A stretch of 64,000 bases of DNA from Bacteroidia bacterium (lineage in GTDB: Bacteria; Bacteroidota; Bacteroidia; Bacteroidales; F082). The notes under the pieces are model-generated. The model was given only the letters and a program-made list of their open reading frames with translations. It made no database searches and was not told the DNA's origin. Of this stretch, positions 1-64,000 are shown piece by piece (the stretch's first letter is position 1; the number at the start of each line of letters is the position of its first letter). The DNA lies in contig JAJTAY010000011.1 of the NCBI GenBank assembly GCA_021287165.1, forward strand, positions 62,001 through 126,000, given 5' to 3'. The position numbers were made by a program, and so were the translations under genes.

Positions 1-152
1 AGGACTATACCGTGGATAGTCCTGCCGGTCAAGTCAAACCGTTTCAGGATTTTGACGTCAATATTTTCTACATATCCCTGAGTACCGATATGTTCAAGGC
101 TGCTGAGAAGACGAAAAAGATCGTAAAAGAACACGATCTGGTGATGTTTTAA
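1..152 (+). CDS. C-terminal end of an unidentified protein (partial)
   Basis: An open frame runs in from the left edge (first full codon at position 3) and ends at TAA 150-152, giving 49 residues that finish KEHDLVMF. The fragment mixes beta-like segments (VNIFYISLS) with a lysine-rich helix-like tail. I do not recognise the family from so short a piece. It converges on aroK: the two stop codons overlap within the TTAA at 149-152, so there is no room for a terminator between the two genes. Confidence 0.6.
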   Translation, partial: DYTVDSPAGQVKPFQDFDVNIFYISLSTDMFKAAEKTKKIVKEHDLVMF

Positions 153-670
153 TCCTGCAGCTCCTGGCTGATTTCGCGGATTTGTGCCGCCAGTGAACCT
201 GCATCCACCGATTCGCCCTTTACGATGATTTTTGCCTGGCCGTAATAAATGTTGCGCTGGCGAAGATGCTCGCGGACAAATTCAAGCAGCTCATCTCCGG
301 TTTTTGATTCTACCAGCGGACGCTTTTTCCTGGCATGTGTCAGGCGGTGGACAATACTTACGGGGTCCATTTGCAGATAAACAGTAATCCCATGGCGGTT
401 CATCCAGTCCATATTGTCATAAAAACAGGCTGTTCCGCCTCCGGTACTGAAAATAATATTTTCAATGCCAGATGTTTCCTTCAGAAGTTGACTTTCCAGA
501 CGACGGAAAAGCGCTTCATCATATTTGCGGAAGAAGTCGGGAATGCTGATTTTGTAACGAACCTCAAACATTTCGTCCAGGTCGGCACTTTCCATGCCGA
601 GCAGCGCGGCAAGCCTGCGCGACAGGGTGGTTTTCCCTGCTCCCATATAGCCCACAAGGTAAACCCTCAT
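149..670 (-). CDS. aroK: Shikimate kinase
   Basis: Phosphorylates shikimate to shikimate-3-phosphate with ATP in the cytoplasmic aromatic amino acid pathway. The 173 residues match the usual family length. The Walker A P-loop GYMGAGKTT is at residues 7-15, the shikimate-binding DLDEMFE follows near 31-37, the STGGGTACF segment carries the GGG substrate loop, and RKKRPLV is the LID region. The gene starts with ATG 17 bp downstream of the transketolase C-terminal subunit on the same strand, so it is probably the last gene of a tktN-tktC-aroK operon. Transketolase makes erythrose-4-phosphate, a precursor of the shikimate pathway, so the grouping makes metabolic sense. Its stop codon overlaps that of the convergent gene. 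Confidence 0.93.
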   Translation of the reverse strand: MRVYLVGYMGAGKTTLSRRLAALLGMESADLDEMFEVRYKISIPDFFRKYDEALFRRLESQLLKETSGIENIIFSTGGGTACFYDNMDWMNRHGITVYLQMDPVSIVHRLTHARKKRPLVESKTGDELLEFVREHLRQRNIYYGQAKIIVKGESVDAGSLAAQIREISQELQD

Positions 671-687
671 CGCCAGCTTGGCTGTTT

Positions 688-1641
688 TTAGCCTTTTCTT
701 TTTAATGCACGCAAGGAGGCTTCGACAATGTCCGGAACATCGAGTCCGTATTCTTTGAGCAATTCCTCCGGCGTGCCGCTCTGTCCAAAACGGTCGTTCA
801 CAGCTACCATTTCCATGGGGGCAGGGTAGTGCAGGGCCAGCAATGCTGCAATGCTCTCGCCAAGGCCACCGGCCCGCTGATGTTCCTCAGCTGTTACCAA
901 ACAGCCTGTTTTGCGCACTGAGGCCAACACGGCCTCGGCATCTAAAGGCTTGATGGTGTGGATATTGATCACCTCGGCCGAAATGCCTTTGCTTTCGAGC
1001 TGTTGGGCAGCCTGCAGGGCGTTCCAAACCAAATGACCGGTGGCAACGATGGTCAGGTGTTTTCCCACCGTCAGCACATCGGCTTTTCCAATTACAAATT
1101 GCTGGTCGGCAGGAGTAAATACCGGCCATTTTGGTCGTCCGAAACGAAGATAAACCGGCCCATCCCACTCGGCAATGGCGAGGGTGGCGGCTTTTGTCTG
1201 GTTGTAGTCGGCCGGCACAATTACCGTCATGCCAGGCAAAATTTTCATCAGGCCAATGTCTTCCAGAATCTGGTGGGTGGCGCCATCTTCACCCAGGGTC
1301 ACACCGGCATGGGAGGCGCAAATTTTGACGTTTTTCCCGCTGTAAGCAATCGACTGACGGATCTGGTCGTAAACCCTGCCGGTTGAAAAATTGGCAAAGG
1401 TGCCCGTGTACGGAATGAAACCACCGGTGGCTAATCCGGCTGCAATGCCCATCATATTGGCTTCGGCTATGCCGGTTTGGAAAAACCGCTCCGGAAACTC
1501 CTTCGCAAAAGCATCCATCTTTAGCGAGCCGGTGAGGTCGGCACATAGAGCAACCACTTTGTTATTGTGTTGCCCAAGCTCCAGCAAACCATCGCCAAAA
1601 CCAGAGCGCGTATCCTTATAAGCTGTTACGGTAAACGTCAT
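688..1641 (-). CDS. Transketolase, C-terminal (pyrimidine-binding) subunit
   Basis: Second half of a split transketolase, which moves two-carbon ketol units between sugar phosphates in the non-oxidative pentose phosphate pathway. It has the thiamine-diphosphate pyrimidine domain ([19 protein letters not shown] and the [15 protein letters not shown] region) followed by the C-terminal transketolase domain ([19 protein letters not shown]). About 317 residues is normal for the split form. The open frame extends to a TTG at 1650, but the ATG at 1641 is the better start. It lies 126 bp downstream of the N-terminal subunit; the gap holds a 7-bp microsatellite. The two polypeptides should form one enzyme. 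The related family member 1-deoxyxylulose-5-phosphate synthase is a single chain and is excluded by the split. Confidence 0.9.
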
Positions 1642-1726
1642 TGGATTCAAAATTCAAGATTCAATGATTAAAAAATGCTTCTATTCCACCTTTTTAAGAC
1701 AATCAATTACTTAATTATCATCACCC

Positions 1727-1764
1727 ACCACTCACCACTCACCACTCACCACTCACCACTCACC
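1727..1764. repeat. 7-bp tandem repeat (ACCACTC) between the two transketolase genes
   Basis: Five perfect copies of ACCACTC plus a partial copy run up to 1764, immediately downstream of the tktN stop codon (1768-1770 on the plus strand). On the transcribed minus strand the unit reads GAGTGGT. The array is inside the presumed operon, between the N- and C-terminal transketolase subunits, and lies outside both reading frames. Copy number could vary by slippage and so change the spacing or the translation of the second subunit. Confidence 0.9.
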
Positions 1765-1767
1765 AAA

Positions 1768-2613
1768 TTAATAGTCGCCAATGGTTTCAGGCAATTGTGC
1801 CAGTGCGCGGGCAGCTTGTTCGTCGTTTGGTGCACTGCCGTGCCATTTATGCGTTCCCATCATAAAATCAACACCCATGCCCATTTCAGTATGCATCAGC
1901 AGCAGCACAGGCTTTCCATTGCCGGCCATCTGCCTTGCAATGTGCAACACGTTTACGGTTTCTTCCATATTGTTGCCGTCGAATGATTTCACCTCCCATC
2001 CAAAGGCTTCGTACTTGGCCTTTATATTGCCCAATGGCATCACTTCGTCCACCGGTCCGTCAATTTGTTTGCCGTTGTAGTCAATCACTGCAATCAGGTT
2101 GTCCACTTTTCGGCCCCCGGCAAACATGGCAGCCTCCCACACCTGACCTTCCTGCTGTTCGCCATCGCCCATGAGCACCCAAATCAACTTATCATCGCCT
2201 GCAAACTTTTTGGCTATTGCTGCACCTATGGCAACCGACAAACCCTGGCCCAGCGAACCACTGGCTACCCTGATACCCGGAAGCCCTTCGAGGGTGGCCG
2301 GATGCCCCTGCAAACGAGAGTGCAACTTCCTGAATGAAGCGAGTTCTGCCACCGGAAAGTAACCGCGACGCGCCAGCACACTGTAAAATACCGGACTGAT
2401 GTGGCCGTTGGACAGGAAAAACATGTCCTCGCCCTTGCCATCCATATGAAAAGCAGAAGGATTGATTTGCATCTGGTTAAAAAACAAGGCGGTCATGAAA
2501 TCGGCGCAGCCCAGCGAGCCGCCGGGATGACCCGACTGGCAGGCGTGAACCATACGGATTATGTCGCGTCTCACCTGTGCGGCAATGCTTTTCAGTTGCT
2601 CAATATCGTGCAT
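1768..2613 (-). CDS. Transketolase, N-terminal (TPP-binding) subunit
   Basis: First half of a split transketolase (281 residues, the usual size). It carries the thiamine-diphosphate/Mg binding domain: GHPGGSLGCADF near residue 28, SNGHISPVFYSVL, SLGQGLSVAIGAA and the metal-binding MGDGEQQEGQVWEAA segment ending in an Asn-containing region (VDNLIAVIDYNGKQIDG). The partner subunit is the next gene downstream. A good Bacteroidota promoter (TTTG, 20 bp, TACCTTTG) lies at 2669-2700, giving a leader of roughly 50 nt. This gene is therefore the likely head of the tktN-tktC-aroK operon. Confidence 0.92.
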   Translation of the reverse strand: MHDIEQLKSIAAQVRRDIIRMVHACQSGHPGGSLGCADFMTALFFNQMQINPSAFHMDGKGEDMFFLSNGHISPVFYSVLARRGYFPVAELASFRKLHSRLQGHPATLEGLPGIRVASGSLGQGLSVAIGAAIAKKFAGDDKLIWVLMGDGEQQEGQVWEAAMFAGGRKVDNLIAVIDYNGKQIDGPVDEVMPLGNIKAKYEAFGWEVKSFDGNNMEETVNVLHIARQMAGNGKPVLLLMHTEMGMGVDFMMGTHKWHGSAPNDEQAARALAQLPETIGDY

Positions 2614-2668
2614 AAAACTGTTGTTATTCAGATAGTTATCGAGATAGGCTGACGAATTTTTTAAGCTG

Positions 2669-2700
2669 CAAAGGTAATGAAATGTGGGGTTGCGACCAAA
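2669..2700 (-). promoter_or_regulatory. Promoter of the transketolase-aroK operon
   Basis: On the minus strand a -33 TTTG (2697-2700) and a -7 TACCTTTG (2669-2676) are separated by 20 bp. This matches the Bacteroidota primary sigma consensus TTTG-N19-21-TAnnTTTG. The ATG is at 2613. Confidence 0.75.
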
Positions 2701-2715
2701 AACCTCTGCCGCACT

Positions 2716-2832
2716 AAAAAAGAATGCCCTCGAGGGTGGCAGCCGGAAAAAACAACAAAACCGGTGTGCACCTCAAGGGCATTAAGTTCGAACTTTGCAA
2801 AAAACAACCAACCAATTGAAGTGCCAAAATTC
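2716..2832 (-). ncRNA. Candidate small RNA, copy A of a three-member family
   Basis: Read on the minus strand: a near-consensus -7 box GAATTTTG (2825-2832), exactly 7 nt, then the conserved block that starts AATTGGTTGGTTG (predicted RNA 5' end at 2817). The 12-bp palindrome AAGTTCGAACTT follows at 2784-2795, and then a long hairpin closed by arms 2771-2781 and 2725-2735, ending in a T-rich run (about 2716-2724). One pair in the stem is U-G when read on the minus strand but C-A on the plus strand, which supports minus-strand transcription. The apical part differs from copies B and C (CCGG arms around a T-rich loop). Predicted length is about 100 nt. Family name and targets are unknown to me. 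Confidence 0.6.
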
Positions 2833-2834
2833 TT

Positions 2835-2853
2835 AATCTATTGTTAATAGATT
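2835..2853. promoter_or_regulatory. Inverted repeat over the promoter spacer of small RNA A
   Basis: AATCTATT (2835-2842) and AATAGATT (2846-2853) form an 8-bp inverted repeat with a 3-bp spacer. It lies just upstream of the -7 box of copy A, where the -33 region would be. It could be an operator. Copies B and C have nothing equivalent at this place. Confidence 0.35.
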
Positions 2854-2970
2854 AACAGTCATCAAGTATTCGGGTTGTTCTGGAAAGTTTTCGGTTTTTA
2901 GGACAATTGGATGAATGGGCTTTGATTTACTGGCAGGAAAACAACTGAGGTGTGCTTAAGCGCATGAAAT

Positions 2971-3102
2971 AAAAATGCCCTTGAGAATCGATGATGCTGC
3001 GGACTGGGAGTCCCGATCACGCCTCAAGGGCACAAGTTCGAACTTATAAAACAACCAACCAATTGAGACTACAAAAGTAGGTGCCCTAACCACACTGGCG
3101 AA
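2971..3102 (-). ncRNA. Candidate small RNA, copy B, with promoter
   Basis: On the minus strand there is a -33-like TTCG (3099-3102), 19 bp, a perfect -7 box TACTTTTG (3072-3079) and 7 nt, then AATTGGTTGGTTG with predicted 5' end at 3064. The palindrome AAGTTCGAACTT is at 3034-3045. The outer stem is 3023-3032 with 2976-2985 (10 pairs). The inner hairpin GGACT-CCC-AGTCC (3001-3013) is shared with copy C, and the element ends in a T-run at 2971-2975. Compared with copy C, two outer-stem pairs change in a compensatory way (G-C to A-U, U-A to C-G). Predicted length is about 94 nt. Confidence 0.68.
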
Positions 3103-3218
3103 CCATCACTTAGTAATCGGTAAACATGAATCAGTATTCGGCTTAGGTTCTTTTTTTTGGTCTGATTGTCAGATTCTTTCATCAAAAAATTGATCAACCC
3201 ATTCACAAACAGATACTT

Positions 3219-3327
3219 AAAAAATACCCCTGAGCACCGTTTCAATCAGGACTGGGAGTCCAATTCACGTCTCAGGGGTACAAGTTCGAACTTATAAAAC
3301 AACCAACCAATTAGGACTTCAAATATA
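3219..3327 (-). ncRNA. Candidate small RNA, copy C
   Basis: On the minus strand a perfect -7 box TATATTTG (3320-3327) is followed by 7 nt and the conserved AATTGGTTGGTTG start (predicted 5' end 3312). The palindrome AAGTTCGAACTT is at 3282-3293, the outer stem pairs 3271-3280 with 3225-3234, the inner GGACT-CCC-AGTCC hairpin is at 3249-3261, and a T-run closes the element at about 3219-3224. Sequence between copies B and C outside the element is not similar, so conservation stops at the predicted transcript ends apart from the -7 box. Confidence 0.68.
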
Positions 3328-3387
3328 CTAAAAATCGATGACGAAATCTTAATTTTTATATAAAAAAATTTCAATGTGTTCAATTTT

Positions 3388-4059
3388 TCAGTGATCATCA
3401 TTGGTCAGGGCCTTGTTCAGAAAATTAACCAATGGCGCCATTGCGGCAAAAGTTTTCAGGCAATGCTGCGCGATTTGATAGGGGATAAATTCAGCTGCTG
3501 AGAACGGTTGAGCAACAACGTAGGAGGTGTATTTAAGGAGTTCGATGTGCGGAAAATCGGCTGGATATCCTTTCGGGGGACGTTTGAGTTTTTCGTCCAT
3601 CATCGGGCCGAATGTTTTTTGAAAGTATTCTTCATTCAATATGGCCATCAGCTCATCCGCGTTGAAATAGATTTCTCTTCGCACCTTGTGAAGCTGATCT
3701 TTTTCAGGATGATATAGCCCTCCGCCGATAAAAGAGGCTCCAGGCTCGAGGTGCAGATAATAACCGGCATTTGGGAGATTTTTTCCGCCCGGTGCAAAAT
3801 AAGCACCCATATTTGTTTTGTAAGGGTTCTTGTTGGCCGAAAAGCGTATGTCGCGGTTTTGCCTGAACAGGCATTTTTTGGGATCGGGCGAGCCAATGCT
3901 GGGATCGATAACCGCCAGGCCTTCAATAATTCCGGCGGCGATCTGAATCATCTCTTCGCGGGCTTGCTGATACCACGGTCTGTTGTTGTCGAACCACTGT
4001 TTGTTGTTGTTTTCGGCCAGGGCGGATAAGAAGGGAATAACTTGATTGAACGCTTGCAT
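3388..4059 (-). CDS. DUF2461 family protein
   Basis: The 223-residue protein matches the DUF2461/TIGR02453 family of unknown function: an N-terminal NNNKQWFDNNRPWYQQARE segment, then FRQNRDIRFSANKNPYKTNMGAYFAPGG and GGGLYHPEKDQLHKVRREI, the most conserved parts of the family. There is no signal peptide, so it is probably cytoplasmic. The frame stays open to 4188, but the stretch before residue MQAF would overlap the divergent gene starting at 4119 and does not look like family sequence, so ATG 4059 (or 4068) is preferred. The gene stands alone, with the small RNA cluster downstream. Function is unknown. Confidence 0.85.
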   Translation of the reverse strand: MQAFNQVIPFLSALAENNNKQWFDNNRPWYQQAREEMIQIAAGIIEGLAVIDPSIGSPDPKKCLFRQNRDIRFSANKNPYKTNMGAYFAPGGKNLPNAGYYLHLEPGASFIGGGLYHPEKDQLHKVRREIYFNADELMAILNEEYFQKTFGPMMDEKLKRPPKGYPADFPHIELLKYTSYVVAQPFSAAEFIPYQIAQHCLKTFAAMAPLVNFLNKALTNDDH

Positions 4060-4063
4060 GTTG

Positions 4064-4071
4064 TACATTTG
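4064..4071 (+). promoter_or_regulatory. -7 box upstream of the PorV/PorQ-like gene
   Basis: TACATTTG is a perfect match to the Bacteroidota -7 consensus TAnnTTTG, about 48 bp before the ATG at 4119. I saw no clear -33 TTTG at the right distance. Confidence 0.5.
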
Positions 4072-4118
4072 GGTTTTGAAAATCACCAAAACGGCTGGGC
4101 CGTTTGTGCAAACTTGGC

Positions 4119-4952
4119 ATGATGAACAAAGGTATAGTATTTCTATTGGCGGCATTGATGCTTTTAGGCAGGCAATCTGTTGGCGCATTTGAGGCGCATG
4201 GCCGTGCCGGAGCCCGTCAGGCGGGCATGGGTGGGGCTTCGGTAAGTTTGGCCGATGTTTGGTCGCTTATGAACAACCCTGCCGGCATTGCAGCCCTTCA
4301 AAGTACTTCGGCCGGCATCGCTTTTCAGAACCGCTTCTTTATGAAGGAGCTGAGCCAGCGGTCGGGTGTGGTGGCCATGCCAAGCAGTTTGGGGACATTC
4401 GGTCTCGGTTTTACACAATTTGGCTACAGGCTTTACAACGAGAACTTCGTCCGTCTGGCTTATGCCCGCAACCTGCATCCTAATTTCCGGGCGGGATTGG
4501 GATTCAATTACATTTATGTTCAGGCGGGAAACGAATATCCTGCCCGGCAGGCTGTTGCCTTCGAGCTTGGCGTTCAGCAGCGCATCAACAGGCAGCTCAG
4601 CATGGGCGCTTACCTTTTTAACCCGGCGCGGGCCGGTATTTCGGAAAATACCAACGACCGCTTGCCCATGGTGATGCGTTTTGGTCTGGGATTCCATTTC
4701 ACCGATCAACTTTATGGTCTGGCCGAGGTTGAAAAACAATCCGACCGCAAGCCGGATATCAGGGCAGGACTTGAATACCAATATCATCAATTCTTTTTGC
4801 GCACTGGCGTGGCCGTCAATCCCTCCATTTTCAACTTTGGGATGGGGATGCATATAGGCAGTTTTAGTATCGATATTTCAGCAGGATTACATCAGCAGCT
4901 CGGCACCACGCTTCAGGCCGGTATGCAGTTCAACCTGAATAAAGTAAGGTGA
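4119..4952 (+). CDS. PorV/PorQ-like outer membrane beta-barrel protein
   Basis: The 277-residue protein has a signal peptide (FLLAALMLLGRQSVGAF). After it comes the sequence ARQAGMGGASVSLADVWSLMNNPAGIA, typical of PorV/PorQ and related FadL-like barrels. The rest is rich in alternating aromatic/glycine strands and ends ...QAGMQFNLNKVR, as expected for an outer membrane barrel. The frame is open from a TTG at 4104, but ATG 4119 or 4122 places the signal peptide correctly. The next gene starts 1 bp after its stop, so the two are translationally linked. Whether it is part of the T9SS attachment complex, as PorV is, cannot be told from sequence; it may instead serve its partner gene. Confidence 0.7.
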   Translation: MMNKGIVFLLAALMLLGRQSVGAFEAHGRAGARQAGMGGASVSLADVWSLMNNPAGIAALQSTSAGIAFQNRFFMKELSQRSGVVAMPSSLGTFGLGFTQFGYRLYNENFVRLAYARNLHPNFRAGLGFNYIYVQAGNEYPARQAVAFELGVQQRINRQLSMGAYLFNPARAGISENTNDRLPMVMRFGLGFHFTDQLYGLAEVEKQSDRKPDIRAGLEYQYHQFFLRTGVAVNPSIFNFGMGMHIGSFSIDISAGLHQQLGTTLQAGMQFNLNKVR

Positions 4953-4953
4953 A

Positions 4954-7107
4954 ATGGACAGGTTTTCAAAGTTGGTTATCGCCTTTTTAGCCATTGGTCT
5001 TATGGTGGTTGCCACCCCTTCCCGGGCTCAGGTGGTGAGCGACAGCCTCTCGCGATTGCTGGGCGAATATCTTGCCCGTCAGCTTGAAGAACTTGCAGAA
5101 AACTCCGACGAGAATGCCGATTTTACGGACCTTCTGGATGCCTATCTCTATTATTCCGAGCAAAAAATTGATATCAACGGCCCTCAGGTAAGCGAGCTTG
5201 AAGCTTTGCGGCTGTTGAACAGCTTCCAGATGGAGAAGCTTCTCGAGTATCGCAAACGCTACGGGCTGTTGCTTTCCGTTTACGAGCTTGGCCTTATCGA
5301 GGGTTTCGACGACGCCACCTTAGAAGTATTAATACCCATTGTTACGGCAGGTGATGGAAGTCGCGTTCAAAGGTTGCCCGGTCCACTAACCATCCTTAAG
5401 AGAGGGAGAAATCAAGTGCTGACGCGCTTTGAGCGCGTACTCGAAATGCGTGAAGGATACAGGCCAACCACCGATTCGGCATTGGGTGCCAAGCCCAATT
5501 CGCGTTACCTTGGAGGTCCTGAAAAGTATTTTATCCGTTATCAGTTCAATTACCGTAATCGCATCAGGGCTGGCCTCGTCATGGAAAAAGACCCTGGTGA
5601 AATATTTCTCGTATCGCAAATCAACGACACCCTCAGAAGCCTGCTCACAAGCAAACCAAGAAATGGATTCGATTTCTATTCGGCGCACCTCTTCGTTCGC
5701 GACATTGGCGTGGTGAAAGCCCTTGCCATAGGCGACTATCACCTCAATTTTGGCCAGGGTCTCACACTGTGGTCGGGACTGTCGTTTGGAAAATCCACCG
5801 AGCCGGCCGCCATTATGCGCTACGGGCAGGGCATACGACCCAGCGCTTCGCTCAACGAAGCGCTCTTCATGAGGGGTATTGCAACAACTATTGCCATTAA
5901 ACGCTTCGATATCAGCTTGTTCTACTCTCATCGGCCAGTTGACGCAAGTTTAATGTCACTCACCGACAGCCTTGCCGGCGAAGAGTTTCTTATTTCGAGC
6001 ATTCAGGAAACCGGCCTGCATCGCACTGTGAGCGAATACAACCGCAAGCATGCCACCACTTTCACTGCCTACGGCGGAAGGCTGGGTTACCGTTCGCGCA
6101 GGCTCGAGATAGGATATACCGCTTATGCCTCCTCAACAGGCCTCGCGTTCAGTCCTCGTGTTTACCCTTACAACAAGTTTCGCATCCACAATGGCAGCAA
6201 CAGCGTGCAGGGGGCTGATTTCCGTTTGGTATTTCCTCATATTGTGGGCTTTGGAGAGATCAGCCGAAGCCAAAACGGTGGTCTGGCAGGCATTGCTGGT
6301 TTTACGGCCCAGCCTGCAGGCTTTGTAACCCTCAGCATGGCTTACCGAAACTATGGAATAAACTATCAAAACGATTTGAGTACTGCCTTTGGTGAAAACA
6401 CTTACACCAATAATGAGCGTGGTTTATATGGTGGGGTAGTGGCTTCGCTGGCACCCGGCTGGAAACTCACCGCCTTTGCCGATCATTTCAGCTTTCCCTG
6501 GCTTCGCTACCTGACTGACGGGCCAAGTTTTGGCCGCGATTATTATTTTCAGCTCGACCGAAGATTCAACCGAAGGGCTGATGCTTATTTGCGCTATCGG
6601 ACCAAATCGCGCATGAAGGATTTCAGCGATCCGTGGAATTACATTGATTATCAAGTGCCATACACCCGCCAAAGCCTTCGCTTTCACTTAAATACCCAAC
6701 CGCTGCCAGGCATTGCATTGCGCAATCGTATCGAATTGGTGCATTATGAAGAGCAGGGAAAACCCGCCTCAGTAGGTTACCTGATCTATCAGGATGTTAT
6801 TTATCGGCCGGCCGGAAAGCCTTTTGAGCTGACGTTCAGGTATATGCTTTTTGATGCGGCCGACTACGACAGCCGGTTGTATGTGTACGAAAATGATGTG
6901 CTTTACGCTTTTTCCATTCCCATGTTTTACGACAGAGGCACACGCACCTACCTGATGTTGCGCTACCGTGCCGGTCGCAGTCTGGATTTTTGGGCGCGAA
7001 TAGGGCAAACCTGGTATGCCGACCGCAACATCATTGGCAGCGGGCTCGAGACCATCGAAGGCAACCGTCGCACCGACTTCAAGCTCCAGCTGCGATACAA
7101 GTTCTAA
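4954..7107 (+). CDS. Exported helix-hairpin-helix plus beta-barrel protein
   Basis: The 717 residues begin with a signal peptide (VIAFLAIGLMVVATPSRAQ). Next is a helical domain at about 40-130 with a ComEA-type helix-hairpin-helix arrangement (IDINGPQVSELEALRLLNSFQ, then LEYRKRYGLLLSVYELGLIEGF). The remaining 580 residues are strand-rich (RYQFNYRNRIRAGLVMEKDP, LPGIALRNRIELVHYEE) and end in FKLQLRYKF, an outer membrane barrel signature with a terminal aromatic. An HhH module on the periplasmic side of a barrel is unusual: it could bind DNA or simply be a structural hairpin domain. It is coupled to the PorV/PorQ-like gene by 1-bp spacing. The exact role is unknown. Confidence 0.75.
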   Translation: MDRFSKLVIAFLAIGLMVVATPSRAQVVSDSLSRLLGEYLARQLEELAENSDENADFTDLLDAYLYYSEQKIDINGPQVSELEALRLLNSFQMEKLLEYRKRYGLLLSVYELGLIEGFDDATLEVLIPIVTAGDGSRVQRLPGPLTILKRGRNQVLTRFERVLEMREGYRPTTDSALGAKPNSRYLGGPEKYFIRYQFNYRNRIRAGLVMEKDPGEIFLVSQINDTLRSLLTSKPRNGFDFYSAHLFVRDIGVVKALAIGDYHLNFGQGLTLWSGLSFGKSTEPAAIMRYGQGIRPSASLNEALFMRGIATTIAIKRFDISLFYSHRPVDASLMSLTDSLAGEEFLISSIQETGLHRTVSEYNRKHATTFTAYGGRLGYRSRRLEIGYTAYASSTGLAFSPRVYPYNKFRIHNGSNSVQGADFRLVFPHIVGFGEISRSQNGGLAGIAGFTAQPAGFVTLSMAYRNYGINYQNDLSTAFGENTYTNNERGLYGGVVASLAPGWKLTAFADHFSFPWLRYLTDGPSFGRDYYFQLDRRFNRRADAYLRYRTKSRMKDFSDPWNYIDYQVPYTRQSLRFHLNTQPLPGIALRNRIELVHYEEQGKPASVGYLIYQDVIYRPAGKPFELTFRYMLFDAADYDSRLYVYENDVLYAFSIPMFYDRGTRTYLMLRYRAGRSLDFWARIGQTWYADRNIIGSGLETIEGNRRTDFKLQLRYKF

Positions 7108-7143
7108 GTCGGCCGCAGCACGGCCACAAGCCCGCCTTATTGC

Positions 7144-7151
7144 TATCTTTG
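7144..7151 (+). promoter_or_regulatory. -7 box immediately before the CCA-adding enzyme start
   Basis: TATCTTTG ends 4 bp before the ATG at 7156. The predicted transcript start falls in or next to the start codon, so translation is leaderless at 7156 or uses the in-frame ATG at 7165. Confidence 0.65.
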
Positions 7152-7155
7152 CAGC

Positions 7156-8634
7156 ATGTCGGACATGGCAGCATTCGTTAAGGAGCCGCTTTTCCGGGCA
7201 ATCTCGGAAGTGGCGGGCAATACCCCGGTTTACGTCATCGGAGGTTATGTGCGCGATTGCCTGCTTGGCAGGCCGTCGAAAGATGTGGATATCGTTGTAG
7301 TAGGCGACGGCCTTTCCTTTGCCCGGCAAGTTTCGGACAAGCTTGGGCACACTTCCGAGGCAAAATTTTACGGGCAGTTTGGTACTGCCATGATACGCTG
7401 GCACGACTATGTGGTGGAATTTGTGGGAGCACGTAAAGAATCATACAAGCTTTACAGCCGAAAGCCCGACGTTCGCCCAGGCAGCCTCACCGACGATCTT
7501 CGTCGACGCGATTTCACCATCAATGCCCTGGGAATCAGTCTCAACCAAAAGAGCTACGGTCAGCTTTTGGATCAATTTGGAGGGGTCGAAGATCTTAACA
7601 AAGGCATCATTCGAACGCCACTCGATCCCGATATCACCTTTTCGGATGATCCGCTTCGGATGATGCGCGCCGTGCGTTTTGCTTCCCAGCTGGGATTCAG
7701 TATTGATAAAACCTCGCTTGATGCCATTTATCGCAACCGCAACAGACTGCGCATTGTTTCGCCCGAGCGCATCACCGACGAACTCAACAAAATCATCCTC
7801 AGCCCAAAGCCATCCATAGGATTTAATCTGCTATTCAAAACAGGACTTTTGCAGGTGTTTTTTCCTCAGTTTGCTGCATTGCAAGGGGTTGATACAGTGA
7901 ACGGAAAGAGCCATAAGGACAATTTCTATCATACGCTGGAGGTGCTCGACAATCTGGCTGCCGTTTCCGACGACTTATGGTTGCGCTGGGCTGCGGTGCT
8001 GCATGATATTGCCAAACCGGCAACGAAAAAGTTCGACCAGGAATTGGGTTGGACCTTTCATGGTCACGAGTTTAAGGGCGCCAAAATGGTGCCGCACATC
8101 TTCAAGGCGTTCAGACTGCCTTTGGGCGACCCCATGAAATTCGTGCAAAAAATGGTGCTGCTGCATCTGAGGCCCATAGTTCTGGCGCAGGAAACAGTGA
8201 CCGACAGCGCCGTAAGAAGGTTGCTGTTCGACGCAGGCGACGACATCGACAAACTGATGCTGCTCTGTCAGGCCGATATAACTACCAAAAACGAATATAA
8301 GATCAGAAAGTACCGTGAAAACTTCGAGCTGGTCAAGCAAAAGCTGGTAGAAATTGAGGCCAAGGATAAAATACGCAATTGGCAGCCTCCGGTGAGCGGC
8401 GAGGTGATAATGGAAGCATTTGGATTGAGGCCCGGCAAAGAAATCGGTTTGATAAAGAATGCCATCCGTGAGGCTATTTTGGACGGCCTCATCGCCAATA
8501 CCTTTGAAGACGCGGTAAGGCTGATGAAAGAGGAAGGTGCAAGACTTGGCCTGACGCTCATAGTCGAACCCGACAAAGTGGAGGTCAAGAATAACGGGCC
8601 TGTTCCCATACCCAACTTTGACGAAGAAAAATGA
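7156..8634 (+). CDS. CCA-adding enzyme / poly(A) polymerase family nucleotidyltransferase with HD domain
   Basis: Adds or repairs the CCA tail of tRNA. The 492-residue protein has the class II nucleotidyltransferase head GGYVRDCLLGRPSKDVDIVV (residues 28-47, with the DxD metal ligands). RRDFTINAL and FSDDPLRMMRAVRFASQLGF follow, the latter being the RNA-binding/active-site region. An HD phosphohydrolase domain comes next (HTLEVLDNLA and AAVLHDIAKPATKK). It overlaps miaA by ATGA at 8631-8634, pairing two tRNA-maturation enzymes. The start is ATG 7156 or, given the promoter position, ATG 7165. Confidence 0.92.
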   Translation: MSDMAAFVKEPLFRAISEVAGNTPVYVIGGYVRDCLLGRPSKDVDIVVVGDGLSFARQVSDKLGHTSEAKFYGQFGTAMIRWHDYVVEFVGARKESYKLYSRKPDVRPGSLTDDLRRRDFTINALGISLNQKSYGQLLDQFGGVEDLNKGIIRTPLDPDITFSDDPLRMMRAVRFASQLGFSIDKTSLDAIYRNRNRLRIVSPERITDELNKIILSPKPSIGFNLLFKTGLLQVFFPQFAALQGVDTVNGKSHKDNFYHTLEVLDNLAAVSDDLWLRWAAVLHDIAKPATKKFDQELGWTFHGHEFKGAKMVPHIFKAFRLPLGDPMKFVQKMVLLHLRPIVLAQETVTDSAVRRLLFDAGDDIDKLMLLCQADITTKNEYKIRKYRENFELVKQKLVEIEAKDKIRNWQPPVSGEVIMEAFGLRPGKEIGLIKNAIREAILDGLIANTFEDAVRLMKEEGARLGLTLIVEPDKVEVKNNGPVPIPNFDEEK

Positions 8635-9545
8635 CGGAAGCGCCCTTACTTCTGGTGCTTGGCGGCCCTACGGCTTCAGGAAAAACAGAGCTGGCCATCA
8701 GGCTTGCACAGCATTTTCGAACGGAGATTATCTCAGCCGACAGCAGGCAGTTTTATCGCGAGATGAAAATTGGCACAGCTGCGCCCGATGCCCATCAGCT
8801 GCAGCTGGTAAAGCATCACTTTGTTGGAAATCTGAGCATTTTCGATACTTACGATGTGGCTACTTATGAGAAGGAAGCCCTGCTGAAAATCAATGAGCTC
8901 TTCGAACAACATAAGGTAGTTATCCTTACAGGAGGCTCAGGGCTTTTCATTGATGCTGTTTGCATGGGTCTCGACAATATGCCCGATGTAGAACAGCACA
9001 TCCGAGACAGGGTTAATCAGATGCTTCTGGAAAAAGGAATCAGTGCACTTCAGGTTGAGCTTCAACAGATTGATCCTGAATATTTTGCGCAGGTTGACCA
9101 AAACAATCCCCGGCGCCTGCAACGCGCGCTGGAGGTGTATTACCAAACAGGAAGGCCTTTTTCGTTCTTCCGAAAACGGCAAACCATGCCCCGGCCTTTC
9201 AATTTTATCCGCTTTACATTAAGTCCTGACCGCCTTGAACTGATCAACCGCATCAACCTCAGGGTGGAAAATATGATGGCCGAAGGTTTGCTGGAAGAGG
9301 TGCGCCGCCTTTACCCGCATCGTCACCTCAACGCGCTGAATACCGTTGGATATAAAGAGCTTTTCGATTATCTCGATGGAAAAGTGAACCTCGAAACGGC
9401 TGTCAACAATATCAAGGTACACACACGCCAGTATGCCAAGCGTCAGATGACCTGGTTCAGACGAAACAAGGATGCTATCTGGCTGGCTAAGCCCGACTTC
9501 CGTGCCATTGTAAGCACATTTGGCGAGCGCTTTGGTGTACAATGA
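8631..9545 (+). CDS. miaA: tRNA dimethylallyltransferase
   Basis: Transfers a dimethylallyl group to N6 of adenosine 37 in tRNAs that read codons starting with U. The 304-residue protein has the P-loop GGPTASGKTELAIRLA (residues 10-25). Next come ISADSRQFYREMKIGTAAP, GGSGLFIDAV, the DQNNPRRLQRALEVYYQTG segment and the C-terminal VGYKELFDYLDG...HTRQYAKRQMTWFR signature. The length is normal. The ATG overlaps the TGA of the CCA-adding enzyme gene, so the two are co-translated. It converges on the S8 protease gene, whose stop lies 7 bp away. Confidence 0.95.
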   Translation: MTEAPLLLVLGGPTASGKTELAIRLAQHFRTEIISADSRQFYREMKIGTAAPDAHQLQLVKHHFVGNLSIFDTYDVATYEKEALLKINELFEQHKVVILTGGSGLFIDAVCMGLDNMPDVEQHIRDRVNQMLLEKGISALQVELQQIDPEYFAQVDQNNPRRLQRALEVYYQTGRPFSFFRKRQTMPRPFNFIRFTLSPDRLELINRINLRVENMMAEGLLEEVRRLYPHRHLNALNTVGYKELFDYLDGKVNLETAVNNIKVHTRQYAKRQMTWFRRNKDAIWLAKPDFRAIVSTFGERFGVQ

Positions 9546-9552
9546 CAATCGG

Positions 9553-12500
9553 TCAGAAGATCAGTTTTTTGAAGCTTCTTCCCTGATTATCTGTAAGTTC
9601 AATAATCACTAAACCTTTGATCTGATAAAGGGGCTTTGTGATGAACAGGCCCTCCGACCGGAACTCAGTGATCAGCCTTCCTGCGGCGTCACTTATTCTT
9701 ACGATCACCGGCCCCGCATCCTGATGGCGGTGAATGTAAAGGCGCCCGGCATGACTCCATATTTTTGCTGAATCGTTCGATAAATGTTCCGCTCCGGTGA
9801 TCCCGGTGGCATGCAGCAAAAAGCGTTGTGCGGGCTGACCGAGCTGATGGGTAAAATTGTAAACGGCGCTTTCGTTGAGGTTATGAAAACTGTTTGTTAC
9901 AAGGTCTTCGAGGAGGAAGATATATTTCTCCAGTAGGGGAGGACCGATGTTGAATGTGAGTGCATAAGCGCCTGCGGTGCTGCTGGTGAATCTGAGCGGA
10001 ACGGAGAGGTTTTTAAAGTCATTATGCAGGCTGTTGATGCTCATGATGCGACCGCTTTCGGTGAGGGTGGCCAATTGAGGAGCCGCATCGGTTCCCGAAA
10101 GCTTATCGGCATCCAGTGCCGGATCAAAATCATCGGAAGCCTCAGGACTGAAACGTATCACGGTTTCGTCGCTGCCCTGATCGTTGAGGGTGCTGATGCG
10201 GATGATATCGCCGGCCAATTCCGGATTCAGGAATGGGGCGCTGCTGTGAAGGCGCACCGCGTCGGTCATCTGCAGTCCGGCCGAAGCCGCCGTGCTTTTA
10301 ACAAAAAATGACTGACCCGGTGCGATGTAGCGCGAGCCTCCGTTTGCGCCAACGCTTGCCACATAGGAGGCATAGTTGCCGGTATTGCGGTTCCAAATGT
10401 AAATGGCATTATAAAGATTTGTTTTTGTCCAGCCCGAAGCTGCATCCCAGTCGATGGCCGAGGGGTAGGGGTTGGGTACGAGGTTGAAGCGGTCGGCAGC
10501 GGTGGAAGCAACCAAAGCCGTGAAAGGTCCGTTGTTAATTGTACCTGCAAAATTGTAGGTAGTTTGGCTTCCGGTGTACCAGATCATATAGCCCCGATCG
10601 ACCTGAAGCGGTGTTGTGGTCGAAGCGCCTAATCCCACCCAGCTGCCGGGGTTGGCATCGAAACGGAAAAGATATGCGCCCGTGAAAAGTCCGGAAAGCG
10701 GGTTGTTGGATGCCTTCAGCGGAACCGATACCAGATGGTAACGTGTGGGAGTGCTCAGGCTGCTGCCCGGAATGTAGCGCTGCAGCGTGGCATTGAGGTC
10801 GTTATAGTGCAACAGCGAACCACTGCCGCTGGCATTGGATTGCACGACGAGGCCATTGTTGCCTGCGCTGTTGAAAATGTAAGTATTGGCCGTAACTGCT
10901 TTGCCCTGAGGAATAATCAAGCGGTTGTTGCCCTCGATGATGATGTTTTTTACACTGAGATTGTCAGTAAGGCTGACCTTACCTTTGACGGTAACGGTTT
11001 CGCTGCTGGAGTAGGCGGCGGGGTCGCTGTTGATGGTCAGCTGGTCGAAGTAGGGCTGCCGCTGATCACCTGCGTCAAGTCCGGAGGCATAAAAGCGAAT
11101 GGCATCAGGCGGTCCGGCCACGGTGTGCACCGTATTGTACGATTCAACACCATCGCGACCAATACCATAAACTCTGAGCTGCGTAGGGCTTTCGACCTTG
11201 AAATTAAGGGTCATGGCCTGAGTGCCGTAGTTGTTGAACATGGGGTTGCTGTTGATGGTAATTTGGGAACTGCCGCCCATGTTCACATTGATAATCTGTG
11301 TGCCATTCGAATACAGATTAAAGCCTTTGTTGCCGATGCCGTTGCTATCCCAGTTCACACCCCATTTAAAGCTGAGAATGCTGCCGGTGGGCATGGGGGC
11401 GGTAAATGTTCTGTCGGCGCGTGCGAAATTCAGGTTGTTCGCCGGATTGGCAAAAAGCCCGAACGATTGGCTGCTCATGCCCGAGATGCCGGCACTCGAT
11501 GGATCGCCAAGGAAAAAGCCGGCATAACCTCCGGTTGTTGTGCCGCTTACCAATTCCCATGCACCAAAACCATCGCCCTGGTTGGAAGCGTTGGTCCAGC
11601 TGGTGTAGTTGGAGGCCTGATCGAATGCACCGAGGATGTTTTTCTCATTCAAAGCCTGATTTCCACTGATGATCAGCGAGAAGGCCTGACTTCCGCCACT
11701 CAGACTGCCTTTATGACTGATGGTAAGGAAATAGATCGTACCTGCCGGAGGGGAGGCCAAATGGATCATCTCCACATTATCACGACTGTTATCGCCTGTG
11801 GTGGCTGCCGATGCAGGGCTGGCGGGGTTCAGGATGTATGGATAGTATTGATTGCCAAAGGCGTCGGAGAGCCTGATGTCGAGGTCGTTAACCAGCATTG
11901 TGGTTGTCGGATTGAGCGATGCGGCTGGAGTTGTTCCCGGCACATCGGTCCAGCTGATGGTGATGCGCAGGGGTGCACTGCCGGAAGCCTGAACAGGAAT
12001 GCGGAGGGTTTGACCGTTATTGAGGGTCAGCTCGTTGATGTGAGCGTTGGTGGAGGCATTGTCAGCCATAATCTGGGCTGCTTTCTGTACATCGAGCATT
12101 CCCCATCCAAAGCGATAGTCGGGGCCGGGAGCACCACTCACCATATCGTCGGCTGAATGGATGAGCAGGGCTTTGAGTGTTGCTGCCCTGAGCGGAGTGC
12201 CTGGATGAAGGTTTTCCTGATGCTGAAGCAACAGGCCAACCGAACCGCTGACAACTGGGCCTGCCATTGAGGTGCCATTGTAGTAGGCATAGCTGGTATT
12301 ATTGGTGGCAATGGAAGAGTAAACGTTAACGCCCTTGGCCACAATGTCGGGTTTAATGCGCCCGTCGTCGGTTGGTCCCCATCCACTGAACGAACTCATG
12401 ACTCCGGTGTTGGTAACAGCACCCACTGTGAGCAGGTTTTTTGCGGTCGCCGAATGCGATATGCAATCATAGCCTGTGCTTCCGCCATCGAGCGATCGTG

Positions 12501-13365
12501 TTGCAGTGCTGGCTTCCCAGGCATAACCCATAGCAGGATTCATATAGTAGTGCAAGGTAGCCGGAGCAGGGCCTTCGCCGCGATCGTTGCCTGCCGACTT
12601 GACAATGAGATAGTTAGGGGCATTGAAGGCAATTTGGTCCCAGTCGTGGGCCTGATCGCTGTAAAAGCCCCAGTTATGATCTTCTGTGGTGCTGACGGCT
12701 GCGTCGCCAAACCAGTGCCAGCCCGTATTGCCCGACCAGCTGCCATAGGCCCAGCCGGTTACATAGCCATAAGAGTGCTGCGAAACCCTCAGACCGCCTG
12801 CTGCAGCGGTTGCCATCTCGGTTTCGTCGCTGTTCCAGTCGTAGGCTTTTAGCTGGGCAGCATATGACATACCCTTGGCTGCAGAAACCGTTCCTGCCGC
12901 GATCATTGTTCCGGCCACATGGGTTGCATGATCATGGTTGGAGGTGGCACCATCTACCTGAGTAACCCTACTCGTCACACCATCGAAAAACTCCTGATGG
13001 GTGTTGCGCACCTTGCCGGCGTCCCAAATGCCAAGATTAACTCCTGATCCCGTGAGGTTGAAGCCTGTTGAACCGCCGGGCCACACCTGAGTAGCTTTGT
13101 GCACAGTGGCGGCATCGAGGTTGTGGGTGATATTGTAATAAGACACACCATTTCTAACATCCATGAGCTGCCATGTGCGTCCTTGTTCTTCCTTTCGGTC
13201 AGCAACGCCGGCGGACAGTAAGTAGGCTTTAACCCTATCGCTCCGATCTTGTTGTCTGGCTTTTAATTTAATAATCAGTTGTTCAAGATTATCGTTGTTT
13301 ACCTGTGCTGACGATGAAATGATAAGGCACGTCAAAAAAAGGCCGGTAAGCAGCATTTTTTTCAT
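9553..13365 (-). CDS. T9SS-exported subtilisin-like (S8) serine protease
   Basis: The 1270-residue secreted protease has a signal peptide (LLTGLFLTCLIISSSAQ). The S8 catalytic triad is visible as Asp115 (GIWDAGKV), His146 (DHATHVAG) and Ser366 (GTSMAGP), with the oxyanion Asn260 in SAGND. Between the propeptide-like start and Asp115 lies ATVHKATQVWPGG. After the catalytic domain come a proprotein/CUB-like sandwich (LRITISWTDVPGT...MLVNDLDIRL), a jelly-roll-like region and a T9SS-associated region of about 400 residues. A C-terminal sorting domain ends in SFKKLIF. It should be secreted through T9SS and either released or anchored at the surface. It is transcribed alone from its own promoter. 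Confidence 0.9.
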   Translation of the reverse strand: MKKMLLTGLFLTCLIISSSAQVNNDNLEQLIIKLKARQQDRSDRVKAYLLSAGVADRKEEQGRTWQLMDVRNGVSYYNITHNLDAATVHKATQVWPGGSTGFNLTGSGVNLGIWDAGKVRNTHQEFFDGVTSRVTQVDGATSNHDHATHVAGTMIAAGTVSAAKGMSYAAQLKAYDWNSDETEMATAAAGGLRVSQHSYGYVTGWAYGSWSGNTGWHWFGDAAVSTTEDHNWGFYSDQAHDWDQIAFNAPNYLIVKSAGNDRGEGPAPATLHYYMNPAMGYAWEASTATRSLDGGSTGYDCISHSATAKNLLTVGAVTNTGVMSSFSGWGPTDDGRIKPDIVAKGVNVYSSIATNNTSYAYYNGTSMAGPVVSGSVGLLLQHQENLHPGTPLRAATLKALLIHSADDMVSGAPGPDYRFGWGMLDVQKAAQIMADNASTNAHINELTLNNGQTLRIPVQASGSAPLRITISWTDVPGTTPAASLNPTTTMLVNDLDIRLSDAFGNQYYPYILNPASPASAATTGDNSRDNVEMIHLASPPAGTIYFLTISHKGSLSGGSQAFSLIISGNQALNEKNILGAFDQASNYTSWTNASNQGDGFGAWELVSGTTTGGYAGFFLGDPSSAGISGMSSQSFGLFANPANNLNFARADRTFTAPMPTGSILSFKWGVNWDSNGIGNKGFNLYSNGTQIINVNMGGSSQITINSNPMFNNYGTQAMTLNFKVESPTQLRVYGIGRDGVESYNTVHTVAGPPDAIRFYASGLDAGDQRQPYFDQLTINSDPAAYSSSETVTVKGKVSLTDNLSVKNIIIEGNNRLIIPQGKAVTANTYIFNSAGNNGLVVQSNASGSGSLLHYNDLNATLQRYIPGSSLSTPTRYHLVSVPLKASNNPLSGLFTGAYLFRFDANPGSWVGLGASTTTPLQVDRGYMIWYTGSQTTYNFAGTINNGPFTALVASTAADRFNLVPNPYPSAIDWDAASGWTKTNLYNAIYIWNRNTGNYASYVASVGANGGSRYIAPGQSFFVKSTAASAGLQMTDAVRLHSSAPFLNPELAGDIIRISTLNDQGSDETVIRFSPEASDDFDPALDADKLSGTDAAPQLATLTESGRIMSINSLHNDFKNLSVPLRFTSSTAGAYALTFNIGPPLLEKYIFLLEDLVTNSFHNLNESAVYNFTHQLGQPAQRFLLHATGITGAEHLSNDSAKIWSHAGRLYIHRHQDAGPVIVRISDAAGRLITEFRSEGLFITKPLYQIKGLVIIELTDNQGRSFKKLIF

Positions 13366-13381
13366 GGCTTGTTGTTTTGCC

Positions 13382-13389
13382 CAAAGATA
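13382..13389 (-). promoter_or_regulatory. -7 box of the S8 protease gene
   Basis: On the minus strand TATCTTTG matches TAnnTTTG and lies 16 bp before the ATG at 13365. The mRNA leader would be only about 10 nt. Confidence 0.55.
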
Positions 13390-13449
13390 CAGTAAGCCAG
13401 GCCTAAGGTTGCGTGGATAAGGGCATTTTAAAACTTTATTCAGAAAGAA

Positions 13450-14379
13450 TTAATCGAAACGCAGATAGGGCTGAAGGCGTTCCAAATCGCTGGTGGAAAA
13501 ATGTTCGAGTTGAAGCAATTCGCCGGGATGCCTGATAAATCCTCTGCGGTCTCGTTGGTTTACAATGGATTTTACCTGATCAAAGCTAAGATATGGGTGT
13601 TTGATTAAATCCCTGAAATCCATGAAATTGATACGCAAAGGCGTGAGGCTGGCTGCTTTAACCTGCACCCATGGTTTCATCGCTTCGAATTTCAGACTGT
13701 CGATTCCGCGCACTTCCAGTAATTGTTCGGGCTTAACAAAACCTCCGAGTAATTGTCTGTATTTCAGGATACGATGTGCAGTCCATGGCCCTGATCCTGG
13801 TAGCGATAACAAGGCTATAGAGTCAACTTCATTAAGATCAACAATATTTAAGGCTGGTCTCTCTCTTACTGCAATAGTTTCGGCCGACCTGACTGATAAC
13901 TGATTTCCAGAAGATTCCTGACTGATATTAATGTAGGGTGCCAGTTGTTCATGCTCATCCTTGCTAATGCTGAACAGTCGGCCAAAGTCGGCAGCTGTCC
14001 TGAATTTACCGCCTTTTCCTCTGTAGTTCAGAATGTTTTTGACTTGTTCCGGTCTCAGTCCCAGTGCTTTCAGCGTTTCTTCATCAGCGGTATTCGGGTC
14101 AAAAGGAAAAGGCGTTAGTTTAATGCTGAGTCTTTCTCGTTCGACATAACCGATGTCACTGCTGGCGTCAATATCTGTAATCTCCAATGCGTTTGTTTCT
14201 GACACATTTTGCATTGCAATCATAGCTGCTTTGCTGAGGTCGGGCGCCGGAGGGCTAATAAATGTGGATGCCAGTAGCCTAATGATCAGTACGATAAAGA
14301 TAAGCGCTGATAACACAATCAACGCCAGTTGCTCCCGGCGTGAAAAGCTGAGCCAGAATTTTATGATGTTGTGCAACAT
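13450..14379 (-). CDS. Membrane-anchored ComEA-like helix-hairpin-helix protein
   Basis: The 309-residue protein has one N-terminal membrane segment (LALIVLSALIFIVLIIRLLAST, about 18-39). Several helix-hairpin-helix motifs follow: FDPNTADEETLKALGLRPEQ, NYRGKGGKFRTAADFGRLF, VDLNEVDSIALLSLPGSGPW and RINFMDFRDLIKHPYLSF. This is the ComEA-like arrangement, which in competence systems binds incoming DNA outside the membrane. Here there is no comEC or comF nearby. It is the last gene of a run with upp, an ABC permease and an NSS transporter (27-bp gap upstream). A DNA-uptake or envelope-DNA role is inference only. Confidence 0.8.
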   Translation of the reverse strand: MLHNIIKFWLSFSRREQLALIVLSALIFIVLIIRLLASTFISPPAPDLSKAAMIAMQNVSETNALEITDIDASSDIGYVERERLSIKLTPFPFDPNTADEETLKALGLRPEQVKNILNYRGKGGKFRTAADFGRLFSISKDEHEQLAPYINISQESSGNQLSVRSAETIAVRERPALNIVDLNEVDSIALLSLPGSGPWTAHRILKYRQLLGGFVKPEQLLEVRGIDSLKFEAMKPWVQVKAASLTPLRINFMDFRDLIKHPYLSFDQVKSIVNQRDRRGFIRHPGELLQLEHFSTSDLERLQPYLRFD

Positions 14380-14406
14380 TATGATATGCTGCTAATGAGG
14401 TAAAGG

Positions 14407-15792
14407 TTAAAGATCGCCGCCTCCGAAGAAGCCAAACAAACCTAATCCATTGAGGAAAACAAGGGCTATGGCTACAGGAGCCAGAAATTTGACGATGAAC
14501 ATAAATAAGGGCGCAAGTCGGGCCTTTAGCGTCCCTGCATTGTTAATCTCGCTAACTACCTCTTCGGGTCTGAGTTTCCAGCCAACGAAAAGGACTATGC
14601 AGAGCCCGCCCAGAGGCAGCAGCACATTGGCCGATGTTTTGTCGAGCAGGTCGAACAGGCTGAGGCCGGCAATGCTGAGTTCGGGCATTGGTCCCATGCT
14701 CAGTGTGGTGAAAATGCCAAGAACAGTGATTGCAACGGTGGAAAGAATAGTAGCTTTTTTCCTTCCCATCGCAAGCTCCTCGCCAAAATAGGCCACTGCC
14801 ACTTCGAGCACCGAAATGGTGGAAGTGAGTGCCGCTATGGCCAGCAGGATAAAAAAGACCAGCTCGAAGATAACACCGCCCGCCATTTGGTCGAAAATCA
14901 TCGGAAGGGTTATGAAAACAAGGCTTGGGCCGGCTTCAGGAGTAATCTTAAATGCAAAAACCGCAGGGAATATGGCTAATCCTGCCAAAATTGCAATTGC
15001 AGTATCTGCCAATGAAACCGAAATGGCGGTTTTACCAAGGTTTTCACTTTTGCGGATGTATGAGCCATAGGTTATCAGCGTTCCCATACCAATACTCAGC
15101 GAAAAGAAAGCCTGGCCGAGTGCCTGAAGCATCACGCCGGCGTTTATTTTACTGAAATCCGGCCTGAAAAGGAATTTTAATCCTTCAGCTGCTCCCGGCA
15201 GTGTCAGACTGCGTATGCCTAGAGCGATAATGATGAGCAGCAACAGGGGCATCATGATTTTTGTAGAGCGCTCAATGCCGTTTTTCACTCCTTTGAAAAC
15301 AATGAAACCGGTGAGCAGCATAAACACAACCTGCCACATTACCGGGCGCCAACCGCTGGCTACAAAAGTGGTGAAAGTGTTTTCGAGATCTTTCTTTTGC
15401 AGATGGTCGAGCTTGTCGAATATGGTAAGATAAAGGTATTCGAGCGTCCATCCGGCTACGGTTGTGTAGAAGGCCAAAATGGTAAATGCGGCGGCAACTC
15501 CGATAAAACCCACCGCCGGCCATGCCGATCCGGGTGCCAGGCGTCTGAATGCCCCTACCGGATTTCGCTGGGCTTTACGACCAACAACGAATTCCGACAG
15601 CATGGCAGGCACGCCAATAAGCAATACGAAGGCAAGGTATGTGAGCAGGAAAGCGCCTCCGCCATTTTCGCCGGCTACATAAGGGAATCGCCAAATGTTG
15701 CCCAGACCCACGGCCGAGCCTGCAGCGGCGGCAATAACCCCGATTTGCGAACCAAAACTTTCACGTGGGGTGTTTTTATCGAAACCTTGCAT
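14407..15792 (-). CDS. Sodium-dependent transporter, NSS (SNF) family
   Basis: The 461-residue inner membrane protein has the LeuT-fold NSS signature GSAVGLGNIWRFPYVAGENGGGAFLLTYL at about 22-50, with the unwound TM1 that binds Na+ and substrate. About eleven or twelve hydrophobic segments follow (FTILAFYTTVAGWTLEYLYL, IMMPLLLLIIIALGIRSLTL, SIGMGTLITYGSY). Bacterial members usually take up amino acids such as tryptophan, leucine or tyrosine with Na+; the substrate here cannot be read. It sits 24 bp downstream of the ABC permease gene and is probably co-transcribed with it and with upp. Confidence 0.9.
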   Translation of the reverse strand: MQGFDKNTPRESFGSQIGVIAAAAGSAVGLGNIWRFPYVAGENGGGAFLLTYLAFVLLIGVPAMLSEFVVGRKAQRNPVGAFRRLAPGSAWPAVGFIGVAAAFTILAFYTTVAGWTLEYLYLTIFDKLDHLQKKDLENTFTTFVASGWRPVMWQVVFMLLTGFIVFKGVKNGIERSTKIMMPLLLLIIIALGIRSLTLPGAAEGLKFLFRPDFSKINAGVMLQALGQAFFSLSIGMGTLITYGSYIRKSENLGKTAISVSLADTAIAILAGLAIFPAVFAFKITPEAGPSLVFITLPMIFDQMAGGVIFELVFFILLAIAALTSTISVLEVAVAYFGEELAMGRKKATILSTVAITVLGIFTTLSMGPMPELSIAGLSLFDLLDKTSANVLLPLGGLCIVLFVGWKLRPEEVVSEINNAGTLKARLAPLFMFIVKFLAPVAIALVFLNGLGLFGFFGGGDL

Positions 15793-15816
15793 AAGTTAAT
15801 TGTTTTGGAATGCCTG

Positions 15817-17058
15817 TTATTCGTAACGAAGCGACTCGATGGGGTCAACAGCGGCAGCCTTATTGGCCGGAATGGAGCCCGACATCAGGGCCACCGCAAA
15901 GCACAATAAAACGGCCACAGCTATCCAAAGCCAGGGAATGATAAATGACGAGCCTATAATTACGGAAAGTATATTGCCTACGAATATCCCTGCAATAATT
16001 CCTACAAGGCCGCCAATTTGTGCAATAATTACCGCTTCGATGAGGAATTGGTCGCGGATGGCCCTCCGGGTGGCTCCCAGAGCTTTGCGGATGCCAATCT
16101 CCTGTGTGCGCTCGGTTACGGAAACCAACATGATATTCATCAGGCCGATGGCGGCACCAAAAAGTGTGATCAGCCCGATAAACGTTGCTCCAAGCCTTAC
16201 TGTGCTGGTAAGGTTGAGCAGCATATTGGCAATATTATCACTCTTTACGATGGTAAACGTTTCGGGCTTGCCAGGCGGATCGTTGCGAATAATCCGAAAA
16301 ACGCCCGTGGCTTCACCCACTGCAGCGTCCATTTCTTCGGCGGTGCGCGCCCTTATGCTGATTGTGTGGTTCATATTGGGCCTGGAGAAGTATTGCCGGA
16401 CATTGTTGATGGGCAACAGACAGTTTCGGTCGCCGCTAAAGCCCATGCTCGATCCTTTTTCTTTCAACACGCCCACGATGCGGTATTTTCCCGGTCCAAC
16501 GGAAATAATCTGCCCTATGGGATCTTCATTGTTCTTAAAAAGATCCTTGGCTATTGCACTGCCTATAACCGCCACATGACTGCCCTGGAAAGCCTCTGAA
16601 GCTGTTATGTTGCGGCCTTTTTCCACCTCAAAGCCGGAGTTGTAAAGATAATTGTCGTCAATTCCCACTATCTGAATATTGGGATTGGTTTTATTTTCGC
16701 CAAAACGCAGGGTGGCTGTCCCGGTGCCAAAAGTGAAAATGCTTACCGAGGCGGGCATATTGAATTCTTCCCTGAACCTCAGTGCCTCACGGTAGGTAAT
16801 GTTTTTGAATGCTTTGGGATCACTGCGCCTGCCGCCCATGTGGACGTTGAGGTCGCGGTTGCGGATGTTGAACGTGTTGGCGCCCATCATCGAGAAGTTC
16901 TCGTTCAGGTAGAACTTGATGGCATCGATGGCAGTCAGAATTCCAACCAGAGCCATAATGCCAAATGCAATAATGGCAATGGTCAAGGTGGTGCGAAGCA
17001 GGTGGCTTCTGATCGACTCGATGGAAATGCGGATGTTTTCGCCAAGGTTCTTCTTCAT
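15817..17058 (-). CDS. MacB/FtsX-type ABC transporter permease
   Basis: The 413-residue protein has the MacB topology: one N-terminal transmembrane helix ([19 protein letters not shown]). A large periplasmic MacB core domain of about 230 residues follows, then three C-terminal helices in an FtsX domain ([23 protein letters not shown], the [23 protein letters not shown] cytoplasmic loop, [21 protein letters not shown]). Such permeases work with a separate ATPase in lipoprotein release, export or signalling. No ATPase gene is next to it, so its partner must be encoded elsewhere. It starts 10 bp downstream of upp. Confidence 0.88.
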
Positions 17059-17068
17059 AATCAGGAGC

Positions 17069-17722
17069 TTAATCGCTTTTCTTTCCGAAGGCCAGATCGC
17101 CGGCGTCGCCCAGGCCAGGCACTATGTAAGCCTGCGCAGTGAGTTCGTCGTCGATGCCGCCGACCCAAATGGTGAGATTCATCACCGAAAATTGACGCTT
17201 GATGAACTCCAGTCCTTCAACGCTGGCAAGCGCCGAAACGATGTGGATGTGCTTTGGCATGCCCATGCTGAACATGCTTTTCAGCGTTTTGACGATCGAT
17301 GCTCCGGTTGCAAGCATTGGATCGCTGATAATGAGCACTTTGTCCGTAAGGTCAGGGGATGAGATATATTCAACCCTGATGTCGAAGGCTTCGTTTTTAT
17401 CGTATTTCCGATAGGCGGTGATAAATGCGTTATCGGCTTTGTCGAAATAGTTGAGCAGCCCCTGATGCAAAGGCAATCCGGCCCTAAGAATGGTGGCCAG
17501 CACGGGCTGATCCTTACACAGTTGCATTTCGGCCACACCCAGCGGAGTGGTGATTTCAACAGCCTGGTATTCCAGTGTTTTGCTTATTTCGTAGGCAAAA
17601 ATCTCTCCTATACGTTCGAGATTGCGCCTGAAACGCATCCGGTCAGTTTGGATGTCCGCATCGCGGAGCTCGGCAATAAACTGATTGAATACCGAATTGA
17701 ATGCGCCAAGGTTTTTTATCAT
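17069..17722 (-). CDS. upp: Uracil phosphoribosyltransferase
   Basis: Converts uracil and PRPP to UMP in pyrimidine salvage. The 217-residue protein has [21 protein letters not shown] near the N-terminus and the [19 protein letters not shown] segment. The PRPP-binding loop is [17 protein letters not shown] and the C-terminal uracil site is [13 protein letters not shown]. The frame is open to 17767, but the -7 box TACATTTG at 17745-17752 means transcription starts downstream of that point, so ATG 17722 is the true start. It heads a run of four co-directional genes (upp, ABC permease, NSS transporter, HhH protein). Confidence 0.93.
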
Positions 17723-17744
17723 GGCCTGTTGTTTTCGTGTTGGG

Positions 17745-17752
17745 CAAATGTA
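17745..17752 (-). promoter_or_regulatory. -7 box of upp
   Basis: Minus-strand TACATTTG, a perfect -7 consensus, lies 22 bp before the ATG at 17722. It rules out the upstream in-frame start codons. Confidence 0.65.
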
Positions 17753-17907
17753 CATCAAATTTAACAAGATGGGTGGACAGGCTTTATCCGTAAAATTGAG
17801 ATTTGGTGTAAACCTGATTTAGCCCAGTTTGTTTCATGCAGGCGCATTTCTTAGGCTCTTTAAGCCATATAACAATTGTCTTATGGAGTGGTTGCAAAAG
17901 CCTAATC

Positions 17908-18867
17908 TTATCCAAATATTCTCCTGAATTTCTTCACTGTCTTTACGGGCCAGCGCAAATACCAAGGAAGTCGGTTGAGATGCACGCCCGGATAGGTGGT
18001 CGTTTGCCCGCCGAATCCTGAATAAAATCGGGCGAGGCCGGGTTGGTCGCTTCCTTCAAAATCCAGTACGTACTGTCCCGGTGCATATTCCCGAATAATG
18101 CTGTCTATCAGAAAAGTGAGCGCGTGCTGCTCTTTGCCAGCCTGATTAGTTCCGGAGAACAAAAAGACGATTTTGCCATTGCTTTTAACTAAAACTGCCC
18201 CGCTGAGCAATTGGTTTGCCTTGTCGAAAACTCCACTGGCGAAGCCTTGACCCCGGTGAATTGCCATATAGGCCAGCTGCACAAACCGACGGTATTCGCG
18301 TTCGTTCCAATGGCTGATGGTGCGTCCGCGATTTTCCCTGAATAAGGTGACGATTTGTTCGGGCCTGATGTTCTTGCTGAGGGTAAGTCCGGCCTCCTGG
18401 GCTTTTTTTAGGTTGCGCTTTGTGTTGGCAGAATAGTTTCGTTGTATTCTTTCGTAGGTGTTGATGAGGTCGAGCTCAACATTGGTGTGCATGCTCAGCC
18501 CAAAACCTTCGGAAGGCACCTTGTTGTGTTTGTTGAGCCTGATTTCGACAAGTTTGTAGTGTTTTGGGATTTCCCTTAAAAAGCGGGCAGTCACATCCTG
18601 ACTAAGAATATGTCGCGAATAAATACCCAGTTGTTGGGCAAAAAAAGGCTGGAAGAGGTAGCTTACGCCTAAACGGGTATTCCCGGTAAGCGGAAAAACG
18701 CGCTCATAATCGCCTTCAACCAGAGCCTCCCAGTTTTTGTGCACAATGTCGAGATACCACGACCATCCGTAAAGATTGCCGTTGAAAGCATCACGAAGGC
18801 ACTGGTCCCATTTCAGCTTGTCAATCTCCTCGTGCTTCAGATAGCGTATTGGCTTGTAAGCGCTCAT
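17908..18867 (-). CDS. FemAB/GNAT-like acyl- or aminoacyltransferase
   Basis: The 319-residue protein resembles the GNAT-fold FemAB group. It has an N-terminal half with WDQCLRDAFNGNLYGWSWYLDIV and a central basic segment RNYSANTKRNLKKAQEAGLTL, characteristic of FemAB-like and peptidoglycan/cell-surface acyltransferases. A C-terminal acetyltransferase-type core includes GAVLVKSNGKIVFLFSG and LDFEGSDQPGLARFYSGFGG. No signal peptide is seen, so it acts in the cytoplasm. Its ATG overlaps the stop of the polysaccharide deacetylase gene (ATGA at 18864-18867). The coupling suggests both modify the same cell-envelope or surface glycan, but the substrate is unknown. The upstream in-frame start at 18918 lies inside the previous gene and is rejected. 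Confidence 0.75.
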   Translation of the reverse strand: MSAYKPIRYLKHEEIDKLKWDQCLRDAFNGNLYGWSWYLDIVHKNWEALVEGDYERVFPLTGNTRLGVSYLFQPFFAQQLGIYSRHILSQDVTARFLREIPKHYKLVEIRLNKHNKVPSEGFGLSMHTNVELDLINTYERIQRNYSANTKRNLKKAQEAGLTLSKNIRPEQIVTLFRENRGRTISHWNEREYRRFVQLAYMAIHRGQGFASGVFDKANQLLSGAVLVKSNGKIVFLFSGTNQAGKEQHALTFLIDSIIREYAPGQYVLDFEGSDQPGLARFYSGFGGQTTTYPGVHLNRLPWYLRWPVKTVKKFRRIFG

Positions 18868-20177
18868 TCCAATGCTGATTCTATGATTTTCTCGTAAACT
18901 TTCCGCCATCCGGTCCACCGCTTTTTGTCGCTCAAACTCTCATTGTGCCAGAGGGTGATCATATCGCCGCCATTGTTTTTTACGCTCTCGATGATGGGTA
19001 TTGCCTTGTCAATGGCAGCTTCCGGCCCAAAATTCAAATAATCGCGCAATGTGCCGTCCATGATCATAAAGGGATGAACGGTAAGCGTTGTGGGAACGTC
19101 GTGATCGAGGTCGTAGTAGGGGAATGGGATGGTGATGCCGGCTCTGAAACCGGGAGCCGAGGCGTAACCCATGGTGTAATCATCGGTGATGTCGAGGTCG
19201 ATAAGGTAATGATAGGTCTCAGGTAGCCTCAGTCGTAAAAAATGTTGCCTGCTCATTTTCACGGGTTGATGCAATACTTCGGACAGGCCGTTTATTTCGC
19301 TGTGCAGGCGCGCTTTATCTGTAAAAGTGTTGTACGAGGGGTGAATGCCGGCTTTGGCATAATCGGCCAAACGCCGGATGAGTGCGGCAAAATTGAGATT
19401 TGAAACGGGATTATTTTTGTCGAAGGGCCCGTACTCCGAGAAAAGGAAAAAGTAGATTGGCTGAAGCCCGTATTTTTTTTGAAGATCGAGTTGATAGTCA
19501 TAGGTGTCGTATGGATCGTTCTGCCGCCCCTGCAATACGCTGATGCGCTCCGAAAGGTTCTGTCGGTCGCCCCGTGCCAGATCGCTGAGTGCCGATAGCA
19601 CTGTCCTGTAAAAGCCTTTGTGACTGTAGGCCCAGGCAATATCAATGTCATAGGTTGGGATAAAACGGTAGGCAGGTTTGGTGGTCTTTAATCCGGGGAA
19701 ACGCTGCTCAAGCATTTCGCCCAACATATTGGCCCACAGATTTACAACGGGTTTTTCAAGCAACCCCAATTCGTAAAGGACCGACGATCTGGCTTCGAAC
19801 CTCCCATGATGATCGGCCACAAAGGGCAGGTATTCCTCATACCGGCTTACCACATAAAAAGCTGCAGCGAAGGGATCGAAAGGCATGGCCGACTGAGCGT
19901 GAAATACCGGAAAAATGCCTTTTATGCCGCCCAAAGGCATTGGCTGAAGGTGCTGCATGTGGATTTCGCGACTGAAAAGCAGGTCGGATGAGCGGATAAA
20001 AGGAAAATCTCCGATGGGCTCGTTACCATAAACCAACACCGGATTTATGGATTCCTCCAGTTTCGAGGCGTCGGTAACAAGCCGATAATTCAAGCCAAGA
20101 AGCCTCCCAAACACAAGATCGAGCGTATAGTTCAGCCTGTGTGTGATGCGGGGGACGTGTACGATCAACTCTGTCAT
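18864..20177 (-). CDS. Polysaccharide deacetylase family protein (DUF7033-type)
   Basis: The 437-residue protein matches the Bacteroidota family that joins an N-terminal DUF7033 region (about 1-130, with PFDPFAAAFYVVSRYEEYL) to a carbohydrate esterase 4-like deacetylase domain. In the latter FIPTYDIDIAW gives the metal Asp residues. GIHPSYNTF carries the His pair region, and LTVHPFMIMDGTL and GGDMITLWHNESLSD form the C-terminal active-site edge. No signal peptide is evident. The -7 box TACCTTTG at 20184-20191 lies 6 bp before ATG 20177, so the mRNA should be leaderless and the in-frame TTG at 20186 is excluded. It is coupled to the downstream FemAB/GNAT-like gene. Confidence 0.82.
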   Translation of the reverse strand: MTELIVHVPRITHRLNYTLDLVFGRLLGLNYRLVTDASKLEESINPVLVYGNEPIGDFPFIRSSDLLFSREIHMQHLQPMPLGGIKGIFPVFHAQSAMPFDPFAAAFYVVSRYEEYLPFVADHHGRFEARSSVLYELGLLEKPVVNLWANMLGEMLEQRFPGLKTTKPAYRFIPTYDIDIAWAYSHKGFYRTVLSALSDLARGDRQNLSERISVLQGRQNDPYDTYDYQLDLQKKYGLQPIYFFLFSEYGPFDKNNPVSNLNFAALIRRLADYAKAGIHPSYNTFTDKARLHSEINGLSEVLHQPVKMSRQHFLRLRLPETYHYLIDLDITDDYTMGYASAPGFRAGITIPFPYYDLDHDVPTTLTVHPFMIMDGTLRDYLNFGPEAAIDKAIPIIESVKNNGGDMITLWHNESLSDKKRWTGWRKVYEKIIESALE

Positions 20178-20183
20178 GGCTTC

Positions 20184-20191
20184 CAAAGGTA
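20184..20191 (-). promoter_or_regulatory. -7 box placed for a leaderless deacetylase mRNA
   Basis: Minus-strand TACCTTTG ends 6 bp before ATG 20177. The predicted start of transcription coincides with the start codon. Confidence 0.6.
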
Positions 20192-20344
20192 TGGAAAAAG
20201 GCGCGCTGCGGCAAAATCCGGAGAAACATGTAAACAGTGTTTTCGAGACAAGATATTTGCCTTTGTTTGGAGGTTTATGTTGATGTCCATGCGCTGCGGT
20301 TTTGCGCCTTTTACTACTTTTACAGACCGGTTAAGCCAATCCCG

Positions 20345-22117
20345 ATGGATCAGTACATTGTTTCAGCGCGCAAATACAGGCCCGCCACCTTCGATATGGT
20401 TGTGGGACAGTCAGCCATTACTTCGACTCTCAAAAACGCTATACGTAACAATACCCTTGCGCAGGCTTTTTTGTTCACTGGGCCGCGTGGTGTGGGCAAA
20501 ACCACCTGTGCGCGTATTCTCGCCAAAACCATCAATTGTCTTAATCCCACCCCCAATCAGGAAGCCTGCGATCAGTGCGAGTCGTGCGTCTCTTTTCGCC
20601 AGTCGGCCTCGTTCAATATTCACGAGCTCGACGCCGCCTCCAACAATTCGGTCGACGACATTCGCAACCTGGTGGACCAGGTGCGTATTCCTCCCCAGGT
20701 GGGCAGGTATAAGGTGTACATCATCGACGAAGTGCACATGCTTTCGCAGGCCGCTTTCAATGCTTTCCTCAAAACGCTTGAAGAGCCGCCATCCTATGCC
20801 AAATTTATCCTGGCCACTACCGAAAAACACAAGATCATCCCTACCATACTCTCGCGTTGTCAGATTTACGACTTTAAGCGCATAACGGTAGATGATATGT
20901 CGAAGCATCTTGCTTATGTTGCTGAAAAAGAGGGCGTAAATATTGATGAAGATGCCCGCAACATCATAGCACTTAAGGCAGATGGTGCCCTGCGCGATGC
21001 ACTTTCCATTTTCGATCAGATGGTGAGCTTCTCGGGCCGCAATATCACCTACCACGATGTTATCAGCAACCTCAATGTGCTTGATTTCGAGTTCTACTTT
21101 AAGATGGTTGACTATTTGCTCCAGCGCAATATAAGTGGTATATTGCTGATGCTCAATGAGGTGGTTTACAATGGCTTCGATCCGCAGCATTTCATGATCG
21201 GTCTGGCTTCGCATTTGCGCAACCTGTTGGTTGCCGCCCAGCCTGAAACAGCCCAGCTATTGGAAGTGTCCGAAACCCTTCGTTCGCGCTACCGGCAACA
21301 ATCCGCACAATGCTCACCGGCTTTTTTACTGTCGGCCCTTGAGATCAGCAACGAATGCGATGTCAACTATGCCCGCAGTTCAAATAAACGTCTTCTGGTT
21401 GAGCTTTCCTTGCTCAGGATGGCAGCTGCAGGCGGCAATAATGCCGATACCCGAGCTGCCTCGATGCCCCTCATAAACCCAAACCAGTCTCAATCCAGCC
21501 CGCAGCTTTCTTCGAATCAATCAAAACCCGCAGATCCCATTGCGACTGCAGCGGCGCAAACAGTACACTCAAAGCCTTCAGCGTCAGCCCCAAAACCTGC
21601 AACACCGCCTGCCCCTTCCTACACCACTCCTGAAACAAACAGCACTGCCAACGAACCTCAACCGGCCAGACCGGGTGGAGCGCGTACAATATCAATCACG
21701 CAACAACTTAGCAAACCTGTCAAAGAAACAACCGGGAAACCTGTCGCCAATGCGCCTTTTACGCAGGAAGCACTCGATAGGGCATGGTTTGGTTTTTGCG
21801 ATAGTTATGCTGCCCAATCGCCTTCTTATGCCAATGCCATCAGGCGCCTCAAGCCTGTGCTTGAAGAAAACTGGACGATAAAAATCAAAATGGATAACAA
21901 ATATCCGGTTTCTGACAAGCTGAACTGGAATGCATTGCAGGATTTTCTGTTTAATCAACTTAATAACAATCAGTTACAACTGATTCCCGTTTTTGTTGAT
22001 ACCCCCGTTGCACAAGCTCAGCCATTTACTGACAAAGAGAAGTTTCAGAAGCTGCAGGATGATTATCCATTTCTCAGGCAACTGAGGATTGATCTTGAGC
22101 TGGAGCCGGAGTCGTAA
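20345..22117 (+). CDS. dnaX: DNA polymerase III subunit gamma/tau
   Basis: Clamp-loader ATPase of the replicative polymerase. The 590-residue product starts MDQYIVSARKYRPATFDMVVGQ. It has the Walker A GPRGVGKTTCARILAK, the four-cysteine zinc module (NCLNPTPNQEACDQCESC), Walker B YIIDEVHMLS, the SRC sensor (ILSRCQIYDFKRI) and the clamp-loader lid/collar. A Pro/Ser/Ala/Gln-rich linker encoded at about 21440-21720 leads to a C-terminal tau-like domain (FCDSYAAQSPSYANAIRRLKP). The frame is open from 20237, but the family start is the ATG at 20345. No obvious slippery-sequence frameshift signal was identified, so a short gamma form is not predicted. Confidence 0.93.
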   Translation: MDQYIVSARKYRPATFDMVVGQSAITSTLKNAIRNNTLAQAFLFTGPRGVGKTTCARILAKTINCLNPTPNQEACDQCESCVSFRQSASFNIHELDAASNNSVDDIRNLVDQVRIPPQVGRYKVYIIDEVHMLSQAAFNAFLKTLEEPPSYAKFILATTEKHKIIPTILSRCQIYDFKRITVDDMSKHLAYVAEKEGVNIDEDARNIIALKADGALRDALSIFDQMVSFSGRNITYHDVISNLNVLDFEFYFKMVDYLLQRNISGILLMLNEVVYNGFDPQHFMIGLASHLRNLLVAAQPETAQLLEVSETLRSRYRQQSAQCSPAFLLSALEISNECDVNYARSSNKRLLVELSLLRMAAAGGNNADTRAASMPLINPNQSQSSPQLSSNQSKPADPIATAAAQTVHSKPSASAPKPATPPAPSYTTPETNSTANEPQPARPGGARTISITQQLSKPVKETTGKPVANAPFTQEALDRAWFGFCDSYAAQSPSYANAIRRLKPVLEENWTIKIKMDNKYPVSDKLNWNALQDFLFNQLNNNQLQLIPVFVDTPVAQAQPFTDKEKFQKLQDDYPFLRQLRIDLELEPES

Positions 22118-22300
22118 CAGGTCGGCATTGTTGCACAAAAAAGCTCATAAACTGTTGATTATAAAAGCCAAAAAGCTCATGCATTAAGGTACCTGGCTTA
22201 ATGATGACCGGTAACTGAACAGAATCCGTCATGGGCTGTTTTAAAAACAATCAGACCGAAATTTTTTCAATATTTACTGCATTAACCCAATTCGCCCAAT

Positions 22301-25105
22301 ATGAGAAAACTTATTCTTACCCTGTTTTCATTGCTTATGGTTGCCGTAGCAGCGGCCCAACCCAACTTAAGCAAGCCAATTCCAGTTGACCCAAATGTGA
22401 AGATCGGGACGCTAAAAAATGGCCTGACCTATTACATTCAGCGAAACACAACGCCGCCCGGTCGCATAGAGATGCGTTTGGCAGTGAATGCCGGCTCGAT
22501 CCTTGAAGATGAAGATCAGCAAGGTCTTGCTCACTTTGTTGAGCATATGGCTTTCAACGGAACCAAACGCTTCACCAAAAATGCCCTGGTAAATTTCCTC
22601 GAGAGGGCAGGTGTGCGTTTTGGTCCTGACCTCAATGCCTACACCAGCTTCGACGAAACGGTATATATGCTTCAGATGCCCACCGACAGACCTGGTTTGG
22701 TCGATTCGGCCTTTATGGTGCTCGAAGAATGGTCAGCCTGGGTGGCCATGGAAGGCGAAGAGATCGACAAGGAGCGCGGCGTAATACGCGAGGAGTGGAG
22801 ACTTGGACTCGGCGCCGAGGATCGTATGCGTAAAAAGTATTTCCCCGTTATCTTCAACGGATCGCGCTATGCCGAGCGGCTTCCCATCGGACAGCTTGGT
22901 GTTATCGACACTGCCAGCTACGAAACCCTGCGCCGTTTCTATCGCGATTGGTACCGGCCTAACCTTCAGGCGGTTGTGGTGGTGGGCGATATCGACCCCG
23001 CCTATGCCGAAGCAAAAATCAAGAAACACTTTGCCGGTCTTAAGAACCCCAAAAAGCAGCGCGAACGTGTAACATTTGGGGTTCCCGACAATATAGAGCC
23101 TTTGGTTTCAGTTGCCACCGATCCCGAGGCAACAAATACGGTATTCAGGCTAATGTACAAGCATCCGCGCAAAACGATTGCCTCGTGGGGAGATTACCGC
23201 GAGCAACTGATGCAGCGCTTGTATAGTAATATGATGGCAGCCCGATTTGCCGAGCTAAACCAGAAGCCTGAGTCGCCCTTTGTGAGCGCATCATCATTCT
23301 ACGGTGGTTTTATGGGCAGGGCTATCAACGCGCTTACCTCGTTTGCAGCAATTAAAGAAAACCGTATCGAAGATGCTATCACCCAGCTTGTTGTTGAAAA
23401 TGAGCGCGTTCGCCGCCATGGTTTTACGCCTGGCGAGCTCGAAAGGCAGAAAACAGAGCTGCTGGCTTCAGCCGAACGCCGTTACCGTGAGCGCGACAAA
23501 ACAAATTCAGCTTCTCTGGTTATGGCCTATGCTGCACATTTTCTGCAGAAATCGCCCATACCCGGTCCTGAGTTCGAATTGCAGATGATCAAAGAGCTTC
23601 TTCCCACCATAACCCTGGCAAACATGAACGCACTGGCACCGGCCTGGATCACCGACCACAATATGGTGGCCGTGCTCACAGCTCCGCAGCGTGCTGAGAT
23701 GCCTGTGCCTGATGAAGGGCGTGTGCTTATGCTGATTCGTGAAGCAAAATTGCTTGAGGTTGCCCCTTACGAAGATAGCTTTACCGACGAACCACTTATG
23801 GCAATAAAGCCATCACCGCTGAGCCAAATGCCTGTGCCCGCCGATAAGGGGCTGGGCGTGAAGGAGTACAAGCTTGCAAATAATATCACCCTTGTGGTTA
23901 AACCCACCGACTTCAAAAACGACGAGATACTATTCACTGCCTACACCTCAGGAGGCACATCTCTGGCACCGGATGATGAAGTATTTGCCGCCACCGTTAT
24001 GCCACGCATGATTCAGGGCAGCGGTATTGGTAATTTCAGCGCAGTTGATCTGCAGAAAAAACTTACTGGTCAACAGATCAGCCTGCAGCCTTTTGCAGAG
24101 GAATACCGGCACGGTTTCCGTGGAAGCGCCAGTCCGAAAGACTTCGAAACCTTCCTTCAGCTTCTGCATCTGCACATGCAAGGTGCCCGGCGCGATGCCG
24201 AAGCCTTTGAGGCTCTTCGCTCGCAATTGCTCAGTCAAATGCGCTTTATCAGGGCAAATCCCCGCATCGTTTTCAGCGACACACTAGCAAGACTGATGGG
24301 CAACAACCACCCGCGTGCTTTTGCCATACCCGATAACAAACAAATGGCAAGCCTCAACCCGGAAGTCGTTTATGCACTCTACGATAAATTGTTTACCGAT
24401 GCCAGTGGTCTGACGGTTATCGTTGTCGGAAACATCAGCAACGACCAACTGCCCATGCTCGCAGGATATCTGAATAACCTGCCTGCGCAAAACCTTAACC
24501 TCAAATGGAAAGACCACGGGGTGAACTTCCCTCCCAAAACAATTGATGCAAAGGTGTATGCAGGCACTGAAAACCAAAGTCAGGTAGCCATTAACTTCAA
24601 TAGTCCTTTCGACTGGAACGATCGCAACCGCCTGCTTATGGGTCTGGCCTCGAGGGCTTACAACATCAAGCTTCGCGAAAACATGCGCGAGGAACTTGGT
24701 GGTGTTTACGGCGTGAGCGCCCGTGGCACGACCTCGCGACTGCCAAACCCCAGCCTGAGCATTAATGTAGGTTGGGGAACCAATCCGGGTCTCGTAGATA
24801 CTTTGTCATTTGTTGTTTTCGACCAGATGAAGCGACTGATGGAAAATGGACCAACTGCCGACGACTTGGCAAAAGTGAAGGAAACTACCATACGCGAGCG
24901 CGAGACCAATGAAAAGCAAAACAACTTCTGGAGCAGTTATCTCGATTTCAGTTATTTCAATAATACTCCCCTGGTTTCTTACGAAAATTTCAGGTCTTCG
25001 GTTGAATCGGTCACAGCAGCCGAAATCCGCGATTTTGCCAAAAAGTATTTTAAGCCCGATCACTACCTCCGCGTGGTTCTTTATCCAGAGAATAAAAAGG
25101 AATAG
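22301..25105 (+). CDS. M16 family zinc metalloprotease, secreted
   Basis: The 934-residue protein has a signal peptide (LILTLFSLLMVAVAAAQ) and two M16 halves, as in pitrilysin-type peptidases. The inverted zinc motif HFVEH is at residues 78-82 (His78, Glu81 catalytic, His82). The third ligand is in the EEIDKERGVIREEW segment about 75 residues later. The second half begins near residue 520 (LGVKEYKLANNITLVVKPTDF) and contains the substrate-holding GGVYGVSARGT segment. It probably acts in the periplasm or at the outer membrane on peptides. It is a single gene followed by a strong terminator. Confidence 0.92.
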   Translation: MRKLILTLFSLLMVAVAAAQPNLSKPIPVDPNVKIGTLKNGLTYYIQRNTTPPGRIEMRLAVNAGSILEDEDQQGLAHFVEHMAFNGTKRFTKNALVNFLERAGVRFGPDLNAYTSFDETVYMLQMPTDRPGLVDSAFMVLEEWSAWVAMEGEEIDKERGVIREEWRLGLGAEDRMRKKYFPVIFNGSRYAERLPIGQLGVIDTASYETLRRFYRDWYRPNLQAVVVVGDIDPAYAEAKIKKHFAGLKNPKKQRERVTFGVPDNIEPLVSVATDPEATNTVFRLMYKHPRKTIASWGDYREQLMQRLYSNMMAARFAELNQKPESPFVSASSFYGGFMGRAINALTSFAAIKENRIEDAITQLVVENERVRRHGFTPGELERQKTELLASAERRYRERDKTNSASLVMAYAAHFLQKSPIPGPEFELQMIKELLPTITLANMNALAPAWITDHNMVAVLTAPQRAEMPVPDEGRVLMLIREAKLLEVAPYEDSFTDEPLMAIKPSPLSQMPVPADKGLGVKEYKLANNITLVVKPTDFKNDEILFTAYTSGGTSLAPDDEVFAATVMPRMIQGSGIGNFSAVDLQKKLTGQQISLQPFAEEYRHGFRGSASPKDFETFLQLLHLHMQGARRDAEAFEALRSQLLSQMRFIRANPRIVFSDTLARLMGNNHPRAFAIPDNKQMASLNPEVVYALYDKLFTDASGLTVIVVGNISNDQLPMLAGYLNNLPAQNLNLKWKDHGVNFPPKTIDAKVYAGTENQSQVAINFNSPFDWNDRNRLLMGLASRAYNIKLRENMREELGGVYGVSARGTTSRLPNPSLSINVGWGTNPGLVDTLSFVVFDQMKRLMENGPTADDLAKVKETTIRERETNEKQNNFWSSYLDFSYFNNTPLVSYENFRSSVESVTAAEIRDFAKKYFKPDHYLRVVLYPENKKE

Positions 25106-25127
25106 CTAGCCAACAATAGACATCTTT

Positions 25128-25167
25128 GAAAAGCCGTTGCCTCTGGGTGACGGCTTTTCGTTTTTTT
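25128..25167 (+). terminator. Intrinsic terminator after the M16 protease gene
   Basis: GAAAAGCCGT (25128-25137) pairs with ACGGCTTTTC (25150-25159) and is followed by a run of seven T. Confidence 0.88.
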
Positions 25168-25329
25168 GGTCAACCATATAAATATGTTGGATGTTAATGC
25201 CAGCCAGCATTAACATCATTACATTGTAATTCTGGCCACGCATGCATGGTGCCAATTTTCTGATTTTGCATTATTAATTGTAACTTTATCTCTGCTTGAG
25301 CGTCTATTGAATCAGACTAAAGTTTCCGG

Positions 25330-25824
25330 ATGACCCGAAAAGAATACAATCAGGCCGTTCAGCTATATTCGGATAACATTTACAGGTTTGTTTTGAAAAA
25401 CCTGCGAGATGCCGACAATGCCCGCGATGTGGTGCAGGAAACATATGCCAAAGTTTGGCAGAAGGTGGATGATATCGACTTTTCCAAAGCTAAATCGTAC
25501 CTCTTCACAACGGCCTACAACACCATGATCGACCTGATCAGACGAGAGGAACGTCGGAGGGCTTTTCAGCCCGAAAGTCGTCAGGCGGTGTCGTACAATC
25601 AGTTCAACGATCTGCAGGAAGTGCTTAATATGGCCTTGGCAACCCTGCCCGAGCAACAGCAATCGCTCGTGCTTTTGCGCGATTATGAGGGCTACACCTA
25701 CGAGGAAATCGGGCAGATTACAAATCTCAGCGAGTCGCAGGTGAAGGTTTATATTTTCAGAGCCCGACAGGCCATGCGCAACTATATTCGCAGTCTCGAC
25801 TATGTTTTGGAGGAAAAGTCATGA
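25330..25824 (+). CDS. ECF-type RNA polymerase sigma factor
   Basis: The 164-residue protein has sigma region 2 (YSDNIYRFVLKNLRDADNARDVVQETYAKVW, then KAKSYLFTTAYNTMIDLIRRE) and region 4 (ATLPEQQQSLVLLRDYEGYTYEEIGQITNLSESQVKVYIFRARQAMR). This is the standard two-domain ECF layout. Its TGA overlaps the ATG of the next gene, which encodes a membrane protein with anti-sigma features, so the pair is probably a sigma/anti-sigma unit. The three T9SS Asp-box genes that follow are possible targets, by position only. Confidence 0.93.
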   Translation: MTRKEYNQAVQLYSDNIYRFVLKNLRDADNARDVVQETYAKVWQKVDDIDFSKAKSYLFTTAYNTMIDLIRREERRRAFQPESRQAVSYNQFNDLQEVLNMALATLPEQQQSLVLLRDYEGYTYEEIGQITNLSESQVKVYIFRARQAMRNYIRSLDYVLEEKS

Positions 25825-26903
25825 ACATCAATCACGACAACTACGAAGCCCTGTTGCTCGATTATATCGAGGGAAGGCTTAATGCGTCCACCGCCTGGGC
25901 CCTCCGGAAATTCATCGAGCAGCATCCCAATTTAGGCAATTGGGAAGAACTCACGGCAGATCTTCCTGTATTAACAGAGGACAAAATTGGTTTTCCTGAA
26001 AAGGCAAGCCTGCTCATGCCCGAGATTGTGCCTTGCAAGGGTATTGATGAGAAAAACTTCGAAGATTTTTTCATTGCCTGGCACGAGGAAACGCTAAATG
26101 CCGAAGAAAAGGCAGCCTTGGAGCAGTTTTTATTATTAAACCCATCGCTCGAAGCTGAGTTCCGCCTTGCGGGAATGGTTTACTTCCGTCCTGATACAAA
26201 TGTTGTTTTTTCGAATAAGGAGAAGTTAATTAAAAAAGCCCCGGTCATACAGATCTTTACGGGCCGGACCATGCGCGTGGCAGCGACCGTTGCTCTCCTG
26301 TTCACTTTAAGTGTCTGGTGGTTCAGGCAAATACCTGAAAGTGAACCCGGCATGCAGGCTTTGATAGAAAATCCTGCTGCTGAAACAAATGACCACAAAG
26401 AGATAACGCCGTCAAAACCGATTGAAGAACAGCCTACGACCTACGCTGCTGAATCATTACCCGGGAAAAGTGTATTGCCTGCAAAGCAAATCGCTGCCCA
26501 AACCATCGTAATCCCGCAACAACGCTACGAAACGCTGCCGGGGATGACTAAAAAGGAATCTGATGGGATTATCCTAAGTCCTTACGGTAGTCTTGCCTTT
26601 GCAGATGATGATCTGGAAATCAGATTGTTAATTGCGATGATGCTTGAATCGGGACATGCACAGCAACAAACGCCTTCCGGTCGGCTGATCAGGCAGGCAG
26701 TAGGCGGTTTGGGTAAAACGCTCGATGTGTTGCAGCGCGGTCAGGAGCGTTTAGTGCCTGAAAATGTACTCTCAGCAGGTGTTGGCATCTATAATATGCT
26801 CACCGACAATGATGTAGAGCTGGTAAAAGAATACGAATCAGGACAACTTCATGCCGTTGCGCTCCAATCCGAAAGATTGGGTTGGCGCAGAACCTTGCCT
26901 TAG
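25821..26903 (+). CDS. Probable anti-sigma factor, single-pass membrane protein
   Basis: The 360-residue protein overlaps the ECF sigma gene by ATGA. Its N-terminal cytoplasmic part has two similar helical segments, LLLDYIEGRLNASTAWALRK and HEETLNAEEKAALEQFLLLN, like the repeats in Bacteroidota anti-sigma proteins. A single transmembrane helix follows at about 152-167 (VAATVALLFTLSVWWF), then a low-complexity Pro/Thr/Glu linker and a periplasmic region of about 150 residues that I do not recognise. No FecR domain or TonB-dependent partner is present, so it is not a typical FecR. The function is inferred from topology and context. Confidence 0.65.
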   Translation: MNINHDNYEALLLDYIEGRLNASTAWALRKFIEQHPNLGNWEELTADLPVLTEDKIGFPEKASLLMPEIVPCKGIDEKNFEDFFIAWHEETLNAEEKAALEQFLLLNPSLEAEFRLAGMVYFRPDTNVVFSNKEKLIKKAPVIQIFTGRTMRVAATVALLFTLSVWWFRQIPESEPGMQALIENPAAETNDHKEITPSKPIEEQPTTYAAESLPGKSVLPAKQIAAQTIVIPQQRYETLPGMTKKESDGIILSPYGSLAFADDDLEIRLLIAMMLESGHAQQQTPSGRLIRQAVGGLGKTLDVLQRGQERLVPENVLSAGVGIYNMLTDNDVELVKEYESGQLHAVALQSERLGWRRTLP

Positions 26904-27018
26904 AATATGTTGAGAATCAAATTGATACGAATCCCACTTCCATTTACCGAAACATTAAAGTAACATTCATCTGGATAAAATGATCATTAACCGGGTTTTA
27001 CTTTTCGTTTATTTCGTG

Positions 27019-27026
27019 TACTTTTG
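27019..27026 (+). promoter_or_regulatory. -7 box of the first T9SS Asp-box gene
   Basis: TACTTTTG matches TAnnTTTG and lies 48 bp before the ATG at 27075. The gene therefore probably has its own transcript separate from the sigma/anti-sigma pair. Confidence 0.5.
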
Positions 27027-27074
27027 CCCTACAAGATTCTGTTAAACCCGAATTATTAACCTAAAACCCGTTTA

Positions 27075-29072
27075 ATGATGAGAAAAACTCTACTTCTTTC
27101 GGTGTTTGTATTGCTTGCTGGCGGAGCTTTGCTTGCCCAGAAAGCATACACCTTTAAACAAGCCTTCCCCGAACATAAGGCAATTGAAAAAATGATGGTG
27201 GGCATTGAACCTGCCAAGGACGCCAGTATGACCCAGCAAAAGCCTGTGGATTTCACACCTTTCATTCCTCCCTACAAGGGCACGAATGTAGTTAACGTGA
27301 TTGACCTTGGTACCTCTGCCAATGCATTCGGCTATGGCTACGGTGGCGGTCAGAAATCGCTTGTTGCAGCTATTCCTGAGCTCAATGTTGTGACAAATTT
27401 CCACCGTCTGGGTGGAACTGCCGGTGGAACCGGAAACCAGCTGGGTTATGATATCTCTTTCAATGGTGGTCTCACTTTTACAAACCAGATTCAGGTTTAT
27501 AATGCTGCCAGTGCGATTGAGAATCCCCGTTACCCCAATCACGGTCTTTTCAATCCTGTTGGAAATACCGACATTAACAATGCTTGGGTCCAGTTTCACG
27601 CCCCAACACTCGACGGATCGAACAGCAACTGGGGCGGTTACGGCTTCGGTGTTGGCAAGTTATCTGATCCCAGTGTAAAAACCAAGCATAATCAGGCCAG
27701 CAATCCACCTATCTATCAGTACATTCCTGATGCTTACGAAATCACCCGCCAGGGAAATGCATTTGTTGTTGACGTAAATCTAAACTGGACCAGCGGCTCA
27801 GTTGTTTACATGGGCAACTTAATCATTAACAAGGGCACATGGGACGATGCTACTGATGATTTTGTATTTACTCAGGAGCTGCTCGATGCACCCGTTAATC
27901 CAGCCATTACCCGTCCTGCCGACGTAAAAGTAGCATTTGCTGAAGATGGAATGACCGGCTACATTTCGATGCTTGCCGATAACAACAGCACCACAGTAAT
28001 CAGTGAGTCGCCCGGTTTTTATCCAGTTATTTACAAGACTACTGACGGTGGAGAAACCTGGAGCGACGGCGTTGGTATTCAACTTGCTGGTCCCAACGGA
28101 TTGCCCGGTATCGTAAACCAATTGCTTAGCGACGAGCAAATTGCAACCCTTTACAATCCTCCTGTACCTGCCCGCACCGAGATTCCTTACACCACTGCTT
28201 TTGACCATGATATCGTAGTTGATGCAAACGGCAATCTGCATATTGCTGTTGTTGTTGGCGTTGTAGGTAGCAACGATTACAGCATCGTTTCGGCAGAGTA
28301 TTTGTTTGCTGCTTATGACATCTATACCACCGACGGAGGCACCACATGGCATGCTGTGAAGCTTGGTAACATCCGCAAATTCCGTGGTACCTGGCCAACA
28401 GATTTTACTGAAGACAACCGCATTCAGATCAGTGCTTCACCAGACCGCAACACTATCTTTGTACTTTGGCTCGATACCGACCTCGAGGCTGCTGAAGACA
28501 ACACCCGTCCGAATATTTTCGCCCGTGGTATTCGCCCGAACCAGTGGGGTACTGCCAACCTGACCTGCGAAAATGGAAACCCGGTTGCAAACAATGTTAC
28601 ATTGTTCTCGCCCGGTATGTGGCAGGCCAGTTTCCATGCCGTTTCAGCAAAGAGCTTGTTTGCCGATAACAAATACACTATCCCGATCGCTTATCAGCCC
28701 ATCGATCCGAGTGTTGACCCTGCACTTCCGGTGCAATTCAAATATATCACCAACTTCTTCTACACCGACAACGACTTCTGCGTTGTTGGCAATAACGAGA
28801 TTGCAGCCATCGATGCACTTCAGGTGAGCCAAAACTTCCCCAACCCCTTCTCCAGCAGCACAAATGTCAACATTACGTTGAACAAAGGCAGCCAGGTCAA
28901 GATGGAAGTTTTCAACCTCACAGGCCAAAAAGTTCTTAGCCAAAACTTTGGCTACAGACCTACCGGACAGCATACTCTCAGCCTGAATGCAGAACAATTG
29001 CCTACCGGTGTTTATTTTTACACTGTTGAAGCCAACAGCCAGAAAGTAACCCGCAAAATGATTGTTCGTTAA
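27075..29072 (+). CDS. T9SS-exported Asp-box (BNR) protein, 665 aa
   Basis: A signal peptide (TLLLSVFVLLAGGALLAQ) is followed by a long strand-rich region of unknown fold with at least two Asp boxes, YKTTDGGETWSDG and YTTDGGTTWHAV, which are marks of sialidase-like beta-propellers. The C-terminus is a type A T9SS sorting domain beginning SQNFPNPFSSSTNVNITL and ending KVTRKMIVR. It should be secreted and attached to or released from the cell surface. No catalytic residues of a true sialidase were recognised. Start is ATG 27075 or 27078. It is the first of three Asp-box genes after the sigma/anti-sigma pair and is more distant from the other two. Confidence 0.8.
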   Translation: MMRKTLLLSVFVLLAGGALLAQKAYTFKQAFPEHKAIEKMMVGIEPAKDASMTQQKPVDFTPFIPPYKGTNVVNVIDLGTSANAFGYGYGGGQKSLVAAIPELNVVTNFHRLGGTAGGTGNQLGYDISFNGGLTFTNQIQVYNAASAIENPRYPNHGLFNPVGNTDINNAWVQFHAPTLDGSNSNWGGYGFGVGKLSDPSVKTKHNQASNPPIYQYIPDAYEITRQGNAFVVDVNLNWTSGSVVYMGNLIINKGTWDDATDDFVFTQELLDAPVNPAITRPADVKVAFAEDGMTGYISMLADNNSTTVISESPGFYPVIYKTTDGGETWSDGVGIQLAGPNGLPGIVNQLLSDEQIATLYNPPVPARTEIPYTTAFDHDIVVDANGNLHIAVVVGVVGSNDYSIVSAEYLFAAYDIYTTDGGTTWHAVKLGNIRKFRGTWPTDFTEDNRIQISASPDRNTIFVLWLDTDLEAAEDNTRPNIFARGIRPNQWGTANLTCENGNPVANNVTLFSPGMWQASFHAVSAKSLFADNKYTIPIAYQPIDPSVDPALPVQFKYITNFFYTDNDFCVVGNNEIAAIDALQVSQNFPNPFSSSTNVNITLNKGSQVKMEVFNLTGQKVLSQNFGYRPTGQHTLSLNAEQLPTGVYFYTVEANSQKVTRKMIVR

Positions 29073-29090
29073 ACAATATTCCATGCAAAA

Positions 29091-29125
29091 AAATACCCCG
29101 GGGGCATCTCCGGGGTATTTTTTTT
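29091..29125 (+). terminator. Intrinsic terminator after the 665-aa Asp-box gene
   Basis: AATACCCCGG (29092-29101) pairs with CCGGGGTATT (29110-29119), followed by eight or more T. Confidence 0.88.
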
Positions 29126-29168
29126 ATATTTTAGCGCAATTCATAAACGTTTAACTAAATCAATTGAA

Positions 29169-30995
29169 ATGAAAAAAGCTTTACTATCTGTAGTCTTTTC
29201 GGGTTTGGCGTTAGCGCTGATTGCGCAAAGTCCGATGCTGAAGCAGAACGATCGCTTAAGTCAGGTGACCAAGCTGCGTACCAAAGCAATCACTGAGGTG
29301 GGTGCAAACCTCAGCGGCGAAGTAAATCCTTATGTGGCTAACCCTAAAAACCCGGATATTGTTGTTGGTACGACCCGCTACGACCTGCAGTCAAACACCA
29401 GTATGGCCAGGCGTATTCACGCTTATCCGGATGGCACGATTGCCGCAACCTGGACAAGAGGTATCGCTGAAACTTCATACCCAGAGCGTGGAACGGGATA
29501 CAATTACTTTAACGGGACTACATGGGGGCCAAATCCCTCAGCGCGCATCGAACCGGTAAGAACCGGCTGGCCAACTTATCAGCCTTATGGACCAAATGGT
29601 GAAATTGTTGTTGCACACACCGGTGGAACTGCAGGACTGATTTTCTCGCATCGTCCCAACAAAGGCACAGGTGCCTGGAGTAATTTTTATCTGCAAGGTC
29701 CTGCAGGATTTCAGGATTTGCTCTGGCCGCGCATGATTACCAGCGGACCTGACAGAACCGTGATCCATGTGATTGCTGCGCTCGATGCCAGCTATCAGGG
29801 CCTCGACGGCGCATTGCTTTATAGCAGATCATCAGATGGTGGCGCTACATGGAACCCCCAGAACGTAATATTGCCTGGACTTGGTGCCGGTGAGGTATGG
29901 GGTGTCGGCGGCGACGTTTATGCATGGGCTGCACCTAAAGGCGATACCATTGCCTTCATCGTTGGTGATTTTCTTGCTGACGGTATTGTACTTAAATCAA
30001 CGGATGGCGGAGATACCTGGGATTCCTTCAAATACTACGAGGCCCCAATTCCGGCTTTCGGCAATCAGGTGCCTCTACCAAGACATGGCGGCATTGATGG
30101 TTATCAGGCAGTAGTGCTTGATGATTTAGGCCGCGTTCACGTGGCTGTAGGCCGCATGATGCACTCGGCCGACGGCACTGGTGGACCAACCAGCTACTTC
30201 CCATATTCCAACGGTCTGCTCTACTGGAACGAAACCCTGCCACCACTCGACAGCACAAAAGTGACTGCGAATATCCTCGATCCCAGCGGCGTTCCTGCCC
30301 AATATCTGCTTGCTGAAGTGATGGATAATGGTACCGATTCCATTGTTGGCGTTGCCACATTCCAGGCTTCGTTAACCTCAATGCCTCAACTTGTTTTTGA
30401 TCACAACGCTAAGATCCTATATGCCTTCTATTCGGCGCTTACACTTGGTTTCAGCAATGGCGACTACAATTATCGCCACGTTTGGATGCGCTTTTCGGAA
30501 GACTACGGACAAACCTGGAGCCCGCCACAAGACCTCACAGGCAGTATCTTTCAGATCTTTAGCGATTGTGTTTACCCCTCAGCTTCAGAAAGCGTGACCG
30601 ACAAAGTGCATGTGCTCTACCAATCGGATAACCAGCCCGGTAATGCAGTGCGTTTCTCTGGGCATGGAGTCAATGACAACAATATCGTTTACCTGCCGGT
30701 AAACCTGGCTGTAGGAATCAACGAGCGCCCGGCTAATATTCTTGCCATCGATCAGCTCATGCCAAACCCTGCCAATGGTTCCACTCGTCTGGTTATGCAT
30801 GTCGACCGTCCGGCCCTGGCTCAAGTTAGCCTCATCAATTTGGTTGGCCAGGAAGTACAGAGCCATGTGCTCAATCTGCCCAATGCCGGCCCGCACGATC
30901 TCAGGCTCGACCTGAACGGTGTTCGTTCCGGTGTTTACCTCGTTAGGGTAAAGGCTGGAAGCGATGTAGCTGTGCGCAAGCTAGTAGTTGAATAA
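29169..30995 (+). CDS. T9SS-exported Asp-box protein, 608 aa (tandem paralogue 1)
   Basis: A signal peptide (LLSVVFSGLALALIAQ) leads into a beta-propeller-like region with the Asp boxes SRSSDGGATWNPQ, KSTDGGDTWDSF and SEDYGQTWSPP. A type A sorting domain (IDQLMPNPANGSTRLVMHV, ending VAVRKLVVE) closes the protein. Its neighbour at 31155-32975 is the same length within two residues and shares long blocks (RIHAYPDGTIAATW / RMHVFPDGTIGATW; FSHRPNKGTGAW / FNWRPNKGTGAW; the whole FYSALTLGF...NYRH segment). The two arose by tandem duplication. The role is unknown: surface binding or a structural protein is as likely as an enzyme. Confidence 0.8.
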   Translation: MKKALLSVVFSGLALALIAQSPMLKQNDRLSQVTKLRTKAITEVGANLSGEVNPYVANPKNPDIVVGTTRYDLQSNTSMARRIHAYPDGTIAATWTRGIAETSYPERGTGYNYFNGTTWGPNPSARIEPVRTGWPTYQPYGPNGEIVVAHTGGTAGLIFSHRPNKGTGAWSNFYLQGPAGFQDLLWPRMITSGPDRTVIHVIAALDASYQGLDGALLYSRSSDGGATWNPQNVILPGLGAGEVWGVGGDVYAWAAPKGDTIAFIVGDFLADGIVLKSTDGGDTWDSFKYYEAPIPAFGNQVPLPRHGGIDGYQAVVLDDLGRVHVAVGRMMHSADGTGGPTSYFPYSNGLLYWNETLPPLDSTKVTANILDPSGVPAQYLLAEVMDNGTDSIVGVATFQASLTSMPQLVFDHNAKILYAFYSALTLGFSNGDYNYRHVWMRFSEDYGQTWSPPQDLTGSIFQIFSDCVYPSASESVTDKVHVLYQSDNQPGNAVRFSGHGVNDNNIVYLPVNLAVGINERPANILAIDQLMPNPANGSTRLVMHVDRPALAQVSLINLVGQEVQSHVLNLPNAGPHDLRLDLNGVRSGVYLVRVKAGSDVAVRKLVVE

Positions 30996-31020
30996 TCTTC
31001 ACTAAACAATACGCAACCAA

Positions 31021-31046
31021 AACGGGCAGCAATGCCCGTTTTTTTA
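31021..31046 (+). terminator. Intrinsic terminator between the two tandem Asp-box paralogues
   Basis: AACGGGCA (31021-31028) and TGCCCGTT (31033-31040) form a hairpin with a 4-nt loop followed by a T-run. Confidence 0.88.
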
Positions 31047-31154
31047 TCAACTGACCAGATTTGCCGAACCAGAATCGGGTTGAATTATTTATTCCCTATG
31101 GCACAGTTAGTCTAAAATGCTTTACCTTGCAATCGCTTAACCAAAACCTGAATT

Positions 31155-32975
31155 ATGAAAAAAAATCTACTTTCACTATTCCTTTTGCTTTCAGGAGCTT
31201 ACATTTTCGCTCAAACACCACTCGATCTCCAGATGCAGCGCTGGGCTGGCAGAGCCGATATGGAGCTTTCAGCTGATGCAGAAGAATTGCCCTACCTCGG
31301 GCAATATAATCCTTATGTTTCCGCCCTCGTGCCTCCGGATGTCGTAATCGGTCAGTGTCGCTACGATCGCCAGTCGAACTATTCGATGCAGCGCCGTATG
31401 CACGTTTTTCCTGATGGCACCATTGGCGCAACCTGGATGAGGGCAATGCTCGATCCTGGCTATACTGACCGGGGTACAGCCTACAATTATTATGATGGCT
31501 CGACATGGGGCCAATGGCCTACTTCCCGGATAGAAACGGTTAGAACAGGATGGCCGGCTTATGCGCCATTCGGGCCAAATGGAGAAATAGTTGTTTCGCA
31601 CACAGGTAATGCAACAGGTTTGGTGTTCAACTGGCGTCCCAACAAGGGAACGGGCGCATGGACCAGTTTCACATTAGCCGGCCCTGACGGCCTTGATTTG
31701 TTATATCCACGCATCGTAACCAATGGCCCGAACCGTCAAACTATCCACTTGATTGTGCAGGTCAGATCCACAACGCCCTATCAGGGACTCGCAGGAGCCC
31801 TTGTGTACAGCCGTTCGCAAAATGGCGGTCAGACCTGGGACATATTACATCAGGTTTTAGAAGGTATTGATGCAACCCGTTATCCGGGTCACGGCGCCGA
31901 TCGTTATGCTTTTGCCGAGCCTGTTGGCGATACGCTTGCCTTTGTTACCGGCGAGGGATATACCGATGTCTGTGTGATGAAGTCTATGGATAATGGGAAC
32001 ACCTGGGAGCGCATTGATTATTACAACAGCATCGACCCTTTTATGAACGGCATGATCGAATATCCGCTGCACGGAAGCCTCGATTCGTACCACAGTATTG
32101 TTCTTGATGACCTTGGCCGTGTGCACCTTAGCTCGGGTCGACGCATCCATCGCACCGATGGAAATGGTGGAAGATTGTACAGGAGACCTTCGGACGGGCT
32201 GATTTATTGGAACGAAACCATGCCTCCACTCGACACCACTATCCTTAAACGAACCGATGCTCCCAATGGTGTTCCGGAAAGTATCCTTTTAGCAAGGGTG
32301 CAAAATAATGGTACTGACAGTATTGTGGGTATTCCGACCTATTATGCCTCGCTGACTTCCATGCCACAACTCGTTTTCGATCACCAGACAAAGTTTTTAT
32401 ATGCTTTTTACAGCGCGCTAACCCTGGGTTTTGTAAACAACGACTACAACTACCGTCATATCTGGATGCGATATTCCGAAGATTATGGTCAGACCTGGAG
32501 CCCGCCGGTCGACCTAACAGGCGATATTTTTCACCTGTTTACCGAGTGCGTATTCCCAACGGCCTCACCCACAGTCGACAACAAGGTACATCTTATTTAT
32601 CAATCAGACGACGCGCCCGGTATGAGCGCTACGGAAGAACACCCTGTTCGCGACAACAATATTGTGCATCTTACGGTTGACCGCATGACAGTTGGGATGA
32701 AAGAACAAAAGCCGGCTTTGATTTCGGTTGATCAGCTCTTCCCCAATCCAGCACACAACATGGCAAATATTGTGGTGAGAACACATGCTGCAACACATGC
32801 TTCGTTGAATGTGTTTAGTGCAGCCGGACAGTTGGTTTACAGCAAACAAATTCAGTTAAATTATGCCGGCCCTCACCGGGTACAGATACCGCTTAATGGA
32901 ATTGATGCCGGAATGTATGTGGTTCAGGTACAGGTTGATGGTATTCGCATGATGCAAAAACTGGTCGTACGGTAA
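31155..32975 (+). CDS. T9SS-exported Asp-box protein, 606 aa (tandem paralogue 2)
   Basis: Paralogue of the preceding gene. The signal peptide is LLSLFLLLSGAYIFAQ. The Asp boxes are SRSQNGGQTWDIL, KSMDNGNTWERI and SEDYGQTWSPP. The C-terminal T9SS domain runs from VDQLFPNPAHNMANIVVRTH to MMQKLVVR. Compared with its neighbour, the middle Asp box is degenerate in both families, while the third is invariant. Each of the three genes in this cluster has its own terminator, so they are separately transcribed units rather than one operon. Confidence 0.8.
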   Translation: MKKNLLSLFLLLSGAYIFAQTPLDLQMQRWAGRADMELSADAEELPYLGQYNPYVSALVPPDVVIGQCRYDRQSNYSMQRRMHVFPDGTIGATWMRAMLDPGYTDRGTAYNYYDGSTWGQWPTSRIETVRTGWPAYAPFGPNGEIVVSHTGNATGLVFNWRPNKGTGAWTSFTLAGPDGLDLLYPRIVTNGPNRQTIHLIVQVRSTTPYQGLAGALVYSRSQNGGQTWDILHQVLEGIDATRYPGHGADRYAFAEPVGDTLAFVTGEGYTDVCVMKSMDNGNTWERIDYYNSIDPFMNGMIEYPLHGSLDSYHSIVLDDLGRVHLSSGRRIHRTDGNGGRLYRRPSDGLIYWNETMPPLDTTILKRTDAPNGVPESILLARVQNNGTDSIVGIPTYYASLTSMPQLVFDHQTKFLYAFYSALTLGFVNNDYNYRHIWMRYSEDYGQTWSPPVDLTGDIFHLFTECVFPTASPTVDNKVHLIYQSDDAPGMSATEEHPVRDNNIVHLTVDRMTVGMKEQKPALISVDQLFPNPAHNMANIVVRTHAATHASLNVFSAAGQLVYSKQIQLNYAGPHRVQIPLNGIDAGMYVVQVQVDGIRMMQKLVVR

Positions 32976-32995
32976 CTTTATTGTTTTCTGCAGAC

Positions 32996-33027
32996 AAGCC
33001 GGGCACTTTATGTCCGGCTTGTTTTTT
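32996..33027 (+). terminator. Intrinsic terminator after paralogue 2
   Basis: CAAGCCGG (32996-33003) pairs with CCGGCTTG (33014-33021), followed by six T. Confidence 0.85.
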
Positions 33028-33115
33028 CCTGCAAGCACTTGCAGCCAACATAATAGATTTCTCGGCTTACTAATCTTCAAAGGTTTGGATATTCTGTTCT
33101 TAATGGAAAATCATA

Positions 33116-33181
33116 TCATAAAAAAGCCACCCGGGAGGGTGGCCCAATTATGAAAAACAAACAAAACAAGTGTACTTTCAT
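33116..33181 (-). CDS. Putative 21-residue hydrophobic peptide whose 3' end is a terminator hairpin
   Basis: ATG at 33181 opens a 21-codon frame: start MKVHLFCLFFIIG, then a PPSRVAFL tail, TGA at 33116-33118. The peptide would be hydrophobic with one CxxFF-like stretch. The last third of the ORF is itself a hairpin (GCCACCC / GGGTGGC, 33126-33143) followed by six T. A -7-like box AAGATTTG lies at 33187-33194, only 5 bp before the ATG, so the transcript would be about 65 nt and practically leaderless. It may instead be a non-coding RNA: its G/T-rich 5' part and hairpin-plus-T end resemble the layout of the small RNAs at 2716-3327, though the sequence differs. Confidence 0.4.
   Translation of the reverse strand: MKVHLFCLFFIIGPPSRVAFL
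33120..33143 (-). terminator. Intrinsic terminator inside the mini-ORF
   Basis: On the minus strand GCCACCC-TCCC-GGGTGGC is followed by TTTTTT. No other minus-strand gene is nearby for it to terminate, so it must belong to the short RNA itself. Confidence 0.75.
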
Positions 33182-33448
33182 AGAATCAAATCTTGTGCCG
33201 TAGTAGCTAAGCAATTCATAATCAAATATTAATTTTTCGATGAGTTTGCATATTTAGTCTTTATTATGGAAAAAAATTCCATAATTGAGAATCTAATCTT
33301 TTAAACAAAGCCAGGATGTGGGCAACTTGTTATTTTACAGCTGTAATAGTGTAAGATAATGAAATTCCTGTTAAAGTTATTAATTCCAAATTTCGGAATC
33401 ATGAGGCCTGTCTTCACTTGATTGATCTCACGGTGCCCTGCTTTTTCC

Positions 33449-33456
33449 TAATTTTG
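33449..33456 (+). promoter_or_regulatory. -7 box of the M28 peptidase gene
   Basis: TAATTTTG ends 8 bp before ATG 33465. The expected start of transcription is at or within 1-2 nt of the start codon. If it is slightly later, ATG 33471 would be used. Confidence 0.6.
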
Positions 33457-33464
33457 CAAAAAAA

Positions 33465-35240
33465 ATGTCAATGTTAAAAAGGAGCCTTTTTCTTGCAATT
33501 GCTTTGTTAGCAGTACTTTATATTACTTCGCTATCAATTTTTGCACAAACTACTGAACAGCTCAGACAGCATGTTTATAAGCTGGCATCCGACGAAATGC
33601 AAGGGAGGCCTGTTGGCGGCGATGCCGATCAGACAGCTGCGCGCTACATTCTTGAACAAATGAAGAAGGCAGGGCTGAATCCCTTGGCTAACAAAGGCTT
33701 ACAGTCGTTTAATCTTGTGGCCTCGGTTCAGACAGGGCCAGGCAATACGCTTTCTATTGGAGGGCATTCGCTGGAATATGGCTCCGAGTATAGTCTTTAT
33801 GCATTCAGTGCATCAACCAAACTTGAGGCAGATGTGGTGTATGCGGGATTTGGTATCGTAATGCAAAACGACACGCTTGCACGAAACGACTACGATAATC
33901 TCGATGTAAAAGGTAAATGGGTTGTTGTACTTCGCGGTGATCCGATGCCCGAGCGCAACGACAGCCCTTTTATTCCTTTTTCCGATGCACGTACCAAAGC
34001 CATGCTTGCCCGCGACCGGGGAGCTGCCGGATTGATCATTACTTCAGGAAAGCGTAACAATGCACAGGATGAGCTCGCTCCGCTGATTTTCGACCGATCG
34101 GTATCGGATGTTGGTATACCGGTAATTGATTTGAAGCGTAGTGCAGCCGATAGTTTTTTGCTTCCTGAGGGATTTACTGCCGATAGCCTTGAAGTGCAGG
34201 CAATAAAAGGAAAGAGTGCCTCCCTTACAATTGGGCGCACCATTGCAGCCACAACCCAACTTGAGAAGAATACCGTTACCACCCAAAACGTGGTTGCAGC
34301 CATCCACGCTCCTAAGGCGTCGGATGAATGGCTTGTTATTGGTGCACACTATGACCATCTTGGGATGGGTGGTCCCGGATCTGGGTCGCGTATGCCTGAA
34401 ACACCGGCCGTTCATTACGGCGCCGACGACAATGCATCGGGTGTTGCCGGCTTGCTTTGGTTGGCGAAAAAACTTAACGCTCAACGCGGAAAACTGAAGC
34501 GCAATGTTATTTTCGTGGCATTTGGTGCCGAAGAATTGGGTCTTATTGGTTCCAGATACTTTGTGCGAAATCTGCCTGTTCCTAAAGAAAAGGTTGTGGC
34601 CATGATTAATCTTGATATGATTGGCCGTCTCAATGAAAAACAGTCAGTGATGGCCGGAGGCACTGGTACTTCGTCAGTTTGGGAGCCAATGCTCAACCGT
34701 TTGGCAGAGGGTACTGGCCTGAGTCTCGCATTTTCGCCCGAAGGCTTTGGCGCTTCTGATCATGCATCGTTTTATGCTGAAGGAATCCCGGTGCTTTTCT
34801 TTACTACCGGAGCCCACAGCGACTATCACACCCCCAATGATACCCCCGACAAGATCAACTACTTCGGAATGCAACAAGTGCTCACACTTGTGGGTGCCGT
34901 GAGCCTCGATATATTACAAAGTCAGACAAGACCCGACTTTCGTGAAGCCGGCCCACGCGAAAGGGTGGCCAGCCGACGCGGTTTCAGGGTTACTTTTGGC
35001 ATTATGCCTGGCTTTGCCGACACCGGAGGTAATGGGCTTAATGTAGACGGTGTGACCAAGGGCGGCCCTGCCGATCAGGCGGGAATGAAAAAAGGCGACC
35101 GCATCGTTGGCATCAACGGGTTGCCTGTAAAGGATATATACGATTATATGAACCGACTCAAAACCATCAAACCAGGCGAGCGCGTTAATGTTGATCTGAT
35201 TCGCAATAACGAACCGATGATCTTGGTGGTTGAATTATAA
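33465..35240 (+). CDS. M28 family zinc aminopeptidase with PA-like insert and C-terminal PDZ domain
   Basis: A 591-residue exported peptidase. The signal peptide is LFLAIALLAVLYITSLSIFAQ. A protease-associated-like region follows at about 110-240 (VVLRGDPMPERND...KAMLARDRGAAGLIITSG). The M28 domain shows its zinc ligands in HYDHLGMGG, GADDNASGVAG, GAEELGLIGSRYF, MINLDMIGRL and HSDYHTPNDTPDKIN. The C-terminal 90 residues form a PDZ domain (GLNVDGVTKGGPADQAGMKKGDRIVGINGLPVKD). It should remove N-terminal residues from peptides in the periplasm. The GtrA gene follows 9 bp after its stop. Confidence 0.92.
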   Translation: MSMLKRSLFLAIALLAVLYITSLSIFAQTTEQLRQHVYKLASDEMQGRPVGGDADQTAARYILEQMKKAGLNPLANKGLQSFNLVASVQTGPGNTLSIGGHSLEYGSEYSLYAFSASTKLEADVVYAGFGIVMQNDTLARNDYDNLDVKGKWVVVLRGDPMPERNDSPFIPFSDARTKAMLARDRGAAGLIITSGKRNNAQDELAPLIFDRSVSDVGIPVIDLKRSAADSFLLPEGFTADSLEVQAIKGKSASLTIGRTIAATTQLEKNTVTTQNVVAAIHAPKASDEWLVIGAHYDHLGMGGPGSGSRMPETPAVHYGADDNASGVAGLLWLAKKLNAQRGKLKRNVIFVAFGAEELGLIGSRYFVRNLPVPKEKVVAMINLDMIGRLNEKQSVMAGGTGTSSVWEPMLNRLAEGTGLSLAFSPEGFGASDHASFYAEGIPVLFFTTGAHSDYHTPNDTPDKINYFGMQQVLTLVGAVSLDILQSQTRPDFREAGPRERVASRRGFRVTFGIMPGFADTGGNGLNVDGVTKGGPADQAGMKKGDRIVGINGLPVKDIYDYMNRLKTIKPGERVNVDLIRNNEPMILVVEL

Positions 35241-35249
35241 TTCAATTCA

Positions 35250-35669
35250 TTGCAAACGCTCTATCTTCAATTACTGGCCGATAGTTTTGTGCTCAAGTTT
35301 TTGCGCTTTGGCGTAGTGGGGTTCAGCGGCCTCTTTGTGGATTTTGGCATCACATGGCTGCTCAAGGAGGTGGCCCGATGGCAGAAATACCTGAGCAACG
35401 CCATTGGATTCATCGCTGCGGCAAGTTCCAACTATATGCTAAACCGCTTATGGACATTTCAGAGCACCAACCCCAATGTGGCTGTTGAATATTCCGGATT
35501 TATTTTCATCGCCGTTCTAGGACTGGCAATCAACACCTTAATGCTTTGGATTTTGGTTAGCCGTGTCAGAATGAATTTTTATGTGAGTAAAGTGTTTGCC
35601 ACAGCGGTTGTGATGATATGGAATTTTGTAGCAAACCTTGTTTTTACTTTCAATGGAATGACGTTTTGA
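35250..35669 (+). CDS. GtrA family membrane protein
   Basis: The 139-residue protein has four transmembrane segments and the GtrA opening FLRFGVVGFSGLFVDFGITWLLKEV, with SNAIGFIAAASSNYMLNRLWTF and the C-terminal FATAVVMIWNFVANLVFTF. GtrA-like proteins are linked to moving lipid-linked sugars across the inner membrane. No ATG precedes the family start; translation must begin at TTG 35250 or a nearby GTG. It is in the same frame as, and only 9 bp after, the M28 gene, so it probably relies on translational coupling. Confidence 0.8.
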   Translation: MQTLYLQLLADSFVLKFLRFGVVGFSGLFVDFGITWLLKEVARWQKYLSNAIGFIAAASSNYMLNRLWTFQSTNPNVAVEYSGFIFIAVLGLAINTLMLWILVSRVRMNFYVSKVFATAVVMIWNFVANLVFTFNGMTF

Positions 35670-35684
35670 ACAGGCGCTATATGA

Positions 35685-35731
35685 AAAAAATAATGTTCGG
35701 CGTAGTCTGCAGACTGCGCCGAACTTTTTTT
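35685..35731. terminator. Bidirectional terminator between convergent gtrA and acpH-like genes
   Basis: GTTCGGCG (35695-35702) pairs with CGCCGAAC (35717-35724), with an inner AGTCTGCAGACT palindrome. The stem has an A-run on one side and a T-run on the other, so it can act in both directions. Confidence 0.85.
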
Positions 35732-35824
35732 AAATAACACCGAACTATTTTATATAACGCCAAACCGCTTTAAAAAGCCGAATCGACCATTTTAACTGGT
35801 CAAATTTTGACCAAAAAGTTTCGT

Positions 35825-36412
35825 TTAAAGAATGTTATGACCAGATTGATTAACGTGTAACCTGAGGTCGGGCCAGAATTGTTCGAAGGCATTTCCGACC
35901 ATGATGTAATGTTCAAGTAACACATCCACCGCTTTGTCCATGCCGCTTACAAAACTTGCCCTGCGGTTCATGCCGTTGAAAACCCGCTGAAGATCGCGCA
36001 GATTGGCATAGCCGGCCAACCAGTTCTGTGCCACCATCCAGGGCACTATACGACGCGAACGCGGTGGAAGATATCCGTAGTTATTTAGTAAAGTCCGATA
36101 AACCCATTGGGCGAACTCGGTGAGATCGCCATGGCCGTGACGACCCCAGCCTATGGCAAGAAAATGATCAAAATAAATGTCGAGCACCACAGGGGCATAT
36201 TTACCAAAATCCGCAGTCAACGTTTGGGCAGTTTCTTTGACCAAAGGATGACTGTCGGTAAAGCTATCGATCAGCCTGTGCAGCTGCACGCCGCCTCGCA
36301 TAGCCTCAGGCAGGCTGTCAAGCATCTGGCCCTTCACATGATCAGCTACCATATTGCCGGTGAGCACCAACTGATTGTCGCCCGAAAGCAGGGCATGTGC
36401 AAGGAAATTCAG
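35825..36412 (-). CDS. Acyl carrier protein phosphodiesterase-like protein (AcpH/DUF479)
   Basis: The family hydrolyses the phosphopantetheine arm from acyl carrier protein. The 195 residues include the family features NMVADHVKGQMLDSLPEAMRGGVQLHRLIDSFTDSHP and YAPVVLDIYFDHFLA. No ATG precedes these. The usual N-terminus MNFLAHxxLS is encoded from a CTG at 36410-36412 (NFLAHALLSGDNQ). The -7 box TAGATTTG at 36429-36436 sets the transcript start about 10 nt before that CTG. A TTG at 36370 is the alternative, but it would delete the conserved first strand. So this is either a CTG start or a mutated ATG. Confidence 0.78.
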   Translation of the reverse strand: MNFLAHALLSGDNQLVLTGNMVADHVKGQMLDSLPEAMRGGVQLHRLIDSFTDSHPLVKETAQTLTADFGKYAPVVLDIYFDHFLAIGWGRHGHGDLTEFAQWVYRTLLNNYGYLPPRSRRIVPWMVAQNWLAGYANLRDLQRVFNGMNRRASFVSGMDKAVDVLLEHYIMVGNAFEQFWPDLRLHVNQSGHNIL

Positions 36413-36428
36413 TTTTCGTACTTTTTAG

Positions 36429-36436
36429 CAAATCTA
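36429..36436 (-). promoter_or_regulatory. -7 box of the acpH-like gene
   Basis: Minus-strand TAGATTTG, a perfect TAnnTTTG match, lies 16 bp upstream of the CTG start proposed at 36412. Confidence 0.6.
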
Positions 36437-36498
36437 AGCAATGTGGTGCTTCATGACTTTAAATTTATTGTTTTAATCTCTGTAAGCCAACTTCTGTA

Positions 36499-36506
36499 TA
36501 CCTTTG
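36499..36506 (+). promoter_or_regulatory. -7 box of the MATE exporter gene
   Basis: TACCTTTG matches the consensus; the ATG is at 36553, giving a leader of about 40 nt. Confidence 0.55.
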
Positions 36507-36552
36507 CCCACCCTAATTTATTGAGCAGCAAATGCTGATTAATTGCTAAAAT

Positions 36553-37884
36553 ATGAAGGACCTCACCGAAGGTAAGGAAGGCCAGCTTATTCTTAGGTTT
36601 ACGATTCCTATGCTGATTGGTAATGTCTTCCAGCAGCTTTATAATGTGGTTGACAGCATTGTGATTGGCAGGTTTTTAGGCAATGAAGCACTTGCGGCTG
36701 TGGGTGCAAGTTTTCCGCTCATTTTCACTTTGATATCGTTGGTTATTGGTCTTACCACCGGAGGTACGGTCATTATTTCGCAATATTTTGGGGCTCGTCG
36801 GCCCGAGATGGTAGAAAAGGCCATCCATACCGTGTATATCGTTCTTTTCTGGGCCTCACTTTTGTTAATGGTCCTGAGCTGGTTACTTGGTAGTTTTGTT
36901 TTCCGGCTTATCGACCTGCCGGAAGATGTTATCCCTCAGGCCGTTAAGTACTTTAACGTTTACGCCGCCGGGTATCTCTTCTTTTTTGGTTTTCAAGGCA
37001 CTTCGGCTATTCTAAGGGGTCTGGGCGACTCAAAGACTCCGCTATATTTTCTTATTGTCAGCACAATTATGAATATTATCCTCGACCTGCTGTTTGTAGC
37101 CGTTTTCGGTTGGGGTATCGAAGGCGTTGCCGTGGCAACCATCATTGCTCAGGCCGGAGCTTTCGTAACGCTGGTGCTTTACCTGAATAACCGCAATGAG
37201 TTGCTTAGGTTCAGGCCGATGCAGATGACTTTCGATCGCTCAATTTTCAAAAGAAGTTTGCAAATTGGGCTTCCCACTGGCTTTCAGCAGACTTTTGTAG
37301 CGCTTGGTATGCTGGCGCTTTACAAGGTTGTAAATATGTTCGGTACCACCGTGATTGCAGCCTATGCCGTGGCCATGCGAATCGATTCATTTGCCAGCCT
37401 GCCGGCCATGAATTTTTCAGCTGCGCTTTCTTCCTTTGTGGGTCAGAATATCGGCGCCGGGCAGTTCGATCGTGTCAAAAAGGGCCTGATGGCTACCCTG
37501 CGGATGACATCAATATTTTCGCTGGCAGTTACGGTGGTAGCATGGCTTTTTTCGGCCCCTATTATGCGCATGTTTACTGCCGACGAGGCTGTGGTGGCCG
37601 TAGGGCGCGATTACCTGCATATTGTGAGCATTTTTTATGTGCTTTTCTCGGCTATGTTTGTGCTCAACGGCATGCTGCGCGGAGCCGGCGATACGCTCAT
37701 TCCCATGTTTGTAACCTTGTTTTCGCTTTGGGTGGTGCGCGTGCCTGTTTCGTTTTTCCTTGCCAAGCACCTTGGCCCGGTAGGCATCTGGTGGGGAATT
37801 CCCGTGGCCTGGGCATTGGGAGCGCTTTTTTCTTACCTCTACTACCGCACCGGACGCTGGAAAACGAAACGGGTGGTCAGGTAG
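36553..37884 (+). CDS. MATE family efflux transporter
   Basis: The 443-residue protein has twelve predicted transmembrane helices in two similar halves. It opens with LILRFTIPMLIGNVFQQLYNVVDSIVIGRFLGNEALAAVGASFP, the MATE signature. The second half begins near FKRSLQIGLPTGFQQTFVALGMLALYKVVNMFG. It should export cationic drugs or metabolites in exchange for Na+ or H+. It is flanked by its own -7 box and followed closely by the prolyl oligopeptidase gene, which also has a separate promoter. Confidence 0.93.
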   Translation: MKDLTEGKEGQLILRFTIPMLIGNVFQQLYNVVDSIVIGRFLGNEALAAVGASFPLIFTLISLVIGLTTGGTVIISQYFGARRPEMVEKAIHTVYIVLFWASLLLMVLSWLLGSFVFRLIDLPEDVIPQAVKYFNVYAAGYLFFFGFQGTSAILRGLGDSKTPLYFLIVSTIMNIILDLLFVAVFGWGIEGVAVATIIAQAGAFVTLVLYLNNRNELLRFRPMQMTFDRSIFKRSLQIGLPTGFQQTFVALGMLALYKVVNMFGTTVIAAYAVAMRIDSFASLPAMNFSAALSSFVGQNIGAGQFDRVKKGLMATLRMTSIFSLAVTVVAWLFSAPIMRMFTADEAVVAVGRDYLHIVSIFYVLFSAMFVLNGMLRGAGDTLIPMFVTLFSLWVVRVPVSFFLAKHLGPVGIWWGIPVAWALGALFSYLYYRTGRWKTKRVVR

Positions 37885-37903
37885 GCTTTTAGAGCCATTT
37901 TCT

Positions 37904-37911
37904 TACCTTTG
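37904..37911 (+). promoter_or_regulatory. -7 box of the prolyl oligopeptidase gene
   Basis: TACCTTTG lies 19 bp before the ATG at 37931; the leader would be about 13 nt. Confidence 0.55.
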
Positions 37912-37930
37912 ACCATCAAACTTATATTCC

Positions 37931-40060
37931 ATGAAGAATTTTATTTTGCTGATTATCATTGCTATGCTTGCAAATGCCTGTGCACCGAAGCACGAACCTA
38001 TTGTTTATCCTGAGTCGAAGAAGGTTGATCAGGTGGACAATTATTTTGGGACCGAAATAGCTGATCCTTATCGTTGGCTTGAAGACGATAATTCGGAGGA
38101 AACCGCCATGTGGGTGGCCGCGCAGAATGCTGTAACACAGAGCTATCTTTCGCGCATTCCATTTCGTGAGTCGCTGAGACAGCGCTTCGAAACCATCTGG
38201 AATTATCCCCGTGTTGGCACGCCTTTCAAGAAAGCTGGCCGCTATTTCTTTTTCCGCAACGACGGACTTCAGAATCAAAGTGTTCTATACACAATGAAAG
38301 CTTTGAATGAGACCCCCGAAGTGCTCCTCGACCCCAACACCTTTAGTGCCGATGGCACTATTTCACTGGGCAGCGTAAGTCCTTCGCCCGGTGGCAAATA
38401 CTTTGCCTATGCCATAAGCCGTGGTGGCAGCGACTGGAATGAAATAGTGGTGATGGATCTCGATAGCCGCACCATGCTTGCCGACACCATTCGCTGGGTG
38501 AAGTTCTCGGGAATTTCGTGGCTCAACGAAGATGGCTTTTTCTACAGTGCCTACGATGCCCCGGCACCGGGACAGGCGCTTTCAGGAAGCAACGAATTTC
38601 ACAAGCTGTATTATCATAAATTGGGAACCCCGCAATCGGCCGACCAAATTATATTCCAAAACAAGGAATTCCCCAAACGCAATTATTATGGCGGTATTAC
38701 CGATGGAGGCAGCTTCCTAGTAGTGCGCGAATCGCAGTCCACCAGCGGAAATGCCTTGTATGTGCGACCGGCCAACGATTTCAAAGCGCCTTTTGTTAAG
38801 GTTGCCGAAGGTTTTGATTACGATTACGATGTGATTGATGAGCTTAACGGTAAGTTGCTGGTAGAAACGAACTATGGCGCTCCCAAACGTAAGCTTGTGC
38901 TAATTGACCCGGCGGCACCGGCACCCGAAAACTGGAAAACTATCATACCCGAAGGTGAAAATGTGCTTGGAGCGGTTAGTCTGGCCGGCCCATATATCTA
39001 TGCCGATTATGTGGTGGATGCAAGCAACAGGGCTTATTTCTTCGATTACGAAGGTAATCTGGTGAAAGAGCTCGAGTTTCCGACTTTAGGTACTACTGGT
39101 GGATTCAGCGGTGACAAAGACGACAACGAGGCTTTCTACGCCTTCACTTCATTTACAATGCCTACCACAATTTATCGCTACGACCTTAGTGCGCACCAGT
39201 CCGAAAAATATTTTGCCAGTGAGGTGCAGTTTAATCCTGAAGAGTATGTGACCGAGCAGGTCTTCTTCAGCAGCAAGGACGGCACGCGGGTTCCTATGTT
39301 CATCGTTTACAAGAAGGGCATGCAGCGTAATGGCAAAAATCCCTTGTTGCTATATGGCTACGGCGGTTTCAACATCAGTGTGATGCCCTCGTTTTCGGTG
39401 GCAAGGCTGCCTTTCCTCGAGCAGGGCGGAATTTATGTGTCGGTGAACTTGCGCGGTGGTGGTGAATATGGCAAGAAATGGCACGAGGCAGGTCAAAAAT
39501 TTAACAAACAAAATGTGTTCGACGATTTTATCGCGGCTGCCGAATACCTTATTGCTGAGAAATACACCGAACCATCGAAAATTGCCATCATGGGTGGCTC
39601 GAACGGCGGATTGCTTGTGGGTGCAGCGATGACCCAGCGCCCTGAGTTGTTCAAAGTGGCTATTCCGATTGTTGGTGTGTTGGATATGCTTCGTTATCAA
39701 TATTTTACTATTGGGTGGGCATGGGCTGCCGATTATGGCCGCAGCGACGAAAGCGAGGAGATGTTCCGTTATCTGCTCGAATATTCGCCACTGCACAATG
39801 TGAAGCAAGGAGTGAAATATCCTTCAACACTTGCCATAACAGCCGATCATGACGACCGCGTCGTGCCTGCGCATACTTTTAAATTTATGGCCGAGCTGCA
39901 AAGCAAACATGGTGGTGAAAACCCTGTAATCGTGCGAATAGAAACGCAGGCCGGGCACGGTGCTGGTAAACCTACCTCAAAGCTGATAGAGGAAAACACC
40001 GACATCTATAGCTTCATTATGTATGAATTAGGCATGAAGCCAAAATTTGCGAAGAATTAA
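37931..40060 (+). CDS. Prolyl oligopeptidase family (S9A) lipoprotein
   Basis: The 709-residue serine peptidase cleaves short peptides after proline. The signal sequence ends in a lipobox (IIIAMLANAC, Cys at residue 17), so it is a lipoprotein of the periplasm or surface. The N-terminal beta-propeller runs to about 420 (DPYRWLEDDNSEETAMWVAAQN is the family opening). The alpha/beta hydrolase domain has the nucleophile Ser in GGSNGGLLVGAA, Asp in ADHDDRVVPAHTFK and His in AGHGAGKPTSK. Its last 36 codons and the terminator are present a second time at 43991-44153. Confidence 0.93.
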   Translation: MKNFILLIIIAMLANACAPKHEPIVYPESKKVDQVDNYFGTEIADPYRWLEDDNSEETAMWVAAQNAVTQSYLSRIPFRESLRQRFETIWNYPRVGTPFKKAGRYFFFRNDGLQNQSVLYTMKALNETPEVLLDPNTFSADGTISLGSVSPSPGGKYFAYAISRGGSDWNEIVVMDLDSRTMLADTIRWVKFSGISWLNEDGFFYSAYDAPAPGQALSGSNEFHKLYYHKLGTPQSADQIIFQNKEFPKRNYYGGITDGGSFLVVRESQSTSGNALYVRPANDFKAPFVKVAEGFDYDYDVIDELNGKLLVETNYGAPKRKLVLIDPAAPAPENWKTIIPEGENVLGAVSLAGPYIYADYVVDASNRAYFFDYEGNLVKELEFPTLGTTGGFSGDKDDNEAFYAFTSFTMPTTIYRYDLSAHQSEKYFASEVQFNPEEYVTEQVFFSSKDGTRVPMFIVYKKGMQRNGKNPLLLYGYGGFNISVMPSFSVARLPFLEQGGIYVSVNLRGGGEYGKKWHEAGQKFNKQNVFDDFIAAAEYLIAEKYTEPSKIAIMGGSNGGLLVGAAMTQRPELFKVAIPIVGVLDMLRYQYFTIGWAWAADYGRSDESEEMFRYLLEYSPLHNVKQGVKYPSTLAITADHDDRVVPAHTFKFMAELQSKHGGENPVIVRIETQAGHGAGKPTSKLIEENTDIYSFIMYELGMKPKFAKN

Positions 40061-40084
40061 AGGTGTTGATTTCCTGATGTTTAA

Positions 40085-40118
40085 TCCGGCAGGCCAAAGG
40101 CCTGCCGGATTTTTGTTT
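40085..40118. terminator. Terminator between convergent prolyl oligopeptidase and DUF2200 remnant
   Basis: TCCGGCAGGC and GCCTGCCGGA form a 10-bp stem with loop CAAA, followed by TTTTTG. The duplicated terminator at 44120-44153 has the loop changed so that CCAAAGG reads CCTTTGG. Confidence 0.85.
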
Positions 40119-40393
40119 TACTTGATATCCTGCCTGAGAATTTTCTCCATTTTACGGCCTTTAGCCAATTCATCTACTAGCTTATCGAGATAGCGGACTT
40201 TTCTTGTAAGTTCATTTTCAATACTTTTCACCCTTACCCCGCAAATTGCCCTGGTGATAAAGACTGCCTTGGGATTTAAACTGGCATTTTCGAAAAGGGT
40301 TTTAAACGTGGCCTTTGTATCAATCATCTCTTTAAGCTGATTATTATCAATACTTGTCAGCCATTCGATCACCTGGTTGAGTTCGGTAGCCAT
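40118..40393 (-). pseudogene. 5'-truncated DUF2200 gene (copy 1 of the duplication)
   Basis: The 91 residues correspond to the last three quarters of the intact DUF2200 protein encoded at 44153-44536 (LNQVIEWLTSIDNNQLKEMIDTKATFKTLFE... KVRYLDKLVDELAKGRKMEKILRQDIK). The first 30 or so residues, including the conserved VYPLYLTKVEKKGRT segment, are missing, because homology stops at 40401. It also differs at positions conserved in the intact copy (for example FITRAICGVRV for FITGAICGVRV). It is probably not functional, although an ATG happens to open it. Confidence 0.8.
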
Positions 40394-40733
40394 GCGGCCT
40401 TAAATTTACCCGCATTTTAAACGATGCTGGTAAACTTACCAGTTGGTAGGCAAAGCTATGTGCTTCTTGGTCGATAAGGACGTATTCTTTGGGCATTTCA
40501 AAGCGGTAACATGCAGGTATTTTACACCATATCACGATCAGTGTTTACAATCAGGCTTTTCTTATCAAGGTCTTGAAAAAAAGTAAGCTAAATAATTGAA
40601 AAATAAAAAATAAAGTGTTATATTTATGCTCCTCTATTTTTTTCTAAAGGGCACTTGGCAACTCTGTCACGAACAATTCGGCAATAAATTTGTAACACAT
40701 AAAAGAGTCCTTTCAGATCAAAAAAAACCAGCC
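40394..40733. other. 340-bp region upstream of the repeat-bearing kelch gene
   Basis: The left part (40420-40535) has an open minus-strand stretch (PKEYVLIDQEAHSFAYQLVSLP) that I cannot assign and that may be a gene remnant left by the rearrangement. The right part holds a -7-like box TATATTTA at 40619-40626 and a 108-nt leader for the gene at 40734. Nothing else was recognised. Confidence 0.45.
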
Positions 40734-42932
40734 ATGAGAAGTTTGATTTACATCATCGGGTTGATGCTTGTAAGTTGCATTACGCATGCCCAGAATAATT
40801 TGATGAGTCCACCTCAAAACTTATTTGGTCAGTCAGAACTGATTATGCCTGATGGAATTTATTATTTTGGAGGTATGCGCATCGAGGATGGTCAGGTGAT
40901 TGCGAATAACGTGATGTGGGTGCTGGATAATGATAACCAATGGCACGTTGTTAACAGAGGTGATTGTTTGATAGGACCAGCTCCCAGAGGATATGCAAAT
41001 TTTTACTCGGTGAATGGCGAAATTTACATAGAGGGTGGGGTCAACGAAACAAACGAATGTGTATCAGATAAATGGAAGTATAATTGGACAACGCGTTGTT
41101 GGGATTACGAGGGCGTATCCTATCAAATTCCATGCAAGAAAAATGTTGCTTTCGGACCCATGAAGGCAAGTACGTGGTACTTTGCATACGGTGGTGAATC
41201 TACTGATGGGATGGCACATGCTTCATTTTACAAAATAGCTTCTGGATCTCAGGGTCCAGTTTACGTCAATTTAAACAACCACCCTGAAGCCAAAACCGGT
41301 GCAGCGATTTTTTTGGTTAACGGCAACATACCTGTAACCTTCGGCGGGATAAACTATGACATTGATCCCAATACGCCCGGCAATCAAGTGTCAGCGTCGA
41401 AAAAGTCGTTTATTTTTTACGAGAACATTAACGCCTGGTATCCGCTTACAACTATGGGCAATATCCCTGAATTGTACAACATGGCCTACACGCAAACACC
41501 GGATGGTCATACCATGTTCGTAATCGGGGGAAATTCGTGGGACTACAACACCAATACGCCTGTCCCAAGTTCGGGTATCTACTTCAACAGTGTCAACAAT
41601 CATCAGTGGATTAGCGCAATGACCTCGCTGCCCGATCCAAGTACAGACCTTTTGTCGAGTTATAAGCCCCACGACAGGGGAAACGACACCATTATCATTG
41701 TAGGAGGGCGAAAGGCCAACGGACAGCCCGTGGGCATGAACTATAAATATGCCGTCAACAGCCAAACCCTTACGCCTTTTCCTCACCCAACATATGCGCT
41801 CACCGCCACAGCAGGACAGGGTGGAAGCATCAACCCAGGCGGAGTAAATCAGGTTTATCAGGGAAGCAACATCACTTTTTCTATAAATCCTGACCCGGGG
41901 TTTGCTGTTGCAGCTGTTTTGGTTAATGGCCAGAATATTGGTCAGGTAAATCAATACACCATCGAAGATATCCAGGCCCCACAGAGCATCGAAGCGCAGT
42001 TTAGCCAGCTCACTTACAACATCACAGCCACAGCCGGGCCTGGCGGAAGCATACAGCCTTCGGGACAGATCAACGTGCCCTGGGGTGAGAGCCAGACCTT
42101 CAGCATTCAGCCAGATCAGGGCTATGCCATAGCAGCGGTGCTGGTTGACGGACAGAATGTGGGGCCGGTGGCCACTTACACCTTCAGCAATGTGCAGGCT
42201 CCGCACAGCATCGAAGCGCAGTTCAGCCAGCTAACCTACAGCATCACGGCCACGGCAGGCGCGGGCGGAAGCATACAGCCCTCGGGACAGATCACCGTGC
42301 CCTGGGGTGGGAGCCAGACCTTCAGCATACAGCCCGACCAGGGCTATGCCATAGCCGTGGTGCTGGTGGACGGTCAAAATGTAGGGCCGGTGGCCACTTA
42401 CACCTTCAGCAATGTACAGGCTCCGCACAGCATCGAAGCGCAGTTCAGCCAGCTCACTTACAGCATCATAGCCACAGCAGGGCCTGGCGGAAGCATACAG
42501 CCTTCGGGACAGATCACGGTGCCCTGGGGTGGGAGCCAAACTTTTTTCATAAGCCCCCATCCCGGTTACAAGATAGATTCTGTTTTGGTGGATAACAGCT
42601 TTGTTGGGACGATGTCGAATTATACGTTTGCGAATGTTACCTCAAATCACCTCATAAGGGCAGTGTTTGGATTAATCACCGGAAACGATGCGATAACCAC
42701 CCATTTGATCCGAATCATTCCAAACCCTGCGGATGGTCCGGTTGAAGTATTTTTAAAAGATTGTGCCTTTTTTACCTGGAAATTGATTGACTTAAGGGGG
42801 ATTGTGCTGAACTATGGATTAATCGATACCAATGAGGAACAGCGCATTAAACTGAATTTACCCAATGGAATTTATTTTTTCCTGATTGAGGACGGTCAGC
42901 ATAGCCAAGCACAAAAAGTAATAAAACATTAA
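40734..42932 (+). CDS. T9SS-exported kelch-like protein with four InlB-B-like repeats
   Basis: The 732-residue secreted protein has a signal peptide (SLIYIIGLMLVSCITHAQ). A kelch-type beta-propeller of about 330 residues follows (IYYFGGMRIEDG, IYIEGGVNETNECVSDKW, TFGGINYDIDPNTPGNQ, MFVIGGNSWDYNTNTP, IIIVGGRKANG). Then come four 74-residue repeats of the divergent InlB B-repeat type (ATAGPGGSIQPSGQI...VLVDGQNVGPVATYTFSNVQ...IEAQFSQL), and a C-terminal T9SS sorting domain (IIPNPADGPVEVFL, ending SQAQKVIKH). The open frame starts at 40626, but the signal peptide fixes the start at 40734. It is the paralogue of the gene at 45013, which has the same propeller but no repeats. It is likely a surface adhesin or binding protein. 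Confidence 0.82.
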   Translation: MRSLIYIIGLMLVSCITHAQNNLMSPPQNLFGQSELIMPDGIYYFGGMRIEDGQVIANNVMWVLDNDNQWHVVNRGDCLIGPAPRGYANFYSVNGEIYIEGGVNETNECVSDKWKYNWTTRCWDYEGVSYQIPCKKNVAFGPMKASTWYFAYGGESTDGMAHASFYKIASGSQGPVYVNLNNHPEAKTGAAIFLVNGNIPVTFGGINYDIDPNTPGNQVSASKKSFIFYENINAWYPLTTMGNIPELYNMAYTQTPDGHTMFVIGGNSWDYNTNTPVPSSGIYFNSVNNHQWISAMTSLPDPSTDLLSSYKPHDRGNDTIIIVGGRKANGQPVGMNYKYAVNSQTLTPFPHPTYALTATAGQGGSINPGGVNQVYQGSNITFSINPDPGFAVAAVLVNGQNIGQVNQYTIEDIQAPQSIEAQFSQLTYNITATAGPGGSIQPSGQINVPWGESQTFSIQPDQGYAIAAVLVDGQNVGPVATYTFSNVQAPHSIEAQFSQLTYSITATAGAGGSIQPSGQITVPWGGSQTFSIQPDQGYAIAVVLVDGQNVGPVATYTFSNVQAPHSIEAQFSQLTYSIIATAGPGGSIQPSGQITVPWGGSQTFFISPHPGYKIDSVLVDNSFVGTMSNYTFANVTSNHLIRAVFGLITGNDAITTHLIRIIPNPADGPVEVFLKDCAFFTWKLIDLRGIVLNYGLIDTNEEQRIKLNLPNGIYFFLIEDGQHSQAQKVIKH
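41790..42677 (+). repeat. Four tandem 222-bp repeats inside the kelch-like gene
   Basis: Repeat starts are at 41790, 42012, 42234 and 42456, each exactly 222 bp apart. Repeats 2 and 3 are almost identical in DNA. The first half of repeat 4 also matches, while repeat 1 and the end of repeat 4 have diverged. The pattern suggests recent expansion of the central units by recombination or slippage. Confidence 0.92.
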
Positions 42933-43094
42933 CTCGCTGTGTTTTAGAAGCTGAGGCTGTTCCGAAGCCTGTCGCCTTTTCCTGTTTTCGACATGTTTGG
43001 TATCCCTCTCTCATAATAAACTGATATACAAACTTATAGTTTTGTAATTTTAGAATTTCGAGTGTCCCAGGTGTGTTTTTGTTATTTTTATTGG

Positions 43095-43447
43095 GTGTTT
43101 GTCAGGAAAAGAACAACAAAAGCGGTGTTGTCAGCGTCCAAGTGATTGACAAGAGCGGAGGGCGCTACAGAGTTGTTAAGACCATAGGTAGCAGCCGTAA
43201 CGCTCAGGAGGTAGAGCGTCTGGTTGGCCTTGGCAAAGAGTGGATAAAAAGCAAGCGGGGTTGTTAGAGATTGATTTTACGAATTATCGTCAACAGACTG
43301 AGTTTGTTTTACAGGGATTGGAGGCGATTTCTGTAAGAGGACCTGATTTGTTGTTAGGGAAAATTTTTAATGAGATTGACTTTAATCAAATTGATGAGGA
43401 GCTTTTCAGGCATCTTGTTTTGACCCTTTTTTCGCTATCCAGACTGT
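43095..43447 (+). pseudogene. IS1634-family (IS4 group) transposase, decayed N-terminal fragment
   Basis: The frame fragments NKSGVVSVQVIDKSGGRYRVVKTIGSSRNAQEVERLV and then VRGPDLLLGKIFNEIDFNQIDEELFRHLVLT are the conserved beginning of IS1634-type transposases, which continue with a DDE domain that is absent here. The natural start is GTG 43095 (FVRK). One frameshift lies near 43107-43115 and another near 43250-43265, and homology ends about 43447. The upstream 130 bp (42933-43094) may contain the IS end, but I could not find a matching inverted repeat. Confidence 0.75.
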
Positions 43448-43645
43448 AAAATAAAGACCTGAGAATATCTTGCATACATCCATACGTTAATGTTTATGAC
43501 CAGGCTTTCTCGTAAATCTGGAGGGAATGGCCTGTTTTTATTCAACAAAACCCGTCCTATTAGATCCGCAAGTATATAGACCGGTGAGAGGGTATCGCTA
43601 ATCTTTTGAAATTTTCGTATGGGTACCGCAGCGGCGAAACCAGGA

Positions 43646-43683
43646 CAAAAAACATGCACCGCTTTTCGTGGGCGATGCATGTT
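43646..43683 (-). terminator. Terminator after the LruC/DUF4842 remnant
   Basis: AACATGCA (43651-43658) pairs with TGCATGTT (43676-43683); on the minus strand it is followed by a T-run (43646-43651). It still marks the original end of the truncated gene. Confidence 0.75.
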
Positions 43684-43708
43684 TCAAAAATACCATCAAA
43701 ACAAGCGA

Positions 43709-43990
43709 TTATTTCTTCTTGTAAATCGCGTGTTCATTACGGTAACCTGCAGCTTTGTTTTGGTACCAGTCGGTGTACTGGCTTCCTGCTGTTTCGGCCC
43801 AGTTGCCAAATTTCAGATAGGCTTTTGAGATGTCGTTTCGTTCGATAGGATATTCGAAAGTGCGGGTCAGGTTCACCATCCAGGGCAAGTTGTTGGAGGT
43901 CTGATAATAGCGCCCGAGGGCAGGATTGGTGGCATCGGCACCCTGTCCGAAATAGCTTTGGCTGGCAAGGTTGGTGGGAGGCAGGCCGGT
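43709..43990 (-). pseudogene. C-terminal stub of a LruC/DUF4842 domain protein
   Basis: About 93 residues look like the end of LruC-domain (DUF4842) proteins: YYQTSNNLPWMVNLTRTFEYP, then DISKAYLKFGNWAETAGSQYTDWYQNK and the terminal GYRNEHAIYKKK. The N-terminal several hundred residues expected for the family are missing. The sequence breaks at the left edge of duplicated block 2, where it joins the prolyl oligopeptidase tail. This is a truncation caused by the rearrangement, not a real short gene. Confidence 0.75.
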
Positions 43991-44436
43991 CACGGTGCTG
44001 GTAAACCTACCTCAAAGCTGATAGAGGAAAACACCGACATCTATAGCTTCATTATGTATGAATTAGGCATGAAGCCAAAATTTGCGAAGAATTAAAGGGG
44101 TTGATTCCCTGATGTTTAATCCGGCAGGCCTTTGGCCTGCCGGATTTTTGTTTTACTTGATATCCTGCCTGAGAATTTTCTCCATTTTACGGCCTTTAGC
44201 CAATTCATCTACTAGCTTATCGAGATAGCGGACTTTTCTTGTAAGTTCATTTTCAATACTTTCCACCCTTACCCCGCAAATTGCCCCGGTGATAAAGCCT
44301 GCCTTGGGATTTAAACTGGCATATTCGAAAAGGGTTTTAAACGTGGCCTTTGAATCAATCATCTCTTTGAGCTGATTATCATCAATACCTGTCAGCCATT
44401 CGATGACCTGGTTGAGTTCGGCGGCGGTGCGGCCTT
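43981..44436. repeat. 456-bp direct repeat, copy 2
   Basis: Second copy of the block at 39946-40401: the last 36 codons of the prolyl oligopeptidase as a dead 3' fragment (stop at about 44093-44095), its terminator (44120-44153) and the C-terminal three quarters of the DUF2200 gene. Here DUF2200 continues intact beyond the repeat edge, so for that gene this is the ancestral side, whereas for the protease copy 1 is the ancestral side. Confidence 0.92.
44120..44153. terminator. Duplicated terminator between the protease fragment and DUF2200
   Basis: TCCGGCAGGC / GCCTGCCGGA stem with a TTTG loop and a following T-run; copy of 40085-40118. Confidence 0.85.
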
Positions 44437-44536
44437 TCTTTTCCACTTTCGTCAAATAGAGCGGATACACTTCCGAGATGGTGAGCATTGCAATGCGCTC
44501 GTCAGTTGTGAGTGGCATAATGTATATGATTGTCAT
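44153..44536 (-). CDS. DUF2200 family protein (intact copy)
   Basis: The 127-residue cytoplasmic protein has the full family pattern: [89 protein letters not shown]. Function is unknown; family members are small single-domain proteins. Start is ATG 44536 or the internal ATG at 44518 ([12 protein letters not shown]). It converges on the dead 3' fragment of the prolyl oligopeptidase, repeating the arrangement seen at copy 1. Confidence 0.82.
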   Translation of the reverse strand: [127 protein letters not shown]

Positions 44537-45012
44537 TTAAAGTTGAACAATTTACGAAATAGCTAAAAATTAGAAAATGCAGGTCAATGTGAAGTGATAT
44601 AAAATAAGGCATTACATAGTGATCACGCAGTTAATGTGGCCTGAAACAGAACTTTACAAGTATTCCCGATTTGCAACCGCAACCCTGAATAATTCCTGTT
44701 TAACAAATCGTAGGATGCCCCCCAAATGAATCGAACAACTACGATTTTTCTCGCTTTAGCATTGGATTAATGGATTAATGGGTTTTTGGGGAGAGCAATT
44801 ATAGTTAATAAAATGTTAAAAATAATTATGGATGTTTATCCTTTTGATTCTAAATGATGTACCTTTATAGGTTGAAGGGGAGAGCTCTGATTAAACTTCA
44901 TTGAATCAGAAGCTGCTTTCTGTGGTTGGTCTTGTTGCGAACGCAGTTCGGTCTTTGTCAAAGGTTTTTGATTTCTACCTGGCTTTAAAAACCAAACCAA
45001 ATCATATCAACC
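44537..45012. other. 476-bp region between divergent DUF2200 and kelch-like genes
   Basis: It contains a -7-like box TACCTTTA at 44860-44867, which would give a 140-nt leader for the gene at 45013. The leader of the paralogue at 40734 is also long and preceded by a TAnnTTTA box. A short direct repeat, ATTAATGGATTAATGGG, lies near 44764. No further gene was found. Confidence 0.45.
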
Positions 45013-46314
45013 ATGAAAACCTTAATCAACCTTTTGTTTATTTCTTTTCTGGGCTTATTATCATTAAATGCCCAGCAGCGAATTACTTTGGCTGGTCAGG
45101 CACAAGCCACTGATGTTTCAAATCCGCAGAATAATGTTACGTATTTCTTTGGAGGACAGTCAGGCCCAACAAACTTTACAAACGTTCTTTACAAACTGGA
45201 TGGTACAGGGCAGCTACAGTTTGTTGAGCCGGACCTAACTTGCCCTCAACCAACACCCAGGGCCGGGGCCACTGCCTGGTTCGACAATGGTAGTCTGTAC
45301 ATTAGGGGAGGCTTTAATTCCACTGTCGGATGCATGGGCGATACCTGGGTATTCAATACCACTACAAAGTGCTGGGCTTTGCTGCTCACGGGCGATCCTT
45401 GTGTGGCCTATATGGCCTCAGTAAAGGTCCCAACCGACAATAAGGTGTACCTTGTTGGAGGCAGAAATGCTGCTGGCGAATCGTTACCGCACTTCTATTC
45501 GATGAATCTTGGAAATCCTGGTGCAGGCTATACAACGCTTCCTGCATTACCAGAGCCTCTTGCAGGACCGGCTGTTTTGCATAAGAATGGAAAAACACTT
45601 GTTTTTGGAGGGTTATGGCATGATTGGGACCCAAATACTCCTGGGAATCAGCCCAGCTACTCACAAAACATTTGGCGCTACAGCCCAACAGCCAAAGCAG
45701 GCTGGGATATGGTTCCTGCAACCGGAGAAATAATCGAATTGTACAGAATGGCATACACACAGGACCCATTGGGTAACTTCTTCTATGTTTTTGGTGGCAG
45801 AACATACAATTACACCACAAACAGCGAGTTTTTTTCCAATGGGATTTATAAATTCAATCTGAATACCAATGTTTGGACGAAAGTGCCTGTTAATCTTCCG
45901 GTCGCATTGGCTGATTTTACTGCCAGTTACCGTAGCCATACTGGTGGAAATGATACCATATACCTCATTGGCGGCCAGTTGCAGAACGGGACACTCTCGA
46001 ACACAAGCTATAAGTTCTCTGTGCTTGGCAACACGCTTACCCCGTTTGTGGTTACTTCTACACCGGAGATAACTGTTGAAAAGGCTGGACTCAGCATTTA
46101 TCCCAATCCAGGAACTGATATCATAAACTTTCAGTGCAAAGAGCCAATAAACGCGGCAAATCTTACATTCTACAACGCTTTTGGACAGCAAATGATAATT
46201 AATAAGGACTATTCTGGAACCTCTGTAAATGTTGTCGACTTCCCTGCTGGATTATACTTTGTGGAATTAGGTTTGCGCGATAAGACACTGAAAGCACGTT
46301 TCGTAAAAAAATAG
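45013..46314 (+). CDS. T9SS-exported kelch-like protein (paralogue without repeats)
   Basis: The 433-residue protein has a signal peptide (LINLLFISFLGLLSLNAQ). A kelch-type propeller follows (VTYFFGGQSGPTN, LYIRGGFNSTVGCMGDTW, VYLVGGRNAAGESLP, LVFGGLWHDWDPNTPGNQ, FYVFGGRTYNY, IYLIGGQLQNG). A type A T9SS domain (LSIYPNPGTDIINFQC, ending LKARFVKK) closes it. It aligns blade by blade with the protein at 40734 (WDPNTPGNQ / YDIDPNTPGNQ; ELYRMAYTQDP / ELYNMAYTQTP), so the two came from one ancestor. Its stop codon lies inside a terminator hairpin. Confidence 0.85.
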   Translation: MKTLINLLFISFLGLLSLNAQQRITLAGQAQATDVSNPQNNVTYFFGGQSGPTNFTNVLYKLDGTGQLQFVEPDLTCPQPTPRAGATAWFDNGSLYIRGGFNSTVGCMGDTWVFNTTTKCWALLLTGDPCVAYMASVKVPTDNKVYLVGGRNAAGESLPHFYSMNLGNPGAGYTTLPALPEPLAGPAVLHKNGKTLVFGGLWHDWDPNTPGNQPSYSQNIWRYSPTAKAGWDMVPATGEIIELYRMAYTQDPLGNFFYVFGGRTYNYTTNSEFFSNGIYKFNLNTNVWTKVPVNLPVALADFTASYRSHTGGNDTIYLIGGQLQNGTLSNTSYKFSVLGNTLTPFVVTSTPEITVEKAGLSIYPNPGTDIINFQCKEPINAANLTFYNAFGQQMIINKDYSGTSVNVVDFPAGLYFVELGLRDKTLKARFVKK

Positions 46315-46343
46315 CTGAATGTTTTTGTGCATTCAGCTATTTT
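46310..46343 (+). terminator. Terminator overlapping the stop codon of the kelch-like gene
   Basis: AATAGCTGAATG (46310-46321) pairs with CATTCAGCTATT (46330-46341). The TAG stop (46312-46314) is in the ascending arm. Confidence 0.75.
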
Positions 46344-46396
46344 GGGTTCCAGATATTCTAGCTGAACCTAAGAGAGGCGTATTAAACTGAAGGCAT

Positions 46397-47866
46397 CTAA
46401 TTCCAAACCAATGTAGCAACGGCTTTTGATGGAATGGAATAGGTGAAGAATCTGCTGCCCTGTTTCACAGTAAAAGTCTTGAAAGTGTTGTCGTAATTAC
46501 TAATTACCATAGCCTTCGATCCGTCAGTGTTTACAAACGCCACGGCTTCCATATTTGTAAGCGATTGCGCCCAAAGTGCCGAAACGCGACGAGCGCCGGG
46601 CCTGACGAACTTCGAAAAATGGCCTATGGAGTAATACTCCTCGTTGTAGGTGATTTGACCGGTGCTTTGGTTGATGGTAACAACCCCTCGACAATTGGGG
46701 CAGCCATTGTTGCGTGGCCCGTAGTATTCATCGAGGGCGATATTCCACATTAAGGAAGAGCGCGACCAGTTCAATGCCGTTCCGATGAAAATATTCCGCA
46801 TATACCACATCAGATTATCGCTAAAGTCTGTTGCCCAGGCTCCGCCGGAAATTTCTGTAAAGTGCAGTTCCCGGTCAGGATGGGCATTATGAACAGCCGA
46901 CATGGCCGAAACCTGTCCGCCATAGCCATGAAAGGCGCTGCCGGCGGTATAAGCTTTTGCCTGGGGATCGTTGAGGATATTAATCGAATAAGCGGTGTTG
47001 TCCCAGTTATGATCCCAGTTGATAATCTTAGTGGTTAGCCCAGCCTGAGCGAATTTAGGCCCGAGATGGTCGCGTATGAATATGAGCTGTTCTCCCGATT
47101 GCATCTCCATGCAGGGATATCCGGCGGTGAAATAAAGCGGTTCATTTTGCGGGGTAATGTGGGTAACGGTTATCCCCTTGCTGTTCATGGCCTGAATGTA
47201 TCGGACAAAATAATCAGCATAAACACTATAACAATCCTGTCGCAGCTTGCCACCCTTAAGACTATTGTTGGTCTTCATCCAGGCAGGCGGACTCCATGGC
47301 GAACCCATGATAAATAGTTGCGGCGCAATGCTTTTTGCCTGCTGCATTATCGGCACCACATCAAGGGTATCCTGACTCAGACTGAAGTATTGCAGCTGAA
47401 AATCGGTCTGGCCTGTAGGACGGTCATTGTAGGTGAAGTCGGACAACGAGAAATCGCTGGCGCCCATACTAAGTCTGACAAAACTCATCCCAATACCTTT
47501 CTCGGGATCAAATAATTTTTCGAGCAGGGCCTGGCGATTGGAGGCGTTGAGCACACGGTTGATCAGATATGCCGAAGAGCCTGTCATGGCGGCACCGTAA
47601 CCGTCAACGGTTTGCATCAAAACAGTTGTGTCAACGGTAATCAGAGGCCAGGTGCCATCGTGCTGGTTGATAATGGGTAAACCGGCCTCTTTGCTCAGCA
47701 GTTTCAGCTGATCACCCCGGGTAAGCCATACCTGTGCTGTAGGGCCAGTCGGGCCGGGTGGCTCTGGGTCGTCGGGCGGCGTGGTTTTATTGCAGGCCGG
47801 AGGCAGTAGTGAAGCCAGCAATAGCATGATAATCAAGCTAATCGACATTTGATTTGGAATTTTCAT
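46397..47866 (-). CDS. GH30 family glycoside hydrolase, lipoprotein
   Basis: The 489-residue protein has a lipobox (LLLASLLPPAC) and a proline-rich spacer, then the GH30 fold: VDGYGAAMTGSSAYLIN, GMSFVRLSMGASDFS, GSPWSPPAWMKTN. The acid/base Glu is in THITPQNEP and the nucleophile Glu in LHFTEISGG. A C-terminal beta-sandwich follows (VSALWAQSLTNMEAVAFVNTDGSK). Relatives include glucosylceramidases and beta-1,6-glucanases; in a beta-glucan locus, removal of beta-1,6 branches is the likely job. It is the last gene of the locus and lies beyond a terminator that follows susD, with a 60-nt gap. Confidence 0.88.
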   Translation of the reverse strand: MKIPNQMSISLIIMLLLASLLPPACNKTTPPDDPEPPGPTGPTAQVWLTRGDQLKLLSKEAGLPIINQHDGTWPLITVDTTVLMQTVDGYGAAMTGSSAYLINRVLNASNRQALLEKLFDPEKGIGMSFVRLSMGASDFSLSDFTYNDRPTGQTDFQLQYFSLSQDTLDVVPIMQQAKSIAPQLFIMGSPWSPPAWMKTNNSLKGGKLRQDCYSVYADYFVRYIQAMNSKGITVTHITPQNEPLYFTAGYPCMEMQSGEQLIFIRDHLGPKFAQAGLTTKIINWDHNWDNTAYSINILNDPQAKAYTAGSAFHGYGGQVSAMSAVHNAHPDRELHFTEISGGAWATDFSDNLMWYMRNIFIGTALNWSRSSLMWNIALDEYYGPRNNGCPNCRGVVTINQSTGQITYNEEYYSIGHFSKFVRPGARRVSALWAQSLTNMEAVAFVNTDGSKAMVISNYDNTFKTFTVKQGSRFFTYSIPSKAVATLVWN

Positions 47867-47883
47867 TGCGGCATTGTATTCAA

Positions 47884-47918
47884 AGAAAAATACCTCCGGC
47901 AGTGACTGCTGCCGGAGG
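47884..47918 (-). terminator. Terminator between susD (second pair) and GH30
   Basis: CCTCCGGCAG (47893-47902) and CTGCCGGAGG (47909-47918) form a 10-bp stem followed on the minus strand by TATTTTTCTTT. GH30 expression therefore depends on readthrough or on a promoter within 60 bp. Confidence 0.8.
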
Positions 47919-47926
47919 CAAATTGT

Positions 47927-49387
47927 TTAGTAACCCGGGTTTTGGGTAAGTTTAGTGTTGTTGTCAATCTCGCGCTGTGGGATAGGCCAAAGCAGTTTGT
48001 TTTGTGTAACATTATAGTTGAGCGGTGCATTATTGGGTCCGCGCACATTGTTCATAACTTCAATGGCGCGTCCGGTGCGTTTGAGGTCGTACCACCGGTG
48101 TCCTTCGAAAGCGAGCTCGAGACGGCGTTCTTTTTCGATGGCCAGTTTCATGGCGGCTTGCGTATTTGCTGTGGTTGGTGCCAGATTCACTCTGGCTCTG
48201 ATTTGGTTCACCAGCGCAGCAGCACCTTCAACATCTCCCTGGGCATTGAGTGCCTCGGCCTTGAGGAGCAAGATGTCGGCCAGTCGAAGCAGGATGAAAT
48301 TCTGTGAGCTTGGCATGGTAAAGTTGCGCCATTTGTTCACGAATGGATAGTTTACCTGTGGCCAGTAAGGATCGCTCCAACGGCCTGAAACATCGAGGAA
48401 TATGATGCTGGCGTTTTTGCGGATCTGGTCGTTTTCGGCATCGAAAGCAGCCACGAGGTCGTTGGAAGGCGTATTGAATTTTTTCCAGTCGAGGCCGCGA
48501 AACATGGTAGTACCCCAGTTTCCGCTCGAAGGTGTGCCTTCGTAGTTGATCTCAAAAATCGATTCGGCTGAGTTTTCGTTCTGGTTGTTCCATAGCATTT
48601 CGTAATCTGGAAGCAAGCTATAGCCCCCGGCAATGACGGCATTGCAATATTGCAGTACTTTGTCCCATTGCGGAGGTTGCATGCTAGCATATACTTTGGC
48701 CAGCATGGCATTGGCTGCGCCTCGCGTGGCGTAGCCTTTGTGCGGTGCTGTAGCTCGGGCGTGGTCGCGGGCAAGTTCAAAGTCCTTGATGATCTGTGCA
48801 TATACAGTATCAACTGAGGAACGGGCAGGGAACATAATGGGATAAATCTCCGGCAATATCTCAATACTCACGGTTTTGACTTCCTTGAGCTGAAGCGGAA
48901 CAGCACCCCAAAGCTGAACAGCTTGAAAATACATGAATCCACGTATCCATGCAGCCTCAGCCTTGATTTCCAGTTTACGGGCATCTGCCAAACCCGGTAC
49001 CTTGTCCACGTTGTTATATACCGAGTTGGCTTTGCCTATAGTGGCGTACAGGTAGGCCCAGTCGCGGCTTACATTGGTGTTCGTAGCGTCAATGTTGAAC
49101 TCGTCTATCTGAAAGTTCATGGGGTTGTCGGCACCAGCGTATGCATCATCCGACTGTGCATCGCCATTCACATAATAGTCGAGCGAGAAATACTCATTGC
49201 GAAAATCGGCATAAACCCCTGCCAGTGCTGCTTCAACCTCTGCCGGGCTTTTATAAAGTATGGAGTCGGCTGAGGTATTCGAAACCGCAATACTCTGTGA
49301 AACCGGTTTCAGGTCGAGAAAATCGTTGCAACCATTAAATGTTAGCATTGCAACGGCTGCCATTATGCTATAAATTAATCTCTTCAT
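47927..49387 (-). CDS. SusD/RagB family outer membrane glycan-binding lipoprotein (second pair)
   Basis: The 486-residue protein has a lipobox ending MLTFNGC (Cys at about 20), then NDFLDLKPVSQ. Tetratricopeptide-like helices (WIRGFMYFQAVQLWGAVPL) and the typical C-terminal block RLADILLLKAEALNAQGD...ALVNQIRARVNLAP and LEKERRLELAFEGHRWYDLKRTGRA complete the SusD pattern. It acts as the lid that binds glycan over the TonB-dependent SusC channel. It starts 12 bp after its susC partner. The length and motifs are normal. Confidence 0.94.
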   Translation of the reverse strand: MKRLIYSIMAAVAMLTFNGCNDFLDLKPVSQSIAVSNTSADSILYKSPAEVEAALAGVYADFRNEYFSLDYYVNGDAQSDDAYAGADNPMNFQIDEFNIDATNTNVSRDWAYLYATIGKANSVYNNVDKVPGLADARKLEIKAEAAWIRGFMYFQAVQLWGAVPLQLKEVKTVSIEILPEIYPIMFPARSSVDTVYAQIIKDFELARDHARATAPHKGYATRGAANAMLAKVYASMQPPQWDKVLQYCNAVIAGGYSLLPDYEMLWNNQNENSAESIFEINYEGTPSSGNWGTTMFRGLDWKKFNTPSNDLVAAFDAENDQIRKNASIIFLDVSGRWSDPYWPQVNYPFVNKWRNFTMPSSQNFILLRLADILLLKAEALNAQGDVEGAAALVNQIRARVNLAPTTANTQAAMKLAIEKERRLELAFEGHRWYDLKRTGRAIEVMNNVRGPNNAPLNYNVTQNKLLWPIPQREIDNNTKLTQNPGY

Positions 49388-49399
49388 AGGTGCAACGTA

Positions 49400-52324
49400 T
49401 TAGAGTTCAAGATTTAATCCAACAACGACCGAGCGCGATTGAGGATAGGTGCCGTAATCGATGCCCAATTCCACAGCGCTGTTGCCATATGCGTTCACTT
49501 CAGGGTCAAATCCGCTGTAGTTGGTCAAAGTAATCAGGTTACGTCCCGTAACGAAAAGTTGTAATCCCCTGATGCCTTTAAACTTATCCGCAGCAGTGAG
49601 CAGGTTGTACGACAGTGTAATCGATTTAAGGCGAACGTAGGAGCCATCTTCCACAAATCGGCTTGAATTTCGAACGTTGTTGATGTTGCCTGCTTTTGGG
49701 ATGTCGGTGATGTCGCCTGGTTTTTTCCAGCGTCGCAACACAGCAGTGCTTTGGTTCTTGCTGTCGAACATGCCCTCAAGGTCGATGCGGGTGGCGTTGT
49801 AGATATCGTTGCCGTAGCTGCCCTGAATGAACATATTGAGGTCGAAGCGTTTCCAGCTGAGGTTGTTGGTGAAGCCAAAAATAAAGTCCGGATTGGCATC
49901 GCCGATTATGGTGCGGTCGCCGGTATCAAAGATCTTATTGTTATTCAGGTCTTTGTAGTTCAATTTGCCGGTAGCCGGATCAACGCCGTCGGCCACATAT
50001 CCAAAGAATGAGCCAAGCGGAAGACCTACTTTAACAATGGCTACATCCTGGTTGTTGCTGTAAATACGGCCGAAATAATAGATGTCAGTGTATTCCAGTT
50101 TTTTCACCTCATTGCGGTTGAACGAAATATTGAAATCGGAGGTCCAGCGGATCTTTTTGTCAATATTTACGGTATTGAGGTTGAATTCGATACCGCGGTT
50201 TTCGATGCTACCGGCATTAGTTTGGATGGTAGTAATGGGCAAAGAGCTGGAAAGCTGTACGTTAAGTAGCACGTCGTCGGTACGTTTGATATATGCATCG
50301 GCAGTAAAGTTCATACGGTAGTTGAACATCGACAGATCAATACCAATATTCGACTGGGTTGTGGTTTCCCAGCGAAGGTCGGGATTGCCGTAGGTTACCT
50401 GCACCGACGAAGGTCCCGAGAGGGGAGTGGTGGGCGTGCGGCGGTAGTAGTTTACAAGTCCATAGCGGGCATAATTGGGAATGCCTTCCTGGTTACCATT
50501 TTTTCCCCATCCTCCGCGGAGTTTAAGATCGTCAATAAGCGTGACGCCCTGCATAAATTTTTCCGACGAAACGCGCCATCCGGCCGAGAAAGAGGGCATG
50601 GTGCCCCAGTGATGCGCCAGCTTCGACGATCCGTCGCGCCTAAGACTCATTGTCAGGTAGTAGCGCCCCGACCAGTCGTAGGCAGCCCTGCCGAAGAAGG
50701 ATGCCAGCGCCCATTCCTGAATATTCGTGCTGGCGGTGATATTGTTGGCAGCGTTTAGCGTACGGACGCTTTGATCGGACGGAAAGTCGGTGCCATAAAT
50801 GTATGAGTTGTTGCCTTTGTATTTCTGAATACTATTGCCTGCCAAGGCACTGATGTTGTGCTTTCCGAAGCTTTTGGCATATCCCACTGTGTTTTCCCAA
50901 AGCAGGGTAGTGTGGGTTGTTTTATCGGCCTGACCAATACCGTTATTCTGACGGCCAAAATTGGTTCGCACGGGGTCGAGGTAGTAATCCCATTGATGTG
51001 TGAGGAGGTCGGCGCCAAATTTTGAGGTCAAGGTAATATCCTTAACTGGCTTTGCTGTCAGGCTAAAATTGCCGAATACCTGGTTGTCAATGGACTGTTG
51101 ATCAGGACCTTCCATGTAAGCGATGGGGTGTTCCCATGAGGGCTGGAATGGATTGGGATCGTACCACCCACTGTTGTCCTTTTTGTAGATCGAGAGGAAA
51201 GGAGGTGTATTGAGTGCACTCATGATTACCCCTCCGCGGCCCGAACTGAGGTTATCAGGGGTGTCTTTGGTATTGAGGTGCATCACGTTGATGCTGGTAT
51301 TTACCTTCAGCCAGGGTTTTAGTTCGTTGTCGAGATTCATGCGCACAGTGTAGCGGTCGAACCTTGCCGGCTTCACGATTCCCTGATCCGAGAGCCATGT
51401 GGCTGAAACAAATTGCGAGGATTTATCTGTTCCTCCACTATACGACAGCTGATGAGTTTGAGTTGTTCCTGTTCCAAAAACAAGCCCGGGCCAATCGGTG
51501 TATTTCGTCATGGTTGGATCGATACTTCCGGGCATGATCTCGTTCATCAACTCGCGGTAAGATTTTGTGGAAAGCACGTCAATGCCTTTGCGCAACTGCG
51601 ACCAGCCGAGGTAGGTGTTGTAGCGAATTGTGCTTTCGCCAGCCTGACCTCTTTTAGTTGTGATGATTACCACGCCATTTGCTGCGCGTGCGCCATAAAT
51701 AGCTGCCGATGATGCGTCCTTAAGCACGCTCATGCTTTGAATATCACCGGGATTGATGCTGCGTATATCGGTTGTCGGCACACCATCCACAACATAGAGG
51801 GGTTCGTTGCCGGCCAGCACGGAGGTGGCGCCGCGCACGCGCACCGCAAGTCCTGCACCGGGTTTACCCGAAGGCTGATACACTTGTACTCCGGCGGCTT
51901 TGCCCTGAAGTGCTTCGGCGGCCGATATAAGAGGGCGATTGCGCATTTCTTTATCGTCAACCACGGCCACTGCCGTTGTCAGGTCTTTCTTTTTCTGTGT
52001 TCCGTAGCCGATTACCACTACTTCGCTCAGCTGCGCTATATCTTCCTGCATGGTTACGTCGATGCGCGTGCGCCCGCCCACGGATATCACCTGTTCAATA
52101 TAGCCTATATAGCTGAATCTCAGGCTCGCATTGCGCGGTGCCGATATTTCGAACTGCCCGTCGATGGCTGTAATTGTGCCCTTGGCTGTGCCTTCAATAA
52201 TTATGGTTACACCCGGGAGAGGGCTTCCTTGAGCATCGCTGACAATACCCCTGACAGTGATTTCCTGGGAGAAAGTCACTAACGGCAGAAGAAATAAGTA
52301 AATGAATGCCAGATATTTTCGCAT
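49400..52324 (-). CDS. SusC/RagA family TonB-dependent outer membrane transporter (second pair)
   Basis: The 974-residue protein imports oligosaccharides across the outer membrane using TonB energy. The signal peptide is YLAFIYLFLLPLVTFSQ. A carboxypeptidase-like domain follows (ITVRGIVSDAQGSPLPGVTIIIEG), then the TonB box/plug (VVVIGYGTQKKKDLTTAVAVV, ASSAAIYGARAANGVVIITTKRG, the SusC hallmark) and a 22-strand barrel ending PQSRSVVVGLNLEL. The frame is open to 52360, but ATG 52324 begins the signal peptide. A terminator lies upstream (52366-52398), so this pair probably has its own promoter. Confidence 0.95.
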   Translation of the reverse strand: MRKYLAFIYLFLLPLVTFSQEITVRGIVSDAQGSPLPGVTIIIEGTAKGTITAIDGQFEISAPRNASLRFSYIGYIEQVISVGGRTRIDVTMQEDIAQLSEVVVIGYGTQKKKDLTTAVAVVDDKEMRNRPLISAAEALQGKAAGVQVYQPSGKPGAGLAVRVRGATSVLAGNEPLYVVDGVPTTDIRSINPGDIQSMSVLKDASSAAIYGARAANGVVIITTKRGQAGESTIRYNTYLGWSQLRKGIDVLSTKSYRELMNEIMPGSIDPTMTKYTDWPGLVFGTGTTQTHQLSYSGGTDKSSQFVSATWLSDQGIVKPARFDRYTVRMNLDNELKPWLKVNTSINVMHLNTKDTPDNLSSGRGGVIMSALNTPPFLSIYKKDNSGWYDPNPFQPSWEHPIAYMEGPDQQSIDNQVFGNFSLTAKPVKDITLTSKFGADLLTHQWDYYLDPVRTNFGRQNNGIGQADKTTHTTLLWENTVGYAKSFGKHNISALAGNSIQKYKGNNSYIYGTDFPSDQSVRTLNAANNITASTNIQEWALASFFGRAAYDWSGRYYLTMSLRRDGSSKLAHHWGTMPSFSAGWRVSSEKFMQGVTLIDDLKLRGGWGKNGNQEGIPNYARYGLVNYYRRTPTTPLSGPSSVQVTYGNPDLRWETTTQSNIGIDLSMFNYRMNFTADAYIKRTDDVLLNVQLSSSLPITTIQTNAGSIENRGIEFNLNTVNIDKKIRWTSDFNISFNRNEVKKLEYTDIYYFGRIYSNNQDVAIVKVGLPLGSFFGYVADGVDPATGKLNYKDLNNNKIFDTGDRTIIGDANPDFIFGFTNNLSWKRFDLNMFIQGSYGNDIYNATRIDLEGMFDSKNQSTAVLRRWKKPGDITDIPKAGNINNVRNSSRFVEDGSYVRLKSITLSYNLLTAADKFKGIRGLQLFVTGRNLITLTNYSGFDPEVNAYGNSAVELGIDYGTYPQSRSVVVGLNLEL

Positions 52325-52365
52325 GTTTAGTTCCGGTCTTTTAATTGAGTTGATCAGCAATCATT

Positions 52366-52398
52366 AAAAACAGGAGGGGACATTCCCCTCCTGTTTTA
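52366..52398 (-). terminator. Terminator between the PKD gene and the second susC
   Basis: ACAGGAGGGGA and TCCCCTCCTGT form an 11-bp stem with loop CAT, flanked by A- and T-runs. It divides the locus into two transcription segments. Confidence 0.82.
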
Positions 52399-52417
52399 TA
52401 AATAAGTACAAGCAGTT

Positions 52418-54193
52418 TTAACGTTCGAGAACCATTGTCCAGGCTGCGCCACCGCTATGATCTCCCGAGATGTCAACCGACACGATGAGGTACTGTTTGG
52501 TTGCTCCCTGAGCAAAGCCGATTACTTCGTAGCGGTTGGTAGGATTGCCGCCGTTTGGTGGGTTGGAACCATTGGAGTTTTCACCTCCATAATAGCCTTT
52601 GTAGAAGCCAATAAATGCAGCGCGTCCCGGGCCATTGGTAAGGGTGATTATGGCGCGGCTGTCGGCTGTGGCTGGTGTGAAGGTAAAGGTGTGTGCGTTT
52701 TCGCCGAGTGCACTGCCAAAGGCAGCACCGTTTCCGCTGGCGGCAATCTGTGCATCCGAGATACAGCCGTTGGGCGAGCCAAAGTAACCGTCGTTGCGGG
52801 CCGATCCTTTGGTGTCGTAAGTAAACTTGCCATCAGCATGGAATGTGAATTCATCGTCGGGCATACATGACCAGTCGTCGCCCCCGGTTGCAGTACCGTC
52901 GAGGAACGATTTGGGCAAAATCCACCATGATGGGTTGCCAAGTCCGGGGCCTACATAAACAGCACGCTCTGCAACGCGCACTTTCCAGGGTGCTCCGACA
53001 AGCAACTCAGTAGTGAGCGGGGTTACCGAAACTACCACATCCTGTTCGGCACTGCGGGTGCCCTGTGCATTTGTTGCAGTGAGCTTAATAGTATACAACC
53101 CTTCACTGGTATAGGTTTTTGTTGGGTTCTCGGCAGTGGATGTAGTTCCGTCACCAAAATCCCAGAGGTAGCTTGTGGCAAAGGTCGAAGTGTTGTTAAA
53201 CACCAGCGTCAGTCCATTTTGTGTGAAGGTGAATGCAGGGTTGGGCATATTGCCAGGAATTGGCGGTTCTTCGTTGGGATTGTCGTAGTGAACGAGCACA
53301 AAGCGCCAATATCCGCCCGGTTCGGCCGGATTCCAGCGATAAATACCTTCAACAATAAGGGTATCTACCTGTCCATCATGCAGTTTCACGATGTTGTAGG
53401 TAACGGTTTGTTGTGGGGTGTTCACCTCGGTGTTGTTGCCCAGTTTATAGAAACCAATATAGGCGCCAAGTCCGTTGACTTTAACTTTTGGTTGTTCGCC
53501 CTGAATGATTTCGAAGTTGTGGTTGCCACTTCCCCAGGCTGCAAGACTTTGGCCAGTAGTGCTTACCATGTTGGTTTCTGGGACGCAGGTCCAGCCGGGT
53601 TCGAAGAGGTTGCCTTCGGCCCATACGTCGCCTTTGGCATCAAAAATCATGCGTCCATCGCGGTGGAATGTCCATTCATCATTGAGCATGCAGGGACGGT
53701 TGGCCATTTCGTCGTTATTGCGACCCATTGCCCACCAAATTTCGGTGCGGCTTTCAGGGCCAACTTCCAGAGGATAACGACCTGTGCTGACATTGCGGAT
53801 GAGTTTCCACTTTTTGCCATCGGTGCCTTCACCGGCAAGCTTGGTAAGCAGAACGTTAGGGTCGGAAATTGTAATGGTCTGCTGGAAAACATCTGTGTAG
53901 GTTCCCTTAAGCGAAGTGGCCTTCAGCGAAACGATGTACTGTCCGGCATTGGCATAGGTATGCTCGGGATCGGTCTCTGTCGAAACCGGGCTACCATCAC
54001 CAAAGTTCCATTCAAGTGCGGAGTAGTTTTGCGACTCGTTGGTGAACTTGACTTTTTTCCAGTTTTGTGCATCCACAGCGAAAGTAAAGCTGGGAATCAC
54101 ATCAGGTTCAGGTTCTTCCTTTTTGCAGGAAGTGAATGGAATCACCATTGCTACAAAGAGTAGCAGCAGCGAGAATTTCAGGTTTTCTTTCAT
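52418..54193 (-). CDS. PKD-domain surface lipoprotein, probable glycan-binding protein
   Basis: The 591-residue protein has a lipobox (FVAMVIPFTSC). It is built as two copies of the same pair of domains: PKD (about 35-125, LEWNFGDGSPVSTETDPEHTY) plus a C-module. The second PKD is at about 335-405 (SYLWDFGDGTTSTAENPTKTY), followed by a second C-module. The modules share DEWTFHRDGRMIFDAKGD / DEFTFHADGKFTYDTKGS and aromatic residues suited to sugar stacking. No catalytic signature was found. Its place in the locus fits a surface glycan-binding protein. ATG 54193 gives the correct signal; the in-frame start at 54247 would overlap GH3. Confidence 0.8.
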   Translation of the reverse strand: MKENLKFSLLLLFVAMVIPFTSCKKEEPEPDVIPSFTFAVDAQNWKKVKFTNESQNYSALEWNFGDGSPVSTETDPEHTYANAGQYIVSLKATSLKGTYTDVFQQTITISDPNVLLTKLAGEGTDGKKWKLIRNVSTGRYPLEVGPESRTEIWWAMGRNNDEMANRPCMLNDEWTFHRDGRMIFDAKGDVWAEGNLFEPGWTCVPETNMVSTTGQSLAAWGSGNHNFEIIQGEQPKVKVNGLGAYIGFYKLGNNTEVNTPQQTVTYNIVKLHDGQVDTLIVEGIYRWNPAEPGGYWRFVLVHYDNPNEEPPIPGNMPNPAFTFTQNGLTLVFNNTSTFATSYLWDFGDGTTSTAENPTKTYTSEGLYTIKLTATNAQGTRSAEQDVVVSVTPLTTELLVGAPWKVRVAERAVYVGPGLGNPSWWILPKSFLDGTATGGDDWSCMPDDEFTFHADGKFTYDTKGSARNDGYFGSPNGCISDAQIAASGNGAAFGSALGENAHTFTFTPATADSRAIITLTNGPGRAAFIGFYKGYYGGENSNGSNPPNGGNPTNRYEVIGFAQGATKQYLIVSVDISGDHSGGAAWTMVLER

Positions 54194-54243
54194 GGCTGAA
54201 ATTTTTGGGGTTAATAAATGAGTAATTGATTTGTGAATTGTTT

Positions 54244-56589
54244 TCATTGAATTTTATTGCTGAATTTTTTATCAGTGTTTAATTGAATATCAGTTGAGAG
54301 CTTCCCGCACATCAGGCTGAAACTTCCTTTTTCGAGCGTCCACATCCTGTCTTCAGCTGCAAATGCAAGCGCCTTAACAGGGATTTCGAGCTGAACCAGT
54401 TTCGATTCGCCGGGCATGAGGCTCACCTTTTCAAATGCCCTTAGCCTTTTCACCGAGGGTGTAAGGCTGGCATAATGATCGGCGCTGAACACCTGCACTA
54501 CTTCCTTGCCTGCCAATGCCGATGTGTTTGTTACACGAACACTAAGCTTTATTACGTCCTCAGGCTCATATGTAGTTTTATCAGTGCTCAGCTCACTGTA
54601 TTCGAAGTTGCTGTAGCTCAGGCCATAGCCAAAGTGATACTGCGGATTGTATTGTGTTCCGGTAGGCGAACCGGCAATCTCCAATTGCTCGGCATGCTTA
54701 ATATAGTAGGGCTCGAGGCTGTTGGGGAACCTTGGATAAGTGTAGGGGAGTTTTCCTGAAGGATTGATTTCGCCGTAAATTATTTGTGCGATGGCTTCAC
54801 CGCCATAATTGCCAGGCAGATAAGCGTTGAGCACGGCTTTGGCCAATGGCTCAATTTTGGAGATGACTCTGGGTCGTCCCTGAACCATGACAAAAATGAC
54901 TGGTTTACCCGATGCAGCAGCCAACTTAGCTAGTTGCTGCTGATTGTCAGATAAGTACAGGTCTTCCAGATCGCCAGGTTTTTCAGTGTAGGAGTTTTCG
55001 CCCAGACAAAGTACTATGGCATTGGCTTTTGCAGCTCTACGCGAGAATTCACTGAGGTTGCCAACAATTTCTTCATCGTATTTACCGTCGAATTTGAAGC
55101 TGACTCCTTCAAAAAGTTCAACCATTTCGGGGTTTTTGGCTCGTGCACGCAAGGCTTCATAAACCGTGTTGTAGTCGCCGGCAAATTCGTCGGCAAGTTC
55201 GCCCTGCCAGCTGTAGCTCCATCCGCCGTTGAGCGGCCGCATACTGTTGGCTGTTGGCCCTGCAACCAGCAGACGAAGATTGTTCGACAGGGGTAGCAGT
55301 CCATCATTTTTAAGCAAGGTTACCGATTCCTGGGCAGTTCTTATCGCAAGATTTTCGAAGGCCGTGCTGCCGAAGTCGGGATAATCTTCCAGCTGGGTAT
55401 AGGGTTTCTCGAATAGTCCAAGGAGATACTTCACCCTTAAAATGCGTGTAACGGCATCGTCAATACGGCTCATAGGCACTTCACCTTCGTTAACCAACTC
55501 GATGAGATAGTCGGCAAAGCGGAAATTGTATGGCACCATCGACATGTCGAGGCCGGCATTGATGGCCAATTTCACAGCTTCTTTTTGTGTGGCTGCAACT
55601 TTATGACGGGTATGCAGATATTCAATGTCCGACCAGTCGGAAACGATAAATCCTTCAAAGCCAAGCTCTTCTTTTAGGACATCGTTAAGCAGGTATTTGT
55701 TAATGTGTACTGGTACGCCATTAATTTCACCGGAATTGACCATCACGGTCAGCGCCCCTGCTTCAACACCAGCCTTGAAAGCGGGAAGATGATATTCACG
55801 GAGCTTATTTTCGGGAATCCATGCCGGACTGCGATCTTTTCCGCTTAAGGTGTGCGAATAACCGAGATAATGCTTCAAACAGGCAGCCATCCTGTTTGGG
55901 TTGGATACCTGATTATCATCGCCCTGCAGCCCTCGAATCAGCGCTTTTCCCATGCTCGATGCGAGGTATGGATCTTCGCCAAAGGTTTCCCATTGTCTTG
56001 GCCAGCGGGGGTCGACACCAAGGTCAAGCACGGGGCTAAAGGTCCAACCAATTGAACTGGCACGGCTTTCATATGCCGTTACTTCAGCACCCTGACGAAT
56101 CAGCTCCGGATTCCATGTTGCAGCCATACCGATCTGCTGAGGAAACAGTGTGGCACCAGCCACATAACTGGCCCCGTGAATCATGTCCACACCATAGATG
56201 ATTGGAATACCCAAACGGTTGTTTTTAATAGCATAATCCTGAATATCCTTTACCATTAAATTCCACCATTGTGGGCTGCGTGCACGATTGTTGGTTGTAT
56301 TGAGCACCGAACCGATGTAGTATTTTTCAAAAGCCTCACGCATCGCGTTCTTGTCAAGACGGGGAGGTTCGAAACTAGTTTCGGGTTTTTCGCCTTCCAG
56401 CAAAATGTCAAGTGTTACCTGAGTCATCTGCCCGACTTTTTCTTCAAGGGTCATCGATTTGACCATTTTTTCCACTTTGGCTTCAATCTCAGGTGTTGAA
56501 TGCCGCAAATGAGATTTGGTTTTTGGGGCTGAGCATCCGCCTGCAACGGCCAGAAGCGTTGCCCAGAGTAAAGTCGCTTTCCACTTCAT
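54244..56589 (-). CDS. GH3 family beta-glucosidase
   Basis: The 781-residue protein is a lipoprotein or exported (LLWATLLAVAGGCSAP, lipobox Cys). The N-terminal (beta/alpha)8 domain has LGIPIIYGVDMIHGASYV, the FSPVLDLGVDPRWPRQWETFGEDPYL motif and the nucleophile Asp in GFEGFIVSDWSDI. The C-terminal alpha/beta sandwich (LRLLVAGPTANSMRPLNGGWS, VLCLGENSYTEKPGD) and a fibronectin III-like end (EVVQVFSADHYASL) complete the BglX-like layout. It would release glucose from beta-1,3-gluco-oligosaccharides. It lies 18 bp downstream of the second GH16 gene. Confidence 0.93.
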   Translation of the reverse strand: MKWKATLLWATLLAVAGGCSAPKTKSHLRHSTPEIEAKVEKMVKSMTLEEKVGQMTQVTLDILLEGEKPETSFEPPRLDKNAMREAFEKYYIGSVLNTTNNRARSPQWWNLMVKDIQDYAIKNNRLGIPIIYGVDMIHGASYVAGATLFPQQIGMAATWNPELIRQGAEVTAYESRASSIGWTFSPVLDLGVDPRWPRQWETFGEDPYLASSMGKALIRGLQGDDNQVSNPNRMAACLKHYLGYSHTLSGKDRSPAWIPENKLREYHLPAFKAGVEAGALTVMVNSGEINGVPVHINKYLLNDVLKEELGFEGFIVSDWSDIEYLHTRHKVAATQKEAVKLAINAGLDMSMVPYNFRFADYLIELVNEGEVPMSRIDDAVTRILRVKYLLGLFEKPYTQLEDYPDFGSTAFENLAIRTAQESVTLLKNDGLLPLSNNLRLLVAGPTANSMRPLNGGWSYSWQGELADEFAGDYNTVYEALRARAKNPEMVELFEGVSFKFDGKYDEEIVGNLSEFSRRAAKANAIVLCLGENSYTEKPGDLEDLYLSDNQQQLAKLAAASGKPVIFVMVQGRPRVISKIEPLAKAVLNAYLPGNYGGEAIAQIIYGEINPSGKLPYTYPRFPNSLEPYYIKHAEQLEIAGSPTGTQYNPQYHFGYGLSYSNFEYSELSTDKTTYEPEDVIKLSVRVTNTSALAGKEVVQVFSADHYASLTPSVKRLRAFEKVSLMPGESKLVQLEIPVKALAFAAEDRMWTLEKGSFSLMCGKLSTDIQLNTDKKFSNKIQ

Positions 56590-56607
56590 ATTACTTACTT
56601 TTTCATT

Positions 56608-58110
56608 TTAGTTCTCTGGTACCTGAAACACCCTCACATAGTCGACGATCATGGTTTGCGGAAAAACAGTGCTGGCATCCGGATTGCCCGGCCAGATTCC
56701 GCCAACTGCAACGTTGAAAATGAAAAACTGCGGCAAACGGAATGCCTCGTATTTGATATCGGTGTCTTTGATTTCGTGATAAAGCTGATAATCTACATAC
56801 CAACGGATGGCATTTTCCTGCCATACAATGCTGAAAACGTGAAACTTTTCATTGAAGCCTTCATTAGGCGGGAGTGCGTAGCCCAGGGTGCGGTACTTGT
56901 GGCCTCCGTCGAAATAGTGGATGCTTCCATACACCCTTCTTGGCTCGTGTCCTAGGTATTCCATGATGTCAATTTCGCCGCAGCGTGGCCAGCCAACGGT
57001 GTTAAAGTTGGCACCAAGCATCCACAATGCCGGCCATATTCCCTTGCCGATGGGCATCTTTGCCCTGATGTCGATTCGGCCGTATTTAAATTCCTTTTTG
57101 CCTTGTGTAATAAGACGTGCTGAGTAGTAGGATGTATAGAGCTTAGTAGCGGTAATATGCAATTTGCCGTCCTGCAGATAGGAGTTGGTTGACGAGTTGG
57201 TGTAGATCTGCAGCTCATTGTTGCCCCAGCCGCCTCCACCTATGTTGTAGCCCCAGTTTTCGGCATTAATAGTGGCTCCGTCAAACTCATCGCTCCATGT
57301 CAGATACATCTGCGGATAAGACAATGGTGTTATGGGACCATCAGGGGTCATTTCAGGGACATAATTGTCGTCGTTGAGAATTACGACCTTGGTAACGGTA
57401 TTCGGAGCAGTAGCATTGGTGAGTTCGCTGACAACCACCGTAAACTGATCGTCCATTTCGAAAATGGCATCATTGACCAGGTTAATCTCTATGGACTTTT
57501 GTGTTTCCCCGGGCGCGAAGGTGAGCGTTTGATTGAGCCTGGCTTCATAATCCTCTCCGGCCCTTGCTGTTCCCTGAACAGTTGACCATTTGAGTGTTAC
57601 CGGCACCTGGGCCGGACCTGAAAGCAAAAGCTGAATGGTTGCAATTACGGGAGATGCAGTTCCTTCGTTGAAGAACACACGCTCAGGCATTTGCAGAACC
57701 GGCACAAAGAGATCGTCGTTTTTAATGATGACCTTGGTGCGGTCGTTGCCAAGCTTTGCGTTGCGCGATCCCCCGGCAATGACGAAAAAGTACTCGTCGG
57801 TTTCGTATTGATTGTCATCAATAATATTTACATTGAGTTTCTTTGATGTTTCGCCAGGAGAGAAAACGATGGTTTGCTTGTCGATAGGTAGATAATCGGA
57901 ACCAGCCACTGCAGTACCATCGCCAGTAGAAACGGTCAGTGTTATTTCTTTCGAGCTGCTGTTGCTCAGGCTGATAAGTATTTCAGCGCTGCCAGCTCCT
58001 TCCAAAACCTCCACCTGATCCGGAAAGTTTAAAGTTGGTGTTGTCTCCTCAGTTTTTTTGCACCCGAGGAGCAGGACAAAAATTAGATATGTAAGTATGG
58101 TTCTGTTCAT
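56608..58110 (-). CDS. GH16 endo-beta-glucanase with two Calx-beta domains, lipoprotein
   Basis: The 500-residue protein has a lipobox (LTYLIFVLLLGC). Two Calx-beta domains follow (about 25-130 and 140-250; TVSTGDGTAVAGSDYLPI and WSTVQGTARAGEDYEARL). A GH16 domain at about 265-500 has WSDEFDGATINAENWGYNIGGGGWGNNELQIY and the catalytic motif GEIDIMEYLGHE (nucleophile and acid/base Glu). This laminarinase-type enzyme should cut beta-1,3-glucan at the cell surface. Its ATG overlaps the TAA of the preceding GH16 gene (TAATG). Confidence 0.92.
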   Translation of the reverse strand: MNRTILTYLIFVLLLGCKKTEETTPTLNFPDQVEVLEGAGSAEILISLSNSSSKEITLTVSTGDGTAVAGSDYLPIDKQTIVFSPGETSKKLNVNIIDDNQYETDEYFFVIAGGSRNAKLGNDRTKVIIKNDDLFVPVLQMPERVFFNEGTASPVIATIQLLLSGPAQVPVTLKWSTVQGTARAGEDYEARLNQTLTFAPGETQKSIEINLVNDAIFEMDDQFTVVVSELTNATAPNTVTKVVILNDDNYVPEMTPDGPITPLSYPQMYLTWSDEFDGATINAENWGYNIGGGGWGNNELQIYTNSSTNSYLQDGKLHITATKLYTSYYSARLITQGKKEFKYGRIDIRAKMPIGKGIWPALWMLGANFNTVGWPRCGEIDIMEYLGHEPRRVYGSIHYFDGGHKYRTLGYALPPNEGFNEKFHVFSIVWQENAIRWYVDYQLYHEIKDTDIKYEAFRLPQFFIFNVAVGGIWPGNPDASTVFPQTMIVDYVRVFQVPEN

Positions 58111-58970
58111 TAGCTCTTTGGAATCATTCGGTAATATCTAACCCAATCAATCTCCATCGTTGCAGGAAAGATGGCCGGGTCAACGCCTTGCTGACCTCCC
58201 CAATTTCCCCCAACGGCGATATTGAGAAGCAGATGGAAGCGCTTGTCGAATGGCCAAGACTGATATCCTGTGCCTTCATTGATATGTGTGAAGATGTGCA
58301 CGCCATCAATAAATCCCCTCACTGCAAAGGGGGTCCAATCAATTCTGTATGTATGAAAGTCAGTCCTTGCAGTAGGTACGGTCATGGTGGCAGTCTTGTT
58401 GTTTCCAAGTACCCAGTAATAGGCCTCGGTATGTGTGCTGATATGTACAACATCAGGGTTGTAGCCAACATGTTCCATAATGTCGATTTCGCCCGATTTT
58501 GGCCAGCCGCCGTATTCCCAGTCGGTTGGAAGCATCCAGATGGCTGGCCAGGTGCCTCGTCCTGATGGCAGTTTCGCACTCACTTCAATACGACCGTAGA
58601 GAAAATCGCCTTTGTTTCTCGAGACAAGCCTTGCGGATGTGAATTCCTTCCCTTCGAAAGTTTCCTTTTTTGCAACGATTTGCAGCCTGCCGTCCGAAAC
58701 CACGGCATTGTCGATTCTGTTGGTATAATATTGCAACTCATTGTTGCCCCAGCCGTGGCCGCCGATGTCATAATCCCATTTGGCAGGGTCGGGCAAGCCG
58801 TTGTAGTTGAACTCATCACTCCAGGCAGGAGTAGTTTCGAATTGCCAATCAAGGTCCTGCACTGGCCCGGGCAGTATAATCTGGTATTTGGAAGAGTGGC
58901 TGGTCTGGCACGAACTGACAAGACTGACAGTCAGGAAAAAGATTGCGAATACTTTCTTCATCATTATCAT
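58110..58970 (-). CDS. GH16 endo-beta-glucanase (laminarinase-like), lipoprotein
   Basis: The 286-residue protein has a lipobox (FFLTVSLVSSC). A single GH16 domain follows, with WSDEFNYNGLPDPAKWDYDIGGHGWGNNELQYY and the active-site motif GEIDIMEHVGYN. The GHGWGNNELQYYT and C-terminal GGNWGGQQGVDPAIFPATMEIDWVRYY segments are typical of bacterial laminarinases. Start is ATG 58970, 58964 or 58961. The GH16b start overlaps its stop codon. Two GH16 enzymes in a row suggest division of labour between a simple and a Calx-beta-bearing form. Confidence 0.92.
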   Translation of the reverse strand: MIMMKKVFAIFFLTVSLVSSCQTSHSSKYQIILPGPVQDLDWQFETTPAWSDEFNYNGLPDPAKWDYDIGGHGWGNNELQYYTNRIDNAVVSDGRLQIVAKKETFEGKEFTSARLVSRNKGDFLYGRIEVSAKLPSGRGTWPAIWMLPTDWEYGGWPKSGEIDIMEHVGYNPDVVHISTHTEAYYWVLGNNKTATMTVPTARTDFHTYRIDWTPFAVRGFIDGVHIFTHINEGTGYQSWPFDKRFHLLLNIAVGGNWGGQQGVDPAIFPATMEIDWVRYYRMIPKS

Positions 58971-59051
58971 CCGATTTGAAAAAGAGCGGCCGCCGGGGTC
59001 AGCAGCGGCGCGCCCTACTCACTAACCGCAAAAAAGAGCTATGAAAAGGTA

Positions 59052-60530
59052 TTAGTAGTTCGGGTCTTGTATGAGTTTGGTATTGTTGATTTCCGTGAGC
59101 GGAATGGGAAGGAATTCGTGCTTTGGAGCCACAAAACCTTTAAAAGCGAGTGCCTGAGCAGCACGCCCGGTTCGCACAAGATCGAACCAGCGGTGACCTT
59201 CGGTGGCCAGTTCAACACGGCGCTCCTCATAAATATTGTCGAGTGTGGCTGGCACTGAGGGCAGGCCGGCACGTGTTCTCACCCTGTCGAGGTAAACCTG
59301 AGCTTTGGTTGTATTGCCTCCGCGCAGAAAAGCTTCGGAAGCCATCAGCAGAACATCGGCGAAACGAATCTCGATATAGTTGTTGGGCCACATGAGCACA
59401 GGATCACCGTTGCCGGTTGCCCTGAAGGCTTTGAGCGGAATGAATTTCTGGCAGAAATAACCGGTGTTCTGATAGCCTTTTTCGTATGTGGCCACACCGG
59501 CCTTTTCAAGGCTGTCGATGTTGGCTACTGTGGCTTTGTAGCGGTTGGTATTTTTGAGCAGATTCACCAACTCGGGCCGAATAGGATTGAAGCCCCAGCC
59601 TGCATCGTAAACCGGTCCTACATATCCGCGAGGTCCGCACATCTGGGTGAATATATGGCCTTCACCTGCAGGAGGCCATGGTCCCCAATAGCCAACCGCA
59701 GCCGATGTATGAGTAATCTCGAAAACCGACTCCTTATTGAACTTGTTGTCGGGTTTGAAGATATCGCCAAAATTGGGCAACAGCTGGTATTGTCCAGAAA
59801 GGTCAACTTGTTCGAAAAGGTTGGCAGCTTCGAGCATGCGGCTTTGATTGTTCTGATAGAGAATTACCTTTCCAAGCAGCGACATGCCAGCGCCTTTAGT
59901 CACTCTGCCGCGCTCAGGCAGCGGAACGCTGATGGGCAGGTCGGGTATGGCATCGTTCAGGTCGCGCTCAATCTGCTGCCACACCTGTTCGCGGGGAGCT
60001 TGTGTTACATTGTAAAATTGTGCGGGCGACAAGGGCTCCACAATCAGCGGAATGCTTCTGAACAAGCGGATGAGATCGAAATAATAATAAGCCCTCAAAA
60101 ATTTGGCTTCTGCCTTGAAGCGTTTCTTAAGGTTCTCGTCCATAGGCACGTTGTCAATCTTCGACAGCAAAACATTGGCGCGGGCTACACCGGCATAATT
60201 ACGACCCCAGAAATCGTCCTGCGGCCCCAATGCAGGGTCGAGGGTATAGGTATTCCATGCTTCCCACGTGGCGCGGTCGGCATAATTTCCTCCTCCGGCC
60301 CAGCAATCGTCAGAGGCAGTATTCAGATAGCCGACTTTTGAAGAGTAGTCTTTAACTACATCCCAGCCGAGTGGGTCGTAAACTGCCACCAATCCCGCAA
60401 AAGCCTCATCGGCATTGCGATAGAAATTGGCTTCGAGGGTCGTGCCCTTCGGTTTTACTTCCAACCAATCTTTTGAGCAACCGGTTATAACAACTACCAG
60501 AATTGCCAGAATATATGTTATCTTTTTCAT
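59052..60530 (-). CDS. SusD/RagB family outer membrane glycan-binding lipoprotein (first pair)
   Basis: The 492-residue protein has a lipobox (ILAILVVVITGC) followed by SKDWLEVKPKGT. It has SusD helices (FLRAYYYFDLIRLFRSIPL), the C-terminal RFADVLLMASEAFLRGGNTTKAQVYLDRVRTRAGL and VELATEGHRWFDLVRTGRA, then EFLPIPLTEINNTKLIQDPNY. It should cap the SusC channel of the neighbouring gene, 13 bp upstream. Downstream (58971-59051) is an unusually GC-rich 80-bp gap before the GH16 gene. Confidence 0.94.
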   Translation of the reverse strand: MKKITYILAILVVVITGCSKDWLEVKPKGTTLEANFYRNADEAFAGLVAVYDPLGWDVVKDYSSKVGYLNTASDDCWAGGGNYADRATWEAWNTYTLDPALGPQDDFWGRNYAGVARANVLLSKIDNVPMDENLKKRFKAEAKFLRAYYYFDLIRLFRSIPLIVEPLSPAQFYNVTQAPREQVWQQIERDLNDAIPDLPISVPLPERGRVTKGAGMSLLGKVILYQNNQSRMLEAANLFEQVDLSGQYQLLPNFGDIFKPDNKFNKESVFEITHTSAAVGYWGPWPPAGEGHIFTQMCGPRGYVGPVYDAGWGFNPIRPELVNLLKNTNRYKATVANIDSLEKAGVATYEKGYQNTGYFCQKFIPLKAFRATGNGDPVLMWPNNYIEIRFADVLLMASEAFLRGGNTTKAQVYLDRVRTRAGLPSVPATLDNIYEERRVELATEGHRWFDLVRTGRAAQALAFKGFVAPKHEFLPIPLTEINNTKLIQDPNY

Positions 60531-60543
60531 GTTTATCAGATAT

Positions 60544-63500
60544 TTAGAGTGTTACATTGATTCCAGCCATAAACGATCTTGCCTGAGGATAGAACCCACG
60601 GTCGATGCCATAGCTCGATCCACCGATTTCGGGGTCGAAGCCGCTGTATTTTGTGAATGTGAGCAGGTTGTTCGATCCGGCATATACTCTAATACGCTGT
60701 ATACCAGCCTTGCGGCTCAGTTCCCGGGGAATAGTATATCCGACCTGAACGGTTTTTATGCGCACATATGAGCCGTTGCTGAGATGGAAGGTGCTGGGGT
60801 TGGCGAAGTTTTTGTTCGGGTCGCCCAGCACCAGACGCGGGTAAGTGCTAGAAGTACCTACTCCTGTCCAGCGATTCAAAGCGTCGGATGTCCAGTTGGC
60901 ACCAGGTACGTCGAGGCGACGCAAGCCATTGAAGATCTGATTTCCGGCTACGCCCTGACCAAAGATCACCAGGTCAAATTGTTTATAGCTGGCATTTACC
61001 GTGAAACCAAATGACCAGGTTGGAGTAGGATCTCCTATAATTTTGCGGTCGGCTGCGTCAATCTTACCGTCTTTGTTCAGGTCGGCATACTTGAAATCGC
61101 CTGGCCGTGCATTGGGCTGAATGAGTGTTCCGTCAGGATTCTTGTATTTCTGAATCTCGCCAAGCGACTGGAACACACCCAGTACTTCAAATCCGTAGAA
61201 AGCTCCGATCGGGTAACCTACCATCAAACGCGATATTTCGTAAGTGCTGTTATGGAAATTGGCACCAGTGCGAAACTCAACAGTGCCCAAATCCGTAATC
61301 TCGTTCTTTAGGTATGAGGTGTTGCCTTTTAGTTCCAGATTCAGGTCCGAAATCCGCTTAAACCAGCTCAATTCAAGTTCAAATCCTTTGTTGGTCATGG
61401 AGGCCACGTTTCCGGTGGGCGAACCATTGGCACCTACATAGGCAGGCAGAATAATGGGCTGCAACATGCCTTTTGTACGTTTGTCATATAGGTCAAATAC
61501 CAACCTGAAATCGTCGAGCAGCGTTGCTTCGAAGCCAATATTTGCCTGGCTCGTTTCTTCCCACTTAAGGTCGGGGTTCGATGGAGCATTCGGGCTGTAG
61601 CCAATAATCAGGTTATCATAGCTGAAAGTGTAATCACGCCCGCTTCCCACTGTCGACAGGTATTGGAAGTCGCCAATCTGGTCATTACCCGTAACGCCAT
61701 ATGAGCCCCTGATTTTTAGATAGTTGACAATTTTATTCTGAGGCCAGAAAGGCTCGTTGGTTACATTCCAACCCAGCGAGGCCGAGGGGAAGTACCCGAA
61801 CTTATTATTAGTACCAAAGCGCGAAGAGCCATCGCGACGCAGGATGCCGGTAAACAAATACTTTCCATCATAATTATAGGTACCGCGGGCAAAGATCGAT
61901 GCGATGCGGTGGTCAGGACTTTCCCATCCTCCACCAATCTTATTGGCATCGGCTACACCGTAGTTCATCGAGGCATCTTCGAAAGTGTTGACAGGCAAGT
62001 TCTTATAGGTGGCATTCACCCCTGATGAATTGGAAACATATGCTGAAGTACCAACAAGGGCGCTGAAGTCGTGTAGGCCAATCTTTCGGGCATAAGTGAG
62101 GGTATTTTCAAAGTTCCAGCTGAAGCCCATATTGCGTGCGCGGTAGTAGGAGTTGTTTGTTACGACGGTTGCGGCGTTCAGGTAATGCACGGGAGTAAAC
62201 GACTCATCACCCCAGAAAGCCAGCTTGGTGCCCAGGTCGGAACGGAACCTGAAGTATTTTGCGGGTTCAATTTCAGCATAGAGGTTGCCTACAAAGTTGT
62301 CCGACCAGCCGTAGTTGCCGAGCCTTGTTGCAATGTAGGCCATGGGATTGGTAAGCTCCTGACCTACATGCTGCGATATGCCGTAAGGATTGCCATTGGC
62401 ATCGCGCACAACGGGCTGATTACTGTAGGGTGGGGCATTGGCTATCGTCGGGTCGGTAATAACCAAAGGTGTAACAGGGTCGAGGTTGATGGCCGAGCTC
62501 AGTGGACCACCAAATTCGCTGTTGGTGTTGAGCGAACCTTTACTTTTGATATGGGAGTAACCAAAGTTGTTGCCAAATCTTAGCCAGTTGTTAACCTTGT
62601 TTGTGGCATTAATACGAAGATTCAATCGTTTGTAATGCGAAATATCCGTGGCTACGATACCTTCCTGATCCAGGTAACCAAATGAGAAATAATAGGTTGA
62701 CCGGTCAGTGCCACCGCTGATGCTCAACTCGTGGTTTTGAATCATGGCGTTGTTGTTGAAAATAACTGACTGCCAATCTGTGCCTTTGCCAAGGCTTTCC
62801 GGATTTGAAAAGATCTCGGGCAAGCCGGCATTGCGCAGCGATTCATTGCGCAGCTTGGCGTAATCGGTTGCATTGAGCAGATCAAGTTTTTTGGCAGGAG
62901 ATTGTGTGCCGAGGTAAGAGTGATATTCGATTTTCATATCCCCCGGACTTCCCTTTCTTGTAGTAACGATGATTACGCCGTTGGCTGCCCGTGCTCCATA
63001 GATGGCAGCTGAAGCAGCATCTTTAAGTACCTCAACCGATTCGATATCCGCAGCATTTAAATAGTCAAGACCGCCAACATCAACGGGGACGCCATCTACA
63101 ATATAAAGCGGATCGCTGTTGTTGATCGTTGTCGTTCCGCGCACTCTCACCGTTGCCCCTGCTCCGGGTTGACCAGAAGAAGCAGCAATTGTTAGTCCCG
63201 ATGTACGGCCCTGGAGCGCCTGTTCAAGTCGTGTGACGGGCATGTTTTGAATGTCCTTGGCTCGTACGCCTGAAATTGCTCCTGTCACTACACTTTTTTG
63301 CTGGACGCCATAACCAATAACCACCAGCTCGTCGAGCATAAGCGATTCGGGTTCAAGCTGCCAATTTATTGACAATGATTGCCCTTTGGCGGCAACAACG
63401 CGCTGAGAGGCGTTTTTATAGCCAACAAAGCTTGCTGATATGGTGACTGTCCCGGCAGAAATCTCCAGCTTATATTTGCCGTCGATGTCTGTAACCGTAC

Positions 63501-63645
63501 CTAAAGTGGTGCCCTGAACATAGACGCTCGCTCCGGGCAGAGCCTCGCCTGTCGATTTGTCGCGCACCGTGCCTGTTATGGTTTGCGCCATAAGGCCTGC
63601 ACCAAGCATAACAAGCATAAAAGTGAGAAGGTAGTTTTTTATCAT
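60544..63645 (-). CDS. SusC/RagA family TonB-dependent outer membrane transporter (first pair)
   Basis: The 1033-residue protein heads the locus in transcription order. The signal peptide is YLLTFMLVMLGAGLMAQ. A carboxypeptidase-like domain follows (ITGTVRDKSTGEALPGASVYVQG), then the SusC plug (LVVIGYGVQQKSVVTGAISGV; AASAAIYGARAANGVIIVTTRKG) and a barrel ending QARSFMAGINVTL. The frame is open to 63669, but ATG 63645 starts the signal peptide. It differs clearly from the second SusC (shared motifs only), so the two pairs may take up different oligosaccharides of the same glycan. Confidence 0.95.
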   Translation of the reverse strand: MIKNYLLTFMLVMLGAGLMAQTITGTVRDKSTGEALPGASVYVQGTTLGTVTDIDGKYKLEISAGTVTISASFVGYKNASQRVVAAKGQSLSINWQLEPESLMLDELVVIGYGVQQKSVVTGAISGVRAKDIQNMPVTRLEQALQGRTSGLTIAASSGQPGAGATVRVRGTTTINNSDPLYIVDGVPVDVGGLDYLNAADIESVEVLKDAASAAIYGARAANGVIIVTTRKGSPGDMKIEYHSYLGTQSPAKKLDLLNATDYAKLRNESLRNAGLPEIFSNPESLGKGTDWQSVIFNNNAMIQNHELSISGGTDRSTYYFSFGYLDQEGIVATDISHYKRLNLRINATNKVNNWLRFGNNFGYSHIKSKGSLNTNSEFGGPLSSAINLDPVTPLVITDPTIANAPPYSNQPVVRDANGNPYGISQHVGQELTNPMAYIATRLGNYGWSDNFVGNLYAEIEPAKYFRFRSDLGTKLAFWGDESFTPVHYLNAATVVTNNSYYRARNMGFSWNFENTLTYARKIGLHDFSALVGTSAYVSNSSGVNATYKNLPVNTFEDASMNYGVADANKIGGGWESPDHRIASIFARGTYNYDGKYLFTGILRRDGSSRFGTNNKFGYFPSASLGWNVTNEPFWPQNKIVNYLKIRGSYGVTGNDQIGDFQYLSTVGSGRDYTFSYDNLIIGYSPNAPSNPDLKWEETSQANIGFEATLLDDFRLVFDLYDKRTKGMLQPIILPAYVGANGSPTGNVASMTNKGFELELSWFKRISDLNLELKGNTSYLKNEITDLGTVEFRTGANFHNSTYEISRLMVGYPIGAFYGFEVLGVFQSLGEIQKYKNPDGTLIQPNARPGDFKYADLNKDGKIDAADRKIIGDPTPTWSFGFTVNASYKQFDLVIFGQGVAGNQIFNGLRRLDVPGANWTSDALNRWTGVGTSSTYPRLVLGDPNKNFANPSTFHLSNGSYVRIKTVQVGYTIPRELSRKAGIQRIRVYAGSNNLLTFTKYSGFDPEIGGSSYGIDRGFYPQARSFMAGINVTL

Positions 63646-63669
63646 ATAAGTTTTGGTTTGGATAGGCAT

Positions 63670-64000
63670 TAAGTGGCCCGTACCGAAATCGGTTGCGAAA
63701 CCAGTGACAATGTTACTACCAAAACATGACGGGAGGCAAGTATTTGCTTACATCATGGTTACAACCTGAGCGGTGACCTGATACATCAAAATCACTACAT
63801 CAATTTGTTAATAAATTGAAAAACAATTATTAAGAAAATTATACTTGCTTTTAAAGGTGTTCACTACTGTGGATAGTGATTTGTCCGAAAGTTGCGCAAA
63901 AAAAACATGTTGTTGTGAAAAAATTCACCTGCCGAAGCTTCACATGGCAGTGTTAAGGATGCGGGAAGGTCGGTATGAAGATTGTAAATGTGCTGCCTTT
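63670..64000. other. 331-bp region upstream of the polysaccharide locus
   Basis: No gene could be supported. It should contain the promoter of the first susC. The only weak -7 candidate is minus-strand TAACATTG near 63709-63716. A plus-strand ATG at 63975 opens MKIVNVLP up to the window edge, preceded by a purine-rich stretch, but 26 bases cannot support a gene call. A divergent regulator would be a natural neighbour here. Confidence 0.4.

Follow-up and report, generated by a model that had tools for sequence, protein, structure and literature searches.

Putative small RNA genes sharing an invariant 5' tail and, mostly, a tandem upstream operator in Bacteroidales

Three minus-strand elements (c1, c2 and c3) in the window, a 64,000-nucleotide stretch of a Bacteroidales contig analysed as a whole, are almost certainly independently transcribed small RNA (sRNA) genes of a single family, judging from the sequences of the elements and their relatives. 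Our overall reading, which we hold to be somewhat better than an even proposition, is that the family consists of mostly activator-controlled small RNAs that would act in trans using a 5' tail. An earlier note on the window had proposed independent small RNA genes, and that proposal is strongly supported by 46 distinct homologous copies, a covarying hairpin, a -7 box at a nearly constant distance, an upstream operator, a conserved locus and the lack of a match in Rfam. That first reading missed the operator, the U-rich motif of the loop and the existence of a larger family.

The elements are present on the minus strand as the note had described them (Table 1), each with a Bacteroidota-type -7 box and, after exactly 7 nt, AATTGGTTGGTTGTTTT; the palindrome AAGTTCGAACTT comes next, and beyond it a long hairpin that ends in a T-run. 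Their starts (2817, 3064 and 3312 for c1, c2 and c3) are spaced by 247 and 248, and the three copies have in common a 31-nt block with a chance expectation of 0.00. In c1 the 5' tail AATTGGTTGGTTGTTTT is followed by the palindrome, with a 3-nt insertion ahead of it, a hairpin that keeps the U-rich loop of the family (UUUUGUUGUUUUUU) and the T-run, while c2 and c3 differ from c1 in their apical loop (GGACUCCCAGUCC). Fold z-scores of the three copies were -4.0, -2.7 and -2.7. A simple terminator scanner reported none for c1-c3, presumably because the loops exceed its allowed length. DNA, covariance-model (CM) and tail searches of the same genome returned c1, c2 and c3 as the only copies.

Table 1. 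Predicted and annotated features of the sRNA region, in window coordinates
Feature	Position	Strand	Remark
Transketolase (tkt) ORF, downstream of c1	1768-2613	same strand as c1-c3	
-7-like box of the downstream transketolase, after c1 terminator	2669..2676	-	TACCTTTG
sRNA gene copy c1	2716..2817	-	predicted transcript 2817 to ~2716; CM 88.8 bits
-7 box of c1	2825..2832	-	GAATTTTG
CRP/FNR-like palindrome, centred at -32.5 of c1	2842..2857	-	TGTTAATCTATTAACA
Tandem 21-bp-period operator of c1	2861..2891	-	AAAACTTTCCAGAACAACCCGAATACTTGAT; second-best matrix match in window
sRNA gene copy c2	2971..3064	-	apical loop replaced by GGACUCCCAGUCC; CM 74.6 bits
-7 box of c2	3072..3079	-	TACTTTTG
Tandem 21-bp-period operator of c2	3108..3138	-	AATACTGATTCATGTTTACCGATTACTAAGT; best matrix match in window
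sRNA gene copy c3	3219..3312	-	loop like c2 (GGACUCCCAGUCC); CM 74.8 bits
-7 box of c3	3320..3327	-	TATATTTG
DUF2461 gene, a conserved neighbour upstream of the sRNAs	3391..4068	-	

An alignment of the copies showed that the first 17 nt (AAUUGGUUGGUUGUUUU) and the AGTTCGAAC core were almost invariant while the hairpin was variable with compensation. Predicted transcripts of about 95-105 nt begin with the 5' tail, continue into the short palindrome and close with a terminator hairpin that covaries and is followed by a T-run, as expected of an sRNA gene with an intrinsic terminator. Paired cells made up 96.1% compared with 87.6% after shuffling (0 of 500 shuffles as good), and two-sided changes occurred in 15 pairs over the whole structure, with slid controls far lower. 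The hairpin cells included 36 G-U against 6 A-C, which favours transcription from the minus strand. Eleven copies have U-A instead of A-U as the outermost palindrome pair, which means that self-complementarity of the palindrome, be it as RNA or as a DNA site, tends to be kept. The hairpin loop usually repeats GUUGUUUUUU, and GUUGUUU was found in 41 of the 46 hairpins against 3% of shuffled ones, those that have lost the U-rich loop copy being c2, c3 and three more. No conserved reading frame was found among the copies: an ATGCCC-like start occurred in 38 of 46 and was absent in c2 and c3, 18 of those 38 had an internal stop, and lengths varied.

Homologues were detected by DNA search in 21 of 100 related genomes and 5 of 56 genera, all belonging to one taxonomic family of Bacteroidales, and exact-pattern matches elsewhere were to Bacteroidales or Bacteroidetes MAGs. 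In total, 46 distinct copies were collected (1-6 per genome), and copy number in the family varies by tandem duplication. At nearly every locus the copies lie directly 3' of a same-strand DUF2461 gene and are often followed by split transketolase genes and aroK; one genome (G016) has an extra copy before transketolase without DUF2461. DUF2461 3' flanks in other genera contained no copy among the loci parsed, which were fewer than half. An order-wide covariance-model search scored only ten candidates per genome, so that distant homologues could escape it, and a weak match from this search (G340, L113) proved to be unrelated terminator-like repeats. A tree with rough bootstrap values tended to separate first from later copies in genus g1, so the paralogues look old, and placed c2 with c3 and c1 with later copies of relatives.

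Conservation had been said to begin at the expected transcription start, and this agrees with a promoter at a near-fixed distance before it: most of the 46-48 copies have their -7 box at about -15 to -8. Alignment of the upstream regions revealed no conserved -33 element. Upstream of the box are tandem direct repeats, AACTK-N11-CCGWWAACTK, of 21-bp period, which begin near -74, stop about 10 bp short of the -33 region and were present in 47 of 48 upstream regions (two or three weak), including those of c1 and c2; c3 is without a recognisable operator. Scanned over 310 kb of flanks, an operator matrix gave 44 matches scoring above 12, every one of them upstream of sRNAs, a result informative for specificity and not for recall since the matrix was trained on the sites of the DUF2461-linked copies themselves. 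The bare pattern with one mismatch and correct spacing was not enriched over control, and the specific operator searches were those with exact matches and the full matrix only. Three operator repeats in 21-bp register were seen at L092:8072-8123, L081:9033-9084 and L083:8653-8704. In 10 copies including c1, where 0.14 were expected, a CRP/FNR-like palindrome (half-site TGTTA or TGTGA, then N6 and the inverted half) is centred at -30.5 to -33.5, suggesting that some copies respond to a further regulatory input.

Activator control of the family is very probable from this promoter architecture. Direct repeats at 21-bp spacing are also used by AraC-type activators, which are less likely here than the LytTR type, itself a moderately favoured candidate. 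LytTR repeats of 9 bp with a 12-bp spacer give a 21-bp period and often lie 10 bp upstream of -35 (PMC6193735), and LytTR-controlled promoters of AgrA and HdrR likewise have two 21-bp-period direct repeats upstream, about 10 bp from -33/-35 (PMC6193735, PMC4227749). The fit is partial only, as the half-site CCGWWAACTK is partly unlike the LytTR ACCxCTTAy. Six LytTR proteins are encoded in the genome of the window, and the operator was found at none of their six loci. A LytTR gene adjoins the sRNA in one genome only, of the same genus, where it lies directly downstream (L047:569-1429, minus strand).

The tail was also found away from the DUF2461 locus. Across 173 genomes of the family its 15-mer AATTGGTTGGTTGTT matched 86 times, compared with 5 times for the reversed control; the matches in genus g10 (L363, inside a coding region) and at L395 and L405 are probably or apparently due to chance. 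Genus g14 carries a roughly 150-nt RNA elsewhere, on the 3' side of uvrB (a gene named from reading its sequence and not via a family search), with stems that differ from those of the DUF2461-linked family and with the same operator, -7 box, tail and UUUUGUUGU U-rich loop. The g14 operator scored 21.9-33.9 in 15 of 16 cases with the matrix from DUF2461-linked copies only, the remaining contig ending short of the site. In a third scaffold (genera g1, g6 and g9; L257, L258, L371, L392-L394, L396, L397, L401 and L402) the order is a 5' hairpin, AATTGGTTGGTTGTT some 50 nt from the predicted transcript start, and directly thereafter an unrelated terminator, with no clear tandem operator. The terminator loop at L396 again reads TTTTGTTGTTTTTT. 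A Flavo-1 RNA (RF01705) lies at L385:2166-2252 on the plus strand, about 500 bp downstream of a uvrB-linked sRNA.

The invariant U/G-rich 5' part, earlier taken as the likely target-pairing region, thus occurs on three different scaffolds, and this recurrence makes the tail the probable functional module of the RNA family. Separately, in genera g4 and g9 the sRNA operator and a TAnnTTTG box precede a conserved gene whose secreted product is about 975 amino acids long and weakly Sortilin/BNR-like (L201-L204, L206, L210 and L194), an arrangement not seen in the genus of the window. A wider reading, to which we give an even chance, is a modular sRNA regulon in Bacteroidales in which one AAUUGGUUGGUUGUUUU tail on at least three unrelated scaffolds, two of them under the same operator, would serve one sensory regulator that controls many mRNAs or one RNA-binding protein via a common RNA address; the operator of this regulon would in some genera also precede the gene for the large, secreted beta-propeller-like protein.

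Under the favoured mechanism a LytTR-type (less likely AraC-type) activator would switch the copies on together, and the RNAs would then act in trans, most likely with the GU-rich tail (and loop) pairing to A/C-rich sequence near the start codons of several mRNAs and so blocking translation, the dose being set by copy number. Action in trans through the tail is likely, and pairing with mRNA rather than binding of a protein is modestly favoured, given the length and invariance of the tail. Perfect tail complements were not enriched in the genome of the window, no conserved tail complement near ATG was found in 16 genomes (30-odd loci read), and duplex prediction against the neighbouring genes did not identify these as targets. 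The lack of an operator at c3 and of the U-rich loop in c2 and c3 also speaks against the overall reading.

The main rival to mRNA pairing is protein titration, as in the sequestration of CsrA by CsrB and RsmZ. Here the repeated GUUGUUUU motifs in the 5' tail and loop would sequester an RNA-binding protein, for example of the RRM type, a prospect that we consider rather unlikely while noting that it would account for the recurrence of one short motif at single-stranded sites of unrelated scaffolds, for sRNAs that are multi-copy and activator-driven, and for the search for seed complements that found none. The full 17-nt tail is nevertheless invariant, beyond the need of a short protein motif, and the loop copy of the motif is missing from c2, c3 and the three other copies.

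Two further readings carry little weight. That c1-c3 act in cis on the downstream transketolase genes, as a leader or attenuator, is highly improbable and already largely refuted: they do lie on the tkt strand, just upstream and in a gene order repeated in many relatives, but tkt has a -7-like box of its own after the c1 terminator, the RNA in other genomes precedes a Na/Pi-cotransporter, a LytTR or an unrelated gene, and the g14 version sits at uvrB. Less credible still is a mobile or repetitive DNA element (a MITE or transposon end), which tandem copies with an internal palindrome might bring to mind. A transposon end was an outcome the earlier note had named as counting against small RNA genes; what was found was a single conserved locus for most genomes, with synteny, no relatives of the family in viral, phage or plasmid collections, RNA-type covariation with a G-U bias, and a promoter and operator in register.

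Very little is known of how Bacteroidota other than Bacteroides regulate genes post-transcriptionally, and these bacteria are generally not known to have the classical RNA chaperones. The reading as trans-acting small RNAs gives a defined sRNA family in uncultured Bacteroidales, marked by its fixed 5' tail and promoter code and offering a candidate regulator class. The family is previously unnamed: a comparison with Rfam, as the earlier note had suggested, gave nothing that reached the gathering score of any class, be it in the window or in relatives, and no named family for the c1-c3 RNAs emerged from a non-exhaustive search of Rfam and the literature. Flavo-1 and other Rfam RNAs of Bacteroidota are also short structured intergenic RNAs from the same phylum, and none matched.

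In anatomy the closest parallels are better studied. The FopS/GibS RNAs of Bacteroides thetaiotaomicron are likewise multi-copy paralogous Bacteroidales sRNAs with a sigma-ABfr promoter, a conserved 5' region and a 3' hairpin, and according to the available portions of the reports FopS is about 65-70 nt long and, unlike the c1-c3 family, comes with no mention of a tandem 21-bp operator (PMC11697453, PMC7366714). The FopS seed consensus given there (GTGTTTTTCATAGTATTAGATTTAAGGTTAACAAA) has no similarity to the tail of the c1-c3 family, and local alignment of the FopS R1' seed with the tail did not stand out from shuffled sequence, 0.635 of the shuffles scoring as well, so that identity with FopS is ruled out by the unrelated seed. 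Binding by the RRM-1 protein RbpB is a further trait of the FopS/GibS group. The CiaR-controlled csRNAs of streptococci and the Qrr RNAs of Vibrio also comprise several near-identical sRNAs per genome under one response regulator; these belong to other phyla with other operators, and the likeness is one of anatomy. On such grounds the family appears analogous to FopS, csRNA and Qrr while being a member of none of them.
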